A DNA stretch of 64,000 nucleotides, taken from assembly GCA_016744475.1 (NCBI GenBank), contig JADGEH010000009.1:1-64000 (forward strand), written 5' to 3'. Under the pieces are notes generated by a model. That model was not told where the DNA came from. It saw only the letters and a list, made by a program, of their open reading frames with translations, and made no database searches. Below, piece by piece: positions 1 to 64,000 of the stretch (positions are counted from its first letter, which is position 1; each line of letters opens with the position of its first letter). This stretch comes from Thiotrichales bacterium. GTDB lineage: Bacteria > Pseudomonadota > Gammaproteobacteria > Beggiatoales > Beggiatoaceae. Position numbers and translations under genes: made by a program.

Positions 1-32
1 GCAGCCGATGCCCCCGTTTTCGTATAGGCTCT
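1..32 (-). repeat. Family A miniature element, partial copy A0
   Basis: The first 32 bases match one end of the family A element seen in full at 15630, 22778, 23804 and 46715: gcagccgat, then cccgttttcgtataggctct. The rest lies outside the window. It abuts an IS110 transposase remnant, which it appears to interrupt. Confidence 0.7.
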
Positions 33-285
33 TAGGAGGGATGACCATGACATCTCACCCAGCATGATGCAGCGTGACGGCTCAATCCAAGTGATACACG
101 CCTGTGGCTTCCAAACAAATGTGCATCGGTTCTGAATGTTTCTTCCCATGCGCTAGCAAAGACGGGTGACCTTCTGCCGTATTATCTAGCCTGGTGGCCT
201 GACCACGCATAACGTCCAACCCATTGCGCACATTGCACCGCACAAGGCAGCAAAGATTTACACAATGCCCAGTGCTCAAATTCAA
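33..285 (-). pseudogene. IS110-family transposase remnant
   Basis: Read on the minus strand, the stretch encodes LDNTAEGHPSLLA, then PMHICLEATGVYHLD, typical of the N-terminal DEDD domain of IS110 transposases (the usual form is xDNTxEGxxxLL and ExTGVYH). The same frame continues past a TGA as AVTLHHAG, then a second stop, then DVMVIPP, where the IS110 family has an HxAGxxVxVxNP pattern. At least two nonsense codons are therefore present. Past that point family A sequence begins. Upstream, the reading merges near position 195 with the NB-ARC remnant. The bridging, recombinase and C-terminal parts are absent, so it cannot be active. Confidence 0.7.
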
Positions 286-1345
286 TCTCCCCTTGCGGAA
301 AGGCTTCAGCTACTGCCGTCACTGCCTGCATCGCCCAATCATGTTGTGCGGTGTCCAATTCCCAGCGCAAGACTTGTTGCACCAAGCGATGTAGGGACAG
401 TTGTTTGTCCTGTGGGATGCGATGCAGCAGAGAATATTGCAAGGCGGGTTTGAGCCACGCATTCCAGACAAAATCATCAGCAGTGTTTAAGGCGTGGCGG
501 GAGATGCTTTCAGGGATTTGATCCGCATCGAGAAAAGCGCACAGGTGTAGCACATCCAGCGTGTCGGGCGAGCTGGCGGCGATTTTTTCCAGCGAGGGTT
601 GCCAAGTGGCGACGACGGGTAGCGGATGATCGGCATCAAATGCCGTCAGCCCACGTTCAGCCAGCAGCGCTTGTGCATGATGTTGATACAGCGTCAAATA
701 ATCCTGAAAAGTGCAAAGATTCGCACCAATATAAGCAGCCGCTTGATCCAGTGCCAGCGGCAAACCGTCTAATGCTGTCACCAGTGCTTGTGCCGCCTGA
801 TATTCGGCTTGGTCGCAGGTCGAACCCGCTCGCGGCACACCGCGTCCGCTGCGTTTCCATAAAAATTCCGCCCCCTCATCCGTTGGTCATTTGTCCACGG
901 GCAAGCTTTCTGCCAGCGGGCGCAAAGACGACGCACGACTGCTTAACAAGACTTGAGCCGTAGCGGGCAACCAGGCTTTAATGGCTGCTGGCTCGTCGGC
1001 ATTGTCGAAAACCACCAAATCATCAGCGCTTAACCACTCCAACACACGCCGCACATTCAAGGCTTGTTCCTGTGCCACGGGCAAGCCCAGCGGCGCTGCC
1101 AGCGCGGATAATTCGGCTTGCAAGCGTTGCGCACTGTCGGCAGACACCCACAGCACAGCGCGATAGTCTGTGCGATGCAAGTGCGCGTACTGCAACGTCA
1201 CTTGGGTTTTACCGATACCGCCCAAGCCGCACAGCGCCACCCGTTGATGGCTGTGCAAGGCGTTGTGCAGGTCGTTCAACAGGGTTTTGCGCCCGATGAA
1301 ATAAGGATTTTGTTTGAATTGTCCAGGTAGTAGAAAATAGCAACA
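182..1345 (-). pseudogene. NB-ARC (STAND) ATPase remnant
   Basis: A minus-strand frame encodes the front of an NB-ARC/STAND NTPase: FKQNPYFIGRKTLLNDL, a P-loop GLGGIGKT, a Walker B-like DDLVVFDNAD and LLSSRA. It is cut by an in-frame TGA at 887-889 (after LPVDK) and continues in the same frame as TDEGAEFLWKRSGRG, then GLPLALDQAAAYIG (GLPLA motif) and a winged-helix-like region up to about residue RYAW. No start codon lies upstream: a TAA precedes the frame near 1355. The TPR repeats expected after the ATPase are gone, replaced by the IS110 remnant. In intact relatives the repeat domain senses a ligand and the ATPase oligomerises, often in defence or signalling. This copy is dead on three counts: no start, internal stop, lost C-terminus. 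Confidence 0.75.
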
Positions 1346-1428
1346 ATTCTCAATTTAAAATCTTTATCCTGAGTCAGGCATTTCATCTTCAAGCCCATAA
1401 AGCATAAAACTCATCAAATGTTCCCAGC

Positions 1429-1533
1429 TATAGCTAAAGTACATCATTTATAGGCTTGCGATAGAGCCAAACCCAAGACTGCCAGTCCTTGAAGGACTGG
1501 CAGTCTTAACAACTGATATAATTTTGCTATATC
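1429..1533 (-). repeat. Family B repeat, copy B1 (3' end of the transposase gene)
   Basis: About 105 bp containing a perfect 16-bp hairpin arm, aagactgccagtcctt / aaggactggcagtctt. Near-identical copies lie at 8118, 15914 and 54134. Here the sequence encodes the last residues of the adjoining DDE transposase (IAKLYQLLRLPVLQGL and onward to the stop at 1444), so the family looks like solo IS 3' ends. Confidence 0.8.
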
Positions 1534-2430
1534 AAAGAGAACATATTGCATGAGTGCCCGCAGATGCCCGAAAAATGTGAGGCGAGAAGGCAGTAAACGA
1601 CGCACAGTACGATAAGCAGCATCCATCCAGTCGAGAGTGCTGTGCAGCAGATAAGCCAGTAAAATCAGGGGAGCCAGAAGATTAGACAAATGCTGTTCGC
1701 CATGTCCGAAATTATGATCAAAATGATAGCCCTGGTTTTTGAGCACGTTGTTATTCTCGTTCTCGACTTTCCAGCGGGCACGTCCAGCAGCGACCATTTC
1801 AAAGATGTTCTCGTCAGTCATCAGGTGAGTAGTTGCCCAGGCATTTTTATAAATGACCTTTCCTTCTGCGTTGGTCACTGTTAATTCGCACCAGTTCAGC
1901 ATCAAGGCATCGTCGCTGTCGCGTAGCGGCACTTGGTTCATGTAGCGATAGCGCTCTGTCAAATGCTGTTTGCCGTCCTAACGCATGCGTTCAATTGTGT
2001 TGAGCGTATCAGTACATTCAAAGTCCTCTATCCATTCGTACAGCGCAGGATGTGAATCTGGCTTGCACACCAGTAAGACATGATAACCGTGTTCAATAGC
2101 ATCCTCGCAAAATGGTGGATAGCAGTAGAGGTCATCGCCCAGAATGGAGATGTTCCAAGGAGAGTAGTGATTTCCCCAAGCGTTCAGCCAGCATTTGGCG
2201 GCTGCCAGTTCGCCATCTTGTTTTTCCTGACCGTCCTGAGGCCGAACAAATTCTGGTGGCAAAGGAATGACCTCCGGTTGCCCAGACTCGACGATGACGG
2301 GTGTCACAGCAGTATGCTGATGTAAAGTTTTGCCATTCTTAAGCTTTTGAGTGGTGCAGCAGGGACAGGATATTTTTTCTGACGAAAAAGAGTCCGTGCC
2401 ATCAATTGCCATCAACAGGGTATCGATGGA
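1444..2430 (-). pseudogene. DDE transposase, 5'-truncated and with an amber stop
   Basis: Two consecutive minus-strand stretches in one frame form a DDE-type (IS4-superfamily-like) transposase. The first has LLMAIDGTDSFSSEK (first Asp) and ISILGDDLYCYPPFCE (second Asp). The second has RARWKVENENNNVLKNQGYH (catalytic Glu) and FGHGEQHLSNLLAPL. They are separated by one TAG at 1978-1980, between IERMR and DGKQHLTERYRY; a TGG-to-TAG change would restore the frame. The N-terminal domain upstream of AIDGTD is missing: the frame runs into unrelated repeat DNA at about 2430. The exact IS family cannot be named. The last 35 codons coincide with repeat B1. Inactive as it stands. Confidence 0.8.
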
Positions 2431-2436
2431 ACGGAA

Positions 2437-2507
2437 AGCAACGCAAGCGACACAAACGGATTAAAATATTGATGTTTTTTTGTGCCGTTTGTGTCTTTTG
2501 TGTTGCT
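2437..2507. repeat. Imperfect inverted repeat, 23-bp arms
   Basis: Arms at 2437-2459 and 2485-2507 match at 20 of 23 positions when one is reverse-complemented; the core is cacaaacgg / ccgtttgtg. It sits where the transposase loses its 5' end. It could be an IS terminus or a dispersed palindromic repeat. Confidence 0.6.
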
Positions 2508-2538
2508 GGTTTTTTTGATAATAACGCTTTACTTTTTC

Positions 2539-2576
2539 TTGATAAACTATTTCAAATACAGGCAATAGTTTATCAA
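2539..2576 (-). terminator. AT-rich hairpin downstream of the 663-aa gene
   Basis: A perfect 13-bp stem, ttgataaactatt / aatagtttatcaa, with a 12-nt loop, 19 bp beyond the stop of the gene read on the minus strand. On that strand it is followed by gaaaaag rather than a T-run, so it may be a weak terminator or only a palindromic repeat. Confidence 0.35.
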
Positions 2577-2594
2577 ACATATGATGATTTGCGC

Positions 2595-4586
2595 CTATCC
2601 CTCCCTACGACAGGTGGCGGGCAATAATTCGGCGGGCTTTACACCTGTGGCCTGACACTGCCAACGCCGTTCTTGCGGTATGAAATCAAGCTGAATCTGT
2701 GCCTTATTGCGTAGCTGGGCTTGCAGGCTTAAGCGGTGCGGGTTTAGCAAGATTTTGCGGGTGTATTGCCCTTGGGTATGCCCGCCTAGACTGTGTAAAT
2801 CCGGCGGGAAATGTCCGTAAGTTTGATAATAATCCTCTAGCGCAGCCTGCAAACCCGCTAACAGGCTGAAAGCTTCTGCTATTTGCCGTTGTTGCTGAGC
2901 TAAGCGATATTCGGCATCCCCTCCAATGCGTATATCATTGATAAATAACACGCCTTTTTGCCAGCGTAGATGCACGATGTACTGCTGCTGTTCTGTCTGT
3001 AAATAACCTTGTTGTTGTAAATAGCTCAGCGGCAGTGAGTCAAAAGCCATGCCGCCACTGTAATGCTGCCAGAGTTCTGCCAGCCATTGCGGGTCGCATT
3101 CAATGTCTAAGGCGATGTCGATAAAGGGCAGCCAAGCCTGCCATGTCTGAGGCCAGGTGTCGGGTGTCTTTTGCAATCGCAGACTAAGTTGGGCTTCTAA
3201 CGCGCCTGTGTGGCTGAATAAGGATAAATGGCTGCGCATTTCTTGTGGCAGGCTGGCTGGCAGAGGCGCGTGTAAGTCCGCAATAGACCCGCTCATCCCA
3301 TGTTGTAATGCTTGTTGCCATAGCGCCCAAGTCTGCCAAGGAATGTGGCGCAAAAAGACGCTAAATTGCACGGCTTGTAAGGTGCTGGGCAGGGCGAAAG
3401 CGCTTAAATCCGTGGCTTGTAATTCATCCAGGTTCAGATGTACGGCATAGTTGAGGTGCTGCTCATGCACTTGTGCGGCTGACACGCCCCAAGCGCTGTC
3501 CCAACTTAAATGCCGTTGAGCCGTTTGCAGGGCGAGTGCGCCGCTGTGCAAAAAAGCTTGCGGCACGAGGTGAGGCGGACGGCGTTGTATGTCCAGTTGT
3601 ATTTGTACGTCTTGCACGCGCAACGTGCGTGTGCCGCCATCTGACATCTCTAATCCCGGCCATTTCAAATGCAGATTTAAGGGCTGTAAATCGGCTTGTA
3701 AACGCGCTTGTACATGGGCATTGCTGGCGCTTAACCAGCCTTTTTGCAAAGCGGCGAGTTTTAAATCCCCGGTATTTAGCTGCAATTGCCAGTATTCCCC
3801 GTCGGCGCTGAGGTGTCCTTGCAAGCCTTGCCACATCCATTGATCCAGCCCTAAATTTAAGCGGCGTTGTTGAGCGGGCATGTGCAGTTGAATGCGCTGG
3901 TTTTGCACTTGTAAATCTAAGTCGGGCAGGGTGCCTGTTATGCGGGTGATGGCGGGAAGTGGCGGTAGCACTAGCGTGCGTTGTTTGACGGCGGTGTGGC
4001 TGAGCAGCTTTAAATCGGCGCGTAAACGTTCATGCCATTGGCTTTGAAACTGCGCCATTTCTGGAGGATGCAAGGGCTGTGCGGGTGACGTGGGCGAGGG
4101 CTTCGCAGACGCGACAACGGCGGCGCTGTGATCGGGCAAATAGTAGCGGCGCAAGGCGGGCACGGTTAAGGCGGCGATGGGCAGCGGGGCTTTAACCGTG
4201 GGCATCGGGCTGAATTTTTGTAAGCCTTGCCACAGAATAAGCGCTAATACTAAGCTGAACAGCACCCAGCCCCATGAGAGACGATGGGTGGTAGCGGGGA
4301 TTTTGACACCGATCAATGGCAAAGGATAACGCACGGCAGACAGAGGGGCTTGTTGCCGATACATTTTAGCTTGCGCACCGATGTCGGCTAAACGCTGGCA
4401 ATAAGCGATGGCGCGATGTCCGTCTAGGCATTCTTGCAGACAAAAACGTTCGCCGCTGAACAAGGCCGTGATGTGCTCAGCAGGACGTTGGCTGAGCAGC
4501 ATTAAACGCGCTTGCACCTGTTGCGGGGTAAACCCTGGCAAGGTGTCGCCTTGAAAAACAACTTGGTAACGCGGTGTTTTTGACAT
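2595..4586 (-). CDS. Pilin-like inner-membrane protein of unknown function
   Basis: 663 residues. Residues 1-75 (YQVVFQGDTLPGFTPQQVQA) resemble a small N-terminal domain found in other gammaproteobacterial membrane proteins. One transmembrane helix follows at about 103-122 (WGWVLFSLVLALILWQGL), then a Pro/Ala-rich stretch and a long periplasmic part rich in beta-type sequence (about 210-560). The C-terminus (about 575-650) has LAGLQAALEDYYQTYGHFP and CQATGVKP, like the globular part of a type IV pilin (PilA-like), but no prepilin cleavage site is present. A role in envelope structure or piliation is inference. The downstream neighbour is IS and repeat DNA; the TauE-like permease gene ends 15 bp upstream on the same strand, so the two may be co-transcribed. 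Confidence 0.7.
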   Translation of the reverse strand: MSKTPRYQVVFQGDTLPGFTPQQVQARLMLLSQRPAEHITALFSGERFCLQECLDGHRAIAYCQRLADIGAQAKMYRQQAPLSAVRYPLPLIGVKIPATTHRLSWGWVLFSLVLALILWQGLQKFSPMPTVKAPLPIAALTVPALRRYYLPDHSAAVVASAKPSPTSPAQPLHPPEMAQFQSQWHERLRADLKLLSHTAVKQRTLVLPPLPAITRITGTLPDLDLQVQNQRIQLHMPAQQRRLNLGLDQWMWQGLQGHLSADGEYWQLQLNTGDLKLAALQKGWLSASNAHVQARLQADLQPLNLHLKWPGLEMSDGGTRTLRVQDVQIQLDIQRRPPHLVPQAFLHSGALALQTAQRHLSWDSAWGVSAAQVHEQHLNYAVHLNLDELQATDLSAFALPSTLQAVQFSVFLRHIPWQTWALWQQALQHGMSGSIADLHAPLPASLPQEMRSHLSLFSHTGALEAQLSLRLQKTPDTWPQTWQAWLPFIDIALDIECDPQWLAELWQHYSGGMAFDSLPLSYLQQQGYLQTEQQQYIVHLRWQKGVLFINDIRIGGDAEYRLAQQQRQIAEAFSLLAGLQAALEDYYQTYGHFPPDLHSLGGHTQGQYTRKILLNPHRLSLQAQLRNKAQIQLDFIPQERRWQCQATGVKPAELLPATCRREG

Positions 4587-4601
4587 CTTAAGAGATGGGT
4601 T

Positions 4602-5375
4602 CTAAAACCATTCCAACCACATTAAACGCCCTGCCGTACCCAGCACAACCATAAGAAATAAGGGCTTAATCAATCGCGCACCAAAATGTAACGCCGAATG
4701 CACGCCGACATAAGCCCCCAGCATGAGCATGGCACCGAGTCCTAGACCTAAACCGATATTGACGCTGCCTAGCCCGATAAACGTCAGCAGTGAAACCATG
4801 TTGCTGATAAAATTCATAAAGCGTGCAATGCAAGAGGCTTGTTTTATATCCACTGAATAAAAATGCAAAGCTGCCATCATCCAAAAAGCCCCCGCGCCTG
4901 GCCCAAAAAAACCATCATAAAAGCCTAAAGTATGGCCTAAAATTAGGCCGCGTCGGGTGGACGTAGGGCGGTCAATTAGCACGGTGTTTTGCGCGGCTTT
5001 GGGTTTGATAAAGAGCACATATAAAGCCGCAGCAAGAATGATGATAGGCAAGAGTTTTTGTAAAAAATCGGCTTGGATCAGCCAAGTCGCTAAAGTGCCC
5101 AACAGGGCACCAATAAAGGTGGCAAACGACATCGCCCACCACCAACGCGGCTGAAACACGGCTTTAGCCATGCACACACGGCTGGCGGTATAAGTACCAA
5201 AGGTGCCAATGAGTTTATTGGTGCCGAGTGCGAGATGGGGCGGCAAGCCTGCACTGAGCAAGGCAGGCAACATCAACAAACCGCCGCCGCCGGCAATGGC
5301 ATCGACAAAACCCGCAGTAAACGCGGTGCCTAATAAAATAATCAACAACGGTAATTCGAGATTAAGGAGTTCCAT
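4602..5375 (-). CDS. TauE/SafE (TSUP) family permease
   Basis: 257 residues, almost entirely hydrophobic, with about eight predicted membrane helices. The signature GFVDAIAGGGGLLMLPAL near the N-terminus is repeated in weaker form at about residue 150 (GFYDGFFGPGAGAFWM), the two-fold duplication typical of TSUP (TauE/SafE, YfcA-like) carriers. Members export or import sulfite, sulfonates and related anions; the substrate here is unknown. The ATG occupies 5373-5375 and overlaps by 2 bp the ATG of the divergent gcvR-like gene. No clear Shine-Dalgarno sequence is visible for this start, but the N-terminal sequence fits the family well. Confidence 0.85.
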   Translation of the reverse strand: MELLNLELPLLIILLGTAFTAGFVDAIAGGGGLLMLPALLSAGLPPHLALGTNKLIGTFGTYTASRVCMAKAVFQPRWWWAMSFATFIGALLGTLATWLIQADFLQKLLPIIILAAALYVLFIKPKAAQNTVLIDRPTSTRRGLILGHTLGFYDGFFGPGAGAFWMMAALHFYSVDIKQASCIARFMNFISNMVSLLTFIGLGSVNIGLGLGLGAMLMLGAYVGVHSALHFGARLIKPLFLMVVLGTAGRLMWLEWF

Positions 5376-5910
5376 GATGAAAAACTGGTTTATGTTGACT
5401 CTGGTGGGACAGGATCAAAAAGGGATTGTGGCGCAAGTGACTGCGGCCTTGTATCAAGCGGGTTGCAACTTGGGCGAAGCGTCTATGCTACGACTGGGCG
5501 GGAATTTTAGCATGATGCTGATGGTAAACACGCAAGCTGAGTCCGCAGCGCTAGAGCAATTACTACAGCCCATCACGCAAACATTAGGTTTGCACCTACA
5601 TTTGGACACCATTGAAGGCCAATTGCATCAACATCAAGAAGCCGATGTGCGCATTAGCGTACACGGGGCAGATCGCAGCGGCATTGTCGCACAAGTCACT
5701 GAAGCACTGGCAGCCGCAGGCTTGAATATTGTGGATTTGGCTTCTGATGTGGCGGGCAGCGAAGGCGAGCCGATTTATATTATGCAGATTGAAGGCGTGG
5801 CAACACAGGGAATTGATGCCTTGCAAGCGGCCTTAGAGCCGCTCAAGCAAGCACAAGAAGATGAAGATATTCAAGTGCATATTGCTCAGATAGAGACCTT
5901 GATGATGTAG
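5374..5910 (+). CDS. GcvR-like double ACT-domain protein
   Basis: 178 residues from ATG 5374 (a second ATG follows directly at 5377). AAGGAG at 5364-5369 supports this start over any upstream one. Two tandem ACT domains are visible: residues 3-80 (FMLTLVGQDQKGIVAQVTAA) and about 92-175 (VRISVHGADRSGIVAQVTEA). This is the layout of GcvR, the glycine-binding regulator of the glycine cleavage operon, and of related ACT proteins. Target and ligand are not shown by the sequence; no gcvA or gcvTHP is in the window. It is divergent from, and overlaps at the start codon with, the TSUP permease gene. The deformylase gene follows 71 bp downstream on the same strand. Confidence 0.8.
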   Translation: MMKNWFMLTLVGQDQKGIVAQVTAALYQAGCNLGEASMLRLGGNFSMMLMVNTQAESAALEQLLQPITQTLGLHLHLDTIEGQLHQHQEADVRISVHGADRSGIVAQVTEALAAAGLNIVDLASDVAGSEGEPIYIMQIEGVATQGIDALQAALEPLKQAQEDEDIQVHIAQIETLMM

Positions 5911-5981
5911 TCTTTGCTAAAACATCGCTGCTCATCGGCAGATGTCACTCACTCTTTCTCCCCCTTATGTAAGGTCAGTTC

Positions 5982-6494
5982 ATGAGTATCCTCGATATTT
6001 TGAAGTACCCCGACCCGCGTTTAAAAAACCCTTCAGAACCCGTCACGGCCTTTGATGAACCGTTGCAGACATTGATCGCTGATTTAGAAGAAACCATGCG
6101 GGCGGGCCCTGGCGGGGTAGGCATTGCCGCTCCACAAGTGGGAGAATGTGTGCGCGTGGTGATGGTGGACGTGTCCAGCAAACCTAAAATCAAGCATCAC
6201 GGCTGTTTAATCCTGGTCAATCCAGAGATTACCGCTTGGGACGGTTACGCAGTGGCTCGCGAAGGCTGCATGTCAGTGCCGGATTACACGGGCAATGTGA
6301 TTCGAGCCGTCAACATTTCACTAAAAGCCCAAAATGCGGTGGGCGACACCCAGGAATACGACATGGAAGGCTATGAAGCGCGTGCGGTACAGCACGAAAT
6401 GGATCATCTGGACGGTTTATTATTTTTAGACCGCTTAGTCAGTCGTCGCCATGATTTATTTCGGCGCAAAACTTATCAGAAAAAAGCGCAATAA
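5982..6494 (+). CDS. def: Peptide deformylase
   Basis: 170 residues, normal length for the family. It removes the formyl group from the initiator methionine of nascent proteins in the cytoplasm. All three metal and active-site motifs are present: GVGIAAPQVG (about residues 47-56), EGCMSVP (metal-binding Cys) and QHEMDHLDG (HExxH with both metal His and the catalytic Glu). Motif 1 has Ile where many enzymes have Leu. The gene stands alone; the usual fmt partner is not next to it. A transporter gene begins 5 bp after its stop, so the two are probably co-transcribed. Confidence 0.95.
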   Translation: MSILDILKYPDPRLKNPSEPVTAFDEPLQTLIADLEETMRAGPGGVGIAAPQVGECVRVVMVDVSSKPKIKHHGCLILVNPEITAWDGYAVAREGCMSVPDYTGNVIRAVNISLKAQNAVGDTQEYDMEGYEARAVQHEMDHLDGLLFLDRLVSRRHDLFRRKTYQKKAQ

Positions 6495-6499
6495 ATCTT

Positions 6500-7819
6500 A
6501 TGGATATTACGACCACTACAAGCTTTAACTCGTCCATGTTGATCGCGACTCTGATTTTTATCGGAGCTTACATCTTAATTTTCACTGAAGTGTTTCATCG
6601 CACCACCTCGGCTTTACTGGGGGCGGTTGTGATGGTGATCGTCGGTGAATATGTGGGTTTTTATACCCAAGAAGCCGCATTACTGGCGATTGATGCCAAT
6701 ACCTTGTTGTTATTGGCGGGCATGATGATGCTGATTTCGCTGTTAAAACCCACAGGTGGCTTTGAATTCGTCGCCCTTCGCACCGTGCGCTTAGCCGTGG
6801 GCAGCTCCACCAAGCTGATGATTTACCTCAGTATTATTGTCAGCGTTATCAGCATGTTTTTAGATAATGTCACCACCGTGCTGATTTTCGCCCCGTTGAC
6901 GGTATTGATCACTCGCTTGGTGGGGATTAACCCCATGCCGTATTTAATGGCTGAAGCCATTATGTCGAATATTGGCGGCATCGCCACCTTGATTGGCGAC
7001 CCGCCTAACTTAATGATCGGCAGTGCGGCTAATATTGGTTTCACTGAGTTTTTCATACATTTAGGGCCGGTTGTGCTCTTGGCGTGGGGGAGTAGTTTGA
7101 TGGTATTGCTATTTTCCTTTCGCCACGAACTCGCCACACAAAATTTTGACCACTTGCATTTAGAACAAGATCAAGCGATTCGCCAACCTCGGCAATTAGC
7201 CTATGTCTTATTCGCCTTAAGCATCGTTATTGTGCTGTTTTTTATTCATCATCACTTACATTATTACCCCGCTTTTGTAGCCCTGATTGGTGTCGTTATC
7301 GCTATGCTATTGGTGCGCCCTAAACCTGAAGCCGTCTTTGGCGAAGTGGAGTGGTCGGTGCTGTTCTTCTTTGCGGGATTATTTTCTTTGGTAGGTGGCT
7401 TAGAAGCCTCTGGTTTATTGCATTTAGCTGGACAACAACTGGCACAATTAGCCAAAAACCCCGATCAATTATTGCTCACCTGCATTGCGCTGATGTGGGC
7501 TGCTGCGGTGGTCAGTGCGATTGTCGATAACATCCCCTTCACCGTCACCATGATTCCCATCATCATGAGCTTAGAACAATACGGCGTGAACATTATGCCG
7601 CTGTGGTGGGCATTAGCCTTAGGGTCTGGTTTAGGCGGCAATGGTACTCATATCGGGGCGAGTGCGAACATTATTTGTATCGCTGAAGCTGAGCGCAGCG
7701 GCATTCCCGAAGCCCGTATCACCCCTTGGCTGTGGCTGAAAAAAGGACTCCCCACCACGGTATTTAGCTTAATCAGCAGCAGCCTCTTGTTTGTTTTGTT
7801 CTTTGAGCATCTGAGTTGA
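6500..7819 (+). CDS. ArsB/NhaD-type ion transporter (SLC13/IT superfamily)
   Basis: 439 residues with about eleven or twelve membrane helices. The family hallmark lies at about residues 113-180: LDNVTTVLIFAPLTVLI, then AEAIMSNIGGIATLIGDPPN, repeated in part near the C-terminus as IVDNIPFTVTMIPIIMS and GSGLGGNGTHIGASANI. This inverted-repeat architecture belongs to the ArsB/NhaD/P-protein branch of the ion transporter superfamily. Members include sodium/proton antiporters and arsenite or organic-anion carriers; substrate cannot be decided from sequence. No arsR/arsC is adjacent. It starts 5 bp after def and is followed by a repeat-rich intergenic region. Confidence 0.85.
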   Translation: MDITTTTSFNSSMLIATLIFIGAYILIFTEVFHRTTSALLGAVVMVIVGEYVGFYTQEAALLAIDANTLLLLAGMMMLISLLKPTGGFEFVALRTVRLAVGSSTKLMIYLSIIVSVISMFLDNVTTVLIFAPLTVLITRLVGINPMPYLMAEAIMSNIGGIATLIGDPPNLMIGSAANIGFTEFFIHLGPVVLLAWGSSLMVLLFSFRHELATQNFDHLHLEQDQAIRQPRQLAYVLFALSIVIVLFFIHHHLHYYPAFVALIGVVIAMLLVRPKPEAVFGEVEWSVLFFFAGLFSLVGGLEASGLLHLAGQQLAQLAKNPDQLLLTCIALMWAAAVVSAIVDNIPFTVTMIPIIMSLEQYGVNIMPLWWALALGSGLGGNGTHIGASANIICIAEAERSGIPEARITPWLWLKKGLPTTVFSLISSSLLFVLFFEHLS

Positions 7820-7893
7820 ATGTACAAAGGAACTGAGAGTCCACTGGTTGAGCATTCTCTCCCACGCGGAGTGCTGGACACGAGACATGACAT

Positions 7894-7923
7894 GTAGGAT
7901 GGGCAAAGCACAGCGTGCCCATC
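7894..7923. repeat. GTAGGATGGGCA...TGCCCATC palindromic repeat
   Basis: Short hairpin-forming unit whose arms are gatgggca and tgcccatc. Sequences of this type are scattered through many proteobacterial intergenic regions. Part of the repeat cluster that follows the transporter gene. Confidence 0.5.
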
Positions 7924-7937
7924 AATGGTGGGCGGCG

Positions 7938-7996
7938 CGTCACTGCCATTAAGTTAAGCATTTTTAGCCCCAAGGGGGCGTGATTTATACAGCCCA
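7938..7996 (+). repeat. Left 59-bp inverted repeat of the 3.1-kb island (D-type terminus)
   Basis: Starts tcactgccattaagttaag at 7940, the same terminus as element D at 54310. The full 59 bp aligns without gaps to the reverse complement of 10984-11042, with 47 of 59 positions identical by hand count. Beyond position 7958 the match includes tttttagccccaa and agccca. Confidence 0.65.
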
Positions 7997-8032
7997 GGGC
8001 ATCGCCCTGGGGGATGGATAGAGCGAATATCT

Positions 8033-8086
8033 AGCCCTGAAAGGGCGACATATCATGTTATGTCGCCCTTTCAGGGCTGAGTTTTT
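8033..8086. terminator. Perfect 20-bp palindrome followed by a T-run
   Basis: Arms at 8033-8052 and 8059-8078 are perfectly complementary (agccctgaaagggcgacata on the left) with a 6-nt loop, followed by gagttttt. It could end transcription coming from the transporter gene. Two smaller hairpins flank it (about 7991-8012 and 8099-8115), so it may equally be part of a palindromic repeat element. Confidence 0.45.
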
Positions 8087-8117
8087 CCTCTCATATTCCA
8101 GGGGCGTTGCCCCTGAC

Positions 8118-8224
8118 TATATAGCAAAATTATATCAGTTATTAAGACTGCCAGTCCTTGAAGGACTGGCAGTCTTGGGTTTGTTTATATTGTAAGCCTA
8201 TAAATGATGTATTTTAGCTATATA
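8118..8224 (+). repeat. Family B repeat, copy B2
   Basis: Same about 105-bp unit as B1 in opposite orientation, with the 16-bp hairpin arms intact. In translation it still reads IAKLYQL-like sequence and ends AYK-stop, but without the rest of a transposase gene. It is nested inside the D-type repeat sequence. Confidence 0.8.
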
Positions 8225-8250
8225 GATGTTGCCCCTTTGGAGCTTAACTT

Positions 8251-8379
8251 AGAGCCTATACGAAGATGGGGAATCGAAGCGAAAATTCACCATTTTGAGG
8301 CAGGTTTTTCGGTTTTTTAAGGCGAATAGCGGGCGTGTAACGAAAAAAAGCGGAAAACCTGGCCAAAAGGGCGGGTTTG
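8251..8379 (+). repeat. Family A miniature element, copy A1, right end lost
   Basis: Begins agagcctatacgaagatggg at 8251, directly on cttaactt (8243-8250), itself part of a D-type right terminus. It follows the family consensus to ggcgggtttg at 8379, then switches to valS-like coding sequence instead of the expected cagccgattatccc end. Confidence 0.8.
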
Positions 8380-8589
8380 ATTAATAAAGACGCAGAACTT
8401 GAACGTTTAACGCGAGGAATGGGCAAAATCCAAAAAGACCTGGACAAACTCACAGCCAAACTGTCAAACCCCAACTTTGTGGACAAAGTCCCCGCAGCGG
8501 TAGTAGAAAAAGACCAAGCACGGGTAGCAGAACTGCAAGCTTCGCTGGGACAGTTGCAAGAGCAAGAAGTGAAGATTAAATCACTGTAG
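8377..8589 (+). pseudogene. valS 3' fragment (C-terminal coiled-coil arm)
   Basis: About 70 codons encoding a charged helix: INKDAELERLTRGMGKIQKD, KLSNPNFVDKVPAAVVEKDQ, then a stop. The pattern (AGLI-D/N-KDAEL...L-K-L-N..F..KAP..VV..E) is that of the C-terminal tRNA-binding coiled coil of valyl-tRNA synthetase. The frame stays open upstream into repeat A1 (LAKRAGLINKD), but no catalytic domain is present in the window. It is therefore a displaced or deleted gene end, not a free-standing gene. Its presumed terminator follows at 8596. Whether an intact valS exists elsewhere cannot be seen. Confidence 0.7.
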
Positions 8590-8595
8590 GATGGT

Positions 8596-8648
8596 GAAAA
8601 ATGCCGACGGAAGCTTATTTTAAAATGTAAGTTTTATCGGCATTTTTC
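8596..8648 (+). terminator. Hairpin terminator after the valS fragment
   Basis: Perfect 12-bp stem gaaaaatgccga / tcggcatttttc with a long loop, 7 bp after the fragment's stop codon, ending in a T-run. Probably the original valS terminator, retained with the fragment. Confidence 0.6.
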
Positions 8649-8743
8649 CCACTGTTTAAAATAAATTTAGGTGTAGAATAGTGGCAGGTTTCATCTGCAA
8701 GAAGGATGATTATCTTACATAACCCTTATTAAGGATAAAGAGA

Positions 8744-9697
8744 ATGAAAGAAGATAACTTTAAATTTTCATTATATCGACTAAATATTGTAGATACAGTA
8801 ATTGATGTAGCTGAGGCAGATCGGTTGAAGGGGGATTATGAAATAATACAGATAATAAAACAAGCTGTTTCTCCTGGGTTTGATATTACCAAACATGGGG
8901 ATATTCATACTTATAAATGGAGTATAAGAGATTATTGGATATACGAAGGTAAAAACAAAACAGCTAAAACAATAGGTATTAAACTTGCAAAATCTTTAAT
9001 AGAACAAACAGGAGAGATAGTTACTGATGAAGGAATAATTCCAGGAAAATCCACATATGAGGAATCTATAGCTAATTATATAAATATAGTATTTTTATTA
9101 AAACGCCATATTGTAGTTGTGGAAAATAATAGCAATATTACATCTAGCAACACATGGAATGCTATATTTACAACAATAACCTCTAAGATAGCAAAACTTA
9201 ACAAATATGAGTCTTCTATCTGTTTAGAACCCATCCCTTCAAAAGAAGAGGTCGTTGATTTATTTAAGTCTTTTGATAAATTAACAAGATTAAAAGTAAA
9301 CTTGCGTTTACCTAATCCAGAACTATCCAGATACACTCAAAATTTATATGATGAGCTTAGTAAAGGTGGGATAAAAGAGTATCTTCAGGATATGAAAAAT
9401 TCAAGTGGAATCAATAATATTGATGAAGACACACTGCCTTATGCTACTGTATCAATGGCTCAACAGGGGTATAAAGATGGTGAGGTTGAAATGCGCGGTA
9501 TTAAAGATGGTAAATATGAGGAAATAAAAACGGCTGAAACAGCTATTACAGGTATGGTTAGTGGAAAAAAAATCATTGAGCAGATCAGAATTCTTCTCAG
9601 ATTTTCCAATGATCTAGCTAGAACTGAAGATGCAAAAAAACTCCTTAACAGCCTTTCTAAAGAAGTTGATAGGTTAGTACCAAACGCTGAAGAATAG
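8744..9697 (+). CDS. RexA-like soluble protein of a candidate abortive-infection cassette
   Basis: 317 residues, no signal peptide or membrane helix; ATG preceded by AAGGA at 8731. Not securely assigned. By eye it shares features with lambda RexA: a hydrophobic stretch IVFLLKRHIVVVENN where RexA has FPSFLFVEGDTIGF, ICLEPIPSKEEVVD for VQIEPLMRGTTKDDV, and LTRLKVNLRLPNPE for TTVKVEAKLP, in the same order, and a charged helical C-terminus. RexA is a DNA-binding intracellular sensor that activates the membrane protein RexB on phage infection. The next gene, 2 bp away, encodes a four-helix membrane protein of RexB size, which is the main support. Codon usage is much more AT-rich than the flanking genes, suggesting transfer. 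It could instead be another two-domain protein family. Confidence 0.5.
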   Translation: MKEDNFKFSLYRLNIVDTVIDVAEADRLKGDYEIIQIIKQAVSPGFDITKHGDIHTYKWSIRDYWIYEGKNKTAKTIGIKLAKSLIEQTGEIVTDEGIIPGKSTYEESIANYINIVFLLKRHIVVVENNSNITSSNTWNAIFTTITSKIAKLNKYESSICLEPIPSKEEVVDLFKSFDKLTRLKVNLRLPNPELSRYTQNLYDELSKGGIKEYLQDMKNSSGINNIDEDTLPYATVSMAQQGYKDGEVEMRGIKDGKYEEIKTAETAITGMVSGKKIIEQIRILLRFSNDLARTEDAKKLLNSLSKEVDRLVPNAEE

Positions 9698-9699
9698 CA

Positions 9700-10176
9700 A
9701 TGAAGAACAAGGCAGGATTAGTACTGGGGATACTAATTGAACATGTACTTGCATTGATAATTTTATTTGGTCTTTTTTATTTTCATGATGCAAATGAACT
9801 CACTTATTTCATATCAAAAATTTCAGATAAATTAGTGTACCTCATTAGTATTATGCTAACAACTAGCGTGGGTTTTTTTTGGACTTACTTTACTCAAAGC
9901 ACAACTGAATTTGGTAAATATTTACATTATAGAAAAGTTGATAATGCATATATAATTGCCTTTGTTATTATTATAATGACTAACTTTATCCTTTTAATAT
10001 TGAGTATTGTAGTTAATGTATTCAATAAAAATAGTCTATTGCTTATTGTCTTTTTTTATTTATTAATTTACGGTTTAATAAATTTTGTGACTTTAATATC
10101 TAATGTTAGCGGTCTTATAAGGCTTAGAAATAAATTTCAAACTGAGTTTGATAAACATAAAGATAATTTAAAATAA
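9700..10176 (+). CDS. RexB-like four-helix membrane protein
   Basis: 158 residues with four predicted membrane helices at about 5-26, 44-66, 82-108 and 112-138, short polar loops and a charged C-terminal tail (KFQTEFDKHKDNLK). Lambda RexB is 144 residues with four helices and acts as the ion-conducting effector that depolarises the cell. No sequence motif proves homology; the call rests on topology, size and position 2 bp downstream of the RexA-like gene, with likely translational coupling (no strong Shine-Dalgarno of its own). Very AT-rich. Alternatives: a generic small membrane effector of another toxin or phage-defence pair. Confidence 0.5.
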   Translation: MKNKAGLVLGILIEHVLALIILFGLFYFHDANELTYFISKISDKLVYLISIMLTTSVGFFWTYFTQSTTEFGKYLHYRKVDNAYIIAFVIIIMTNFILLILSIVVNVFNKNSLLLIVFFYLLIYGLINFVTLISNVSGLIRLRNKFQTEFDKHKDNLK

Positions 10177-10213
10177 AAAAGTTGGCTAGCCAGCGAAATA
10201 AAAGGACGTGGTT

Positions 10214-10864
10214 TTGAACCCAGAAGTGAAATCAATTCTAGAGGCAATAGAGAAGCATTCCACCTCTCAAAAAATAGGCTCTATATTTGCGGAATCACGC
10301 ACCGAAAAACGATTAATAGTTTTAGCAATTATTTCATTTTTTTTAACGCTATTACTATCTCTAATTTCTTGGGAAATTTGGGCGATTTATGCTGGAATAA
10401 TATTTTTATTAGCAATGATTTCGCTCACTATTGTTCAAACAATAACTACAGTTCACACATTTAAAAGGCCATTAAGTGGATATGCGTCAGGTGCTGAAAT
10501 ACGCTTTAGCAATAGAATGCAGTTCATTCAAGAATTAGCTACTTATAGTCCTGATGGACTTAGATCAACAACGCTAGCACTAAAGAACGACGTTTCTCGT
10601 ATGCAAAAACGTCTATATTCTTTAGTAGGCGCTACTGATAAAGCGGGGTTCATACCAGCAGGTATTACGCTTTATTATGCAGCATCAAAGATTTCATCAG
10701 GCAACGAAGATATTGCAGTAAATATGCTTATGGCATTCGTTTTTGGTTTATATGGCGGAGCTTTCTTAGTGAACCGAATAATTGACTCACTATCTGTCAA
10801 TATCTCATGCCTTGAGGAAGCTCAGTCTATTGCTGAGATAAGAAATAAAATTGAAAAAGCCTAA
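10214..10864 (+). CDS. Unknown membrane protein, third gene of the Rex-like cassette
   Basis: About 216 residues. The frame also allows GTG at 10208, but AAAGGA at 10201-10206 is too close to it and well spaced for TTG at 10214, which I prefer. Helices at about 35-80 (two adjacent: LIVLAIISFFLTLLLSLISW, then IYAGIIFLLAMISLTIV) and one or two more at about 155-205 (GFIPAGITLYYAAS, MLMAFVFGLYGGAFLVN), separated by a charged cytoplasmic-type segment. No family recognised. It lies 31 bp after the RexB-like gene on the same strand with the same AT-rich composition, so it probably belongs to the same transferred unit. It may be an accessory or regulator of the membrane effector; this is inference. 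Confidence 0.6.
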   Translation: MNPEVKSILEAIEKHSTSQKIGSIFAESRTEKRLIVLAIISFFLTLLLSLISWEIWAIYAGIIFLLAMISLTIVQTITTVHTFKRPLSGYASGAEIRFSNRMQFIQELATYSPDGLRSTTLALKNDVSRMQKRLYSLVGATDKAGFIPAGITLYYAASKISSGNEDIAVNMLMAFVFGLYGGAFLVNRIIDSLSVNISCLEEAQSIAEIRNKIEKA

Positions 10865-11208
10865 CAAACGCCGTGCTCAAATTTTTAACTTTTTGATTTA
10901 TAAAAAATCACGTTTTCACTAAGCCCGGTACAGCGATATTCAGCGCCTCAAAATACACGACACAACACCCACATTCCCAATGTTGGGCTATAGGGATGCC
11001 GCCCCGTTGGGGCTAAAAACCCTTCACTGAATGGCAGTGATGCGCTTTGCGTGGGAGCTAGGAGTGACGCGCTTGCGTCACAATACGCACCGCAGGCGCG
11101 GTGCTAATGGGTTCCCGCGCAAGGTGCGAGGGAACGAGGGATAAGTGGGCTGTCGCGGTAAACGTTTGCTGTGAAAAACGCTGGCAGGCGGATGTTACAT
11201 AAGGTCTT
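10865..11208. other. Gene-free repeat region right of the cassette
   Basis: 344 bp without a credible gene. It holds the right 59-bp inverted repeat (10984-11042) and three small hairpins: gtgacgcgc/gcgtcac at 11064-11081, gcaccgc/gcggtgc at 11087-11104 (the same 18-bp hairpin recurs at 16276-16293), and gttccc.../...gggaac at 11111-11135. No promoter is obvious. Confidence 0.6.
10984..11042 (-). repeat. Right 59-bp inverted repeat of the 3.1-kb island (D-type terminus)
   Basis: Ends cttcactgaatggcagtgatg-like at 11022-11042, 19 of 21 identical to the right terminus of element D (54508-54528). The whole 59 bp pairs with 7938-7996 without gaps. Orientation is inverted relative to the left copy, bracketing the valS fragment and the Rex-like genes. 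Confidence 0.65.
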
Positions 11209-11592
11209 TTATTCCAAAACCATGATGGCATCCATTTCTACTGCGACACCTTTAGGTAAGGAGGCAACACCTACTGCGGTGCGTGCGGGATAGGGTTGAT
11301 TGAAATAGGTCGCCATGATTTCATTCACTAATGCAAAATGATTTAAGTCGGTGAGAAAGATATTTAATTTAACAATGTCTTGTAAATCACCGCCTGCGGC
11401 TTGAGCCACGGCTTTGAGGTTGTCAAATACGCGACGTATTTGTGCTGCCATGTCTCCTTCTACCACGGTCATGGTGTCTGGTTGTAAAGGAATTTGACCG
11501 GATAAATACACGGTGTTGCCCACTTTCACTGCTTGGGAATAAGTGCCTATGGCTTGCGGGGCTTGTTCTGTACTGATGATTTCACGAGGCAT
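11209..11592 (-). CDS. ridA: RidA family deaminase
   Basis: 127 residues, the usual length for RidA/YjgF. RidA hydrolyses reactive 2-aminoacrylate and other enamine/imine intermediates made by PLP enzymes, protecting the cell; it works as a trimer. Family features visible: [22 protein letters not shown] near the N-terminus, [21 protein letters not shown], and the C-terminal [15 protein letters not shown] with the substrate-binding Arg and VAVEMDAI with Glu. A hypothetical gene lies 41 bp upstream on the same strand and may share its transcript. No threonine dehydratase gene is nearby. Confidence 0.92.
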
Positions 11593-11633
11593 GAGAAAAT
11601 CCTATGGGTTATTCAATTGATACGATAAAAACG

Positions 11634-12047
11634 TTAGTTTTCAGGGAGTTTTTTATAGTATTCTTTAATCAAGGCTTCAAATGATTTTTCATCAGTGCGT
11701 TGAAGCTTGTCTAACATGGTTTTTGCATTTTCTTTATGATGAGTAGATGCATTTTCCTTGACCTCATCAATTTTTTCTTTCATGGTTTTTAGTTTTTTAA
11801 AAGCCTCATTATCGTTGTCTATATCTCCTTTTTCAGCCATCTCTAGCACTAAATTCATTAATGCGTTTAGTTGTTTTCCATATGAAGCGACACGAGTAAA
11901 GACTTCTTTCTCTATCTCGGCGTTACCGACTTCTGCCGTGATGTTACCAAAAAAATAATGGGGGTCTATTTTCTGATTCACATCTCCGCTCAGAGGGAGT
12001 TTGAAATAGGGTTGAAATAAGGGGTGGATTGAATTGTCTTTTATCAT
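11634..12047 (-). CDS. Hypothetical cytoplasmic helical protein
   Basis: 137 residues, no signal peptide, no membrane helix, not recognised. After a short N-terminal part (IHPLFQPYFKLPLSGD) the protein is mostly charged helix (KLKTMKEKIDEVKENA, EALIKEYYKKL), likely helical bundle or coiled coil. AGAAGG stands about 6 bp before the ATG on the minus strand, supporting the start. Base composition is more AT-rich than the neighbouring ridA and amidohydrolase genes. Function unknown. Confidence 0.65.
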   Translation of the reverse strand: MIKDNSIHPLFQPYFKLPLSGDVNQKIDPHYFFGNITAEVGNAEIEKEVFTRVASYGKQLNALMNLVLEMAEKGDIDNDNEAFKKLKTMKEKIDEVKENASTHHKENAKTMLDKLQRTDEKSFEALIKEYYKKLPEN

Positions 12048-12179
12048 AAAAACCTTCTATTGTTGTGGAAGTTTAGATTGACAGCCTTTCATGTGGGGCT
12101 GGTTTTATGTTCACTCATGGTAGGAGAGGAGGTTCGTTGCTTAAATACTTAGCCTTTTTTCTTAAGTGAATGCCTGTGG

Positions 12180-13505
12180 CTATTCACGTTCTGCGGCAAT
12201 CTGCGTACCCCATTGATGAATTTTGGCTTTCAATTCATGAATGTTGATGGTTTTTAAGCTGCGGTCTTTTAACAAATGTTCTCCCGCAACCCAAACATCT
12301 GTGACTTGCTCTCGGCAGGCGGCATAGACTAATTGCGATAACACGTTGTACATGGGTTGAGTGGATAAGGAGTGCATATTGATGGCGGTGATGTCTGCTG
12401 ATTTACCGGGTTTTAGTGAGCCTGTGACTTGATCGATGCCCAGGGCTTTAGCGCCTTTTATGGTCGCCATGCTGAGTGCTTGTGCCGCAGGCAAGGCGGC
12501 TGCATTTTGTGATACCCCTTTGGCGAGTAAAGCGGCGGTGTGCATTTCGCCTAGCACGTCGAGGTCATCATTACTGGAGGCTCCGTCGGTGCCTAGGGCG
12601 ACGTTAATGCCTTTGTCGAGCAGTAATTGCACCGGACAAAAACCACTGGCTAATTTGAGATTGGATTCTGGGCAATGCACCACATGTGCGCCATAGTTGA
12701 TTAAATATTCTATATCTGTGTCAGTGAGTTGCGTGGCATGTACGGCAATAAATCGATCTGATAATAAGCCCAGTTTATCCAGGCGCTCGATGGGACGTTC
12801 GCCATTGTGGCTGTCCATGGCTTGTTGCACTTCTGCGGCAGTTTCATGGACGTGCATGTGGACACGCAAATCGTAGTTTTCTGACATCTGCGCCACTTTG
12901 CGCAGGGGTTCATCTGAGACGCTGTAAGGGGCGTGCGGGGCTAAAGCCATTTTAATTAACGGATGTTGCTTATATTGCTGATAGACCTGATCGGCTTTCA
13001 GTAAATATTCATCGGCGTTTTGTGCCCATACGGTAGGAAAATCCAACACAATCAAACCTACGCTGGCTCGAATGCCTATTTCTTCAACCACTTGAGCAAT
13101 CACGTCGGGGCAAAAGTACATGTCGTTAAAGCAAGTGACACCGCTTTGTAACATTTCGGCAATCGCTAGACGGGTGCCATCACGCACAAAGTCTTCGTTG
13201 ACCCAACGTTTTTCCGCAGGCCAGATATGTTTATGCAGCCAATCCATTAAGGGCATGTCGTCGGCGTAACCACGCAATAAATTCATCGCTGCGTGGGTAT
13301 GCGTATTGATAAGGCCGGGGATGAGGGCGTGTGAAGGCAGACGGTAGGTGATACGCGCAGAAAATTCTCCGGTGCTTTCATCGCTGGGCAAAATACCGAT
13401 AATTTTGCCTTCGTGAATAGCCAGTGCGTGCTGTTCGAGTACCAGCCCTTCGGGTTCTACTGGGATCACCCAGCCTGCGTAGATTAAAGTGTCAATATGG
13501 CGCAT
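12180..13505 (-). CDS. mtaD: 5-methylthioadenosine/S-adenosylhomocysteine deaminase-type amidohydrolase
   Basis: 441 residues, TRZ/ATZ branch of the amidohydrolase superfamily. Visible metal ligands and active-site residues: LINTHTHAAMNLLRGYADD (HxH, about residues 68-86), MHVHETAAEV (third His and Glu), a His in HCPESNLKLASG, and GTDGASSNDDLD (metal Asp). This set matches the MtaD-type enzymes that deaminate S-adenosylhomocysteine or methylthioadenosine, a salvage step for methyl-cycle by-products; other nucleoside or aminohydrolase substrates are possible. It stands alone between the 11634-12047 gene and a 252-bp spacer. Confidence 0.85.
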   Translation of the reverse strand: MRHIDTLIYAGWVIPVEPEGLVLEQHALAIHEGKIIGILPSDESTGEFSARITYRLPSHALIPGLINTHTHAAMNLLRGYADDMPLMDWLHKHIWPAEKRWVNEDFVRDGTRLAIAEMLQSGVTCFNDMYFCPDVIAQVVEEIGIRASVGLIVLDFPTVWAQNADEYLLKADQVYQQYKQHPLIKMALAPHAPYSVSDEPLRKVAQMSENYDLRVHMHVHETAAEVQQAMDSHNGERPIERLDKLGLLSDRFIAVHATQLTDTDIEYLINYGAHVVHCPESNLKLASGFCPVQLLLDKGINVALGTDGASSNDDLDVLGEMHTAALLAKGVSQNAAALPAAQALSMATIKGAKALGIDQVTGSLKPGKSADITAINMHSLSTQPMYNVLSQLVYAACREQVTDVWVAGEHLLKDRSLKTINIHELKAKIHQWGTQIAAERE

Positions 13506-13757
13506 AGCTTAATCTTTTGTCTTTCCTGTAAAAAGGTGAGTCATTGACTCACGTTATGCGGTCTGCGTGGAGCAAACGAGGGGTAACGTTGTCCTACACC
13601 GTAGGGAGTGATGGCGGCTTTTTGTGCTTGAGTCTATTTTCAAGCACAACATCAAGCCTTTGCGTCACGTCAGTCATCGAATGCTGGCTGGATAACAGTG
13701 GCATGGGATTATGCCACATTGCCTTCTCATGCAAGCCGCTTCATCAAAAACATGAGC
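13506..13757. other. Spacer without gene
   Basis: 252 bp between two minus-strand genes. I see no coding stretch. Two small hairpins are present: tgtgcttga.../...tcaagcaca at about 13622-13651 and gtggca.../...tgccac at about 13700-13720. The first could act as a weak terminator for the M16-like gene. Confidence 0.4.
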
Positions 13758-15095
13758 CTAATCAGTCTCTGCTGGCTCTACTGTCTCTGCTTTTTCAACC
13801 GTGTCTCCCACCGTCACCAATAACATTTTTTCAGGATGCAGGCGGCGTTTCAGCGCATCTTTGATCTGCTCTAAGGTGACGGCTTCCACTTTATCTGTCC
13901 AAGTTTGCAGATAATCCAGCGGCAAACCAAAAAAACCAATCATCGCCACATAACCCACAATTTTTTCATTACTGGCAATGCGCAGCGGAAATCCACCCGT
14001 GAGGTTTTTCTTGGCAGCGCTTAGTTCTTCTGGCGTTGGGCCTTGAGCCACATAGTCTTGTAATACCTTGCGCACCACGTCTACGGCTTGTTGCGTTTGA
14101 TCATTGCGGGTTTGTAAGCCCGCCAAGAAGGGCCCTGGTTGACGCATAGGAATAAAATAACTGTGCGTGCTATACGCCAAACCACGTTTTTCTCGTACTT
14201 CATTAAACAAACGCGACACCAAGCCACTACCGCCTAACGTGTAATTAGCGACAAATAAAGTAAAATAATCAGGGTCATAGCGAGAATAACCAATATGTCC
14301 CAATTGGATATGAGTTTGTTTGGAAGGATGCTGTAAGTGTACGTTTTGGGCTTTCGACAATGGCGACACAGGAGGCAACGGCGGTGCTGGTTGTCCTGCG
14401 GATAAAGGCTGGCTGATGCGCTCTGCCAATTGCTCTGCACCCAGACGATCTAAATCCCCCACCAGCGCAATCACCGCATTTCTCGCCACATAATAGGTGG
14501 CATAAAACTGCTGTAAATCTTCACGGCTTAATTGTTCTACGCTGGCTTTTGTACCCGTGATAGGGCTGGCATAAGGATGTCCTGCGTACAACTGCGCATA
14601 AAAGGCTTTTGCCATAATCGCTTCGGGGGATTGGCTCTCGTATTCAAAATGCCGCAACATTTGTTGGCGCACACGCTCTAAGGCACTCGGTGGAAAATCA
14701 GGTTGGCTGATCACAGTGACAAACGTCTTCAGCGCGGCTTGCAAGAGTTCAGGCTGCGTCAAAGTACGCAAGGTGATAGAGGCCATATCACGTTTCACTT
14801 CTAAGCCCAATTGTGCGCCCACATTGTCAAAACCTTCCGCAATGAGTTCAGCACTCAAGCCGCCTGCGCCTTCTTCCAACATGCCACTCGTCAACGCGGC
14901 TAAGCCGGGTTTATCGCCATCGCGGGCACTGGCGGCATCAAATACCACTTTGACATCCAGCATTGGCAACTCAGGTGCTGGCACAAAATACACCCGTGCG
15001 CCGTTAGTGGTTTCCCAATGTTGCAAAGGTGGCAAAGCCAAGGCTTGTACCGCCCACAGCCCCGCAATGACTAAAACACTGATTCCTTTAAACAT
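13758..15095 (-). CDS. Exported M16B-like protein lacking the zinc site
   Basis: 445 residues with a signal peptide (MFKGISVLVIAGLWAVQALA). The M16 fold is clear: ELPMLDVKVVFDAASARD, GKPGLAALTSGML, LYAGHPYASPITGT, FYATYYVARNAVIALVGD, GGSGLVSRLFNEVREKRGLAYS with the conserved Arg-Tyr pair. The expected HxxEH zinc motif is replaced by the ALTSGMLEEGAGG stretch, as in the non-catalytic partner of M16B two-gene pairs. That partner usually sits next to its active subunit, but none is adjacent here. A periplasmic chaperone-like or regulatory subunit role is inference. The ureE-like gene ends 29 bp upstream on the same strand. Confidence 0.85.
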   Translation of the reverse strand: MFKGISVLVIAGLWAVQALALPPLQHWETTNGARVYFVPAPELPMLDVKVVFDAASARDGDKPGLAALTSGMLEEGAGGLSAELIAEGFDNVGAQLGLEVKRDMASITLRTLTQPELLQAALKTFVTVISQPDFPPSALERVRQQMLRHFEYESQSPEAIMAKAFYAQLYAGHPYASPITGTKASVEQLSREDLQQFYATYYVARNAVIALVGDLDRLGAEQLAERISQPLSAGQPAPPLPPVSPLSKAQNVHLQHPSKQTHIQLGHIGYSRYDPDYFTLFVANYTLGGSGLVSRLFNEVREKRGLAYSTHSYFIPMRQPGPFLAGLQTRNDQTQQAVDVVRKVLQDYVAQGPTPEELSAAKKNLTGGFPLRIASNEKIVGYVAMIGFFGLPLDYLQTWTDKVEAVTLEQIKDALKRRLHPEKMLLVTVGDTVEKAETVEPAETD

Positions 15096-15124
15096 AAATG
15101 TGTAGCTCCAGTAATGAGTAATAT

Positions 15125-15613
15125 TTAAGCGGGATTGTGCTCATGGCTTGAATGCGAATGATGCCCGCCGCCGCTATAAGCCCCCGGCTCAGGTTCAAAG
15201 GGCGCTTCAATCACCTGCACAGTCAAACCCAAGCCACGCGACATCTCATCCAACACATGATCGTGTTGATAACACACGCGCCCCACTTCGATGTGTAAAG
15301 GGACATGGCGATTACCGAGATGATAACAAGCGCGAGCCAGTAATAATGCGTCCTTGCATTCAATACAAGACAGCATTTCAGCCGCAGAACGAATCTGTAC
15401 CAGCAGCCCCGTCTCACTGCGCAACACATCTCCATCACGCAGAGTATCACCGCGCTCCAAAAACAAACCCGCCTCTTCACCATTGTCCAAGGTCACGCGC
15501 AAGCGGCTTTTGATGCGCTTTTCTAGCGGCAAAGTGAGGATGGTATCGGCTTGAATAGAAGGGGAGAGTTTTTCAGTTAAACGTTGCATGGAAGGAGGTT
15601 TCTTGTCTGACAT
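15125..15613 (-). CDS. ureE: UreE-like urease accessory protein
   Basis: 162 residues. UreE dimers deliver nickel to apo-urease. The N-terminal peptide-binding domain and the C-terminal metal domain are both recognisable: TLPLEKRIKSRLRVTLDNGE, GLFLERGDTLRDGDVL, then CYHLGNRHVPLHIEVGR and YQHDHVLDEM, followed by a His-rich tail (GGGHHSHSSHEH) expected to bind nickel. No ureABC, ureD, ureF or ureG is in the window, so this gene is an orphan here. Its ATG is followed downstream by the M16-like gene, and a family A element (A2) starts 16 bp upstream of the coding start, placing the promoter within or beyond the repeat. Confidence 0.88.
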   Translation of the reverse strand: MSDKKPPSMQRLTEKLSPSIQADTILTLPLEKRIKSRLRVTLDNGEEAGLFLERGDTLRDGDVLRSETGLLVQIRSAAEMLSCIECKDALLLARACYHLGNRHVPLHIEVGRVCYQHDHVLDEMSRGLGLTVQVIEAPFEPEPGAYSGGGHHSHSSHEHNPA

Positions 15614-15629
15614 GGTTTCATTGTCCTTA

Positions 15630-15790
15630 AGAGCCTATACGAAAACGGGATAATCGGCTGCAAATCCGCCCTTTTGGTCAGGTTTTCCGCTTTTTATCAA
15701 CAAATAGCGCGCTATTCGCCTTAAAAAACCGAAAAACCTGCCTCAAAATAGCGCATTTTCGCTTCGACTCCCCATCTTCGTATAGGCTCT
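15630..15790. repeat. Family A miniature element, full copy A2
   Basis: 161 bp, ends agagcctatacga / tcgtataggctct. Between them the sequence is a long imperfect palindrome centred on tagcgcgcta, with aggttttccgc opposite gaaaaacct. No coding capacity: it looks like a MITE (non-autonomous element). It lies just upstream of the ureE-like gene. Confidence 0.85.
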
Positions 15791-15913
15791 AAAGATACGG
15801 AGGTCATCCTGTATTGATGAATAGCGTTGACACAACGACTTCTTTTTGGCGATTGAATGCTTATTAATAAGAGGGTGCAGACGATGTGTGCTGTCATCCG
15901 TCAGTTCATATCT

Positions 15914-16018
15914 CTATAGCTAAAGTACATCATTTATAGGCTTGCGATATAGCCAAACCCAAGACTGCCCGTCCTTGAAGGACTGGCAGTCTTAACAACT
16001 GATGTAATTTTGCTATAT
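15914..16018 (-). repeat. Family B repeat, copy B3
   Basis: Same unit as B1 in the same orientation. One arm carries gactgcccgtcc instead of gactgccagtcc, giving a single mismatch in the otherwise perfect hairpin. Confidence 0.8.
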
Positions 16019-16053
16019 ATCGGTACTGACCGCAACGCGGTCAAGACGGCATT

Positions 16054-16172
16054 CCCATGCGGCGAGGCTGTAAAAGAACGCCCAAAAACACCATTTTTTT
16101 GCTCGTAAGTCATTGATTCTTCGTTATCGAATACAGCAAAATTGAGGTTCTTTTACAGCCTCGGCGCATGGG
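16054..16172. repeat. Element E: small inverted-repeat element
   Basis: Inner ends gaggctgtaaaagaac (16064) and gttcttttacagcctc (16162) are perfectly inverted; including flanks, 16054 to 16172 pairs over about 26 bp with a few mismatches (cccatgc / gcatggg). The 67-bp interior has no coding content. Probably a MITE or a REP-like palindrome. Confidence 0.65.
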
Positions 16173-16182
16173 AACGAGTTAA

Positions 16183-16230
16183 TCCCATATCCACTGTTTT
16201 GCAGTCGGTGTTTTAAGCCTGGATCAGCCT
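16183..16230 (+). repeat. Family C element, right-end fragment C4
   Basis: ccactgttttgcagtcggtg, then ttttaagcctggatcagcct, matches the right end of family C (compare 24150-24198). The rest of the copy is missing; element E lies directly to the left. Confidence 0.6.
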
Positions 16231-16275
16231 ATTGTTTTGGGATTGATGGGGAAGGGAGGGTTTACTTCACGATGT

Positions 16276-16293
16276 GCACCGCAGGCGCGGTGC
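16276..16293. repeat. 18-bp hairpin shared with 11087-11104
   Basis: gcaccgcaggcgcggtgc occurs identically at both loci, forming a 7-bp stem. Probably a remnant of a dispersed palindromic repeat. It sits 45 bp beyond the stop of the lipoprotein gene read on the minus strand. Confidence 0.5.
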
Positions 16294-16338
16294 TTTAGGT
16301 GCCCACGCACAGCGCGTGAGAACCTGATGAAACAAAAC

Positions 16339-17724
16339 CTATTTCTGACTGGTTTGTATCTCATTTTCAATAGGATTGAGAGTGGGTTCTGCAATGCCAT
16401 AAATCCACATTTTCTTTTTATGCCCTTCGCCGTTTTTCCAATAGAACAAGCCGCTGTCGGCATCGTAGTAAATGGCATTGACGTTCATTGGGCCTGAGCG
16501 GCGTTTGCGATTCCAGTTGTGGATGAACTCGCCATAAACCGCACGGTTTTTAGCATCTTTGCGCCGTTCTGTGGCGGAATAAAAACGCACCACGCCAGTG
16601 TGGGATAAAGGCTTCGCACCGCGTGAGGCTCCGATGTAAGGTTTGTCGGGCTGAATGTCTAATTCATCTAATCCTCTGCTCAAGGGTTTTAGCTGAGCAC
16701 CGAGTAAGGTCACACGGTCTTTGTAGTCTTTGAGCTTTTTTTCTTTCAGCGGCGGTGCGGGTTCAAATAACAAGTTCTGTGCGCGTTCTTTATCAAATAC
16801 CAGGTTTTGACTCAAGCTTATCGGTGTGCCCGCTTTATCGTAGCGCACTCGTCCGCTGCCGAGGTGGTTGTAACCCCATTGAGGCAGGTCTACTTCTTGT
16901 TGTTTAACAAACCAATCACGCACGGATTTCCCGCATTGTCCGCCACGGGCTTTGACCCCTTTGATTTTGATTTTTTGTTCTCCCGCCCAGAGTGGACGGT
17001 TTTTATCGGTGGGGTGGGCAAGAGCGTATAACCACATGGGCTGGCCTGTCGCACTGCTGTAGTAAAACATTTTTTGTTCGGCATCAAACAGTAAAGATTG
17101 CACGCGCATTAAGGCAGTTTGCGCTGGGGGCGGCGCTGATTTATCAGCTTCGGCGGTAGCGGTGGGCGCAGCTTGGTAATGCGCAAAAATGCCGTGCACG
17201 CGCTGCTCGTCGGCATTGATGGGACGTTGTTCAGGTGGAAAGAAATGCACAATGCCGGTCATGCGCTCTGCTCCTTGTGCACGGCCTAAGTAATCGTGGG
17301 TAAAACGTAGATCGGCATCGTCTAGCGCCAGTTTGAGGGATTTGCTCTGTGCCTGTGAGGCTTCGATGCGTTGTGCGTAGTCGCCCTTGGCAAAAGGGGG
17401 CTGAGGCTCGAAAAAAGCGAGACTGGCACGTTGTGCGCTGAATAAATCCACCCCGCTGCTGGTGAGTTCTAAAAAGGGGTAACGGACTTGGAAATACGCC
17501 GCCGTAAAGGCTTCATCGTCTTTGACTGAGAGGTAGGTGTCCAGCGCGGGAGGCGCTGTCCAGGCGGGTTGCTGACGCAAATGGTGCAGGGCTTGATGCA
17601 GCGTGCGTGCAGGGTTGGGATAATGTCCTGGCGCGGGTTTGACGATGACTTGTGGTTCTACGCAAGCCGTGAGTAGAAGCGTGAGGAGTAATAGGCTGAG
17701 GCTGTTTATGCAGCGAGATGACAT
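16339..17724 (-). CDS. Lipoprotein with a duplicated unknown domain
   Basis: 461 residues. A lipoprotein signal peptide ends in a lipobox LLLTAC (Cys about residue 21). The body holds two copies of an unrecognised module of about 100 residues, roughly 137-239 and 345-448. Shared pattern: YLGRAQGAE / YIGASRGAK, then TGIVHFF / TGVVRFY, HGIFAHY / YGEFIHN, SLLFDAEQKMFYY / AIYYDADSGLFYW, and MWLYALAHPT / MWIYGIAEPT. Each ends with aromatic beta-strands, suggesting a binding or structural repeat. Anchoring in the outer membrane is likely since no Asp follows the Cys (next residues VEP). No enzyme motif is seen. rnhB lies 25 bp upstream on the same strand. Confidence 0.75.
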   Translation of the reverse strand: MSSRCINSLSLLLLTLLLTACVEPQVIVKPAPGHYPNPARTLHQALHHLRQQPAWTAPPALDTYLSVKDDEAFTAAYFQVRYPFLELTSSGVDLFSAQRASLAFFEPQPPFAKGDYAQRIEASQAQSKSLKLALDDADLRFTHDYLGRAQGAERMTGIVHFFPPEQRPINADEQRVHGIFAHYQAAPTATAEADKSAPPPAQTALMRVQSLLFDAEQKMFYYSSATGQPMWLYALAHPTDKNRPLWAGEQKIKIKGVKARGGQCGKSVRDWFVKQQEVDLPQWGYNHLGSGRVRYDKAGTPISLSQNLVFDKERAQNLLFEPAPPLKEKKLKDYKDRVTLLGAQLKPLSRGLDELDIQPDKPYIGASRGAKPLSHTGVVRFYSATERRKDAKNRAVYGEFIHNWNRKRRSGPMNVNAIYYDADSGLFYWKNGEGHKKKMWIYGIAEPTLNPIENEIQTSQK

Positions 17725-17749
17725 GGCTGTCTCCGGTAATCAATGGTAT

Positions 17750-18379
17750 TTACAAATAGACTTTGATAGGGGCATAACTGCGTCGGTGAAACGGCGTAAT
17801 ACCACGCTGTTGTAGCGCTTCCAAATGGGCTTTGGTGCCGTAGCCTGCGTTGGTCTCCCAAGCATAGCCGGGATAAGTGTGTGCCAACCGACGCATCAGG
17901 CGGTCTCTTATCACTTTAGCTAAAATCGACGCACAAGCAATGCTGTAGCAGGATTGATCGCCGCCGATCACGGCAGTATGTGCGCCAAGATCGTGTTTTT
18001 GTGTATCCCGTCCGTCAATCAGGGCGTGATCGTAAGGCTGAATGCGGCGTAAGGCACGTTGCATGGCTAAATAAGTGGCATTAAGAATGTTAATGCGGTC
18101 TATTTCTGCCACGGATGCAGCTCCAATACTAAAACGAGTGGCTTGAGCTTTGATTGATTCATATAAGCCTTCGCGTTGTTTTAAGCTGAGTTTTTTGGAG
18201 TCTTTCACTCCGGGCAGGCATTCACTATACGCGGGTAATAACACGGCGGCGACAACGACGGGCCCTGCGAGACAACCGCGCCCGACTTCATCGACACCGA
18301 CGACGGCGGGGCGTGAAGTCTCCCAATGCGCGTATTCGCGGCTTAAATCAGGCAATGTTTGAGGGGATTTTGCAGGCAT
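17750..18379 (-). CDS. rnhB: Ribonuclease HII
   Basis: 209 residues from ATG 18379. An earlier in-frame ATG at 18415 would overlap prfC by 29 bp and add 12 non-conserved residues, so I prefer the inner one. RNase HII cuts RNA in RNA/DNA hybrids and at single ribonucleotides in DNA. The catalytic motif VVGVDEVGRGCLAGPVVVAA near the N-terminus gives the DEDD residues (Asp-Glu in VDEVGRG), with ALIDGRD and the later GGDQSCYSIACASILAKVIRD and TNAGYGTKAHLEAL completing the family pattern. It follows prfC directly and probably shares its transcript. Confidence 0.93.
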   Translation of the reverse strand: MPAKSPQTLPDLSREYAHWETSRPAVVGVDEVGRGCLAGPVVVAAVLLPAYSECLPGVKDSKKLSLKQREGLYESIKAQATRFSIGAASVAEIDRINILNATYLAMQRALRRIQPYDHALIDGRDTQKHDLGAHTAVIGGDQSCYSIACASILAKVIRDRLMRRLAHTYPGYAWETNAGYGTKAHLEALQQRGITPFHRRSYAPIKVYL

Positions 18380-18386
18380 GAGGCGC

Positions 18387-19970
18387 TTAATGTTCCCGCG
18401 TGGCGACGAATTCAATATCCGGCCAGCGTTCTTGAATCAGTTGCAGATTAACGCGAGTCGGGGCGATGTAGCTCAAATTATTCGCGCCATCTAAAGCCAA
18501 GTTGTCATGGGCTTTGAGCTTGAAATCTTCGAGCTTTTTCTTGTCATCACATTCCACCCAACGCGCGGTGGCGACTTGTACGGGTTCAAAATGGCATTCC
18601 ACTTTGTATTCGTTTTTCAAGCGCCAAGCCACCACGTCAAACTGCAACACACCGATAGCCCCCAAAATCAAATCGTTATTGCGCATGGGGCGAAACACTT
18701 GAGTCGCACCTTCTTCGCTGAGTTGGATCAAGCCTTTGAGCAAGGCTTTCATGCGCAACGGATCACGCAACACAGCACGCCGGAATAATTCTGGGGCAAA
18801 ATGTGGAATACCCGTGAATTTAAGGCTTTCACCTTGGGTAAAAGTATCGCCAATTTGGATCGTGCCGTGGTTGTACAAACCCAAAATATCTCCCGGCCAC
18901 GCTTGTTCAGTGTGCTCGCGATCTCCTGCCATGAAAGTCATGGCATTGGCGATTTGCACGTTACGCCCCAATCGCACTTGGTGCATTCTCATGCCTTGCT
19001 GATAATGCCCTGAACACACACGCAAAAACGCCACGCGGTCGTGATGAGACGGGTCCATATTCGCTTGGATTTTGAACACAAAACCAGAAAATTTTTCTTC
19101 TTTAGGCAGCACTTCGCGCTCTTTGGTGTCACGAGATTGAGGTTCTGGCGCATAGTCAGTAAAACTGTCGAGCAGCGCTTTCACGCCGAAATTATTGATA
19201 GCAGAACCAAAATACACAGGCGTTAAATCACCCGCTAAAAATGCCTCCATATCAAATTCATTGCTCGCACCTTTAACCAGATCAATTTCTTCATCTAAAT
19301 CGGCTAAGCGATGTTCGCCCAGGATTTCGCTGAGTTCAGGACTGTTTAAGCCTTTGAAAGTTTTGCCTTCGCTGGTGTGATGGTTATGCCCATGCTCAAA
19401 CAAAGTGACGGTGTGATCGAGGAAGTTGTACACCCCCTTAAAGCCTTTGCCCATACCAATAGGCCAGGTAATAGGCGCACAGTGGATGTTCAACACGCTT
19501 TCAATTTCATCTAACAAATCAATCGGTTCCAGTCCTTCGCGGTCGAGTTTGTTGACAAAAGTAATAATCGGCGTTTGACGCAAGCGGCAGACTTCTAGCA
19601 ATTTAATCGTGCGCTCTTCCACCCCTTTGGCAGAATCAATCACCATTAAAGCCGAATCCACAGCGGTTAAAGTGCGGTAAGTGTCTTCTGAAAAATCGCC
19701 ATGTCCCGGCGTATCGAGCAAATTAATCACATTATTTCGATAAGGAAACTGCATGACAGAAGAAGTCACAGAAATACCGCGTTGTTTTTCCAACTCCATC
19801 CAATCAGACGTGGCATGGCGCGCGGCTTTACGGCCTTTTACCGTGCCCGCTAACTGAATCGCGCCGCCAAATAACAATAGCTTTTCTGTGAGAGTGGTTT
19901 TTCCCGCATCGGGATGAGAAATGATGGCAAAGGTACGACGTTTAGAAATTTCTTGTTCAAGTGTGGACAT
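18387..19970 (-). CDS. prfC: Peptide chain release factor 3
   Basis: 527 residues, normal length. RF3 is a translational GTPase that releases RF1/RF2 from the ribosome after termination. GTPase motifs: [16 protein letters not shown] (G1, about residues 16-31), [16 protein letters not shown] (G3) and VNKLDREG (G4). Domain II and the C-terminal RF3 domain are present ([39 protein letters not shown]). The gene heads a minus-strand unit with rnhB; the 148 bp upstream to murU contain no gene. Confidence 0.96.
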
Positions 19971-20118
19971 AAAGCATCAGTGATGTAAAAAGTGGAAAAC
20001 GGGCAGGTTGTAACAGCCAGTGATGGCTCATGAGAGATATTCTGTGTGTATAGAAGACATTGGGAAATCAAATATTTACAAATGGAAAACGTGTGTTATT
20101 TGATACCGACAGCCCCGT

Positions 20119-20808
<690 letters not shown>

Positions 20809-20812
20809 TTAT

Positions 20813-20968
20813 TTACGTGATACAAAAGGTTTTTTTGACAGGGTGAACAGGATTTTCAAGATTAAAAGAGAGTCCATCGTTAATCACGATCAGCTTGTCA
20901 CGCGGCAATTTCAAATCAATGTTTTTCAGATGATGCGTGCGCACACTGCACAAAGTGATTTTATCCAT
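20813..20968 (-). pseudogene. uvrA 5' fragment forming a short upstream reading frame
   Basis: A minus-strand ATG at 20968 starts MDKITLCSVRTHHLKNIDLK, then LPRDKLIVI, the N-terminus of excinuclease subunit UvrA (normally continuing into the P-loop TGLSGSGKSS). After 30 codons it changes to unrelated sequence (NDGLSFNLENPVHPVKK) and stops at 20813, 13 bp before murU. No ATPase domain follows. It is a remnant of a moved or duplicated uvrA start, perhaps serving as a leader for murU. Confidence 0.65.
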
Positions 20969-21042
20969 GAAACGTCTTTAATTCATAAAAGCACTTAAAA
21001 AAGACACATTATATTCAATCCCACCCAACAAACATGAGTTTG

Positions 21043-21048
21043 TATAAT
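21043..21048 (+). promoter_or_regulatory. Candidate -10 box for the caspase-like gene
   Basis: TATAAT in tttgtataatacg, about 40 bp before the ATG at 21088. The -35 region is not convincing. A second TATAAT (on the minus strand near 21010-21015) could serve the uvrA fragment/murU direction. Confidence 0.35.
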
Positions 21049-21087
21049 ACGCAAAAATTCAGTGACTTATTGGAAAGGAAAAATGAT

Positions 21088-22731
21088 ATGCGAATACACT
21101 TATTTTTAATCATATTCATGACATTAAGCATTGGAGAATTACCCGCACGAGAACGCATGGCGCTGGTGATTGGTAATGCCGATTACCACTTCTCGCCGCT
21201 CGTTACTGCCACCAATGACGCACGGGATGTCGCGGCGGCACTGCGACAAAGTGGTTTTCGTGTCACCCTAAAGCTCGATGTTGACCAACAAAGCATGGAA
21301 AGCGCGATTAATCAATTTGCGCAATCGCTGCACGCCAATAGCGAAGCCTTGTTTTATTATGCAGGACATGGCGCACAAGCAAAACACGGCGAGCGCGACA
21401 ATTATTTGATTCCCGTCGGTTCAATTCCCAACATCAGCAGCGCGGCGGATTTGCGTTACAAAACCGTGTCTGCCAGTTGGGTGTTGAGCAAAATGAGCGA
21501 ATCTGCCAGCCCTTTGAAAATCATGATTCTCGATGCCTGTCGAGACGCGCCGTTTCGTGGTTTTAATCGCAGTCTACGCGGCGGGCTGGCGCGAATGCCC
21601 ACCGCCGACGGCACTTTAATCGCCTACGCCACCGCGCCCAACCGCAAAACCCGCGATCATTTTGAAGTCAATGACCGCAACAGCCCTTACACCAAACACT
21701 TGCTGAAATTCATGCAACACCCCGGTTTAACGCTGGAACAAGTGCTGAAAAATACCCGCCGTGAGGTGAAGGACATTACTGATGGTGAACAAAAACCTTG
21801 GTATGAGTCTTCCTTGGATGGCGATTTTTATTTCTCTGGGAGTGCGGCTGGGAATACCACTGGGAATACTGCTGGGAGTGTCGAACCCCAGTTCGACACA
21901 AGCGCCAGCGGCGCTTCAGGTGCAGAGCTTATCCAGCCCCCCACCGCCAAACTCACCATACGCTCGGATCAATACAACGACCAAGTATGGCTTAATGGCA
22001 AAGTCTACGGCGCTACCCCTGTGACTTTCGATTTACCTTTGGGGCGCTACCAACTCAAAGTAACAAAAGCAGGCTTTCAGGCGTATGAAAAGTGGCTTAA
22101 CGTACAAGCTGATATGCAAATGAAGGCAGCGTTGGAAAGAAAAAAAAAAAAAAGAAGCCAACCCACAACTGTGCCAAGCACGAGCAGCCCTTCCAAGCAA
22201 GGCACACGCATCAGCCGCTACATTGCTTATGATGATGGTACGGCTTTGGATACGGTGACGGGCTTACTATGGATGCGCTGTTTAGTGGGGCAAACTTGGA
22301 TAGGCAGCACTTGCACGGGCAAGGCGAAAACATTTGAGTGGGAAGCAGCAAGAACCCAAACGGCGAATTTTGCAGGCCATAGCGACTGGCGCATTCCCAG
22401 CATTGAAGAACTGCGTAGCTTAGTGTATTGCAGTCATGGCAAGCCTGCCTATTTTAATAATGGCAAACCAGGGAGAGAAGAGTATATCGCGCAAGGTCAC
22501 CCTGATAATTTTGACTGGGGTTGTCAAGGACAGCCTAATAAAGATCATGAGCGCCCCACGCTGTTACAAAGCGTATTTCCCACGCCAAAATGGCACTGGC
22601 TTGTCTGGTCAGGCTCGCCTTCGGCCACCTATTCAGACTATGCGTGGTACGTGGGTTTCAGCAGTGGTAACGGCAGCAACTACGGTCGTTACGGCAGCGG
22701 GCACATTCGCTTGGTGCGCGGCGGACAGTGA
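21088..22731 (+). CDS. Exported caspase-like protein with PEGA and DUF1566 domains
   Basis: 547 residues from ATG 21088 (preceded by GGAAAGGA); an upstream in-frame ATG at 21034 lacks a ribosome site and would spoil the signal peptide (MRIHLFLIIFMTLSIGELPA). Peptidase C14 domain, about 22-240: MALVIGNADYHFSPL, catalytic His in ALFYYAGHGAQ, catalytic Cys in IMILDACRDAPFRG. PEGA domain about 290-350 (AKLTIRSDQYNDQVWLNGK). Then a Lys run encoded by 14 consecutive A (22140-22153). A DUF1566/Lcl-type C-terminal domain about 370-545 has DWRIPSIEELRSLVY and SGHIRLVRGG. Prokaryotic caspase homologues cleave after basic residues and may act in signalling or cell death; substrate unknown. Standing alone between repeats. 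Confidence 0.88.
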   Translation: MRIHLFLIIFMTLSIGELPARERMALVIGNADYHFSPLVTATNDARDVAAALRQSGFRVTLKLDVDQQSMESAINQFAQSLHANSEALFYYAGHGAQAKHGERDNYLIPVGSIPNISSAADLRYKTVSASWVLSKMSESASPLKIMILDACRDAPFRGFNRSLRGGLARMPTADGTLIAYATAPNRKTRDHFEVNDRNSPYTKHLLKFMQHPGLTLEQVLKNTRREVKDITDGEQKPWYESSLDGDFYFSGSAAGNTTGNTAGSVEPQFDTSASGASGAELIQPPTAKLTIRSDQYNDQVWLNGKVYGATPVTFDLPLGRYQLKVTKAGFQAYEKWLNVQADMQMKAALERKKKKRSQPTTVPSTSSPSKQGTRISRYIAYDDGTALDTVTGLLWMRCLVGQTWIGSTCTGKAKTFEWEAARTQTANFAGHSDWRIPSIEELRSLVYCSHGKPAYFNNGKPGREEYIAQGHPDNFDWGCQGQPNKDHERPTLLQSVFPTPKWHWLVWSGSPSATYSDYAWYVGFSSGNGSNYGRYGSGHIRLVRGGQ

Positions 22732-22777
22732 CCTTTGCTTTTTGCTTTACTGATGATGCCCACGCCCTATTGGGATA

Positions 22778-22938
22778 AGAACCTATACGAAAATGGGATC
22801 ATCGGCTGCAAACCCGCCCTTTTGGTCAGGTTGTCCGCTTTTTTTCGTTAAATAGCTCGCTATTCGCCTTAAAAAACCGAAAAACCTGCCTCAAAATGGC
22901 GGGTTTTCGCTTCGACTCCCCATCTTCGTATAGGCTCT
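22778..22938. repeat. Family A miniature element, full copy A3
   Basis: 161 bp with the family ends; the left end reads agaacctatacg (one change from agagcctatacg). Lies between the caspase-like gene and adk, so the adk promoter is to its right or inside it. Confidence 0.85.
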
Positions 22939-22982
22939 AAATGTGTGGCAGTTGGATTTGGGGATACCCCAAATGACCGTAA

Positions 22983-23783
<801 letters not shown>

Positions 23784-23803
23784 ATCGCTTCTTGTTCTTG
23801 CTT

Positions 23804-23964
23804 AGAGCCTATACGAAGATGGGGAATCGAAGCGAAAATGTGCCATTTTGAGGCAGTTTTTTCGGTTTTTTAAGGCGAATAGCGGGCTATTTAACGAAAA
23901 AAAACGGGAAAACTGACCAAAAGGGCGGGTTTGCAGCCGATTATCCCATTTTCGTATAGGCTCT
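23804..23964. repeat. Family A miniature element, full copy A4
   Basis: 161 bp in the opposite orientation to A3 and A2. It begins 20 bp after the adk stop and ends exactly where the adk terminator stem begins. Confidence 0.85.
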
Positions 23965-24005
23965 AAAAAAGCCTGCCAGATATATTTTATCTGGCAGGCT
24001 TTTTT
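23965..24005 (+). terminator. Rho-independent terminator of adk
   Basis: Stem aaaaaagcctgccagata / tatctggcaggctttttt, short loop, T-run. Strong. It also starts with an A-run, so it can work in both directions. Confidence 0.85.
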
Positions 24006-24039
24006 GATGCTTCTATATCGACTTAAACTCTAAAACATT

Positions 24040-24198
24040 AGACTTGTCCGAGTTTAAACGCCGTAGCGAAAAGCAGCGGGATTGAGTGGTTTTTTTCGTT
24101 CATTTGAGGCGAATAGTCATTCTATTTAACGAGAATGAACGGGGAAAACCGCCAATATCCGCTGTTTTGCAGTCGGTGTTTTAAACTCGGACAAGTCT
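24040..24198. repeat. Family C miniature element, full copy C1
   Basis: 159 bp. Ends agacttgtccgagtttaaa / tttaaactcggacaagtct are perfectly inverted over 19 bp. Interior is a long imperfect palindrome (tttttttcgttcattt opposite agaatgaacgggg) with the core gaggcgaatag...ctatttaacga shared with family A. No coding capacity. Confidence 0.85.
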
Positions 24199-24229
24199 AT
24201 TCTCTATTATCACTCATGAAGAACTCCCC

Positions 24230-24574
24230 ATGTATCGTCACTCTCAACTGATTCGTCGTATTCTTCTCGCCATAGAACCCTTGCCTTATCCTAATGAATA
24301 TATTAGCTTTGATTGGAAGGATTATACGCCTGACATGATTAGCTATCATGTCAACCTATTGCATGACAGTGGTTTAATTCAAGCCACTGAAAATAAACTC
24401 ACTTGTTTTGATGAATGGAATGATGTACGACTCACTTGGACAGGTCATGAATTCCTTGAATTAATACGAGATGAAAAAGTTTGGAAAACCACCCTAGATA
24501 CAGTGAAAAAAACCACGGGCGGTGATAGCTTTGAATTAATTCAATATCATTTACTACAACATTATCAATCATGA
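24230..24574 (+). CDS. DUF2513 family protein
   Basis: 114 residues, cytoplasmic, matching DUF2513-like small proteins: RRILLAIEPLP, YHVNLLHDSGLI, RLTWTGHEFLELIRDE, VWKTTLDTVKKTTGG. The pattern (helix, helix-turn-helix-like YHVNLLHDSGLI, then beta-wing LTWTGHEFL) suggests a winged-helix fold. DUF2513 proteins are common in phages and defence islands but function is not established. It overlaps murB by 4 bp (ATGA), so the two are translationally coupled here, and family C copies stand on both sides of the pair. Confidence 0.8.
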   Translation: MYRHSQLIRRILLAIEPLPYPNEYISFDWKDYTPDMISYHVNLLHDSGLIQATENKLTCFDEWNDVRLTWTGHEFLELIRDEKVWKTTLDTVKKTTGGDSFELIQYHLLQHYQS

Positions 24575-25470
24575 AAACAACGCATAGATCGTGGCGTGGT
24601 GAATTGCGTTACAACGAACCGATGTCTAAACACACCACTTGGCGCATTGGGGGCTTGGCTGAGCAATTTTTTATTCCCGCAGATATTGAAGAACTGCAAA
24701 CTTTTTTAAGCACTTTACCCACTGATGAGCCATTACTATGGTTGGGCTTGGGCAGCAATTTATTGGTGCGCGATGGAGGCATTCGAGGGACGGTGATTTT
24801 AACCACGGGCTTAAATCAATTGCAGCGTTTAAGCGCAGGCCAATGGCACGCCCAAGCGGGAGTTTCCTGTGCAAAAATAGCGCGCCAAACTGTCAAAGCT
24901 TGTGATATGGGAGCGGAGTTTTTAGCGGGGATTCCTGGTTCTTGGGGCGGGGCTTTGGCTATGAATGCAGGCGCTTTTGGTGGGGAAACCTGGAATAGGG
25001 TGAAAGCGCTGCAAACCATTGATCGACAAGGCGTGATTCGACAGCGTTTGCCGGAAGATTTTAAAGTCGCCTACCGCAGTGTGCAGGGCTTAAAGGACGA
25101 ATGTTTTCTCTCTGCCACGGTGCAATTACAGCCTTCCGATCAACAGCAAGCAGAAGCAGGCCGCTTACGCATTCAAGCATTATTGCAAAAACGTCGTGAT
25201 ACCCAGCCCACTCGTCAAGCCAGTTGTGGCTCTGTTTTTCGTAATCCTAAGCCTTTGTTTGCGGCGAAGCTCATTGAAGATTGCGGGCTGAAAGGCTTGC
25301 AAATAGGGGGCGCACAAATTTCTGAAAAACACGCTAATTTTATTGTCAATATTGATCAGGCGAAGGCTGCGGATGTTGAAGCTTTGATCGCAGTGATTAT
25401 GCGTACTGTTAAGGAACGTTATAACGTGACCTTACATCCAGAAGTGTGTGTGGTGGGGCAGACGGCGTAG
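24571..25470 (+). CDS. murB: UDP-N-acetylenolpyruvoylglucosamine reductase
   Basis: 299 residues, the shorter type II form. MurB is the FAD enzyme that reduces UDP-GlcNAc-enolpyruvate to UDP-MurNAc in peptidoglycan synthesis. FAD-binding features: HTTWRIGGLAEQFF, LGLGSNLLVRDGG, and GIPGSWGGALAMNAGAFGGE. The catalytic Ser lies in SCGSVFRNP, and the C-terminal Glu in LHPEVCVVG. It follows the DUF2513 gene with a 4-bp overlap. The usual ddl/ftsQ neighbours are absent; the gene pair is bounded by two family C elements. Confidence 0.94.
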   Translation: MKTTHRSWRGELRYNEPMSKHTTWRIGGLAEQFFIPADIEELQTFLSTLPTDEPLLWLGLGSNLLVRDGGIRGTVILTTGLNQLQRLSAGQWHAQAGVSCAKIARQTVKACDMGAEFLAGIPGSWGGALAMNAGAFGGETWNRVKALQTIDRQGVIRQRLPEDFKVAYRSVQGLKDECFLSATVQLQPSDQQQAEAGRLRIQALLQKRRDTQPTRQASCGSVFRNPKPLFAAKLIEDCGLKGLQIGGAQISEKHANFIVNIDQAKAADVEALIAVIMRTVKERYNVTLHPEVCVVGQTA

Positions 25471-25524
25471 GAAACAAATTTAGGTTTACTTTGCGCAACG
25501 CTATCGTTTTTGACAGATAAATAT

Positions 25525-25683
25525 AGACTTGTCCGGGTTTAAAACACCGACTGCAAAACAGCGGATATTGGCAGTTTCTCCCGTTCCTTTTCGTTCAATA
25601 GAATGACTATTCGCCTCAAATGAACGAAAAAAACCACTCAATCCCGCTGCTTTTCGCTACGGCGTTTAAACCCGGACAAGTCT
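25525..25683. repeat. Family C miniature element, full copy C2
   Basis: 159 bp, opposite orientation to C1. Ends agacttgtccgggtttaaa / tttaaacccggacaagtct: the A in C1 is G here and its partner T is C, so the terminal pairing is conserved despite the change. Confidence 0.85.
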
Positions 25684-25708
25684 ATTACGCAAAGTCTTTT
25701 TTCAGGCT

Positions 25709-26812
25709 TTATTTTTTATACAAAATGTTGACAGGTTCAAGCCTTGGGTGAGTAGTACGGCGAGTCACGCTTGAACTGGCCGGTTCCATGTGACTTAAGA
25801 TATTGACGGGATAGACAGTCACGACACCTGCGGTATCTACATTGAGTTCAAAGGCTGTCCAAATATTACCTTCAGTATCCGCTACTAAAGCGTCTGCACC
25901 CGTTGCATCTTGCGGTCTAAACTGGCGCACGGCGTTATTGCCGATGTAGAGATCGACACTGGCACCGTCCAATAATGTGCCGCTACCTTCATATTGATAA
26001 ACCGTGTAACGATATAAACCAGGACGCAATTGAGCGCTATCTGTCGGCGGTTTAATCGTGACCGTTTCAGGGCCAAATGAAGTCACATCATCAATGTCTA
26101 ACACTGCCACACCATCTGCTGTGGTCTGGTTATCCCAGTAGATATGAAAACGATCCGCTTCATTCACAAAACCCGCTTCAACACCAGGTTCGGGCCCGGT
26201 TAAATGTGCATCTAAATCAATCGGATGTTCGCCCCAATTTAATACGACACGAATATCAGTTTCGGCTAAAGCTTGCTGACCCGAAGTGGGATTGAGGTTA
26301 AAAGCCTCCGTATTATTGCTGCCACAACTTAGATCAATGGGGCGGGAAATCCCTGCGTAATTATCGCTGACCACGCGCACTTCACGCGAACCGCTGGGTA
26401 ATTGACTAAAATTGACGGTTCCTTCTGCATTAGTGACGCTATTTTGTTCCCCGACACTGACGGCTGCATTGGCAATGCCTATACCATCAACGGCATTATT
26501 GACGACCACTTGCAAGTCGGCACAGTTTGCATTAGCCGTCGTCATCCCCGTAGCATTAGGTACCAGATGTAAAGTGCTCGGATCAAAATCAAATGGAACA
26601 TCATAATACACCGTGATCATTTGACTACGCCCACCAAAGGGATCAGGCACTTCAACATCTACCCGAATGTTATTGATTTGCACTGTATTAGCATCTACAG
26701 CAAAAGCTTGCACATTACTAAAATCAATAACGTTTGCAGCCATGCTCGACTGGCTCATGAGTAGAGCCATCGACGCAGACATGGCAAAAGATAGTATGGT
26801 TCTCATTTTCAT
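25709..26812 (-). CDS. Secreted protein with carboxypeptidase-like and YfaP-like beta domains
   Basis: 367 residues, signal peptide ending SQSSMA-AN. Residues about 100-165 form a carboxypeptidase regulatory-like (CNA-B-type) fold: VNNAVDGIGIANAAVSVGEQ, VTNAEGTVNFSQLPSGSR. Residues about 190-325 resemble the DUF2135/YfaP beta-sandwich: RVVLNWGEHPIDLDAHLTGP, FHIYWDN, RPGLYRYTVYQYEGSG. The short C-terminus repeats PVNIL (VYPVNILSH and LEPVNILYKK). No membrane anchor or sorting signal is visible. A role in the periplasm or outside the cell as a binding protein is inference. Standing alone, with a 206-bp AT-rich spacer upstream. Confidence 0.75.
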   Translation of the reverse strand: MKMRTILSFAMSASMALLMSQSSMAANVIDFSNVQAFAVDANTVQINNIRVDVEVPDPFGGRSQMITVYYDVPFDFDPSTLHLVPNATGMTTANANCADLQVVVNNAVDGIGIANAAVSVGEQNSVTNAEGTVNFSQLPSGSREVRVVSDNYAGISRPIDLSCGSNNTEAFNLNPTSGQQALAETDIRVVLNWGEHPIDLDAHLTGPEPGVEAGFVNEADRFHIYWDNQTTADGVAVLDIDDVTSFGPETVTIKPPTDSAQLRPGLYRYTVYQYEGSGTLLDGASVDLYIGNNAVRQFRPQDATGADALVADTEGNIWTAFELNVDTAGVVTVYPVNILSHMEPASSSVTRRTTHPRLEPVNILYKK

Positions 26813-27018
26813 GTACTCCTCATTGTTTAACTCGGTTTAGAATATTAAAAGTGATAAACTTCTATTCGTGTTTATTATTTTAGTCTACAAAATATTAAAA
26901 GAAACTAATATCCATAAAAAATTAAAGACATATCAGTGAACGCTTGTCTAAAAAATTTTTATGCTATTGATATAATTGATTGTTTCATAATAGCAAAAAA
27001 CCTCATGGCTCTCTCTCT

Positions 27019-29718
27019 TCACTCAGGCTGCGTAACATGAGAAGCATCTTTATTCATAAAATATTGCACATCAACAATAGTCAATGGTTTACTGTACAAA
27101 AAACCTTGGATTTTATCACATTGATGTTGTTGCAAAAAACGTAGTTGTTCAAGATTTTCAACGCCTTCTGCAATGACATTTAAATCCAAATCGTGGGCGA
27201 GATGAATAATAGCCGATGTAATCGCTTTATCATCAGGATTATCGGGAATATCTTTAATGAACTCCCGATCAATTTTAAGCGTATCAAAGGGCAAACGACG
27301 TAAATATCTCATAGAAGAATAACCCGTTCCAAAATCATCAATAGCCAACTTAATGCCCATCTTATGTAATGCTTGTAATTTATCAGAAGCATAATCAATG
27401 TCACCAATTAATACGCTTTCTGTGACTTCTAATTCTAAGTGATTCCCATCCAAACCTGTCTCTTGTAAAGTTTGAGCGATAAATTCTAGTAAGGCTTGAT
27501 GTTGAAATTGTCGTGTGGATAAATTAACCGCTATTCTAGGCACGCTTAAATGTCGTTGTTGCCAATGATGAATTTGATGGCAGACTGTTTTTAGCACCCA
27601 TTCGCCCACATCAATAATCATCCCTGTTTCTTCTAACAAGCTAATAAAATGGTTTGGACTCAGCAAACCCAGTTGAGGATGTTGCCAGCGGATCAATGCT
27701 TCTAAGCCCGTTAAGTCGCCCGTATGTAAATCCATTTGTGGTTGATAATACAAAATGAATTCTTCATGTTTTAAGGCTTGGCGCAAATCATTTTCTAATT
27801 GAAAACGTTCCAATGCGCGTTCATCATCTTCTTTGCTATAAAATCGGCAGGTATTTCCCCCCATCGATTTAGCCCGGTACATAGCAACATCCGCTTTTTT
27901 TAATAAACCAAAAGTGTCTTCTCCATCATCAGGAAAACGACTAATACCAATGCTGGTGCCAACAAACAACTCATGGCGTTGACAATAAAAAGGCTGCGCG
28001 AGTTGAGTTAAAATATTTTGTGCGATGCTTGTAATTTTTTCTTTGTTATTTAAATGGTTAAGTACAATAGCAAATTCATCACCGCCTAAACGAGCCACTA
28101 AATCTTCTTCACTGATACAGGTCAGCAAGCGTTGTGCTATTTGTTTAAGCAGTTCATCTCCCATATCATGTCCTAAAGAATCATTGATAATTTTAAATCG
28201 ATCTAAGTCGAGGAATAAGATAGAGAGCGCGCTGTTTTCATAACGCATACGGGCTAACATTTGCTTTAGATGGTTTTGTAATAAAGTACGATTAGGTAAT
28301 TGAGTGAGTGGATCATGATGAGCAAGAAAATGAATATGCTCTTCTTTGCGTATTCGTTCTGTGACATCTTTTCCTGTAGAAACAAAATGAGTGATATTAT
28401 TTTGACTATCTTTTAGTGGAGTGATGGTTTTTTCTTCATAATATAATTCTCCATTACATTTTTTATTAATGAAGATTTCGTTAAATATATCCCCACGCAA
28501 AATAGTGCTCCATAAACTAGAGTAAAAAGCATCACCTTGCTTATCTGACTTTAAAATACTGGGTTTTTGACCTAAAATATGCTCTTTATGATAACCACTA
28601 ATATGTTCAAATGAAGGATTAACATATTCAATGATTCCATCATAAGTACAAATCATCACCATATCTGCGGTTTGTTCTACAGCACTGGCTAATTTCCGCA
28701 TATTTTCTTCATTGCAACGGCGTTCTGTAATATCCGTGCAAATGCTGCATACTCGATAGGCTTTTCCTTGTGCATTAAACAAAGGGAATCGAATGGAAAT
28801 ATAATGATGCTCAGACTCTTCGTGCGGAATTTTTTCTTCAAACTGCATAGAAGTACCTGCTTGCAACACTTGTTGATCATGATCTTGAATGATATGGGCT
28901 AAACTAGAAGGGAATATATCCTCATCGGTTTTATTGTAAATATCTTCGATGTCTTTATTTAAGATTTTACAAAATTGTGCGTTTAATAATAAATAACGTC
29001 CCGCCGCATTTTTCAAAGAAATCAGTGTAGTGGAGTTATTGATAATAGCTAACAAACGTTCTTGCGTCTGACGCAATTCAGTCTCAGCCTCTAATCGTTC
29101 TTCAATTTCTTTTTGTAATTGTTCACTGGTGCTTTGTAAGGATCGGGTGCGTTCTCTGACTCTTTGTTCTAAATGATCATTGGAAGTGACTAATTGTTCA
29201 ATTGATTTCAAATCTTGATAGCCACGTAATGCCGCAGTGACTGTAGTGATGAGCTTAGGAGCGGTTAAATCTGATTTTTCTCGATAATCATTAATGTCGT
29301 AATTTAACATCACTTGTTGTTCTGGAAAGCTGCCTGCTTGTCCGGTGCGTAGAATAATACGCACAAAACGGTTTTTAAGCTCATTGCGTACATATTCAAC
29401 AAAGGCTAATCCAGCATCATCCGTTTCCATAATAACGTCGAGCAAAATAACTTGAATATTAGGATACTCTTGTATAAGTTGCCGCGCTTGCTGTCCTGAA
29501 TAAGCGCTTAAAATAGTCATGCTTTGTTGTTGAAAGCGAAAGTCTTTAAATACCATACGGGTTAAAGAATGTAAGATTTCTTCATCGTCCACTACCAATA
29601 GTGTCCAACTAGCATCATCACTCGTCTTGACTAAGGGAAAAGACGATGTTGATGGCAATACCTCCTCCCGTTTATTTTCAGAAGGAAATAAAAGATCATC
29701 AGCATTGGTAGTAGGCAT
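27019..29718 (-). CDS. REC-PAS-PAS-GGDEF-EAL cyclic-di-GMP protein
   Basis: 899 residues from ATG 29718, 8 nt after the upstream kinase stop; a start at 29781 would overlap that gene by 56 bp. Domains: receiver about 35-160 (LLVVDDEEILHSL, phospho-Asp in VILLDVIMET), coiled coil, two PAS domains about 215-460, GGDEF about 470-625 with RLGGDEFAIVL intact, and EAL about 640-885 with EALIRWQHP, IDDFGTGYSSM and LKIDREFIKDI. Both synthetic and degrading signatures look intact; no RxxD inhibitory site precedes the GGDEF. It makes and/or breaks cyclic-di-GMP. The receiver is probably driven by the kinase encoded immediately upstream. Confidence 0.92.
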   Translation of the reverse strand: MPTTNADDLLFPSENKREEVLPSTSSFPLVKTSDDASWTLLVVDDEEILHSLTRMVFKDFRFQQQSMTILSAYSGQQARQLIQEYPNIQVILLDVIMETDDAGLAFVEYVRNELKNRFVRIILRTGQAGSFPEQQVMLNYDINDYREKSDLTAPKLITTVTAALRGYQDLKSIEQLVTSNDHLEQRVRERTRSLQSTSEQLQKEIEERLEAETELRQTQERLLAIINNSTTLISLKNAAGRYLLLNAQFCKILNKDIEDIYNKTDEDIFPSSLAHIIQDHDQQVLQAGTSMQFEEKIPHEESEHHYISIRFPLFNAQGKAYRVCSICTDITERRCNEENMRKLASAVEQTADMVMICTYDGIIEYVNPSFEHISGYHKEHILGQKPSILKSDKQGDAFYSSLWSTILRGDIFNEIFINKKCNGELYYEEKTITPLKDSQNNITHFVSTGKDVTERIRKEEHIHFLAHHDPLTQLPNRTLLQNHLKQMLARMRYENSALSILFLDLDRFKIINDSLGHDMGDELLKQIAQRLLTCISEEDLVARLGGDEFAIVLNHLNNKEKITSIAQNILTQLAQPFYCQRHELFVGTSIGISRFPDDGEDTFGLLKKADVAMYRAKSMGGNTCRFYSKEDDERALERFQLENDLRQALKHEEFILYYQPQMDLHTGDLTGLEALIRWQHPQLGLLSPNHFISLLEETGMIIDVGEWVLKTVCHQIHHWQQRHLSVPRIAVNLSTRQFQHQALLEFIAQTLQETGLDGNHLELEVTESVLIGDIDYASDKLQALHKMGIKLAIDDFGTGYSSMRYLRRLPFDTLKIDREFIKDIPDNPDDKAITSAIIHLAHDLDLNVIAEGVENLEQLRFLQQHQCDKIQGFLYSKPLTIVDVQYFMNKDASHVTQPE

Positions 29719-29725
29719 GGTGGTT

Positions 29726-32026
29726 TTACTCGGTAATAAAAGGTATTTCAATATTGAATTGGGCACCTTGATGGACTTCACTGGTACAGTGAATCTGTCC
29801 TTTCAAAGTTTGAGTAATTAAATTGTACACAATATGTAAACCTAATCCTGAACCACCTTCATTACGTCGAGTCGTAAAAAAGGGCTCAAAGATTTTACGT
29901 TGATGCTCAATGGGGATTCCAACACCACTATCTCTATACTCCAAACTCCAAAATGAAGGCGCTTGAACAATTTCAATATGGATAATACCTTGTTCTATAT
30001 CTCTCAATCCATGCTCTAAAGAATTTACCAAAAGGTTTGTCAAAATTTGTGATAACACACCAGGGTAAGTGAGCACCACAAAATCTTCTTCACATTCAAT
30101 AGAAACGGTATGCTGGGTACGTTTAAATCGTGGGTGTAAACTTTGTAAAATATCTTGCAAATAGGCTTTCAAGCGCAACGGGCGTTGTTCTTCATTGGTG
30201 TAATCTACAGCAATTTGTTTAAAGCTACGTACTAAATCAGCAGCGCGTTTTAAATTACTTAAAATCATTTCTGAAGAACTATCTGCTGTATTTAAAAAAT
30301 CTTCAAAATCACCGCGAGTTAAACTATTACTATGGTATTTTTTATAATAGGTTTGTACTTGCCCACGCAAGTGTGATGCCGCAGTCACTCCCACTCCCAC
30401 AGGGGTATTGACTTCATGAGCGACACCAGCCACCAACCCCCCCAACGAGGCCATTTTTTCTGATTCTACCAATTGTTGCTGAGCAGCTTTAAGCTCTTCT
30501 AAAGAATGTTGCAAATCCTGATTGCTGCGTTGTAAATCACTGGTGCGTTCTATCACTCGTTGCTCTAATTCTTCCTTGCTACGATGCAAGGCTTCTTCTG
30601 CTTGTTTTCGTTCTCTAATATCCTCCACCATTCCAATAGAGAAAGTCGGGTGTTCTCCCTCTTCTTCTAAAACAATGGACACGGTTAAATGTGCCCACAG
30701 TGTGTGCCCATTTTTATGGACATAACGTTTTTCCATGTTATAACTATATATTTCATGATTAAATAATGCTTGATATTGTTTTACATCAAGATAAGCATCA
30801 TCAGGATGTGTCACATCGACAAAAGACATCATCAGCAGTTCTTCTGCGCTATAGCCTAGAAATTTTTGCAATGCTTGATTGCTCAGTACCGGGCGGCCTT
30901 CTTTATCTACTAATGCAATCCCTAAAGAAGCATGGTCAAAAATCGAGCGAAATCGAGCTTCACTTTCTTGTAAAGCTTTTTCTGCCACCTTGCGCGGTGT
31001 AATGTCTTCGTAAATAGCCACCACTTCACCATTAGATAGCTTGTATACATAATTTTCTCGCCAACCACATAAACGATTATCTTGATAAAAACTGATAGGG
31101 TGTTGGCGTGGTTTAGCATCTTGGTAAACTGCACGAAATATGTTTAATAAACCAAATTCAATCACGCCAGGGAAAACATCGGTGACTCGTTGTCCTAAAA
31201 TATCAGAACGTTCAATATTTTCCATTTTTTCGCCGCTTTTATTGAAATCTAAAAATATAAAATCTTCCCCATCATTAATGGCTTGATAAACTGCAATACC
31301 TGAAGGTGAACTTTCAAATAAGGCACGATATTGAGTTTGAGCGGCATGTTCCGTAGCTAAGCGACGTTCTAAAGGACGGAACACCAATAACCATAAACAC
31401 ATTAAAGCGATGAATGAAACACTAAAGATAATGCGTTCTAGCCATAAGCTGTCACTCATTTTCTGCTCACTTAAACCAGCATATTGCTCACTCAAAGCAT
31501 CTTGTGCGCTTAATAATTGAATTTTATAATCCCCTATTTCTTTGTATAGAGAATGAGAGGGCGTTAATAGTAGCGGATCACTGTCTTCTAAATGTTTAAT
31601 GAGATTCAAATAAACTGTGAGCTTTTCATTGAATTGATAAGGAGCGCTGAAAAATACAGGATGAAGTACCTGTGCTAGAAGTGTTGAATTCTGGCTATGG
31701 GTGAGTAACTGCTGATGATTGTGTGACAATTGTTGACTGGCTGCCTGTAGACGTGCCAGCCAATCTTGTGCTTCACGCTGGCTGTGGCACATGACTAATT
31801 GTGTGGCATCGCTGTGTATTTGTTGGATGAGAATGCGCTGCTGGTTATTGATGTTCATCGCTTCAACAATGAGGCGATTGTCTTGCAGAGCCTGTTCTAT
31901 GCTCCAAAAGCTACTAAGCAGCAAAACAGCGATGATGCTGAGCACGAGTAGATGGAAATAATGCCCGTGTTTATGCTGCACAAATGCTATGAAAGCCTGC
32001 TTTAGGCTGAAATGCGAAAAAGTCAT
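29726..32026 (-). CDS. Membrane PAS sensor histidine kinase
   Basis: 766 residues from ATG 32026, which has GGAG 7 bp upstream; an ATG at 32056 adds 10 non-conserved residues. Membrane helices at about 25-43 and 203-223 enclose a periplasmic helical sensor. Two PAS domains follow (about 235-345 and 365-480), then coiled coil, HisKA with VAGVAHEVNTPVGVG (His in the H box) and HATPase with GGSGLGLHIVYNLITQTL. No receiver of its own. The GGDEF-EAL response regulator gene starts 8 nt after its stop, so this is almost certainly its cognate kinase, linking an envelope signal to cyclic-di-GMP. Confidence 0.9.
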   Translation of the reverse strand: MTFSHFSLKQAFIAFVQHKHGHYFHLLVLSIIAVLLLSSFWSIEQALQDNRLIVEAMNINNQQRILIQQIHSDATQLVMCHSQREAQDWLARLQAASQQLSHNHQQLLTHSQNSTLLAQVLHPVFFSAPYQFNEKLTVYLNLIKHLEDSDPLLLTPSHSLYKEIGDYKIQLLSAQDALSEQYAGLSEQKMSDSLWLERIIFSVSFIALMCLWLLVFRPLERRLATEHAAQTQYRALFESSPSGIAVYQAINDGEDFIFLDFNKSGEKMENIERSDILGQRVTDVFPGVIEFGLLNIFRAVYQDAKPRQHPISFYQDNRLCGWRENYVYKLSNGEVVAIYEDITPRKVAEKALQESEARFRSIFDHASLGIALVDKEGRPVLSNQALQKFLGYSAEELLMMSFVDVTHPDDAYLDVKQYQALFNHEIYSYNMEKRYVHKNGHTLWAHLTVSIVLEEEGEHPTFSIGMVEDIRERKQAEEALHRSKEELEQRVIERTSDLQRSNQDLQHSLEELKAAQQQLVESEKMASLGGLVAGVAHEVNTPVGVGVTAASHLRGQVQTYYKKYHSNSLTRGDFEDFLNTADSSSEMILSNLKRAADLVRSFKQIAVDYTNEEQRPLRLKAYLQDILQSLHPRFKRTQHTVSIECEEDFVVLTYPGVLSQILTNLLVNSLEHGLRDIEQGIIHIEIVQAPSFWSLEYRDSGVGIPIEHQRKIFEPFFTTRRNEGGSGLGLHIVYNLITQTLKGQIHCTSEVHQGAQFNIEIPFITE

Positions 32027-32056
32027 CGACCTACTCCTGCTGTTGCGGCATATCAT

Positions 32057-32552
32057 TCTCTAAGGGGACGCAAAGGCTTAATTTTAATTATTAAAATAGA
32101 CTCACAGAAAACGTAAGATTTTCGTTCGCTTCACGTTGTGTGTGTAAGGTGAGTCATTATCTATGGTTAATGATGTAAGTATTTGTAAAAGCAAAGGGGA
32201 AATGATTAATTTTAGCGAAAGAGGGGGGCAATTTAGCCACATAGGCAGCACGAGAAAGGCTTGAATGCAGTTCGTCTACCGCAGATGGCCTTTAATTCTA
32301 TGCGATAGAGCTTGAAATGCTAGAATCTGTAGATGTTTAAGAAAGGTCATGACCTCACTCACTTTACTGGCTTTGTAGAATGTTATGGCTCTCGTAGTTG
32401 GCTGAACCGCTTTGATGGAGTGCTTGTTTTTCAATAAAAAATGATTGAACCTAGTCATGAATATATGCATCTTGTTGTTCACAATAGAGTGCCGTGAGTA
32501 TTTTATAAAGCTTTGCATTACATGGCTAGGGTTGGCTAGTTCTAATGTGTCA
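32057..32552. other. Long spacer without a convincing gene
   Basis: About 496 bp between the kinase start and the moxR stop. A frame runs through it on the minus strand into moxR in another phase, but it has no ribosome site, no recognisable domain and poor composition. I see no tRNA, repeat family member or clear promoter. It should contain the promoter of the PAS kinase operon. Confidence 0.5.
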
Positions 32553-33509
32553 TTAAGGAATAGCCACGACTTCCAGCAAGCGTTTAACAAAGTGGGAGGG
32601 CGTAATGCCATCGGCTTCTGCTTCAAAGGTAAGCAAGATGCGATGGCGCAGAATATCCGGTGCGACTTGTTGAATATGTTCTGGTGTGACAAATTCATCG
32701 CCGTTTAACCAAGCCTGCGCACGCGCACAGCGGGCAAGGGCAATGCTCGCACGCGGTGACGCGCCAAAACGACACCAGCGAGTGAGGTCGCGGTCTAGTT
32801 TTGCGGGATGACGGCTGGCTAGTACGATGTCCACAATATAGCGATTGAGCTTGTCATCTAAGTACACTTCTGCCACGGCTTTACGGGCTTCAAATAAATC
32901 TTTTTGCGTCAGCGGTTGTGCGGGAGGACGCGGACGTTGTTTTTGCTGCTGGCTGTCTAAGGCCATGATTTGTAATTCTTCTTCATGATTCGGATGATCC
33001 ACCCAAACATGCATTAAAAAGCGGTCAAGCTGCGCTTCAGGTAACTGATACGTGCCTTCTTGTTCGATGGGATTTTGTGTGGCTAATACCATGAAGAGTT
33101 CGGGCAAAGGATAGGTGCGTTGTCCTACTGTGACTTGATGCTCTGCCATCGCTTCTAACAAGGCTGACTGCACTTTTGCGGGTGCTCGATTGATCTCATC
33201 AGCGAGCAAAATATTGTGAAAAATAGGGCCCGGGCGGAATTCAAAATCGCCATGTGCTTGGCGGTAAACATCGGTACCAATTAAATCGGAGGGCAATAAA
33301 TCAGGCGTGAATTGTACTCGATGAAAATCACCGTCAATCGCTTCTGATAGAGCTTTGACAGCGGTGGTTTTAGCCAGTCCTGGCATTCCTTCCACTAAGA
33401 TGTGTCCATCACTCAATAGCCCAATCAATAAGCTGTTGATTAATGATTGTTGACCGATGACGCGGGATTTTATATGCACACGCACCCGATCAAGTATCGA
33501 TGAATCCAT
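32553..33509 (-). CDS. MoxR family AAA+ ATPase
   Basis: 318 residues. MoxR ATPases act as chaperone-like remodelers, usually with a VWA protein. Walker A GMPGLAKTTAVKAL, Walker B ILLADEINRAPAKVQSALLEAM, sensor FMVLATQNPIEQEGTYQLPEAQ, FGASPRASIALARCARA. The Lys of Walker A and Asp-Glu of Walker B are present. The normal downstream DUF58/VWA gene is missing: after the stop there is a 496-bp spacer. Another MoxR gene lies at 39858, only moderately similar. The two-component genes on either side suggest a regulatory setting. Confidence 0.9.
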   Translation of the reverse strand: MDSSILDRVRVHIKSRVIGQQSLINSLLIGLLSDGHILVEGMPGLAKTTAVKALSEAIDGDFHRVQFTPDLLPSDLIGTDVYRQAHGDFEFRPGPIFHNILLADEINRAPAKVQSALLEAMAEHQVTVGQRTYPLPELFMVLATQNPIEQEGTYQLPEAQLDRFLMHVWVDHPNHEEELQIMALDSQQQKQRPRPPAQPLTQKDLFEARKAVAEVYLDDKLNRYIVDIVLASRHPAKLDRDLTRWCRFGASPRASIALARCARAQAWLNGDEFVTPEHIQQVAPDILRHRILLTFEAEADGITPSHFVKRLLEVVAIP

Positions 33510-33574
33510 AACAAAGTATCCTTCTTATTTGGGTTGTAGAGTTTTAGAAGCTGTCCGGTCAATATAAATAGTGA

Positions 33575-34531
33575 TCAATGGGATTCTTGTTGCTGATCAT
33601 TTAAATGAGGCTGGCGGTAATGCGGTAAGCACAAAGTAAAACAACTGCCTTCCCCCATTTCACTCTGTAATTCAATCTGCCCCTGTAAAAGTTCTGCCAG
33701 TTGCTGTGATAAGGCAAGCCCTAATCCGGTGCCACCATAATGGCGAGTGGTTGAACTATCTGCTTGAATAAAGGGTTGAAATAATTTTTGTTGTTGATGT
33801 TTTTCAATGCCTATCCCGGTATCAATGACTTTGAATGATAGATAGGATTTATTGGATTTCACTACTTGTTGAATGCTCAGTGTAATCTTCCCTTCTTGAG
33901 TAAATTTACAGGCATTGCTTAATAAATTGAGTAAAATTTGTCGTAATTTAGTGACATCGGTATGCCATAAAGAAACATCAGGATCACATTCAATTAATAA
34001 ATGATTGTTTTGTTTTTGTGCCAAGCCTTGTACGATAACACGCAATTCCCATATGAGTTCTTTAATATCTATGGTCTCTGCATGAACCTGCATTTTTCCC
34101 GCTTCAATTTTAGAAAAATCTAACACATCATTAATCAAACCCAATAGTTGATTGGCGGAGATACGGATTTTATTTAAATCTTCAGTCCATTCAGAACCTG
34201 TTTCTTCTGCTTCTTCATGCAACATGTCGCTATAACCAATAATGGCATTCATGGGGGTTCTTAATTCATGACTCATATTAGCTAAAAAGCTGCTTTTAGC
34301 CATATTGGCAGCTTCAGCCGTTTGTTTTTCACGTTGACTATCTTGATATTGTTTTTTATTTTCTAATGATTGTTTTTCAAAATGCAAAGCTTGTTGAAAC
34401 ATAGCAAAAGCATTGCCTTGCTTGTCGGTAGTGTGTTCTACTTGTTTGATTAATACTTGATTGGTTTTTTCTAATTGTTTAATTCTATTTTCTAAAGTTT
34501 GGATATATTTTTCGTGTTTATGATGAGACAT
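33575..34531 (-). CDS. Soluble histidine kinase next to the FIST sensor
   Basis: 318 residues, no membrane segment. An N-terminal coiled coil ([20 protein letters not shown]) leads into HisKA with [20 protein letters not shown] (phospho-His) and HATPase with [17 protein letters not shown] and [16 protein letters not shown]. No PAS and no receiver. The FIST gene ends 12 bp upstream; the pair fits the known association of FIST sensors with kinases, where the FIST protein supplies the ligand input. The output regulator is not adjacent. Confidence 0.9.
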
Positions 34532-34543
34532 GGTATAGACCTC

Positions 34544-35683
34544 CTATTGAGCAATAGCAACACCTGTGAAGGTTTGATTAATGTGTAGGGCGTTGAGTTG
34601 TTCTCCATACGTATTAAAACCAAATATATGATATTGTTGCACCAAGTGATTGATATTTCCATATAAATCTTTGCGGTCAATTTCTAAGCGTCTTAAAATA
34701 CAATCACAAGCCAGTACCAAACCGATGTCCCCTATTTCTGCACTAATAAGTTCTAAGCTGTGATGTAGGTTGCCGACTAAATCACCGCATTCACCTATTC
34801 TAAGCACCACACCGGTATCAATCGCACAATAAAACGATAAGCTATCATCTTCAGGCTGACGCGCTAAAATAGAACGCACATGGTATTGTCCGGCGACTTT
34901 GACCAATAAAGGTGACAGGGCATATACTGATGGGTCTAGTTGTTCTATGGGAATACCTAATAAACGTGCATATTCTTGTGCAGCGGGAGCACCATTTAAT
35001 TCATAAACAATACGCTGTGCAGCATCGGCTTCTGTCACCACTACGATTTTTTCAGTGGCTTGAAAGTGTTCGGTTTTAAATACTTTTAGAGGCTGTCGAG
35101 TGTTAATTAAAGTGAGTAATGCACCATCTGTATGAAAAGCGCCTTGATAATAGATATAGGTATTTTTAAAGTTAAAAGCATCTGCGCTTGAACCACCAAA
35201 CAAAGGAATGCCGCCCAGAGCTTCATATAATGTACTGACCAGCACTTCTTCTTTTTTGCTTAAACCATCGACTAATAAAAAGCCAAAAGAGTGTTCTGGA
35301 TCAAGCATCTCTGTGTTCTGATGAAAGTCTTGCTGAAATTGTTGAGCAGTGTGCAGGGTGGTGGCCATATTAAAGGCTTGTAAAGATTCAATCAGTAAGC
35401 AATCCACATGAAATGCTGATTGGCATAAACTGATAGCCACTAAAGAAGCTTCGGTATAACCCGATACGCTGATTTCTCCAGCCGTGGTGCAGCCAATGAC
35501 GGGCATATCACCAAACCATCGTGCAAAAGCTTCAGCCAATGAGGCTTTATCGTAACTGGGACTGCAATAAAAGAGGATAATGGCAGGTGTTGCGGGGCTT
35601 AAACTGTGATAGATGTCTGCAACAGCAGAAGCGGCATCGGGATGTTGGGAACAAGCTTGTTTCCATGTAGGTGTCTGATTCAT
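34544..35683 (-). CDS. FIST domain sensory protein
   Basis: 379 residues with FIST N and C domains: VIGCTTAGEISVSGYTEAS, FGFLLVDGLSKKEEVL, GGIPLFGGSSADAF, then the C-terminal YARLLGIPIEQ, and near the end LVLACDCILRRLEI and FNTYGEQLNALHINQTFTGV. FIST domains are thought to bind small ligands such as amino acids. The stop lies 12 bp before the kinase gene, so both are co-transcribed. No membrane helix, so the ligand is sensed in the cytoplasm. About 225 bp of spacer with a small hairpin (accacc/ggtggt, 35721-35736) separate it from the divergent coaX. Confidence 0.9.
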   Translation of the reverse strand: MNQTPTWKQACSQHPDAASAVADIYHSLSPATPAIILFYCSPSYDKASLAEAFARWFGDMPVIGCTTAGEISVSGYTEASLVAISLCQSAFHVDCLLIESLQAFNMATTLHTAQQFQQDFHQNTEMLDPEHSFGFLLVDGLSKKEEVLVSTLYEALGGIPLFGGSSADAFNFKNTYIYYQGAFHTDGALLTLINTRQPLKVFKTEHFQATEKIVVVTEADAAQRIVYELNGAPAAQEYARLLGIPIEQLDPSVYALSPLLVKVAGQYHVRSILARQPEDDSLSFYCAIDTGVVLRIGECGDLVGNLHHSLELISAEIGDIGLVLACDCILRRLEIDRKDLYGNINHLVQQYHIFGFNTYGEQLNALHINQTFTGVAIAQ

Positions 35684-35908
35684 AGTTTGTTATGTTTTTA
35701 AAATAAACAGGCTGCGTGAAACCACCTAAAGGTGGTCTGGTGATATTTTATATAGTACGACTCATTCACTAAAAACCCCAAATAATAGATACTGTTTTTA
35801 GAGGCAAGTCACACAATAATGCGGAGGTTTATACGCCTACTGCGGTTTTTTTGTTTAAATGAGGCAAAATTAACACTTTTGCCTCACCTCACTGTTTAGC
35901 TTAAAAAA

Positions 35909-36697
35909 ATGATGAGACTTTTTGTAGATGTGGGTAATAGCTGTTGTAAATGGGCCTTTTCAAGCCAGCAGGGTTTATCAGCTCAGCAAAGCATGGACTA
36001 TACCGCCGATACTCTGCTCATGAGGTTAGATACACATTGGCAAAACTGGGCACAGGTGCCAACTTCAGTGTGGGTATCGAATGTGGCGGGAAACGAGATT
36101 CGCACTTTATTGCAACAATGGATGGCGCAACATTGGCAGTGCTCGGTGGTCTTTGCGCACACTGAAACACGAGCTTGCGGTGTAGTGAATGGGTATGAGC
36201 AGCCACAGCAATTAGGTGTGGATCGCTGGCTGGCATTGTTGGGCGCACATCAGCTTAATCCCGAAGGGCGCTGTCTGGTGGTGGATTGTGGGACAGCGGT
36301 GACGCTGGATGTGCTTAATCAGCACGGTGAACATCAAGGCGGATGGATTTTACCGGGTTTGCAGATGATGCGCTCAGGCTTACAAAAAAATGCTCATGCA
36401 CTGCAACATCTGGCTGTTGAAGGAAAGGATGAGACGGTGCAAACCCTTGCTAGGCCACCTGGTTTTTTACCCGCTAAAAATACCCAGGACGGTATATTCT
36501 TTGGTACGCTATATGCCGTTATTAGCTTAGTCACGCAGGTATGGAACACGGTTTCAATGAACGGAAAATGGCCATTAAGTATTTTTTTGACGGGTGGAGC
36601 AGCACTGGAAGTGTATCCACATTTACCCATGTTATGTCGGCATGAGCCAGAACTGGTCTTAAAGGGTTTGGCCTACTGGGCGGGAGAGCGTGCATGA
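35909..36697 (+). CDS. coaX: Type III pantothenate kinase
   Basis: 262 residues (ATG at 35909, with another directly after at 35912). Phosphorylates pantothenate in the first step of coenzyme A synthesis; the type III enzyme is of the ASKHA fold. Visible: FVDVGNSCCKWAF at the N-terminus (phosphate 1, catalytic Asp), QLGVDRWLALLGA, LVVDCGTAVTLDVL (phosphate 2), GGWILPGLQMMRSGL and FLTGGAA. The SPOR-domain gene overlaps its stop by 4 bp. The usual birA gene upstream is absent; the gene begins after a divergent promoter region shared with FIST. Confidence 0.93.
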   Translation: MMRLFVDVGNSCCKWAFSSQQGLSAQQSMDYTADTLLMRLDTHWQNWAQVPTSVWVSNVAGNEIRTLLQQWMAQHWQCSVVFAHTETRACGVVNGYEQPQQLGVDRWLALLGAHQLNPEGRCLVVDCGTAVTLDVLNQHGEHQGGWILPGLQMMRSGLQKNAHALQHLAVEGKDETVQTLARPPGFLPAKNTQDGIFFGTLYAVISLVTQVWNTVSMNGKWPLSIFLTGGAALEVYPHLPMLCRHEPELVLKGLAYWAGERA

Positions 36698-38169
36698 GAT
36701 TTCTAGCCTTGTTATTGTTGTTGATCAATGTGTTAGCCTTTGCTTATTGGCACATGTTTGATCCACCACCGCCCCCAGAGCAGGTCTATATCTCTTCTTA
36801 TTTGCCTGAAGGCGTGAAACCGCTCCAGTTATTATCTGAAACTGATAAACCGATGGCTGCTGCCCTGCTGGCAGAGAATCATGCAGCAACCCCGGTTACA
36901 ACATCCACAGCATCCATTGAACCTCCTCCAAGCCCGACACCTGCTCCCGAATCCGAAGCAGCAGCGCCTGTAGATACAGCCAGCACAACGGAAGAAGCAC
37001 AGCCTGTTGAACCTTTAGTGGCAGTCGCCGAAGTGCTAGACACTCAATTTTCTGATGAAAACACTAACACCCCTGCTGACACTGTAGACACACCAGAGAC
37101 TCAAGATAATTCATCGCAAATGTTGTCTGATGTTGAAACCGAGGCTTTGTTGGCGGCTATTCAGGGTCTTCCTGTCCCTCCTGAAAAATCTGAAAAAAAT
37201 GAGACTCAGCCTTCAGCAGCACCAGACACGGCTCAACCTTTGGTGAAGGGACAGCGCTTATCCGATACTGTGGCTCGCAGTTTTTCCCGTTTGGGACAAT
37301 TTCGCATGACCAAGGTGAAAAAATTAGACAGCAAAACCCTGCTGGCAGCGAATATGCCTGAACGTCAATTTTTATCTTCAACGCCTTTAGCTTCGCCAGA
37401 TGCCCCCGCTGCTCAGCCTCAAGTGATTCAAGGCTTGCCCAGCACGCAGTTTCAGCCTATTCAGCATGGCAGCAGCATCTTGCAAGTGCCCTCCGCCATT
37501 GCCCAATTAAACACCCGCACAAGCTCCCTAGCCTCTGCGCCCTCTACCGCAAAAACCTTGTCAGCCTTAGCCGCACATCCAGTGACTTTACCGCTCACGG
37601 CTTTAAAACCTAAACCGACGGCGGCTAAGTTATCAACAGCCCCTTCCATCACACCCAGTCCCCAGCAAAAAACCACGACAACACCTTCCTCACGCAGTCA
37701 TAGTCAGAAAACAGTGTGTTTCCGCACCGGGATTTTTAAGCAGCGCAGTACGGCTGAAAAAGCCTTACAGTGGTTACAAAATAGAGGCGTGAAGGCCACC
37801 TTAAAAACGCATGGACAGCAGGAAAAAACCGGCACCTGGTTATATCTTCCACCGTTTAGAAACCGTACCTTAGCGCGACAAGCAGAACAAGAATTAGCCC
37901 GTCGTGGTGTGCGGGATTATTATTTAATGACGAAGGCACCGTGGAATAATGCGATTTCTTTGGGCGTATTTAGCACGGAAAGCAATGCAACCCGGCGTTT
38001 AGCAGAATTGAAGCAAAGAGGTTATTATAATGTGAGAGTGCAGCATCGTTATAAGGGCGATAATAGCTATAAACTGGATTTACGGCTGTTGGAAAAATCT
38101 AAAGATACCTTGAAATCTTTTGCGAATGCCTTTAAGGTGCTGACTCCAAGGCCAATTAATTGCCAATAG
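36694..38169 (+). CDS. SPOR-domain membrane protein
   Basis: 491 residues. A membrane helix at about 2-20 (FLALLLLLINVLAFAYW) is followed by a very long Pro/Ala/Thr-rich linker (about 60-340). The C-terminal SPOR domain (about 345-415, VCFRTGIFKQRSTAEKALQW, continuing with a second repeat-like stretch NAISLGVFSTESNATRRL) should bind peptidoglycan denuded of peptides, which targets such proteins to the division septum. The gene overlaps coaX by 4 bp, as commonly seen for this pair. The linker probably spans the periplasm. Sequence identity in the linker is uninformative. Confidence 0.85.
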   Translation: MRFLALLLLLINVLAFAYWHMFDPPPPPEQVYISSYLPEGVKPLQLLSETDKPMAAALLAENHAATPVTTSTASIEPPPSPTPAPESEAAAPVDTASTTEEAQPVEPLVAVAEVLDTQFSDENTNTPADTVDTPETQDNSSQMLSDVETEALLAAIQGLPVPPEKSEKNETQPSAAPDTAQPLVKGQRLSDTVARSFSRLGQFRMTKVKKLDSKTLLAANMPERQFLSSTPLASPDAPAAQPQVIQGLPSTQFQPIQHGSSILQVPSAIAQLNTRTSSLASAPSTAKTLSALAAHPVTLPLTALKPKPTAAKLSTAPSITPSPQQKTTTTPSSRSHSQKTVCFRTGIFKQRSTAEKALQWLQNRGVKATLKTHGQQEKTGTWLYLPPFRNRTLARQAEQELARRGVRDYYLMTKAPWNNAISLGVFSTESNATRRLAELKQRGYYNVRVQHRYKGDNSYKLDLRLLEKSKDTLKSFANAFKVLTPRPINCQ

Positions 38170-38211
38170 TTTCTCAGATTTAGATAATAGAAATTTTTTA
38201 GCAATTTAGAC

Positions 38212-38240
38212 TTTAGATTTTTGTTTAAGCACAGTATAAT
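38212..38240 (+). promoter_or_regulatory. tRNA-Thr promoter
   Basis: -35 tttaga at 38212-38217, 17-bp spacer, -10 TATAAT at 38235-38240. Start of transcription expected about 25 bp before the tRNA. Confidence 0.5.
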
Positions 38241-38270
38241 GCCGCTTTTTTTACAGCGCTGAAAATAAAA

Positions 38271-38344
38271 GCCCTGATAGTTAAATGGTATAACAGGTGA
38301 TTTGTAATCACTTATTGGGGGTTCGATTCCCTCTCGGGGCTCCA
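38271..38344 (+). tRNA. tRNA-Thr (anticodon TGT), CCA encoded
   Basis: 74 nt folding as a cloverleaf: acceptor gccctga / tcggggc (one T-G pair), D arm gtta/taac, anticodon arm ggtga-tttgtaa-tcact with TGT, T arm around ggttcgattcc, then T and CCA. The TAGTTAAATGGTATAAC D-arm is not the common TAGCTCAG form seen in enterobacterial tRNA-Thr. Confidence 0.88.
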
Positions 38345-38506
38345 TTTCTATATCACTGAGCCTGACAGTAAATAAATTCTCAAAATTCTCCGTTGTTACA
38401 CACAGGCTTTAAATAACAGTCCCCTAGGTTTGAGGATTAGAGAACTGAAATAACAGCTAGTTCATTTGCATCGTAATCATGTTTAAGATGCGATGAATAA
38501 ATCTAA

Positions 38507-38926
38507 ATGGGTTTGTACTTGATGACGGATAAATTGCCAACCATTGTGGTGGTGGATGATAGTTCAACCTCTATTTCACTCTATCAATTCAGCCTAGAAC
38601 CACTTGATGTAGATTTTATTGGTTTCCCCTCGCCGGATAAAGCCCTGCCTTATCTGAAAGAACATGCACCTGACTTGTTATTTTTAGATATTATTATGCC
38701 TGGGATGGACGGACTCACTTTTCTACAACGTCTACGCAGTTTACCTGCCCACAAAAATACACCTGTAGTGATGGTAACATCTAAAGATTATGCGCAAGAT
38801 CGCTATATTGCCAAGCAACTAGGCGCTTTAGATTTCCTAATAAAACCATTACGATTTAAAGAAATTCGTGAATTAGTTTATAAGCACGCTCGTGTTAAAC
38901 CCCCTCAGATTGATCCCACCGCATGA
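38507..38926 (+). CDS. Single-domain response regulator
   Basis: 139 residues (an inner ATG at 38522 is possible). It is a bare CheY-type receiver: VVVDDSSTSISLYQF (acidic pair), LLFLDIIMPGMDGL (phospho-Asp), VVMVTSKDYAQ (Thr/Ser) and FLIKPL (Lys). No output domain. It overlaps the metallo-beta-lactamase gene by 4 bp (ATGA), so phosphorylation probably controls that protein. No kinase is immediately adjacent; the hybrid kinase at 40856 is the nearest candidate, on the other strand. Confidence 0.9.
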   Translation: MGLYLMTDKLPTIVVVDDSSTSISLYQFSLEPLDVDFIGFPSPDKALPYLKEHAPDLLFLDIIMPGMDGLTFLQRLRSLPAHKNTPVVMVTSKDYAQDRYIAKQLGALDFLIKPLRFKEIRELVYKHARVKPPQIDPTA

Positions 38927-39846
38927 ATACTTTCCCTCATGATGCCTATTTACGTTTCTGGGGCGTGCGAGGTTCTTATCCAGCCCCTTTCGCCAGTCAT
39001 CTCAAAGTCGGCGGCAATACATCTTGCGTAGAAATCTATGTAGATGGACATCTTCTTGTTTGTGATGGGGGCACCGGGATTATTCCCTTCGGCAGCGCTT
39101 TAATGGGACAAAAAGAAGTTCGAGAACTGACTATTCTTTTAACCCATTATCATTGGGATCACATTTCTGGCTTACCCTTTTTTGTACCCGCTTTTGTGCC
39201 CGGTTGGAAAGTTAATTTTTTTGGCCCTGGCAATACCCCTGAAGAAATTGAAACCCGTATTTCTGGTCAAATGCAAAGCCCGTATTTTCCAGTAGAAGTC
39301 GAAACTTGGTTAGCAGATATTCATTACTTGGCTATGAATGAAGGAAAAATTAATCATGGACCTTTTTCCATTTCTCATTTTAATGTGCATCATCCTGGTA
39401 CCACCTATGGCTACCGTATTGAAGCGGCTGGAAAAACAATTATTTATGTATCCGATAATGAGCTGTCATTTATTAATCAAAATATTCAAGCTCGCGCCGA
39501 AGAAATGGATGAACAAGAATTACGATTAATTCAAGCCATGCAATCAGAAGAGCGTGATAATGCACTGCGCTATGCAAAAGATGCGGATATTTTTATTCAT
39601 GATGCTCAATATACGGTAGCCGATTACAAACAAAGGCGCAGTTGGGGGCATTCCTGCTATATAGATACGGTTGAGTTTGCCATTGATGCAGGCGTGAAAA
39701 ACCTTTACTTATTTCACGTTGATCCTAATTATCCCGATCTGAAAATTGAAGAACTACATCGTGATGCATTGCGCATTATTGATGAAAAAAAATCTTCATT
39801 GCGTTGCCATATTGCATGTGAAGGCAAGATTATACCTTTGCGCTGA
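38923..39846 (+). CDS. Metallo-beta-lactamase fold hydrolase paired with the receiver
   Basis: 307 residues. MBL-fold with LLTHYHWDHISGLPFF (HxHxDH-type: His-Tyr-His-Trp-Asp-His), the later ISHFNVHHPGTTYGYRI, IYVSDNELS (metal Asp) and IFIHDAQYTVADY, and FHVDPNYPDLK with the last His. N-terminus LRFWGVRGSYPAPF and GGNTSCVEI match the branch often found with receiver or cyclic-nucleotide domains. Possible activity: phosphodiesterase-like hydrolysis of a signal nucleotide; unproven. 4-bp overlap with the receiver gene shows a two-gene unit. No signal peptide. Confidence 0.9.
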   Translation: MNTFPHDAYLRFWGVRGSYPAPFASHLKVGGNTSCVEIYVDGHLLVCDGGTGIIPFGSALMGQKEVRELTILLTHYHWDHISGLPFFVPAFVPGWKVNFFGPGNTPEEIETRISGQMQSPYFPVEVETWLADIHYLAMNEGKINHGPFSISHFNVHHPGTTYGYRIEAAGKTIIYVSDNELSFINQNIQARAEEMDEQELRLIQAMQSEERDNALRYAKDADIFIHDAQYTVADYKQRRSWGHSCYIDTVEFAIDAGVKNLYLFHVDPNYPDLKIEELHRDALRIIDEKKSSLRCHIACEGKIIPLR

Positions 39847-39857
39847 TTTTCATTTTC

Positions 39858-40784
39858 TTACGGTACCGATACCTGTTGTAACAAGGCTTGCACCAAAGCT
39901 TGCGGGGCTAATTGTTCCTTGGTTGAAAATAAGCGATGTCCTGCCACATAAGGCAATACCATTTGTACATCCTCTGGCAACACAAAATCCCTTCCATGCA
40001 TTAAAGCCCACGCCTGCGCACTGCGCAAAATAGCAATACCCGAACGCGGTGACAAACCATTGCGATATTGTGGCGATTGACGGCTATAGCTCAAAATCGC
40101 TTGCAAATAATCGAGTAAAGCCTCCTGCACAATAATTTTAGGCACCTGTTTTTGTATGCTTAACAATTGCTGAGCATCCATCACTTCTTGCAATTGGGCG
40201 ATCATATCGCGCCGATTCTGACCTTTCAGCAAATCTCGCTCGGAACGAGCATCCGGGTATCCTAATTCAACACGCATCATAAAACGGTCTAGTTGAGATT
40301 CTGGTAAAGGAAAAGTACCAATTTGATGCATAGGATTTTGCGTGGCAAGAACAAAAAACGGGCTAGGCAACACTCGTGTTTCTCCTTCTACCGTCACTTG
40401 CTGCTCTTCCATCGCTTCTAACAAAGCACTTTGAGTTTTTGGTGTTGCGCGATTGACTTCATCAGCCAGAATCATCTGCGCAAAAATAGGCCCTTTGTGA
40501 AACTTAAATTGCCCCACTTCTCGATCATAAATAGACACACCCAAAATATCAGCGGGTAATAAATCGCTAGTAAATTGAATGCGTTGAAAACTTAATCCCA
40601 ACACTCTTGCCAATACATGTGCGAGCGTGGTTTTCCCGACACCCGGTAAATCCTCAATCAGCACATGCCCTCGTGCTAATAAGCAGGTGAGAATCAAACG
40701 AATCTGATGTTGTTTACCCAAAATAACGCGGCTTATTTCTGCGACTAGGTTATCTAAGGCTTTTTGTGTCAATTCTTGTTGCAT
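39858..40784 (-). CDS. MoxR family AAA+ ATPase (second copy)
   Basis: 308 residues. Walker A EDLPGVGKTTLAHVLA, Walker B MILADEVNRATPKTQSALLEAM, sensor VLATQNPMHQIGTFPLPESQ, LSPRSGIAILRSAQAWAL. More typical of the MoxR proteins that precede DUF58 genes, but again no DUF58, VWA or transglutaminase gene follows; on its 3' side is the convergent metallo-beta-lactamase gene, 11 bp away. It is upstream-flanked by the hybrid kinase. Distinct from the 32553 copy in sequence, so not a recent duplication. Confidence 0.9.
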   Translation of the reverse strand: MQQELTQKALDNLVAEISRVILGKQHQIRLILTCLLARGHVLIEDLPGVGKTTLAHVLARVLGLSFQRIQFTSDLLPADILGVSIYDREVGQFKFHKGPIFAQMILADEVNRATPKTQSALLEAMEEQQVTVEGETRVLPSPFFVLATQNPMHQIGTFPLPESQLDRFMMRVELGYPDARSERDLLKGQNRRDMIAQLQEVMDAQQLLSIQKQVPKIIVQEALLDYLQAILSYSRQSPQYRNGLSPRSGIAILRSAQAWALMHGRDFVLPEDVQMVLPYVAGHRLFSTKEQLAPQALVQALLQQVSVP

Positions 40785-40855
40785 AGTGTCTTTATCAACG
40801 TCATGTTCAATGGATTAACTGAAGGGTTAAAATAAGAAGCTAAGGATAAAGTATC

Positions 40856-43800
40856 TCATTGGTACAACCATACCCGCAATAGAGAAATCAATTGTTCGCT
40901 ATTAACTGGTTTGGGTAAATAATCATTAGCTCCAGCTTCTAAACATTTACTACGATCATCTTTCATCGCTTTTGCGGTTAATGCAATGATGGGTAACTTG
41001 CGCCAATGCTCCTGCGCACGAATGTTGCGCATGGTTTCATAACCATCCATTTCTGGCATCATAATATCCATCAAGACAATATCTACATCCGCTTGTTTTT
41101 CTAACAGAATTAAGGCTTGTTTACCATTCTCTGCGGCTATCACTTGCATATCTTTTTCTTCTAGCACGGCACTTAAAGCATAAACATTACGAATATCATC
41201 ATCGACCAGCAACACTTTACGGTTTTTTAAGACAGCTTCTTTATCATGCACTAAACGCAGCATATGACGTTTTTCTTCAGGTAATTTAGCTTCAATTTGA
41301 TGTAAAAACAGACTCACTTCATCGACTAAACGCTCTGGAGAATAAACTGCTTTCAATACTGCATCACCATGCCATTCATTTAAATACTGAGATTCTTTCT
41401 GGGTTAATTCACGCTCAGCATAAAAGATAAGTGGCACTTGTGCGTCTTCTTGATGATCGCGTAAATGCTGTAAAAAAGGTAGTGCTTCTTGAGCATCCAT
41501 ATCCAACACCGAACAATCAAAATGGCGTGTTTTTAATACCGCTAATGCTTTAGAGACGGTATCTGCGACTACAATGCTCACATCCTTATTATCTAACCAA
41601 TGTTTGATTTTATCAGCATGTTCTGGTCTATCAGACATCAATAGTAAATGACGCATATCTTGCTCTAAAATATGGCGAAATTTAGCAAAAGCTTCATGCA
41701 ATTGTTCCATATTGACAGGCTTTAAATAATACCCCAATGCACCCATTTGTTTAACCGTGCGCCCATGTTCTCCGGCTGAAATCACATGAATGGGAATGTG
41801 TCGAGTGGTCAAATTTTGCTTAAGCCTGTCTATCACAGTTAAACCATCGACTAAAGGTAAACCTATATCTAACATAATGGCATTAGGCATATATTGTTCT
41901 GCCATAGATAAACCATCGCGTCCATTCTCTGCCAATAAACATTGATAACCTTCATCATGTCCGGCTTGCAACAATATCTCGGCAAATTGAGGATCATCAT
42001 CAATCATCAAAATAGATTTATGTTCCGGTTTTAAATGCTCACGATCATCGACTAGCACAGAGGGTTTCTTTGATTCAGTGGGCGTGGTTTTATTTGTTTT
42101 AGCAGTAGGCATCTGTGGTGGTGGTGCAGCAAAATGATGCTGTTTTTCAGCAGAGCTTTGCTCAATTGTTTCAAGTTTTTCGGGAACATATAAAATAAAT
42201 GAACTGCCTTCATTTTCAACACTGCGCAAGCGAATATCTCCGCCGAGTAAACGCGCTAATTGGCGAGAAATAGACAAACCTAAGCCTGTGCCTCCAAAGC
42301 GACGACTGGTTGTACCATCGGCCTGTTGAAAAGCTTCAAAAATAACTTGTGCCTTATGTTTAGGAATACCAATACCCGAATCAGTAACATTAAATGCAAT
42401 ACTGTGTGTGGCATCCAAATTAAGCCCCACTAATTCCTGTAATTCATCTTGCGTGGGACGGTAAATATCTAATGTCACCGCACCTTTTTGAGTAAACTTA
42501 AAAGCATTAGAAAATAAATTCGTCAATACTTGCTGCACACGTTGAATATCAGTGGTTAAATATTTGGGTATCTGCTCAGTAACACGAATATGAAAAGCCA
42601 GTTGTTGACGTTCTGCTATAGGTTCAAATCGCTGCCGAGTGTTATCTAATAATTGCGTTAAGGCAAACTGTTCTATATGTAATTGTACTTTTCCTGCTTC
42701 TACCTTAGATAAATCGAGAATGTCATTAATTAAGGTTAATAAATCAGCACCCGCATTATGGATGGTTTGTGCTTGTTCCGTTTCTTTTTCATCTAAATGC
42801 CCCTTTTTATTATTGGCTAACATTTGCGCGAGAATTAACAAACTATTCAATGGTGTACGCAATTCGTGCGACATATTAGCCAAAAATTCAGATTTGTATT
42901 TGCTGGTTAGCTCTAATTCATCCGCTTTAGTCTGTATCGCCATTTTGGCTTTTTCAAGCTCCCGATTTTTTTGTTCAACAGAGGCTTGTTGACGTTCTAA
43001 ATCACGGGTACGCTCCTCCAATGTTTCATTGGTTTGGCGTAGCTCTTCTTGTTGAACTTGTAGTTCTTCTGATTGCGACTGTAGCTCTTCTGACTGGCTT
43101 TGTAGTGTTTCATTGCTTTCTTGTAATTCTAATTGCTGTGCTTGCATTTGTTCTTTTTGCGTGCGCAATACAGAAGATTGAGCTTCACTTTTTTCTAGTA
43201 AATTTTTCATTCTGTGACGTGACTCAGCTGTATTAATGGCAATACCTATCGTCGGCAATACCTGTTTAAGAAATTCTAGTTGCTTATCAGTAAATGGCTG
43301 AATAGAAGCTAACTCAATAACGCCTTTTACCTCATTCTCATATAAAAATGGAGCCACTAAAATCATCCTAGGCACTGATTCACCTAAACCCGATTGAATA
43401 CGAAGGTAATTTTCAGGGGGGGATTCTAAAACAAAGGTTTTGCGTTCCATAGCAGCTTGTCCCACCAAACTTTCGCCAATAGAAAATTCATGTTTATGGG
43501 TGCTGCGCCAAACATAAGCATGTGTCGCCATCATTTTTAACACGGTTTTATGCTCGTCTTCTGCACTGGGTTGCAATAAATAAAAAGCACCCACTTGCGC
43601 GTCTAAATAAGGGACTAAAAAATTAATTATATCTTCTGCTAAATTCAGTAATGTTTTATCCCCACTGCTCTGTTCACTCAATTGGCTTTGCCCTGTTTTT
43701 AACCAATTTTGTCGTGTGTTTTCTGTGGTGGCATCCCCTAGTTTACGAGCCGCATGATCCAAACTGTTTTTAATTTCTTTAAAATCTCCAATAAATTCTC

Positions 43801-44779
43801 TTTGTACGTGAATTTGCATCTCACCTTGAGAGAGATGTCCAAGTACACGGCTGGTTTCATGAATTATCTCTTGCAATTCATCTCCCATTTCATTAGTCGC
43901 TTGCTTTAATTGTGCAAAATCACCAAGGAAGTCTGTTTCAATACGAGCCGCCATTTCACCCTGAGAAAATCGTCCAAATACTTGGCTAAGTTCATGAATA
44001 GTTGATTGTAAATTATTAGCCATGCGGTTCATTTCGGATAATAGCGTTCCAATTTCATCACGAGTAATATGGTGTTGGGTTCTAGCAGTGAGATGGCCTT
44101 GTGCAATTTGTCGAGCCGTGTCTAAGGCTGCATTTAAAGGACGAGTGATGCTGCGTGATACCATCAATAAAATAATAAGAATACCGAATCCAACGAACAC
44201 AGTCGTCAATCCTACAACCCAAGCGGCTTCTTGGCGATCCTGTTCTGCATTATCACGCAAATGCAGCATATTTTTGCGATGATGGTTTTCTAGTTTTTGT
44301 AAATAATTTAAAGCCGTATGAAATATTTCATGCCCACTATTTACGAGCAATGTTAAAGAATCTTCTTTAACAAAATCTTTACTCATATTTAAAGCTTCAC
44401 TGGCTTGTCCATAAAAATCTTTCCAGTGATGATTGAATTGAACAAGGTCTTCAGGTGATTTTAATTTTAGACCCGCATAAATTTGTTCAATAGTATGGAT
44501 TTTCTGTCCAAGTTGCTGTTGAAATTGTTTAAGCTCTTTATCCAATGTGTTCATAGCTTCAACATCATAAGTGCTAGTATGGATAATTAAACGAGACCAA
44601 ATTTCCCAGCTTATTTTTTCTAACTCAGCCGTTTGTATGATGATTTCAGCATGTTCATCGACTAATTTTTTCGACATGCCTGCCAGGTGATGAATATAAA
44701 AAAAGCTTACTACTCCCACTAATATTAAACAAGAAGTGGCTATAATGGCATTCATGGTGAGTTTTGTTCGGATTTTCAT
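40856..44779 (-). CDS. Hybrid histidine kinase with HAMP, GAF and three receivers
   Basis: 1307 residues. Membrane helices at about 10-30 and 188-208 flank a helical periplasmic sensor. HAMP about 205-260 with a second HAMP-like repeat to about 345 (LSQGEMQIHVQREFIGD), GAF about 370-510, a Gln-rich coiled coil, HisKA ([20 protein letters not shown]), HATPase (GGTGLGLSISRQLARLLGG), then three receivers: about 935-1050 (ILMIDDDPQ, AIMLDIGLPL), about 1060-1170 (weakly conserved: MSDRPE, CSVLDMDA) and about 1190-1305 (VLLVDDDIRN, IVLMDIMMPEMDGY). The middle receiver has lost one residue of the acidic pair. The upstream sensor gene ends 10 bp before it; both share the HAMP-GAF module. Confidence 0.93.
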   Translation of the reverse strand: MKIRTKLTMNAIIATSCLILVGVVSFFYIHHLAGMSKKLVDEHAEIIIQTAELEKISWEIWSRLIIHTSTYDVEAMNTLDKELKQFQQQLGQKIHTIEQIYAGLKLKSPEDLVQFNHHWKDFYGQASEALNMSKDFVKEDSLTLLVNSGHEIFHTALNYLQKLENHHRKNMLHLRDNAEQDRQEAAWVVGLTTVFVGFGILIILLMVSRSITRPLNAALDTARQIAQGHLTARTQHHITRDEIGTLLSEMNRMANNLQSTIHELSQVFGRFSQGEMAARIETDFLGDFAQLKQATNEMGDELQEIIHETSRVLGHLSQGEMQIHVQREFIGDFKEIKNSLDHAARKLGDATTENTRQNWLKTGQSQLSEQSSGDKTLLNLAEDIINFLVPYLDAQVGAFYLLQPSAEDEHKTVLKMMATHAYVWRSTHKHEFSIGESLVGQAAMERKTFVLESPPENYLRIQSGLGESVPRMILVAPFLYENEVKGVIELASIQPFTDKQLEFLKQVLPTIGIAINTAESRHRMKNLLEKSEAQSSVLRTQKEQMQAQQLELQESNETLQSQSEELQSQSEELQVQQEELRQTNETLEERTRDLERQQASVEQKNRELEKAKMAIQTKADELELTSKYKSEFLANMSHELRTPLNSLLILAQMLANNKKGHLDEKETEQAQTIHNAGADLLTLINDILDLSKVEAGKVQLHIEQFALTQLLDNTRQRFEPIAERQQLAFHIRVTEQIPKYLTTDIQRVQQVLTNLFSNAFKFTQKGAVTLDIYRPTQDELQELVGLNLDATHSIAFNVTDSGIGIPKHKAQVIFEAFQQADGTTSRRFGGTGLGLSISRQLARLLGGDIRLRSVENEGSSFILYVPEKLETIEQSSAEKQHHFAAPPPQMPTAKTNKTTPTESKKPSVLVDDREHLKPEHKSILMIDDDPQFAEILLQAGHDEGYQCLLAENGRDGLSMAEQYMPNAIMLDIGLPLVDGLTVIDRLKQNLTTRHIPIHVISAGEHGRTVKQMGALGYYLKPVNMEQLHEAFAKFRHILEQDMRHLLLMSDRPEHADKIKHWLDNKDVSIVVADTVSKALAVLKTRHFDCSVLDMDAQEALPFLQHLRDHQEDAQVPLIFYAERELTQKESQYLNEWHGDAVLKAVYSPERLVDEVSLFLHQIEAKLPEEKRHMLRLVHDKEAVLKNRKVLLVDDDIRNVYALSAVLEEKDMQVIAAENGKQALILLEKQADVDIVLMDIMMPEMDGYETMRNIRAQEHWRKLPIIALTAKAMKDDRSKCLEAGANDYLPKPVNSEQLISLLRVWLYQ

Positions 44780-44789
44780 GCAATGTCCT

Positions 44790-46646
44790 TTAATCCAAGA
44801 TGTCTTGGTTTTTTTCTAATAATTGACGCATTTGTGCCCGTGATTCTGCTGTGTTCACTGCAATAGCCATACTTGACATCGATTGTTCAAGAAAATTTTG
44901 ATGCGAAGATGTAAAGGTATGAATGCTGGCTAGTTCTATCATACCTTTCAAATGGCCTTCATACATCATAGGCATGATTAACACGGTTTGCGGTTCAACT
45001 TTTCCTAAACCTGATTCAATACAAAGATAATGAGAGGGTAGTTTATCCAGAATAATGGTTTTTTGTTCATAAGCAGCTTGTCCTAATACACCTTCACCGA
45101 GTTTAAACCGAGATTTTTCTTCTGACGGGATATAAGCATGACTGGCAGTGAGCACGAGCAAATCGCCTGACACTGGCTGTTCAATACAATAAAAAGCACC
45201 TACTTGAGCCTCTAAGTATTCAGCCAAGAAATTAATGATATTGCGGCCTAACTGCGCTAAATCTTGTTCGCCACTGATGCGGGTATTGAGTTCGGCTAGA
45301 CCCGTTTTTAGCCAATTTTCAGCTGTGTTTTGTTCTGTCATTTCGCGCAAACGCAAAGTCATGTGTGCTAAAGCCTGTCCTAATTGATCATGCTTAGAGA
45401 GCAACTTCACTTCACGACTATAATCACCTTGTGCAATAGCATTGGCTTGTTCAACCACTTCACGCAAGGTGATAGTCATATCACTCAAGCTGCGTCCGAG
45501 TTGATCGTTTTCTGATAATAATTTTATTTTTTGAGAAAAATCACCTTCGGCAATGGCTTTAGCTTGTTTGATAGTGGAGTGTATGCTGTTTCTTAAAGTA
45601 CGCACAGAAGTAAGAATTTCTCCAATTTCATCATCATCCACATAATCAATATCAATTTCTACCGGATGGCCTAAAGCAAGACGTTGCTTAAGATAATCAT
45701 TAATAGTGATTAAAGGTTGGGTCATTTTTCGCGTGCGGGTATACAGTAGAATGCTTAATAACAATAGAGTTAGAATACCCGTAGCTATAATGTAATAACG
45801 GATATGTATAAGAGGGGAATAAATATCATCTGTGTAACCACGCACACCGACAATCCATTGCGTGGAAGGCACTGGCGTAATATGAGCAATGACCTCACGC
45901 CCCTTCCAACTATATTTCATAACCCCTTGCTTTTGCGCCATCATTTGTTTTCCAAAAGCATATTCAGAGATGTTTTTCTCTAAAATTAATGCTGTTTCAG
46001 GATGAGCGATGATAGTGCCATCCTTATCCAACATATAGGAATGACCTTCTTTACCAATGCGTATCGGAGTAATGTGGCGCTCATTAAATTCACTGAGAAT
46101 TTGTGAAACAAAGGTCACGCCGACAACTTTATTACCATCGCGCATGGGCGTGGCTAACACCACCACAGGAATGCCATTGACCAAACGTCCGCGTAGCACT
46201 TTAGATAAAGCATTTTGACCTTTGAGGGCGGCTTTGAAATAGCCTCGATCCGCAAAATTAACTTTACCGATTTTGTCAGGATTGGAGGAAGCGCGTAGCG
46301 TACCGTCTAGCGACAAAATGGCGATATGCACAAAACCATAGGCTTTTTTAAGCGCGATTAATTCTGCATTGACTTTATGAATAGCGGCTTCGTTGCCTGC
46401 ATTTTCCATCACCACTGCTTTGAAATCAGCACGTTGCGCATTCACTTCTACTTGGCGCATCACATTATGAATCCAAGTCTCAACATCCCTCGCTAAGCCC
46501 TCACTTAATAACTGCATTTCCTCTTCTAGCAGGCCCCGCATAGCATCGCGTGCCAACACTACAGAAATATAGGTAATAGAGCCAATGCCGAGAGTAATCA
46601 GCAGCAGGACAGGCAGCAATAGTTTGTTTTGTAAGTTCCACCGCAT
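44790..46646 (-). CDS. Cache-HAMP-GAF sensor protein without a kinase
   Basis: 618 residues. Membrane helix about 9-31, a periplasmic dCache domain about 35-285 (HKVNAELIALKKAYGFVHIA, ADRGYFKAALKG, GKEGHSYMLDKDGTIIAHPE), helix about 288-308, HAMP and two HAMP-like repeats (IAEGDFSQKIKLLS, IAQGDYSREVKLLS), then GAF about 440-590. It ends with NTAESRAQMRQLLEKNQDILD, at the point where the downstream hybrid kinase continues into its coiled coil and HisKA. The GAF regions of both proteins share NWLKTG and INFL--YL-AQVGAFY. No kinase, methylation or cyclase domain. It probably feeds the neighbouring kinase by forming a mixed complex; inference. Confidence 0.88.
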   Translation of the reverse strand: MRWNLQNKLLLPVLLLITLGIGSITYISVVLARDAMRGLLEEEMQLLSEGLARDVETWIHNVMRQVEVNAQRADFKAVVMENAGNEAAIHKVNAELIALKKAYGFVHIAILSLDGTLRASSNPDKIGKVNFADRGYFKAALKGQNALSKVLRGRLVNGIPVVVLATPMRDGNKVVGVTFVSQILSEFNERHITPIRIGKEGHSYMLDKDGTIIAHPETALILEKNISEYAFGKQMMAQKQGVMKYSWKGREVIAHITPVPSTQWIVGVRGYTDDIYSPLIHIRYYIIATGILTLLLLSILLYTRTRKMTQPLITINDYLKQRLALGHPVEIDIDYVDDDEIGEILTSVRTLRNSIHSTIKQAKAIAEGDFSQKIKLLSENDQLGRSLSDMTITLREVVEQANAIAQGDYSREVKLLSKHDQLGQALAHMTLRLREMTEQNTAENWLKTGLAELNTRISGEQDLAQLGRNIINFLAEYLEAQVGAFYCIEQPVSGDLLVLTASHAYIPSEEKSRFKLGEGVLGQAAYEQKTIILDKLPSHYLCIESGLGKVEPQTVLIMPMMYEGHLKGMIELASIHTFTSSHQNFLEQSMSSMAIAVNTAESRAQMRQLLEKNQDILD

Positions 46647-46698
46647 GGTTTAACCTCTTAATTTTATGGCTTGGTGATCAGTGGTGTTGATCAATATT

Positions 46699-46715
46699 AG
46701 ACTTGTCCAGGCTTA
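46699..46715 (+). repeat. Family C left-end remnant C5
   Basis: agacttgtccaggctta is the family C left terminus (same variant as C3). The rest is replaced by family A copy A5 from 46715. Confidence 0.6.
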
Positions 46716-46875
46716 GAGCCTATACGAAAACGGGATAATCGGCTGCAAACCCGCCCTTTTGGTCAGGTTGTCCGCTTTTTTTCGTTAAATAGCCCGCTAT
46801 TCGCCTTAAAAAACCGAAAAACCTGCCTCAAAATGGCGAATTTTCGCTTCGAGTCCCCATCTTCGTATAGGCTCT
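46715..46875. repeat. Family A miniature element, full copy A5
   Basis: 161 bp with both ends. It lies against the C5 remnant and is followed directly by a partial copy A6 in opposite orientation. All upstream of the tRNA-Pro promoter. Confidence 0.85.
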
Positions 46876-46876
46876 A

Positions 46877-46911
46877 AGAGCCTATACGAAGATGGGGACT
46901 CGAAGCGAAAA
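46877..46911 (+). repeat. Family A left-end fragment A6
   Basis: agagcctatacgaagatggg and the next 14 bases match the family, then the match stops at agcaccgct. It shares an end-to-end junction with A5. Confidence 0.7.
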
Positions 46912-46954
46912 GCACCGCTAGACGCTAGAGTGATTGAATTCTCACGCCTTAGTC

Positions 46955-46983
46955 TCGACTTTTTATATCACTGGCGATATAAT
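46955..46983 (+). promoter_or_regulatory. tRNA-Pro promoter
   Basis: -35 tcgact at 46955-46960, 17-bp spacer, -10 TATAAT at 46978-46983, about 18 bp before the tRNA. Confidence 0.55.
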
Positions 46984-47000
46984 CCCTTTTTTCGAGTTTT

Positions 47001-47077
<77 letters not shown>

Positions 47078-47087
47078 GTTTTTAATG

Positions 47088-47117
47088 AAAAAGCCACTAT
47101 CATAGTGGCTTTTTTTG
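47088..47117 (+). terminator. Rho-independent terminator after tRNA-Pro
   Basis: aaaaagccacta-tca-tagtggcttttttt, strong stem with T-run. It also lies 18 bp beyond the convergent mpl stop and may serve both directions. Confidence 0.85.
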
Positions 47118-47135
47118 TGCCTGAGCATTTTTTCA

Positions 47136-48488
47136 TCAGTGGCGTTTTAGCGTATCCAGCAAACGTTGATGTAAATCAGCAAACCCGCCGTTACTCATGA
47201 TTAACACTTGATCGCCACTGCGTACTTCCTTCAGCAGTGCTTGCAGTAAATCTTCCGTGTCTTGAAAAATCTGCGCGGCTAAACCTTGCGTAGAAAACGT
47301 CCAATCTTGTTCAGTCGGTTGATACACAAATACCGCATCCGCACCCTGTAAGGCCGGAGCCAATGTGTGCTGATGCACGCCTAATTTCATGGTATTAGAA
47401 CGCGGTTCCAGCACGGCGAGAATACGTTGCTGTCCCCCTTTTTGACGCAACGCTTTAATGGTTTCGATAATCGCCGTGGGATGATGAGCAAAATCGTCAT
47501 AAACCTTGATACCTTTGATGTCTCCGCGTAATTCCAAACGACGTTTAACGCCTTGAAAATGGCTCAATGCTTCGCAAGCAATAGGCACGGGCACACCCGC
47601 ATGACGCGCAGCCGCTATCGCGGCGATGGCATTGCTGCGATTATGTTCTCCAGGCATCTTCCAGGCTAAGCTACCTTGCCAGTGCTCGCCTAAACAAATA
47701 TCAACATTTTCAGCGCCTTCCGTGGCTTGCGCGTGCCAACCTTGCGCAGTGCCAAAGCCTTCGGTGGGTGTCCAACAACCTTGGGCTAAGACTTCATCCA
47801 AAGCGGCTTGTTCAGCGTTATGAATGATTAAGCCTTGTTGTGGCACGATGCGGATTAAATGATGACATTGGCGCTGGATCGCAGCGAGATCGGGGAAAAT
47901 GTCGGCATGATCGTATTCCAAGTTATTTAAGATCAGCGTGCGCGGTCGGTAATGCACAAACTTCGAGCGCTTATCAAAAAAGGCAGTATCGTATTCATCC
48001 GCTTCGATGACAAAAAACGGGCTGTCCGTCAGTCGTGCGGAAATACCAAAATTCTGCGCCACACCACCGATTAAAAACCCCGGATCAAGCTTGGCGTAAT
48101 CTAAAATCCAGGCTAACAAGCTGGCGGTGGTGGTTTTTCCGTGAGTGCCTGCGACGGCTAATACCCAACGAGAGGGCAATACATGCTCACGCAACCATTC
48201 TGGGCCCGACACATAGGGCAAGCCTTGATCCAGTACATACTCAACGGCGGGATTGCCACGCGATAAAGCGTTGCCAATAATGACCAAATCCGGTGCAGGC
48301 TGTAGATGTTCGACTTGATAGCCTGATAAGCAAGTGATGCCTTGCGCTTCAAGCTGAGTGCTCATGGGCGGATACACGTTGGCATCAGAACCTGTGACAT
48401 GATGACCGAGTTGTTTAGCAATCACCGCCAAACTCCCCATAAACGTGCCACAAATGCCCAGAATATGTAGATGTAGGGCTGTTTTCAC
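47136..48488 (-). CDS. mpl: UDP-MurNAc:L-Ala-gamma-D-Glu-mDAP ligase
   Basis: 450 residues. Mpl joins recycled murein tripeptide to UDP-MurNAc, returning it to peptidoglycan synthesis. Mur ligase features: [42 protein letters not shown] loop [45 protein letters not shown], and [13 protein letters not shown] with [10 protein letters not shown]. It is the last gene of ygfZ-globin-mpl, overlapping the globin gene by 4 bp. With murU and murB elsewhere in the window, peptidoglycan recycling is well represented. Confidence 0.95.
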
Positions 48489-48886
48489 GAGAGAACATCC
48501 ACCTGATTACGCATGAAATCTGCGGTTTTGAAAAATGAGCGGCGCAATTCTTCACGGGTTTTTTCTTCGATGCCCACATCCTCCAAAGCCTGCGTCATGC
48601 ACAGCATCCAAGCATCGCGCTCTGCGTCGCCAATCGGAAAAGGCAGATGACGCGCCCGCAAACGAGGGTGCCCATATTTTTCCACATACAATTGTGGCCC
48701 GCCTAACCAACCGCTTAAAAATTCAAACAGTTTTTCTCGAATCAAGGCCAAATCGCCATCATGCATTGCACGAATTTTTTGCGCTTCAGGCAAGGTGTCC
48801 ATTAATTCATAAAAACGTTCCACCAAGGCACGCACCTGTGGCTCCCCACCGATGCGCTCATATGCAGATAATATTTTGAAAGTCAT
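48485..48886 (-). CDS. Group II truncated hemoglobin
   Basis: 133 residues, 2/2 globin (trHbO class). SAYERIGGEPQVRALVERFYELM at the start, KLFEFLSGWLGGPQLYVEKYGHPRLRARHLPF with the proximal His in the group II pattern, and the C-terminal DAWMLCMTQAL with the distal-side Trp. Such globins bind O2 or NO, helping in oxygen handling or nitrosative stress. It overlaps ygfZ and mpl by 4 bp each, so translation is coupled; the association with mpl seems accidental, perhaps relating to redox control through YgfZ. Confidence 0.9.
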   Translation of the reverse strand: MTFKILSAYERIGGEPQVRALVERFYELMDTLPEAQKIRAMHDGDLALIREKLFEFLSGWLGGPQLYVEKYGHPRLRARHLPFPIGDAERDAWMLCMTQALEDVGIEEKTREELRRSFFKTADFMRNQVDVLS

Positions 48887-49941
48887 GAATTTTTTGTCGG
48901 GTCAATGAGTTCATAAGGCAAGGGCAACAGATTTAATAGCGCCCCCGTGTGGCTGCCTAAATGCACAGGCGCTTCGCTATTGGCGACTTGAATCACGGCT
49001 AAACACCAGCAGCCGCCATCGGGATGCGGTTGAGCATTCACGATCTGCCCCACAGCTTGCGCTCCAGTGTCGGCAAACAAGGCATCACCTGGACTTGGAG
49101 TCGTATGCTCTGCGATGTGGGCAATAAATAAACGCCGTTTGAGTTTGCCCAAATACTGCGTGCGAGCCACGATTTCCTGCCCCGTGTAACAACCTTTTTT
49201 AAAGCTCACACCATTAATCGCTTGCAGATTCAGCATTTGAGGCAAAAATTCAGCGCTGGTACTTTCCATAATGTGCGGCATACCCGCTTGAATATCCTGT
49301 AATTCCCAAGCCGCCGCGCCTGCGGCTGTGACCGCTGCCTGTGCATTCAATGCAGACCACAATTCAATCATGCGTTCAGGCGGAGCTAACAGCATAAAAC
49401 GCGGCTGCGTTCCCATGATGCGCAACACCGTCACATCCTGCTGGGTCAAGGCTGCATCAGTGTGTGCCGGAGGCGCAACACCTAATAGTTCCTCCAACAC
49501 AGACTCCGCTTGCACACCGCCCAGACCAATGCACAACAGCTCCGCGCTGGCATCACGCAATTTGACCTGTGAACGCAAAATGTACATGGACAAGCGCTTC
49601 ATGACTAAAGCTTGAAGCGCTGGCGGGTACAACAAATAATACGCATCACCCCGTTGCAACACGCGGAATAACACCTGCACGCGACCTTTCACCGAGCACC
49701 ACGCGGATAATTGACTGCCGTGCTCCGAGACTTGCTTAATATCGTTACTCAACTGCCCCTGTAAGAACGTCACCGTATCCGCCCCTGCCGCTTCTGTTCG
49801 CGCCAGGTGTGATAAGTCACACAGAATCGTGGCGTTTAAGGCCGCCGCTTGTTCCGCTTGAGGCTGTCCAAAATGTTCCACCGAACCCGCTTCAGCCAAC
49901 ACTGCGCCGTTATTGTTTAAAGTATCTATCCATGTTGTCAT
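48883..49941 (-). CDS. ygfZ: Folate-dependent Fe-S maintenance protein YgfZ
   Basis: 352 residues, slightly longer than E. coli YgfZ. The GcvT-like tetrahydrofolate-binding protein helps assembly or repair of certain Fe-S enzymes. Key motif KGCYTGQEIVARTQYLGKLKR present with the essential Cys; also FLQGQLSNDIKQV, and SAWCSVKGRVQVLFRV, AINGVSFKKGC. First gene of the ygfZ-trHb-mpl operon; the promoter should lie in the 186-bp spacer up to 50127, where a short ttgtaggatgtactgagcgat repeat-like sequence (about 50051) is also seen. Confidence 0.92.
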   Translation of the reverse strand: MTTWIDTLNNNGAVLAEAGSVEHFGQPQAEQAAALNATILCDLSHLARTEAAGADTVTFLQGQLSNDIKQVSEHGSQLSAWCSVKGRVQVLFRVLQRGDAYYLLYPPALQALVMKRLSMYILRSQVKLRDASAELLCIGLGGVQAESVLEELLGVAPPAHTDAALTQQDVTVLRIMGTQPRFMLLAPPERMIELWSALNAQAAVTAAGAAAWELQDIQAGMPHIMESTSAEFLPQMLNLQAINGVSFKKGCYTGQEIVARTQYLGKLKRRLFIAHIAEHTTPSPGDALFADTGAQAVGQIVNAQPHPDGGCWCLAVIQVANSEAPVHLGSHTGALLNLLPLPYELIDPTKNS

Positions 49942-50127
49942 TGATGTATCTCCCTGAGACGTTGTGGGTCAAACATTATAAGCAAAGGTCAGCGGAGTCA
50001 GGCGAAAAAACTCATCGGTATTTTGCCCAGCATTTTGAAGACGATAGAAATTGTAGGATGTACTGAGCGATAGCGATGCGCCTCTTGTGCCGTTTACGTT
50101 GTCTTTAACAACGATACTTGATACTTA

Positions 50128-50886
50128 TTAAGAAGACGACGTTGGGCAGGCGAAATGTGCGGTGTGTTGATGATGAATAGAACGTACATCTCCATCGTAC
50201 ATGTCTTGGATGAGTTCTCCGTGCAAGGCATCGGTGTGGTGACAGACTAAGGTTTTGTTCAAGCACGCGACTCGATGTACATAGCTGGAAATAAAGCCAA
50301 TATCATGTGAAACGACAATAATGGTCATGCGCTGATTAAAGGTTTTCAATAAATCAAAAATGTCTTCTTCGGTGCGCATGTCAATATTGGCAGTGGGTTC
50401 ATCGAGCAATAGAATCTCTGGCTCGCAGGCTAAAGCACGGGCAATCAGTACGCGCTGTAATTGTCCGCCGGACAAGGTGCCGAGGCGTTGTGCGTGTAAT
50501 GGGGCAATGTAAGTGTCTTCCATCACTCGCTGCGCAATGCGGCGATCTTCTGGGTTGTAGCCAAACCAAGAGCGGGTTTTTCCTAAGCGCCCTAATAACA
50601 CGGTTTCTTCTACAGAAATGGGGTAATCGCGGGCAAAATCGGCAAACTGTGGCACATAACCAATCCGTGCCCGACCTTTTTCTACAGCTTGCCCTAAAAG
50701 CTGCACTCGACCTTGTTGGGGTTTTAATAAGCCGAGAATGATTTTTAGTAAGGTGCTTTTGCCACCGCCGTTGGGCCCTACTAAGGCGACGAATTCTCCT
50801 GCCTGCACTTGCCAATCTATGTTGTCTAAAATCAATGCGCCACCGGGATAGGCGAAGCTGATGTTGCGGGCTTCGATGACGCTCAT
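50128..50886 (-). CDS. Metal-type ABC transporter ATPase (ZnuC/MntA-like)
   Basis: 252 residues. Walker A VGPNGGGKSTLLKII, signature LSGGQLQRVLIARAL, Walker B ILLLDEPTANIDM, D-loop, switch His in VVSHDIGF. Sequence is closest in pattern to zinc/manganese importers. The C-terminal tail is His-rich (CHHTDALHG, SIHHQHTAHF), which would suit metal sensing. The permease and periplasmic partner are not in the window; the downstream side ends in a spacer before ygfZ. It overlaps the exosortase gene by 4 bp, so they are one transcription unit. Confidence 0.88.
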   Translation of the reverse strand: MSVIEARNISFAYPGGALILDNIDWQVQAGEFVALVGPNGGGKSTLLKIILGLLKPQQGRVQLLGQAVEKGRARIGYVPQFADFARDYPISVEETVLLGRLGKTRSWFGYNPEDRRIAQRVMEDTYIAPLHAQRLGTLSGGQLQRVLIARALACEPEILLLDEPTANIDMRTEEDIFDLLKTFNQRMTIIVVSHDIGFISSYVHRVACLNKTLVCHHTDALHGELIQDMYDGDVRSIHHQHTAHFACPTSSS

Positions 50887-51410
50887 GAGGGATTATCTGT
50901 GGTAGGTGTGACCGGGGCTTGGGTTTCTGGAGGGCGTGGTAAATAGCGTATCCAGAGCAAGAAGATAATTAACACATCTAACATGATCAAGACTTCCCAG
51001 AGATATAAATGCGCCCAATCAAATAGGGTGCGATTCCATTGTCCTAGGTAAAACAGGCTAATAATGCGAAGTAAATTCAGCACCTGTACGGTGAATACAC
51101 CGAGCAGAAAGCCCGCTAATTTATGCAGCCAGGGCGCACGGGGAAAGGCGAAAATGGCGGCAGCGAGAATAATGCTGGCTTCTATGCCATTACAACCTGC
51201 TCGAATGGCGACGGCAAAGCCATTATCTAAGCTGCGGATCACCACGCCTTGTACCAACACTTGTGAGTCAAAGCTTTGAATCAGCCAGGTGCTAAAAGCG
51301 GCAATGCCTTCAGTCCAGGGTTGTACAAAGGCTTGTTGTACGGGGTGGGTGAGTTCTGCGGTAAATAGCAGCGCTTGAAGGACAACAAAGCCGATGAAAA
51401 AACGCACCAT
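50883..51410 (-). CDS. xrtH: Exosortase H-like membrane transpeptidase
   Basis: 175 residues starting at ATG 51410, in a TAATG junction with DUF423; a longer frame upstream lies over that gene and is not used. Six or so membrane helices. The three catalytic residues are present: Cys in AVAIRAGCNGIEASIIL, Arg in VLNLLRIISLFYLG and His in DWAHLYLWEVL. Exosortases cut and anchor proteins bearing PEP-CTERM-type tails; the compact size and motif context resemble XrtH, which serves an IPTLxxWG-CTERM tail. No such tail is seen on any protein in the window. In an operon with DUF423 and the ABC ATPase. Confidence 0.8.
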   Translation of the reverse strand: MVRFFIGFVVLQALLFTAELTHPVQQAFVQPWTEGIAAFSTWLIQSFDSQVLVQGVVIRSLDNGFAVAIRAGCNGIEASIILAAAIFAFPRAPWLHKLAGFLLGVFTVQVLNLLRIISLFYLGQWNRTLFDWAHLYLWEVLIMLDVLIIFLLWIRYLPRPPETQAPVTPTTDNPS

Positions 51411-51811
51411 TAGAGGCGACCTTGCCAAGCGGTGCGCAGTAAGCACAGCCAGCCCAGCAGAAAACACACGCCGCCAACGGGTGTCACCATTCCCCATCCG
51501 CGTATGCCCGTAAGGCTTAAGACGTATAGGCTGCCGGAAAATAAGATAATCCCCATCAGCAACAACCCACCTGCGGCTTGTAACCAAGCAGAAGTTTTCT
51601 GCCAATGGGCAATGCCGCCAATCATGATGAGTCCCAGTGCATGAGCCATTTGATATTCCACGCCCGTGTTATACACGGGCAGATAGGTGCCTAAATCTTC
51701 TTTAAGGGCATGGGCTGCAAAGGCTCCCATCATGATGGCTAAAAAAGCATTCAAGGCTCCTAAGCCGATAAATAAGGATGAGCTATTAAGACGCATATTT
51801 GAGTTTTCCAT
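51410..51811 (-). CDS. DUF423 membrane protein
   Basis: 133 residues from ATG 51811 (an inner ATG at 51796 is also plausible; an ATG at 51913 adds an unlike basic N-terminus). Four membrane helices: SLFIGLGALNAFLAIMMGAFAAHALKE, ALGLIMIGGIAHW, LLLMGIILFSGSLYVLSL, and VTPVGGVCFLLGWLCLL. The AAHALK and TPVGG motifs are typical of DUF423 (YgdD-like). Function is not established. Its stop is fused to the exosortase start by 1 bp (TAATG). Confidence 0.85.
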   Translation of the reverse strand: MENSNMRLNSSSLFIGLGALNAFLAIMMGAFAAHALKEDLGTYLPVYNTGVEYQMAHALGLIMIGGIAHWQKTSAWLQAAGGLLLMGIILFSGSLYVLSLTGIRGWGMVTPVGGVCFLLGWLCLLRTAWQGRL

Positions 51812-52156
51812 GAGGCTTTGTTGAGTATTAAAAGGTAGATATTTTAGTCGGGTATACGTGAAATGGGCGTTAAATCTGAAAAACAGCTTGTTTGAGCATC
51901 GCTTTGACTCCATTTGAGAGAACCAGACTAAGATGATAGACCGGCATTATTGTCGTATTTTTATATTTTCACAGTATGGCTTTTTGTCCTGATGGAGTCT
52001 GCTGCTTAAAATTTAATATTTCCATTTAAATCCAATAAATAGTGGCTGTTTATAAGGCCATTTGAAAATTCTACCATTCGTCATAATGTGACACATAAGG
52101 CCACTTAACCTGTTATATAATGAAACAAACTTTTTTTGATTTAGGAGATTCTGAAT

Positions 52157-54022
52157 ATGAGTAACCTCGCCATTTCCCCGTCATCCGGTGTCACAGAGCG
52201 TCTGGATGACTTAAGCGACCTAGTCATTGACTACTTAGATGAATTAGGCATTGAATTTGTTTTTGGTATTCCTGGTGGAGCCATTGAACCGATTTACAAC
52301 GCTTTGGCACGCAGTCAACGTGAGGGTCGGGTGCGACCCGTGGTGGCTCGTCACGAGGCGGGTGCGGCTTTTATGGCTGACGGTTATGCCAGAGAAACAG
52401 GCAAACTCGGTGTATGTTGTGCCACCACAGGCCCTGGCACAACCAACTTATTAACCGGAGTCGCTTCTGCGTATGCGGATAATATTCCTTTATTGGTGAT
52501 TACCGCACAAACCGCTTTGCCCAGTTTTGGACGCGGTGCTTTTCAAGAGTCTTCCTATGATGCTATTGATACGGTGGAAATGTTTGAAACCTGTACGCGC
52601 TACAGTACGGTGGTCACACATCCTCATCAACTAGAAAGCAAGCTGGCTACCGCCATCACTTTGGCACTACGTGAACCACGAGGCCCGGTTCATTTAAGCT
52701 TTCCAATGGATATATTGCGTCATCCCGCCCAAGAATATCGTGCTTACCCTAATCTCGAACATTTATTAACTAATCCTTTATCCGCACCTGTGGACAACCG
52801 TACATTACGTCAGTTGTATCATGAAATTATTGAACAAAATAAACGGGTTGTATTACTACTCGGTAGTGGTTGCCGGGAAGCTATGCCCGCCATTTTACGC
52901 TTTGCTGAATTTGTCTATGCGCCTATTTTAACCACCCCCCAAGGTAAATCCTGGTTAAACCCACGCCATCCTTTATATCGCGGCGTATTTGGCTTTGCTG
53001 GGCATGAAAGTGCTCGACGCGCATTGATAGAATTAAAGGAATACGATGAATATCATAAAAGTGCTGAGGATTCAGGCAGCACTACGCTGATTCTGGCGGT
53101 CGGCACGAGCTTAGGTGAATGGTCTACCGATAGCTGGGATAAAGATATTTTGATGAATAATCGCCTAGTGCATATTGATTCATCAATGGAACGCTTTGCA
53201 CGCTCACCAATGGCGCATTTGCAAATTTATGGTCGTCTCAAAAGCATTTTTGAAACCTTATACGACTGGGCAAATGAAGAACAAATGGCAGGTATGCACT
53301 GCCCTTGGACGGCCTGGACAAACGCTGATGCCCCCCGTGTTTCAAGTCAAGAAGTACAAGAGCACGATCAAGAAGCCAACTATTACGCTCCGCCTACCAT
53401 TCAACTCATGGATCGAGATAAATATCTGCTCAGTAGTACGGATACGGTGATTAAGCCACAGCGTTTAATGTATGAGTTAAATCGTAAATTACCGCCACAA
53501 GCGCGTATTCTCGCGGATACGGGCAATAGCTTTGCCTGGACCACCCATTATCTTTTGCATAAAACGCCGGGCACTTATCGCTTAGCCATGGGTTTTGGTT
53601 CAATGGGATGGGCGATAGGTGCAGCAGTGGGAACGGCAATGGCTAAGCCCGATGTACCCGTTATCTGTATTACTGGAGACGGTAGCATGTTGATGAATGG
53701 GCAAGAATTAACCGTTGCGGTCGCAGAACACCTAAAAGTTATGTTTATTGTCCTCAATGATCGCAGCTTAGGCATGGTTAAACATGGTCAACGCCTCACG
53801 GGGGCAGAGCGCATTGCTTATGAATTACCTGCGGTTGATTTTGCCATGATGGCTAAAGCTCAGGGGGCTGAAGGTTATACGATTAAATGCTTAGATGACC
53901 TGGAAAAACTGGATTGTAATGTCATGTGTCGCATGTCAGGGCCTGTGTTATTAGACGTGCATATTGATCCTGAAGAAGTGCCTCCCATGGGAATGCGAGC
54001 ACGCGCCCTTAAATCCGCTTAA
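52157..54022 (+). CDS. Acetolactate synthase-like thiamine pyrophosphate enzyme
   Basis: 621 residues, preceded by TTAGGAG. Three TPP domains: N-terminal with FVFGIPGGAIEPIYNAL and RHEAGAAFMADGYAR (activating Glu), central about 220-360, C-terminal with ITGDGSMLMNGQELTVAV, continuing to VLNDRSLGMVKHGQR (metal Asp and Asn). It resembles the acetohydroxyacid synthase large subunit, but it is longer than most and no ilvN small subunit is adjacent, so another 2-oxoacid or sulfoacetaldehyde-type activity is possible. It stands alone with a good ribosome site and a 240-bp leader containing no gene. Confidence 0.75.
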   Translation: MSNLAISPSSGVTERLDDLSDLVIDYLDELGIEFVFGIPGGAIEPIYNALARSQREGRVRPVVARHEAGAAFMADGYARETGKLGVCCATTGPGTTNLLTGVASAYADNIPLLVITAQTALPSFGRGAFQESSYDAIDTVEMFETCTRYSTVVTHPHQLESKLATAITLALREPRGPVHLSFPMDILRHPAQEYRAYPNLEHLLTNPLSAPVDNRTLRQLYHEIIEQNKRVVLLLGSGCREAMPAILRFAEFVYAPILTTPQGKSWLNPRHPLYRGVFGFAGHESARRALIELKEYDEYHKSAEDSGSTTLILAVGTSLGEWSTDSWDKDILMNNRLVHIDSSMERFARSPMAHLQIYGRLKSIFETLYDWANEEQMAGMHCPWTAWTNADAPRVSSQEVQEHDQEANYYAPPTIQLMDRDKYLLSSTDTVIKPQRLMYELNRKLPPQARILADTGNSFAWTTHYLLHKTPGTYRLAMGFGSMGWAIGAAVGTAMAKPDVPVICITGDGSMLMNGQELTVAVAEHLKVMFIVLNDRSLGMVKHGQRLTGAERIAYELPAVDFAMMAKAQGAEGYTIKCLDDLEKLDCNVMCRMSGPVLLDVHIDPEEVPPMGMRARALKSA

Positions 54023-54133
54023 ACCCCCTACTCAATACCCTTCATTCCAATACTCGCTTAGCGAGTGTTGTGTATTAAGCGGTACCCATCATCCTTCTCG
54101 CCTCTTTATCCTCATTCAATACCATTGAAATCA

Positions 54134-54238
54134 ATATAGCAAAATTATATCAGTTGTTAAGACTGCCAGTCCTTTAAGGACTGGCAGTCTTGGATTTGGC
54201 TATATCAAAAGCCTATAAATGATATATTTCAGCTATAG
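54134..54238 (+). repeat. Family B repeat, copy B4
   Basis: Same about 105-bp unit as B2, with aagactgccagtccttt / aaggactggcagtctt hairpin. Its right end (ctatag) touches the left end of C3 (agactcgtcc). Confidence 0.8.
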
Positions 54239-54619
54239 ACTCGTCCAGGCTTAAGCCGCCGTAGCGAAAAGCAGTGGGATTGAGCGGTTTTTTTCGTTCG
54301 TATGAAAAGCATCACTGCCATTAAGTTAAGAAAAAAGACTTGCAGTTTAAGCGCTTAACCTCCCCTCCTTGAAGGAGGGGATTGAGGGGTGGTGAGCAAA
54401 GGCATTCATTCCTTGACAAAAAATCGAAGGAAAGAAGCTCTCCATCCCCCCCTCGCCCCCTTCTGCGAGGAGGTGCAATAAAATCAATGGCTTGCAATGC
54501 TACTTGGCTTAACTTAATGGCAGTGATGGAAAGCATAGGGATTCGTGTAACGAAGATAAACGAAAAAAACCACCAATATCCGCTGTTTTACAGTCGGTGT
54601 CTTAAGCCTCGACAAGTCT
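54237..54619. repeat. Family C element C3, split by element D
   Basis: Left part (agactcgtccaggcttaag at 54237, to about 54309) and right part (about 54529 to gacaagtct at 54619) match family C. Joined without D they give a continuous copy. Confidence 0.8.
54310..54528. mobile_element. Element D, 219 bp, inserted in C3
   Basis: Perfect 21-bp inverted ends: atcactgccattaagttaag (from 54311) and its complement ending at 54528. Flanking gaaaagc / gaaagc looks like a target duplication. The interior holds pyrimidine-rich tcccctccttgaagga-type palindromes but no coding frame. A similar terminus is at 7938 and 11042. Confidence 0.75.
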
Positions 54620-54685
54620 AATATTGAAATCAATGTGGCTTGAACGCATCTTGTCTGTGTTACCCCACATAAAGGAGGCTTTACC

Positions 54686-55144
54686 ATGTTACGCAATTTC
54701 TCTCTCTCTACGGTTTTTTTAGCCCTGTGTAGTGGATTGTTCAGTCTAAATTTACAGGCTGCACAATTTGAAACTTTTGGCGATTATGTAGTGCATTACA
54801 ACGCCATTAACACCAGCCTATTGCAACCCGAAGTAGCTAAGCAATACGGCATTAACCGCAGTAAAAACCGTGCCTTATTAAATATTTCTGTGCGCAAAAA
54901 AGGGGCGGGTAATATGACACAAGATAGCGCTGTGACCGCTTTAGTCAAAGTCACCGCGACCAATTTAAATGCGCAGTTACAAACCCTAGACATGCGTGAA
55001 ATTCGTGAAGGCGATGCCATTTATTATATTGCTCAATTGAGTATTGATAACGCCGAGACTTTAAACTTTAACGTCAAAGTTGATCCTGAATACAAAGGCC
55101 AACAACATGAAGTTAAATTCCGCCAACAATTTTTTGTTGATTAA
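54686..55144 (+). CDS. DUF4426 exported protein
   Basis: 152 residues with a signal peptide (FLALCSGLFSLNLQAAQ). The DUF4426 pattern is visible: FGDYVVHYNAINTSLLQPEV, AKQYGINRSKNRALLNISVR, and NFNVKVDPEYKGQQHEVKFR. Family members are small periplasmic beta-sandwich proteins of unknown function. AAGGAGG precedes the ATG. It is the only gene between the repeat cluster and recD. Confidence 0.85.
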   Translation: MLRNFSLSTVFLALCSGLFSLNLQAAQFETFGDYVVHYNAINTSLLQPEVAKQYGINRSKNRALLNISVRKKGAGNMTQDSAVTALVKVTATNLNAQLQTLDMREIREGDAIYYIAQLSIDNAETLNFNVKVDPEYKGQQHEVKFRQQFFVD

Positions 55145-55168
55145 CACCAACAGATGTTAATGATGAGA

Positions 55169-55193
55169 AATAACACCGCTTAAAGCGGTGTTA
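55169..55193. terminator. Palindrome after DUF4426
   Basis: taacaccgctt / aaagcggtgtta, near-perfect hairpin 26 bp after the stop, but without a T-run. Could terminate or only slow transcription. Confidence 0.45.
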
Positions 55194-55277
55194 TCCTTAA
55201 AATCCCCTTCTATTCCCTGTAAAAAAGCCCTTCATCTCTCCCCGTTCCTGGCCTACGTTTGCGCTACACTGCCCCGC

Positions 55278-57116
55278 ATGAATACTTACACCCTTGATAG
55301 CTTATTGGACGCAGATGTTTTTTCTTATCTCGATCAGCGTTTTGCGCATTTTTTGGCACAACTGAGCCAACAACAAGAGCCTTTATTTCTATTCAGCGCG
55401 GCATTAGCCAGTTTTTGGACACGCCAAGGCCATATTTGTTTAGATTTACCCGCCTTAGCAGGACAGCCTTTACCCTTAGAAAATACTAGCTTATCAGGCT
55501 GTTGCCCTGATTTAGACACCTGGTTGGCTGCTTTGCAAAAAGCGACCGTTATTCAAGCCCCTGGCAGTGATGCGCCGTTAATTTTAACCCCGCAACATCG
55601 CTTGTATTTGCATCGTTACTGGGCTTATGAAGAAAAGCTGAGCCAACATATTCTCGCTCGCTTGCAAGCTAAACCCACAGTTTTTGATGAAGCAGCGGTG
55701 CAGCGCAGTCTGCAACGTTTATTTGCCGCCAATACTCAAACCCCTGATTGGCAAAAAATCGCAGCTTTAACCGCGATGTTGCAGCGTTTTTGCGTGATTT
55801 CAGGAGGCCCTGGTACGGGTAAAACCACCACGGTGATTAAGCTTTTGGCTGTGTTGATTGAGCATAGTGACAAGCCTTTGCGTATTGCTTTGTTGGCTCC
55901 CACAGGCAAGGCCGCGATGCGTTTGCAAGAAGCCATGAATCAACACAAACAAACACTGCCTTGCGATGAGGCGGTGAAACAACAAATTCCTGAAGACACC
56001 GCTACGATTCACCGATTTTTAGGCTATCAACCCCATTCGCCGTATTTTCGTTTTAATGCCGATCATCCCGTACCTGTGGATGTGCTGGTGGTGGATGAGG
56101 CTTCAATGGTGGATTTAGCGTTAATGAGCAAGCTGGTGCAGGCTTTACCGCCTCATGCGCGGCTGATTTTGTTGGGCGATAAAGATCAACTGGCCTCTGT
56201 TGAGGCGGGAGCGGTGTTAGGCGATGTGTGTGCGGGGTCTGGGGAGCAGGGTTTTTCTGACGATTATCAAACCCGTTTAAAAGCCATGCTGGGCGATGCT
56301 TGGACGCTATCGCCTAGCCCCACTCGTTCGCCTTTGCAAGATGCGATTGTGGTGTTGCAGCACAGTTATCGTTTTGGTAGCGACACGCCGATTGGACAGT
56401 TAGCGCGGGCGATTAATGCTGGGCAGGTGTCCCCGGTTATTCAGTGTTTACAAAATAACCGCGAGGCTTCGCAACGTATTCGTTGGTTTTCAACGCCTGA
56501 CCTATTTGATAAACCCGTCACCGAACTCATTGAACAGGGTTTTGACGATTATTTACAACAGCAAGACCCCGCCTTGGCATTAGAGTCCTTTAATCAATTT
56601 CGTGTTTTATGTGCACATCGTAGAGGTGAATATGGTGTGGGCAAACTCAATCAACTCATTGAAAAGTTGTTGGTTCATAAGGGTTTATTGCGTATTAGAG
56701 GGCGCTGGTATGTAGGGCAACCGCTGATGATCACGGAAAATGACTATCACTTGCGCTTGTTTAACGGCGACATCGGCATTGTGTTGCCTGATCCCCAACA
56801 ACCACGGCGTTTACTGGCTTTTTTTCGCACTGCCGAGCAACATATCCGGCATTTTCTTCCCGCCCGTTTACCGCAGCATGAAACAGCCTATGCCATGACC
56901 ATACATAAAAGCCAAGGCTCCGAATTTGAAAAGGTCTTCCTCGTTTTACCCGACAAAACCTCGCCCGTTCTCAGCCGCGAATTGCTCTACACAGGCGTGA
57001 CGCGAGCTAAACAAGCCGTGGCTATTTTAGGTTCAACGTCGGTTTTAACTGATTGCATCCAGCGCCGTGCATTACGCACTTCGGGTTTACGCGATAAATG
57101 GGGGAACAATGAATAA
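55278..57116 (+). CDS. recD: Exodeoxyribonuclease V alpha chain
   Basis: 612 residues from ATG 55278 (MNTYTLDSLLD); an ATG at 55188 lies over the palindrome and adds unlike sequence. RecD is the 5'-3' helicase subunit of RecBCD. Walker A ISGGPGTGKTTTVIKLLAV, VLVVDEASMVDLALMSKLV, LILLGDKDQLASVEAGAVLG, and near the C-terminus AMTIHKSQGSEFEKVFLVLP and LLYTGVTRAKQAVAILG. The recB and recC genes are not in the window; recD may belong to a split locus. It overlaps the glycosyltransferase gene by 8 bp. Confidence 0.92.
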   Translation: MNTYTLDSLLDADVFSYLDQRFAHFLAQLSQQQEPLFLFSAALASFWTRQGHICLDLPALAGQPLPLENTSLSGCCPDLDTWLAALQKATVIQAPGSDAPLILTPQHRLYLHRYWAYEEKLSQHILARLQAKPTVFDEAAVQRSLQRLFAANTQTPDWQKIAALTAMLQRFCVISGGPGTGKTTTVIKLLAVLIEHSDKPLRIALLAPTGKAAMRLQEAMNQHKQTLPCDEAVKQQIPEDTATIHRFLGYQPHSPYFRFNADHPVPVDVLVVDEASMVDLALMSKLVQALPPHARLILLGDKDQLASVEAGAVLGDVCAGSGEQGFSDDYQTRLKAMLGDAWTLSPSPTRSPLQDAIVVLQHSYRFGSDTPIGQLARAINAGQVSPVIQCLQNNREASQRIRWFSTPDLFDKPVTELIEQGFDDYLQQQDPALALESFNQFRVLCAHRRGEYGVGKLNQLIEKLLVHKGLLRIRGRWYVGQPLMITENDYHLRLFNGDIGIVLPDPQQPRRLLAFFRTAEQHIRHFLPARLPQHETAYAMTIHKSQGSEFEKVFLVLPDKTSPVLSRELLYTGVTRAKQAVAILGSTSVLTDCIQRRALRTSGLRDKWGNNE

Positions 57117-58188
57117 GTTATTAGTATTACACGATTATTTTGAATCTTTAGAAGGCGGTGGACGGCTCAGCAGCATTTTGGCAGACAAACTTAATGGCGC
57201 ATTAGGCTATGGCTTTGCTAAAAAAAATCATCTTTTTTTACAGAATATTTCAACACAACATGATTTACACACCTTTAGCCGTCTGCCTTTGTGGCGGCAG
57301 TGGCGACTGGCTCATGCCTTTCAAACCCGTACCGGATTTGCGCAACACTATGACATCTTGGTGTATAGCGGCTTTTACTCGCCATTAGCCGTTGCCCAGC
57401 ACACGCAAGGGCGCAACGTGTTGTATTGCCATACGCCCCCGCGTTTTATTTATGATCAACGGGACTTTTACCTCAGCCAGTTACCCGCGCCCCTGCGCCC
57501 ATTGTTGCAGCATTTTATTCATTATTTACAACCCCGTTATGAAGCGGCGGTGCAGAAAATGGATGTCATTGTGGCTAATTCTGAGAATATTCGTCAGCGC
57601 ATTCAGCATTATCTGGGGCTAGAAGCACAAGTGGTGTATCCGCCTTGTGACATCCACGCTTATCGCTGGCAACCGCCACAAGATTATTATTTATCGCTGG
57701 GTCGCCACGATCCTTTAAAGCGCATTGATCTGATTATTCGTGCTTTTCAGGCCATGCCGGACAAGCGTTTAGTGATTGCCTCTGGCGGTGCGGAGACCCC
57801 AAAATTACAACAATTGGCACAGCAGGCAGACAATATTGAGTTTGTCGGTTGGCAAGATGAGGCGGCTTTACAAGCCTTGATAGGACAAGCCATTGCGACG
57901 ATTTATATTCCTCAAGCCGAAGATTTTGGCATGTCTCCAGTGGAGTCGATGGCGGCGGGTAAGCCCGTGATTGGGGTGGCGGATGGCGGTTTATTGGAAA
58001 CCATTGTGCCGCAGCAAACAGGCTTATTGTTGCCTGCGCAACCTGTGGAAGATGATTTAATTGCGGCGGTGCAAGCGCTGGATAGGGATAAAGCGGTGGG
58101 GATGCGGGTGGCCTGTGAAATACGCGCTAAACACTTTCAACAAGCGCATTTTCTGCAACAAATGCAGAATATTATTGAAGATGTATGA
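57109..58188 (+). CDS. GT4-family glycosyltransferase
   Basis: 359 residues from ATG 57109 (earlier in-frame ATG at 57067 lies inside recD). GT-B fold of family 4: LLVLHDYFESLEGGGRLS at the start, VLYCHTPPRFIYDQRDFY, and the C-terminal nucleotide-sugar motif AEDFGMSPVESMAAGKPVIG (Ex7E). Acceptor unknown; a role in lipopolysaccharide or exopolysaccharide synthesis is likely. It starts inside the recD stop region, and no other sugar gene is nearby apart from kdsD at 61167. Confidence 0.85.
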   Translation: MNKLLVLHDYFESLEGGGRLSSILADKLNGALGYGFAKKNHLFLQNISTQHDLHTFSRLPLWRQWRLAHAFQTRTGFAQHYDILVYSGFYSPLAVAQHTQGRNVLYCHTPPRFIYDQRDFYLSQLPAPLRPLLQHFIHYLQPRYEAAVQKMDVIVANSENIRQRIQHYLGLEAQVVYPPCDIHAYRWQPPQDYYLSLGRHDPLKRIDLIIRAFQAMPDKRLVIASGGAETPKLQQLAQQADNIEFVGWQDEAALQALIGQAIATIYIPQAEDFGMSPVESMAAGKPVIGVADGGLLETIVPQQTGLLLPAQPVEDDLIAAVQALDRDKAVGMRVACEIRAKHFQQAHFLQQMQNIIEDV

Positions 58189-58300
58189 CGAAAAAAGTGA
58201 CTTGAAGATAAAAGCATAGTAAAGGAGAAACATTGATTTTGACGGTTATGTTGATCCGCTTGTTAGCAACTTATAGAAATTCAAATCTAAGGAAATAATA

Positions 58301-61141
58301 ATGAACATTGTTGGAGCTAGATGGTGGAAGTTTGATTTTCACACACATACACCTGCTTCTTTAGATTATGGTAGAGGCGATAGTCATTTAAGAAATACCA
58401 AAAGTCCTAGAGATTGGTTGCTAGATTATATTTCCCAGGGTATTGAGTGCGTTGCCATAACTGATCATAACACTGGTAACTGGGTTGATAGACTTAAAGA
58501 CATCGCACAGGTTTTAAGAAGTGAGGGTTATTCGATACATGTTTTTCCAGGAGTAGAAATAACCGCAAACTCAAATATCCATATCTTAGGAATATTTGAC
58601 CCCACAAAAACATCAGCTGATATCAATGCAGTTGTTGGTGCTTCAAAATTTCGCGGTCAAAAAGGTAATAGTAATGCTGTCGCAGAAGAAAGTGCTGAAA
58701 ATGTAACCAAAGAAATTTTAAAGTCGGGTGGGATAGCTATTCCAGCACACATTGATATGAAAGCAGGTCTTTGCCAACAGTCGTCATCTCATACGATAAA
58801 ACAGGTTTGCGAGCACGCTAGTGCTGTTGAGGTTATTTTTCCCAATCAAGAGAAAAAAGAAACCCCATTATCAAGGTACAATAACTTAAGCTTTGATTTA
58901 CCCTCAGTAATTGGTTCTGACTCTCACCATCCAAATAAAGTTGGGCGATCATATAGCCAAAATATATCAGTTATATGCGAGGGATAACGCTGCTTGGAGC
59001 GACATTACCTATAACGTTATACAACTCATATAAAATGGCTATATACTTGGATCAAAATGTCAACCCCTTCCATTGAAGGTTTAAAGTTAGCTTTAGTTGA
59101 TGGTGCATCATCTCTTATTCGATCCGACAAAGAATATTCCAACCCGAATAGAGCTTCAAATATATTGTTACACTCAATAAAAATTGAGAATTCTAAATAT
59201 GCAGGTAGAGGAACACCTTTTGAAGTCGAATTTAACCCTTGGCTAAACTCTATCATTGGTGGGCGCGGAAGTGGTAAATCTTCAATTTTAGAGTTTATCC
59301 GCATAGGGATGGATCGAAGTAGGGATTTACTTAATTTAAGTGAAACTAACGAAATTCGGCGATCCTTTGAAAGTTTTATAAGATTATCCACCTCAAGAGA
59401 TTCAGAGGGTGTCATGCTAGATGACACCAAAATAACCTGTATGTATGCACGAGATAAGGTTTATTACTCACTTCAATGGATTAAGAATAACAACTCCGTT
59501 TCAATCATGCGTCATGATGGTGAAAATCGGATAGTTGAAAATGGTGATGCATATTCCAGGTTTCCCATTAAAATATTCAGTCAAAAACAAATATTTAACT
59601 TAGCTAAAAACCCGAATACTCTCTTGAGATTGATTGATGAGTCATCTACTGTCAGCTTCCAGCAGTCAAAAATGGATTGGCAGGAAAAGTGTACCCACTT
59701 CCAAACATTGTGTAGCCAAAAAAGAGAGCTTGAATCGAAGTTGTCAAACAATAATACTCTACTAGGACAGCTAGCCGATATAAAGCAAAAAATAATAACT
59801 TTAGAAAACTCTGGCCACAAAGAAGTATTGAGTGATTATCAAGATTTCCAAGTAAAAAAAACGGCTATCTATCAATATGAGAAAGATATTGAAAATTTAA
59901 ACAATAAAGTTAGTGAAATATTTAATTCAGCAAATCTGCCAGCCATAGATACAAGCAGTTTTGATACAAAATCGAGCAGCGAAATTGCGGTCGTACAAAA
60001 GTTAACGGGATTGTCCCAGAAGGTCGTATTATTCAAAGAAACTATCGACAATGAAATGAGAGTTATTGGCAATGAGTTATCTGAACTCAGGAAGTGGTAC
60101 ATTGAGAGTGAGTTCAATCATTGCCATACTACCGTAATTGAAAAATATAAAAAACTAACCGAAGAACTAACCAATCAAGGTATAAATAGTCCGTCTGATT
60201 ATGCAAAATTAATAAATGATAGAGAAACCGTTAGTAAATCATTAAAAAGCCTAAAGAGTATTGAAACTCAAGTTGGTGAGCTTGATTTACAGATAAATAG
60301 TGCATATCAAGAAATAATTAATGCACGGAAGCAGTTAACCGAAAATAGACTTAATTTTTTGAATCAATACCTTGGCAATAATGATGTCATAAAAATTGAG
60401 CTTTTCCCCCTATCAGATGAAGATGAAATCGAGGCATCCTTTAGAAAAATCATTGGAAAGTTTAGTGGTACATATTCTGCGGAATTATTTGATTTAGAGA
60501 GAAAATCAGGATTTCTCTTTAGCTTGAATTAAAAACTAACATCGCTTAGAAGCCCTGTTGATACTAATGCTCTCGATCCTTGGTTTTTATTAGTTCATAA
60601 ATTTAAAGAGGAATTATTTAATTTCAATTCAGGTAAAGTGTTGAGCAATAAGCTTGGAAAGCGATTTATTGACTTTATGGGGCAGCTACCACCACAAACT
60701 TTTGATGAAATTAAATTATGGTTTCCAGATGATAAGCTAACAATTAAGTTCAATGATGGAAATAGGTTTAAGGATGTTTCACAGGGTTCCGCAGGGCAAA
60801 AAGCATCAGCAGTCTTATCTTTCCTATTATCATATGGAACGGAGCCACTTATTTTAGATCAGCCAGAAGATGATCTTGATAATGGATTAATAACTAGTTT
60901 GATCGTATCGAAATTGCAGACTAATAAAGCCAATCGGCAGATAATTGTTGTAACGCACAACCCAAACATCGTTGTAAATGGTGATTCAGAGTATGTTGTT
61001 GCTTTAGAAAGTAAAGGGCAAATAAGTGACGTGGCTTCAGGAGCGCTCCAGGAGATAAATGTTAGAAAGAAGGTGTGCGAAATAATGGAAGGCGGCGAAC
61101 GCGCCCTCCAACAAAGATATAGAAGAATGTTTAATGTTTAA
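58301..61141 (+). pseudogene. Broken PHP-domain/SMC-like ATPase (TrlF-like)
   Basis: One gene in three pieces. Piece 1 (58301-58987): PHP phosphoesterase domain, WWKFDFHTHTPASLDYG, AITDHNTGN, FPGVEITANSNIHILG, IPAHID, GSDSHHPNKVGRS. Piece 2 (59057-60532): ATPase head with NSIIGGRGSGKSSILEFIR (Walker A) and a coiled coil. Piece 3 (60638-61141): SQGSAGQKASAVLSFLL (signature), LILDQPEDDLDNGLI (Walker B), VVTHNPNIV. A 90-bp insertion after GRSY (58955-59044) brings two stops; skipping it gives GRSY-TWIKMSTPSIEG. An in-frame TAA at 60530-60532 splits pieces 2 and 3. AT-rich. PHP-ATPase proteins of this type are often in defence islands. Confidence 0.8.
58955..59044. mobile_element. 90-bp inverted-repeat insertion in the PHP-ATPase gene
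   Basis: Bounded by atat on each side (58951-58954 and 59041-59044). The ends agccaaaatatatcagttat and the complement of the right end (agccattttatatgagttgt) match imperfectly over about 25 bp. A small non-autonomous element or a MITE. It is not of family A, B, C, D or E. Confidence 0.7.
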
Positions 61142-61166
61142 TTGATCAACGAGAAAGATTAGACTT

Positions 61167-62165
61167 CTAAACCACACCTGCACGCAGCAAATCATGCATG
61201 TGCAGCGCACCCATTAAATGATGGCGTTCATCGACCACCAATAAACCGCTGATTTTATGCTGCTGCATCACGCCTAATGCATCCACGGCGAGATGCTCTG
61301 CCTGCACGGTTTTGCAGTCTGTGGTCATGGCTTCTTGAATACAGGCTTGATGAACGTTCATGCCGCTATCCAAGGTGCGGCGCAGATCGCCGTCGGTATA
61401 AATACCGCACAGTTTATTATCCGCATCGACCACGGCAGTCATGCCTAAACCTTTGCGGGTCATTTCTAATAAGGCTTGTTCCAAACTGGCATCAATGGAT
61501 ACCGTCGGCATGTTGGCATCGGTATGCATAATATCGCTGACCAAGAGTAATAAGCGCCGCCCCAGACGACCGCCGGGGTGGGAGCGGGCAAAATCATCGG
61601 CAGAAAATCCGCGACTTTCCAATAACGCCACCGCCAAGGCATCCCCCATCGCTAATGCCGCTGTAGTGCTGGCGGTGGGAGCCAGTCCTAATGGGCACGC
61701 TTCTTTTTCGACGCTGACATCAATATTCACCGTAGCGGCTTTTGCCAAAGTAGATGAGAGGTTGCCTGTCAAGCTGATGAGCGGTATGTCTAAGCGCTTG
61801 ATCAACGGCAAAATAGTCAGGATTTCTTCCGTTTCGCCAGAATTAGATAAGGCCAGCACCACGTCTTTATCCGTGATCATACCCAAATCACCGTGGCTGG
61901 CTTCTCCGGGATGTACAAAAAACGCAGGGCTACCTGTGCTGGCCAGGGTCGCGGCGATCTTGCCGCCAATATGACCGGATTTGCCCATGCCAATGACAAC
62001 AATGCGTCCATGACATTGCAGGATATGTCCACAAGCCATGACAAAGTGCTCATCCACCCGAGAGCGCAGCGCATTGAGCGCTGCGGCTTCAGTGTCTAAG
62101 ACGGCAAGACCCAGACGTTTAAGTTGTTCTGCGTGCTGTTCGGAGAAAGTAGGAATATGCATCAT
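61167..62165 (-). CDS. kdsD: Arabinose-5-phosphate isomerase
   Basis: 332 residues. Makes arabinose-5-phosphate from ribulose-5-phosphate for Kdo and hence lipopolysaccharide. SIS domain about 40-175: GKSGHIGGKIAATLASTGSP, HPGEASHGDLGMI, ALSNSGETEEIL; then two CBS domains about 210-330 (VSDIMHTDANMPTVSIDAS, GIYTDGDLRRTLD). Length and order match KdsD. The usual kdsC, lptC and lptA neighbours are absent. It follows a TonB receptor gene by 5 bp on the same strand, probably co-transcribed. Confidence 0.92.
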   Translation of the reverse strand: MMHIPTFSEQHAEQLKRLGLAVLDTEAAALNALRSRVDEHFVMACGHILQCHGRIVVIGMGKSGHIGGKIAATLASTGSPAFFVHPGEASHGDLGMITDKDVVLALSNSGETEEILTILPLIKRLDIPLISLTGNLSSTLAKAATVNIDVSVEKEACPLGLAPTASTTAALAMGDALAVALLESRGFSADDFARSHPGGRLGRRLLLLVSDIMHTDANMPTVSIDASLEQALLEMTRKGLGMTAVVDADNKLCGIYTDGDLRRTLDSGMNVHQACIQEAMTTDCKTVQAEHLAVDALGVMQQHKISGLLVVDERHHLMGALHMHDLLRAGVV

Positions 62166-62170
62166 TGTGC

Positions 62171-64000
62171 TTAAAAGTAGTACTTCAGTCCTAGATAAAC
62201 CCCACGACTTTGACGAGAAGGCAGGGTGTTGATTTCACCCCGCACCATTTCTGGAGAATACACGTCTTCATCCAGTAGATTGTAAATATAGCCATTGAGT
62301 AACAAGGTGTTTTCATTAGAAACACCGAACCATTGTCCAATATCTAAATCTAGGTTTAAGGTCATCAAATGTATGGCATCAGCGGGTGGATTGACATCGC
62401 GCGTGTTACCAAACTTAATATTGACATCATGCGCACTAGAAAAATAATTATCGTATAAACCTACGCTGAAATGTTCAGAGAATTCATAACTCACACCGAG
62501 TTTAAGCATCAAACTCGGCACAGTCGTGTAGTCTTTAAGGTCATTGCGACGATTTTCTTGATAAGCCGCAGAACCGATAAAGATGAGCTTATCCAGAGCT
62601 TTGAATTTCCCTTCTAATTCCCAACCATGCAAACGTAGTTCTGCTTGATTATTGAAAGTGCCTAAACCTGTTAAAGTATCGGTGGTTTGAATAATCAAGT
62701 TTTCTTGATGGCTATTAAAATAAGTCAACGCCCATTGATAATCATCAGCTTTATAGAACAACTGTAAATCATACGTATTCACCGTTTCTGGTTCTAAGTT
62801 TGTGTTGCCGACTACAACAGGCAATGCATCCACTGAATTTTCAAATTCAAAGGCCGCACGATAGGCTTTGCTGTATAAGGCTTTGATGCCTAGTTCATCA
62901 TTAAACTGATAAATAATGCCTAAGCGAGGTACAAAGCTCCAGTCCTGTCCCGCAGGTTTTACTGCTTGCCCACCCGCAATGAAACGCAATGATTGTTGTG
63001 GCTGATAAATCATTTGAGTGTAGAGGGTGTACCAGGTTTCACGGTAATCTTTTACGATGTCAACCATCGCCTGATCACTTTTTTGCACGGCGGTGGTGTG
63101 CCCTGATGTTTTATACGCAGTGCCACCTAATAACCAGGACAATTCATCGTTTTTCCAATAATGAGTCAGTTCAAATACCCAATCATCATGACCTTCATCA
63201 ACATCTGCTAAAACAGAATTAAATGTGGTATCACGTTGGTTATAGGTTAAATTGCCTTGCAAAGATTGATGTTTAGAAAAGTGATGTTTGTAACCTAAAT
63301 CTACAAAATATCGCGTGCTATCCGCTTGGGTTCCATTCCATGACCACCACGGTAATTCACCCATATGAGCTTCGCGGCTTTTCAGCGACATTAAATCTAA
63401 ACTCCAGTTTGAATAATCTGCATGTAAATAAGCACTCACATTATGCTCATTCATCTGCTTGGCATCCTCTACATTTTCTTCATCAACCGCTTTAAAGTCC
63501 CAACCATTTTCATGAAAATATTTTACGCTGCCACTGAGTCTGAGTTCATCATAACGACGTTCAAAGTAAGCATCGGTCTTACGTGTACCTAAAGAACCCG
63601 CCCCCATAGATACTTCGCCTCTGCTTTCTCCTGGTGCTAATGAAGCCGCTTTTTTAGTAATGATATTGATTACGCCAGAAAAAGCATTAGTGCCATACAA
63701 CACCGATCCGGGCCCGCGCACGACTTCAATATGGTCAATGGCGGTTAATGGAAAAGCACTATAAATGGGATAATTAATGCCTCCGGTTAAACCGTCTTTA
63801 AACGGTCTGCCATTGAGGAGTAATAAAACATGTGTATCTAAATCAGCAACTAAATCTCCGCGCATGGCTAACACGTTATGTGGATACATATACACCATCG
63901 GTTGATAAGTGCCCACTACCCGTTCTAATACTTCCGTTAAATTATTCGCACCAAAACGCTCTATTTCATTTGCTGTGACTACGCTAATAATACCGGGGGC
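62171..64000 (-). CDS. TonB-dependent outer-membrane receptor (5' end outside the window)
   Basis: At least 609 residues; the reading frame is open to the window edge. Plug-domain sequence at the beginning: PGIISVVTANEIERFGANNL, VLAMRGDLVADLDTHVLLLL, HIEVVRGPGSVLYGTNAFSG and VINIITKKA (typical plug box). Beta-barrel follows with repeated aromatic strands and ends in LKYYF, a normal outer-membrane C-terminus (Phe last). Ligand not determinable; the plug is like those of vitamin B12/siderophore-type receptors. 5 bp before kdsD. Confidence 0.88.
   Translation of the reverse strand, partial: APGIISVVTANEIERFGANNLTEVLERVVGTYQPMVYMYPHNVLAMRGDLVADLDTHVLLLLNGRPFKDGLTGGINYPIYSAFPLTAIDHIEVVRGPGSVLYGTNAFSGVINIITKKAASLAPGESRGEVSMGAGSLGTRKTDAYFERRYDELRLSGSVKYFHENGWDFKAVDEENVEDAKQMNEHNVSAYLHADYSNWSLDLMSLKSREAHMGELPWWSWNGTQADSTRYFVDLGYKHHFSKHQSLQGNLTYNQRDTTFNSVLADVDEGHDDWVFELTHYWKNDELSWLLGGTAYKTSGHTTAVQKSDQAMVDIVKDYRETWYTLYTQMIYQPQQSLRFIAGGQAVKPAGQDWSFVPRLGIIYQFNDELGIKALYSKAYRAAFEFENSVDALPVVVGNTNLEPETVNTYDLQLFYKADDYQWALTYFNSHQENLIIQTTDTLTGLGTFNNQAELRLHGWELEGKFKALDKLIFIGSAAYQENRRNDLKDYTTVPSLMLKLGVSYEFSEHFSVGLYDNYFSSAHDVNIKFGNTRDVNPPADAIHLMTLNLDLDIGQWFGVSNENTLLLNGYIYNLLDEDVYSPEMVRGEINTLPSRQSRGVYLGLKYYF

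Follow-up and report, generated by a model that had tools for sequence, protein, structure and literature searches.

A probable diverged Rex-type, DUF4747-related gene pair in an AT-rich cassette of a Thiotrichales bacterium

Here we present an AT-rich cassette of three genes, the first two of which probably constitute a diverged Rex-type (DUF4747-type) two-gene exclusion pair, horizontally acquired and acting by a pore mechanism, with the third gene separate; we put the probability of this reading at roughly 70%. The cassette lies on the + strand of a 64,000-nucleotide stretch of DNA, which was analysed as a whole and is referred to here as the window. Gene 1 (8744-9697) encodes a DUF4747/RexA-like soluble protein of 317 aa, a sensor candidate; gene 2 (9700-10176), which follows after a gap of 2 bp, encodes a multi-helix membrane protein of 158 aa in the RexB position; and gene 3 (10208-10864), beginning 31 or 37 bp past gene 2, encodes a membrane protein of 216-218 aa. 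The three ORFs were confirmed with the sizes, order and 2-bp spacing given in a preliminary description, and they are directly supported, as are the superfamily membership of protein 1, the arrangement with the membrane gene behind the soluble one and the odd base composition.

Gene 1 has an AAGGA motif ahead of its ATG, and gene 2 is without an obvious ribosome-binding site. Gene 3 can start at a GTG (10208, 218 aa) or at an in-frame TTG (10214, 216 aa), the latter being preceded by AAAAGGA and better positioned. The G+C contents of genes 1, 2 and 3 are 0.316, 0.245 and 0.359 (third-position values, 0.211, 0.195 and 0.256), compared with a mean of 0.453 (sd 0.066) for 45 ORFs from across the window (150 aa or longer, largely non-overlapping, cassette included). 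This is a sharp drop from the neighbours, mostly at 0.45-0.52, to 0.25-0.36 for each cassette gene. The AT-rich contrast noted earlier is thus real, although not unique to the cassette: a 137-aa ORF at 11634-12047 (0.35) and a 1,307-aa ORF at 40856 (0.382) are also low. Five promoter-like sites were found where 11.3 were expected, and an Rfam scan of 7800-11300 gave no match. Searches of Pfam, PADLOC, PHROGs and NCBIfam with all three proteins yielded nothing convincing; as a positive control, lambda RexA and RexB were recognised immediately by Pfam and PADLOC.

The soluble protein, DUF4747 and lambda RexA

The kinship of protein 1 was traced with profiles of our own. A single-sequence search of 398 genomes of the phylum gave 35 matches at E 0.1, itself included, two of which were taken further. 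One, a 290-codon frame (G606, E 0.0278), took the search to DUF4747 unprompted, and the same locus was found independently by the Pfam DUF4747 model, which has six loci in 359 genomes. The other, a 281-codon frame (G705, E 0.0295), belongs to an undescribed Rex-like clade designated here as group G. A 17-member profile comprising nine DUF4747 and eight group G sequences, built without protein 1, matched it at 52.1 bits, while the best unrelated ORF among 698 (family members and copies of protein 1 set aside) reached 4.3 bits; with a second alignment, protein 1 scored 46.8 bits versus 6.5 for the best of 2,000 shuffles. The nine-member DUF4747-only profile gave 31.7 bits (best of 2,000 shuffles, 8.8) and the group G-only profile 13.0 bits (best shuffle, 6.9), and the DUF4747-type match spans residues 35-265. 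These scores strongly indicate that protein 1 is a member of the DUF4747 superfamily. The curated collections were silent on this relation: Pfam (with DUF4747, PF15931, and RexA included), PADLOC, NCBIfam and PHROGs did not report protein 1 as a family member at E up to 1, nor did the Pfam models, PF15931 among them, even at E up to 10.

Identity to protein 1 is low, at 12-19% for six DUF4747 members and 14-25% for group G, varying in the latter with member and alignment; the Shewanella-type members of group G have VEN, SS/SA and FxSF...NLxxPN stretches in common with it. The DUF4747 profile is blind to group G and the group G profile blind to DUF4747, whereas protein 1 matches both. Thus, protein 1 serves as a sequence bridge joining DUF4747 and the undescribed clade, and it is on the strength of this bridge that group G is included in the superfamily. 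DUF4747 pairs such as CarolAnn gp44/gp43 and Sbash gp30/gp31 resemble genes 1 and 2 in having a soluble protein of ~280-320 aa followed by a small multi-helix membrane protein, our own alignments covering nine other DUF4747 relatives. They differ in that the Pfam model misses protein 1 and in that a further membrane gene follows here. Weak DUF4747 matches by HHpred have been reported for Sbash gp30 and CarolAnn gp44, and the same accounts place a DUF4747 domain in lambda RexA (PMC6426606, PMC7542560).

The preliminary description had likened protein 1 to RexA, which holds at the level of the superfamily: the tie to DUF4747 is strong, but that from DUF4747 to RexA is weak and invisible to HMMER. 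In profile-profile comparison (hhalign) of the DUF4747-type profile with a set of nine RexA-family proteins from phages and plasmids (a partial RexA, L033, left out), probabilities were 7-23%. The score was 28.3 with protein 1 in the profile (column-shuffled maximum 17.5, 0 of 59 above; reversed 16.1) and 29.1 without it (maximum 21.1, 0 of 60 above; reversed 10.5). About 70 residues of protein 1 align in order with lambda RexA 96-163, and the motifs that had been picked out by eye as following RexA order do lie inside this segment: IVVVENN at residue 123, LEPIP at 161 and LKVNLRLPN at 183, together covering residues 123-191 (9110-9316, + strand).

HMMER gave no link in either direction, the RexA profile not listing protein 1 and the 17-member profile giving at most 1.0 bit on the nine RexA-set proteins. 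The RexA family model (PF15969) in Pfam and PADLOC found no match in protein 1, and direct BLASTP of proteins 1 and 2 against lambda RexA and RexB stayed at chance level; judged by family models, therefore, protein 1 is no RexA. Of 177,635 PDB sequences, a profile that included protein 1 picked out three at E up to 10; the highest-scoring (20.5 bits) had no stretch of its own, and RexA (8TWQ, of two-domain RdgC-like fold), which is present in that library, was not listed. AlphaFold models of protein 1 were poor, both from the single sequence (mean pLDDT 38.1, pTM 0.24) and from an 11-row alignment (36.0, 0.28), and of the 662 Foldseek matches to the latter at E up to 10, none reached 0.001, with no RexA among the best 50 of the 662. 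A relation between DUF4747 and RexA, weak and visible only in profile-profile comparison, is nevertheless likely. Genes 1 and 2 are also like lambda RexA/RexB in gene order and in the small membrane second protein, but unlike them in not adjoining a repressor gene.

The membrane partner and the genomic setting

Protein 2 had been described as a four-helix, RexB-like protein. With the threshold set at 1.5, five separate hydrophobic windows of 19 residues can be distinguished in it (starts 3, 45, 79, 98 and 117), and at 1.6 four, so that it has four or five helices. Position and topology agree with those of RexB, a small multi-helix membrane protein being encoded directly downstream of the soluble gene. 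The sequence scores are divided: protein 2 scored 25.0 with one partner profile (at most 18.8 for 40 shuffles, at most 20.6 for 16 unrelated membrane pieces, 12.0 reversed), but for three of the six partner profiles controls equalled or exceeded it. The RexB family (PF15968) gave no match in Pfam or PADLOC and an hhalign score of 15.4, within the controls.

The gene order is conserved. In 26 of 29 other Rex/DUF4747 loci a membrane ORF immediately follows the soluble gene, on its strand and within -80 to +150 bp, and in the remaining three (L030, L031, L051) it overlaps the first gene for longer, starting further inside it. These loci cannot be treated as independent, since four of the E. coli viral loci in the count are 100% identical to L064; left out of the count were two truncated loci (L075, L076), three ending at the gene (L069, L072, L073) and one (L047) in the same place as L049. 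By published description, the RexABpp pair of Pseudomonas putida (PP_5643/PP_5644) has the arrangement of genes 1 and 2, but is prophage-borne. In that system, HHpred is reported to have tied only the soluble protein to RexA and to have revealed no RexB homology in the membrane partner, which was experimentally active (PMC12894663).

The near neighbours that were scanned (peptide deformylase, an anion transporter, RidA, an amidohydrolase and an M16 peptidase) are housekeeping genes, none of them phage-like, and since such genes surround the patch on a 78-kb contig, it appears to be chromosomal. Upstream lie a dispersed 131-bp intergenic repeat (8249-8379, listed without strand) with 25 further copies in the same genome at 95% identity or more, and a second element (7932-8124) with 15 same-strand copies at 89% or more; both look like members of a high-copy miniature or palindromic repeat family. 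A ~60-bp dispersed repeat (10984-11045, also listed without strand), with more than 30 genome copies, stands just downstream of gene 3. Also upstream is a 3' fragment of valS encoding the tRNA-binding arm (8370-8607; Pfam match 8377-8589), 90% identical to G000:C135:14398-14636, which adjoins the same repeats; judged from this identity, the orphan valS 3' end is a repeat-linked duplication.

Protein 1 was found only in its own genome among 95 relative genomes, and in none of the other 94. A search of 369 genomes of the class gave three matches, itself and two partial ones, and a profile combining protein 1 and seven of its relatives picked up, in 303 class genomes, only protein 1 itself and a partial match in G199. 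Genome searches revealed no second locus of protein 1 itself. No relative emerged when viral contigs, genome contigs, plasmids and phages were searched with protein 1, plasmids with proteins 2 and 3, viral contigs with protein 3, or phages with the DUF4747 protein L049, and a scan of viral contigs with alignment A3 gave no match. A search of the only other genome of the genus did not find the flanking transporter. The flanking repeats, housekeeping neighbours and rarity among relatives are as expected of a transferred patch, and from the composition and sporadic occurrence we infer horizontal transfer.

The third gene, proposed function and alternative explanations

Protein 3 has three hydrophobic windows at 1.5 (starts 32, 51 and 168), hence three helices by this measure and perhaps four by analogy with its relatives; three or four had been described earlier. 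Compared by hhalign with a profile of five relatives (L020, L023, L091, L094, L095), it gave a probability of 89.5, E 2e-6 and a score of 46.6 (40 shuffles at most 19.2), while hmmsearch scored it at 16.5 bits, compared with 9.6 for the best of 2,000 shuffles and 10.5 reversed, and listed none of 20 membrane controls. By these profile matches gene 3 is a member of a separate undescribed membrane family, the closest relatives having LxGAxDKxGxIP in common. Relatives are found near a tyrosine integrase gene (L056) and among metabolic genes (L055). Most of the weak matches to gene 3 in a first search were taken for chance, one of them resembling flagellin by eye; L020 and L023 were retained from it, and L091, L094 and L095 came from another search. 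Gene 3 was also considered as the RexB counterpart and rejected, its partner-profile scores being only 12.0-17.8 (these without control scores). Some members of the LxGAxDKxGxIP family lie near NTPase or integrase genes, and it is possibly a defence-associated family in its own right.

Only five Rex-like systems had been described as of 2026, according to PMC12894663, and what triggers RexA and what opens RexB are questions standing since Benzer's observation. Lambda RexA/RexB is thought to consist of a DNA-binding sensor that opens a membrane pore upon infection, and in the tested systems the soluble protein is reported to dimerise, bind DNA and be switched by phage DNA-protein complexes or a phage protein, whereupon the activated membrane protein permeabilises the membrane and arrests growth (PMC11077077, PMC12894663). 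DNA binding, pore activity and abortive infection are carried over to genes 1 and 2 from what has been published for lambda, Sbash, CarolAnn and P. putida. By this analogy, protein 1 would be the soluble partner, probably dimeric and a non-specific DNA binder; upon infection it would meet phage DNA-protein intermediates or a phage protein and activate protein 2, which would render the inner membrane leaky, so that growth stops and the infection is aborted. Lambda RexA mutants with more, less or no DNA binding are all reported to have lost exclusion (PMC11077077), so the trigger may be something other than DNA binding. Gene 3 is probably on the same transcript and would encode a separate membrane protein, either a rider on the patch or an accessory factor. 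We place most weight on this pore model by analogy, the sequence itself being unable to decide.

The preliminary description had proposed a three-component system with an added membrane protein. In such a system gene 3 might, for example, silence the pore of gene 2, be a second membrane effector or couple protein 1 to the membrane. Gene 3 is on the same strand, close behind gene 2, similarly AT-rich and not separated from it by a terminator-like site on the + strand, and its relatives L094, which adjoins a STAND-like NTPase gene, and L091, two genes from an AAA_15 ATPase gene, have settings like those of defence genes; since it lies so close behind on the same strand, it may still work with the pair. 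We nevertheless consider a genuine three-component system unlikely, because gene 3 is of another family and because a search for the same three-gene order found a gene 3-like ORF in none of the 29 other Rex/DUF4747 loci, 23 of which extend 1,250 bp or more downstream, far enough to reveal one; lambda, as had been noted, has no such gene either. Conversely, DUF4747 and RexA profiles run on 138 ORFs in nine stretches around gene 3 relatives found nothing notable (best 4.4 bits), and the closest Rex-like relatives have a different next gene each time: DUF4062 (L054), a hexapeptide transferase (L058), a KAP NTPase (L059) and a gene of no Pfam family (L057). The more specific version, a three-gene Rex system in which a non-RexB membrane protein gates or replaces the pore within a free-standing chromosomal cassette between high-copy repeats, seems to us rather unlikely.

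Somewhat more doubtful is a transferred AT-rich pair with real DUF4747 kinship whose function has drifted from exclusion, for example to an RdgC-like role in DNA maintenance. Lone chromosomal RexA homologues are reported to exist and RexA to have its fold in common with RdgC (PMC11077077), and no PADLOC model recognises genes 1 and 2; but all 29 other loci retain a membrane partner, and several of these loci belong to prophages or plasmids or adjoin defence-type genes. The wiring reported for mycobacteriophage Butters gp30/gp31, with the same gene order (PMC7542560, PMC12894663), would make the soluble protein the antiviral effector and the membrane protein the partner that keeps it inactive; since PMC12894663 names the membrane protein as the effector for four of the five Rex-like systems described, we regard such wiring here as improbable. 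The likeness of protein 1 to the C-terminal domain of prolyl-tRNA synthetase consists of matches of residues 191-266 and 185-265 to two NCBIfam proline--tRNA ligase models (E 0.0079 and 0.0093) and of recurrent weak matches of residues ~185-269 in many genomes (best E 1.4e-5). The match is partial and weak, the related proteins L054, L064 and L053 are without it at E 0.01, and the DUF4747 profile covers residues 35-265; a true relation is thus highly improbable, and the likeness of residues 185-266 is probably due to chance.

Related pairs in other genomes

The loci related to the proposed exclusion pair of genes 1 and 2 are found in prophages, on small plasmids, or adjoining DUF4062 or KAP NTPase genes. 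Group G, whose first member was found by the single-sequence search with protein 1, consists of pairs of 280-298 aa and 153-159 aa with an overlapping four-helix partner gene and without gene 3; in G705 itself, a 280-aa gene overlaps a 159-aa gene with four hydrophobic windows. The members from Shewanella electrodiphila, Pseudoalteromonas atlantica and Rheinheimera hassiensis are 91-96% identical to G705, and the E. coli member, near integrase and icd, is 39.9% identical; 11 group G loci were found in viral contigs. PADLOC-DB did not recognise the soluble protein of the E. coli clade, and neither L054 nor L064 falls in a curated family in Pfam, NCBIfam or PADLOC, which suggests that Rex-type pairs are under-annotated. 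The icd-side pair, a near-identical copy of which is present in 32 of 5,426 complete E. coli genomes, offers a laboratory-ready relative for comparing triggers and pores.

In locus L064, where a prophage integrase and icd flank this E. coli pair (9001-10336), its genes carry no annotation beyond hypothetical protein. Small plasmids of E. coli (3.3 kb), Yersinia ruckeri (5.2 kb) and Acinetobacter (18-20 kb) were also seen to carry diverged RexA/RexB-type pairs (L029, 101-1382; L032; L030; L031), in which the genes are listed as hypothetical or the second lacks an annotation.

Follow-up and report, generated by a model that had tools for sequence, protein, structure and literature searches.

The gene at positions 21088–22731 (+ strand) of the window, as we call the 64,000-nucleotide stretch of DNA analysed here, encodes a caspase-like fusion protein and carries 14 consecutive A residues (A14) at the joint between its PEGA and Lcl_C (DUF1566) domains. 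We give a probability of roughly 55% to the reading that slippage on this tract is leaky and that the linker around it tolerates the run; the tract would be recent and private to this gene, and the truncated form of the protein a by-product and not one that is regulated and conserved. According to this reading, A14 would be a DNA-level expansion in the PEGA/Lcl_C linker, on which slippage would be mainly by RNA polymerase, also by ribosomes and only rarely by DNA polymerase. The in-frame gene would then give mainly the full-length protein, together with a minority of a caspase-PEGA protein of about 380–390 aa devoid of Lcl_C, the C-terminal lectin-like domain that probably recognises a ligand.

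Domain architecture of the encoded protein

The caspase-PEGA-DUF1566 fusion described in an earlier note on this DNA is borne out by Pfam domain matches. Specifically, the ORF extends from the ATG at 21088, preceded by an SD-like AAAGGA (read from the sequence), to the TGA at 22729–22731, with a further in-frame ATG at 21034. The resulting CDS of 547 aa comprises a putative signal peptide, a caspase domain, PEGA, the A14-coded linker and Lcl_C. The N-terminal stretch MRIHLFLIIFMTLSIGELPA (21088–21147, + strand) is a putative signal peptide by inspection of the sequence only, and an N-terminal helix (residues 2–13) appears in the AF2 model.

The Peptidase_C14 caspase domain covers aa 23–248 (21154–21831, + strand; Pfam E 6.9e-37), with His94 in YYAGHG (21367–21369) and Cys151 in LDACRD (21538–21540). 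The profile match and the presence of this His/Cys dyad point to a caspase-like peptidase, and the paralogs of the gene keep the GH and DACR motifs. In the AF2 model the pLDDT of the domain is mostly above 80, and its best PDB match, both by sequence and by fold, is the MALT1 paracaspase (TMt 0.79 to 3v4o). Judging from these features and from the putative signal peptide, the gene would encode an exported caspase-like peptidase.

PEGA occupies aa 288–350 (21949–22137, + strand; Pfam E 1.2e-13) with a pLDDT of about 80, and the model suggests that it forms a folded unit separate from the caspase domain. Lcl_C, a domain of a C-type-lectin-like family (family fold from PMC11162425), spans aa 384–544 (22237–22719, + strand; Pfam E 1e-23), its score of 84.3 bits being above the gathering score of 34.9. 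It showed no match in the PDB by sequence, and in the AF2 model, which is poor in this part, its pLDDT (38–73) is too low to judge a C-type-lectin-like fold.

The A14 tract lies in the linker between PEGA and Lcl_C

The tract consists of exactly 14 A at 22140–22153 (+ strand), flanked by G at 22139 and by G at 22154. It is in frame, the codons AGA-AAA-AAA-AAA-AAA-AGA encoding R351, K352–355 and R356. Since Pfam sets the boundary of PEGA at aa 350, the tract begins at the first residue past this domain, and Lcl_C starts from aa 384; both the length of the run and its location between PEGA and DUF1566 are therefore as previously claimed. A14 falls within a low-confidence segment (aa 350–371, 22135–22200, + strand; AF2 pLDDT <50), so that in the model it is part of a probably disordered joint between the two domains.

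Both Arg codons beside the tract are AGA, which makes up 5% of the Arg codons here, and AAG interrupts five of the six other Lys runs of at least three residues, though it accounts for only 19% of Lys codons. The rare AGA flanks and the four unbroken AAA codons suggest that A residues were inserted at the DNA level, that is, that the tract arose by expansion. A selected poly-Lys linker was rejected on account of this codon choice and of the paralog linkers, which are not Lys-rich. The idea that the tract joined two genes and so gave origin to the fusion was also discarded, because the paralogs show the same fusion without it.

The tract length was read from a single assembly, and long homopolymers are a frequent assembly error. 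In the event of such an error, the true length would differ from 14 by a multiple of three in either direction, or the consensus would derive from a mixed population. We regard an error of this kind as highly improbable, because the frame is kept, which two thirds of random length errors would not do, and the assembly contains no other A/T run above 10.

Predicted products of slippage on A14

Frame reading on the + strand showed that a +1 or −2 shift on the tract leads to a TGA at 22230–22232, closing a product of 379–382 aa, and a −1 or +2 shift to a TGA at 22256–22258, closing a product of 388–391 aa. With a stop in both wrong frames near the beginning of Lcl_C, an indel of any length not divisible by three would remove this domain and keep caspase and PEGA, which agrees with the slipped product, a caspase-PEGA protein without the last domain, that the earlier note had predicted. 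The shifted tails extend about 24–35 residues past the Lys run and are short and unremarkable.

Genes of the tssM/dnaX type, which undergo transcriptional slippage, have A or T runs of at least 9 inside the coding sequence and shifted frames that predict a product of distinct length, and both features are found here. In tssM3 and tssM1, poly-A leads to 15–25% of frameshifted product and to two protein sizes (PMC4256274); in addition, ribosomes are reported to slide on AAA runs (PMC4363877). Given the published 15–25% slippage on poly-A, a second, shorter form, and hence a mixture of full-length and truncated products, is likely to arise from the gene, even if the host RNA polymerase may slip less than the polymerases measured elsewhere. 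A programmed ribosomal frameshift that depends on a structural stimulator, such as the stem-loop of the E. coli dnaX type, was rejected, since no RNA structure was detected downstream of the tract (z-score −0.60).

Long A/T runs are rare in the genome

A14 is the sole run above 8 in the window. Throughout the genome (5.34 Mb, 99.99% complete) there are 63 A/T runs with 9 bases and three with 10. Lengths of 11–13 do not occur, and A14 is the only run above 10 and hence the longest. Of the three runs of 10, one lies 5' to a start codon, one is intergenic and one falls in the final codons of a 339-aa ORF, which leaves A14 as the only A/T run of at least 10 within the body of a gene. Across 25 genomes from the same family, A/T runs of at least 13 are few, and those inspected (most, but not all, of the loci) are located in short frames, ahead of start codons or close to the end of an ORF or contig.

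An order-1 model predicts 0.017 runs of at least 14 per 64 kb, that is, about 1–1.4 per genome when scaled, an expectation compatible with a neutral chance tract without appreciable product heterogeneity. By the same scaled model, however, about 90–110 A/T runs of at least 10 are expected per genome, so that such runs are depleted approximately 25-fold. In a 322-kb sample, runs of 4 to 8 were at or above the order-1 expectation and runs of at least 9 below it (length-9 A/T runs: 3 observed vs 11 expected). Such avoidance of A/T runs was read by Baranov et al. as selection against slippage (PMC1088944). Given this depletion, base composition is a poor model for the chance occurrence of A14; moreover, a complete lack of slippage would be unexpected from the biochemistry of poly-A, and we consider a chance tract of this sort very improbable. 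The survival of a 14-base tract in a run-avoiding genome, with an intact Lcl_C downstream, could indicate some reason for its retention.

Avoidance is weaker for G/C runs than for A/T runs, and G/C runs of 10 are found inside genes. The other 14-base homopolymer found, a G14 run (C175:5899-5912; L241:1500), maps to a short ORF or its vicinity and does not seem to be part of a long CDS. A gene for a YHYH-type protein at C195:1447 (L255:1447) appears to be broken in two, with the change of frame falling precisely on a C/G run of 9 bases, as one-base slippage or an error in sequencing would produce.

The gene might also be a contingency (phase-variable) locus, in which replication slippage would change the tract length and cell lines would switch reversibly between a full-length and a sensor-less caspase. 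We find this doubtful. No A/T run in the genome is longer than A14, which sits in the CDS of a multi-domain protein taken to be exported (putative signal peptide, by inspection), the gene at C195:1447 looks frameshifted at its own run, and the A8–A9 tracts of Vibrio cholerae wbeL and manA behave in this manner (PMC3441752); on the other hand, mutS is present and open, and the genome is without a family of similar A tracts. A mutator genome was rejected, MutS being open over 882 aa.

The tract is absent from all relatives compared

Among the sequences compared, the caspase-PEGA-Lcl_C triple architecture was found only in three paralogs of this genome. Paralogs C63 and C213 combine these domains by way of unrelated linkers with no long run. 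The comparison of tract length in relatives that the earlier note had proposed went against conservation in the wider set as well: among the 142 other ORFs similar to caspase, PEGA or Lcl_C (143 with this gene), the longest run is 9. The long tract is absent from eight other caspase-Lcl_C fusions, and the caspase-Lcl_C fusions in genomes of the family and in Candidatus Electrothrix have runs of at most 7. A profile search recovered mostly relatives that have the caspase alone; it also gave two caspase-Lcl_C fusions, one of which comes from Candidatus Electrothrix. A named-genome search with the single protein as query gave no match. In the one same-genus genome compared no clear ortholog was found, and the gene beside adk is a different one.

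Judging from the sequences of the 142 other homologous ORFs and of both same-architecture paralogs, A14 lacks the conservation in homologs that would be a sign of use. With the tract missing in all the relatives compared, an isolated slippery spot is more probable than an evolved switch. This bears on the alternative of a programmed dual-product gene, in which transcriptional slippage on A14 would set the ratio between sensor-bearing and sensor-less protein, as in Citrobacter rodentium tssM1. The exact position of the tract at the domain joint, the stop in both shifted frames, its uniqueness among A/T runs of at least 10 inside gene bodies over 5.34 Mb and the published case of tssM3, in which the topology is the same, are all in line with such a gene, but the tract is conserved in no paralog or relative, the shifted tails are nondescript and no RNA structure follows (z −0.6). 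We judge this alternative unlikely. The earlier interpretation that two forms are made from one gene thus holds in part: the geometry, the predicted product and the poly-A precedent (15–25%) favour it, whereas the relatives speak against a conserved mechanism. The preferred reading is again that of a leaky site in a tolerant linker.

Lcl_C domains and other loci of the genome

The genome contains 18 Lcl_C matches, several of them in proteins joined to caspases. The VRLVRGGQ ending of these domains and the hypervariability of their last 40 residues led us to suspect a diversity-generating retroelement (DGR). No template repeat differing only at A was found in 322 kb including the reverse transcriptase loci, and BLAST against the genome returned neither a near-identical copy nor a template. 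A DGR target was rejected, given that neither search gave an A-specific template and that the two reverse transcriptase ORFs that were classed are of UG4 and retron XIII type. The retron type XIII-like enzyme at C248 (L049:14571-15977; PADLOC RT_XIII, E 4e-187) lies about 6 kb from an Lcl_C gene; the UG4-type enzyme maps to C178 (L048:5038-6063; PADLOC E 2e-102), and a partial similar ORF is present at C130.

Large proteins at C121, C59 and C101 (L050, L052, L053) contain Lcl_C once or twice along with other repeats, and one of the three has, by inspection, a peptidase-like HGH...DTCYSG region. Their Lcl_C ends are hypervariable between paralogs, and the DGR template searched for was not found.

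Elsewhere in the window, a MITE-like element of about 94 bp (58951–59044) with 26-nt terminal inverted repeats interrupts a PHP-domain/ATPase ORF (58301–61141), to which it adds in-frame stops; this ORF has a further in-frame stop at 60530–60532. Around 13 near-full copies of the element, with 86–100% identity, occur in the genome.

Comparison with known systems

In Thiomargarita, a giant sulfur bacterium, 59 metacaspases are reported (PMC4853749). Caspases of bacteria that are joined to PEGA or to the lectin-like FGE domain were described in a survey of the OCTIN superfamily (PMC5915273), a theme that matches the gene described here, although its C-terminal domain is Lcl_C instead of FGE. The association of caspase or PEGA with a lectin-like domain is therefore already known in bacteria, and the gene encodes a known kind of protein. 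The same C-terminal domain is shared by the Legionella adhesin Lcl, where it is C-type-lectin-like, trimeric and glycan-binding, and where it is joined to collagen repeats, not to a peptidase; the ligand is not transferable by sequence (PMC11162425). By analogy with Legionella, a ligand-sensing role of Lcl_C beside the caspase would be a reasonable assumption.

If the tract works, the recognition domain of a caspase-like protein would be added or omitted by homopolymer slippage, and we found no such protein in the literature searched. Under control by slippage, part of the molecules or cells would have a peptidase uncoupled from ligand recognition. That polymerase slippage or phase variation at the poly-A linker actually sets the ratio of sensor-tethered to sensor-free exported caspase appears to us improbable. 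Even if not used, the tract would offer a clean natural case of a slippage-prone run surviving at a tolerant domain joint in a run-removing genome.

With regard to slippage, poly-A in the coding sequence of V. cholerae O1 wbeL (A8) and manA (A9) is such that, as here, a one-base change truncates the protein; these genes code for O-antigen synthesis enzymes and their DNA-level variants were seen in isolates, whereas the caspase gene comes from one assembly (PMC3441752). The transcriptional slippage of Thermus dnaX also takes place on an A run in the CDS and gives full-length and truncated proteins, which, unlike the forms predicted for the caspase, are established subunits (PMC1088944). Finally, C. 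rodentium tssM1 (A11) and Yersinia pseudotuberculosis tssM3 (poly-A) share with the caspase gene the position of the tract, in the CDS before a C-terminal domain (PMC4256274). TssM is a membrane protein of the T6SS, not a caspase; the slippage and both products, as well as the need for both in tssM1, were measured (PMC4256274), whereas the short and long forms of the gene described here are predicted from its frames. In tssM3 the unshifted frame gives the long form, as it does in the caspase gene (PMC4256274).
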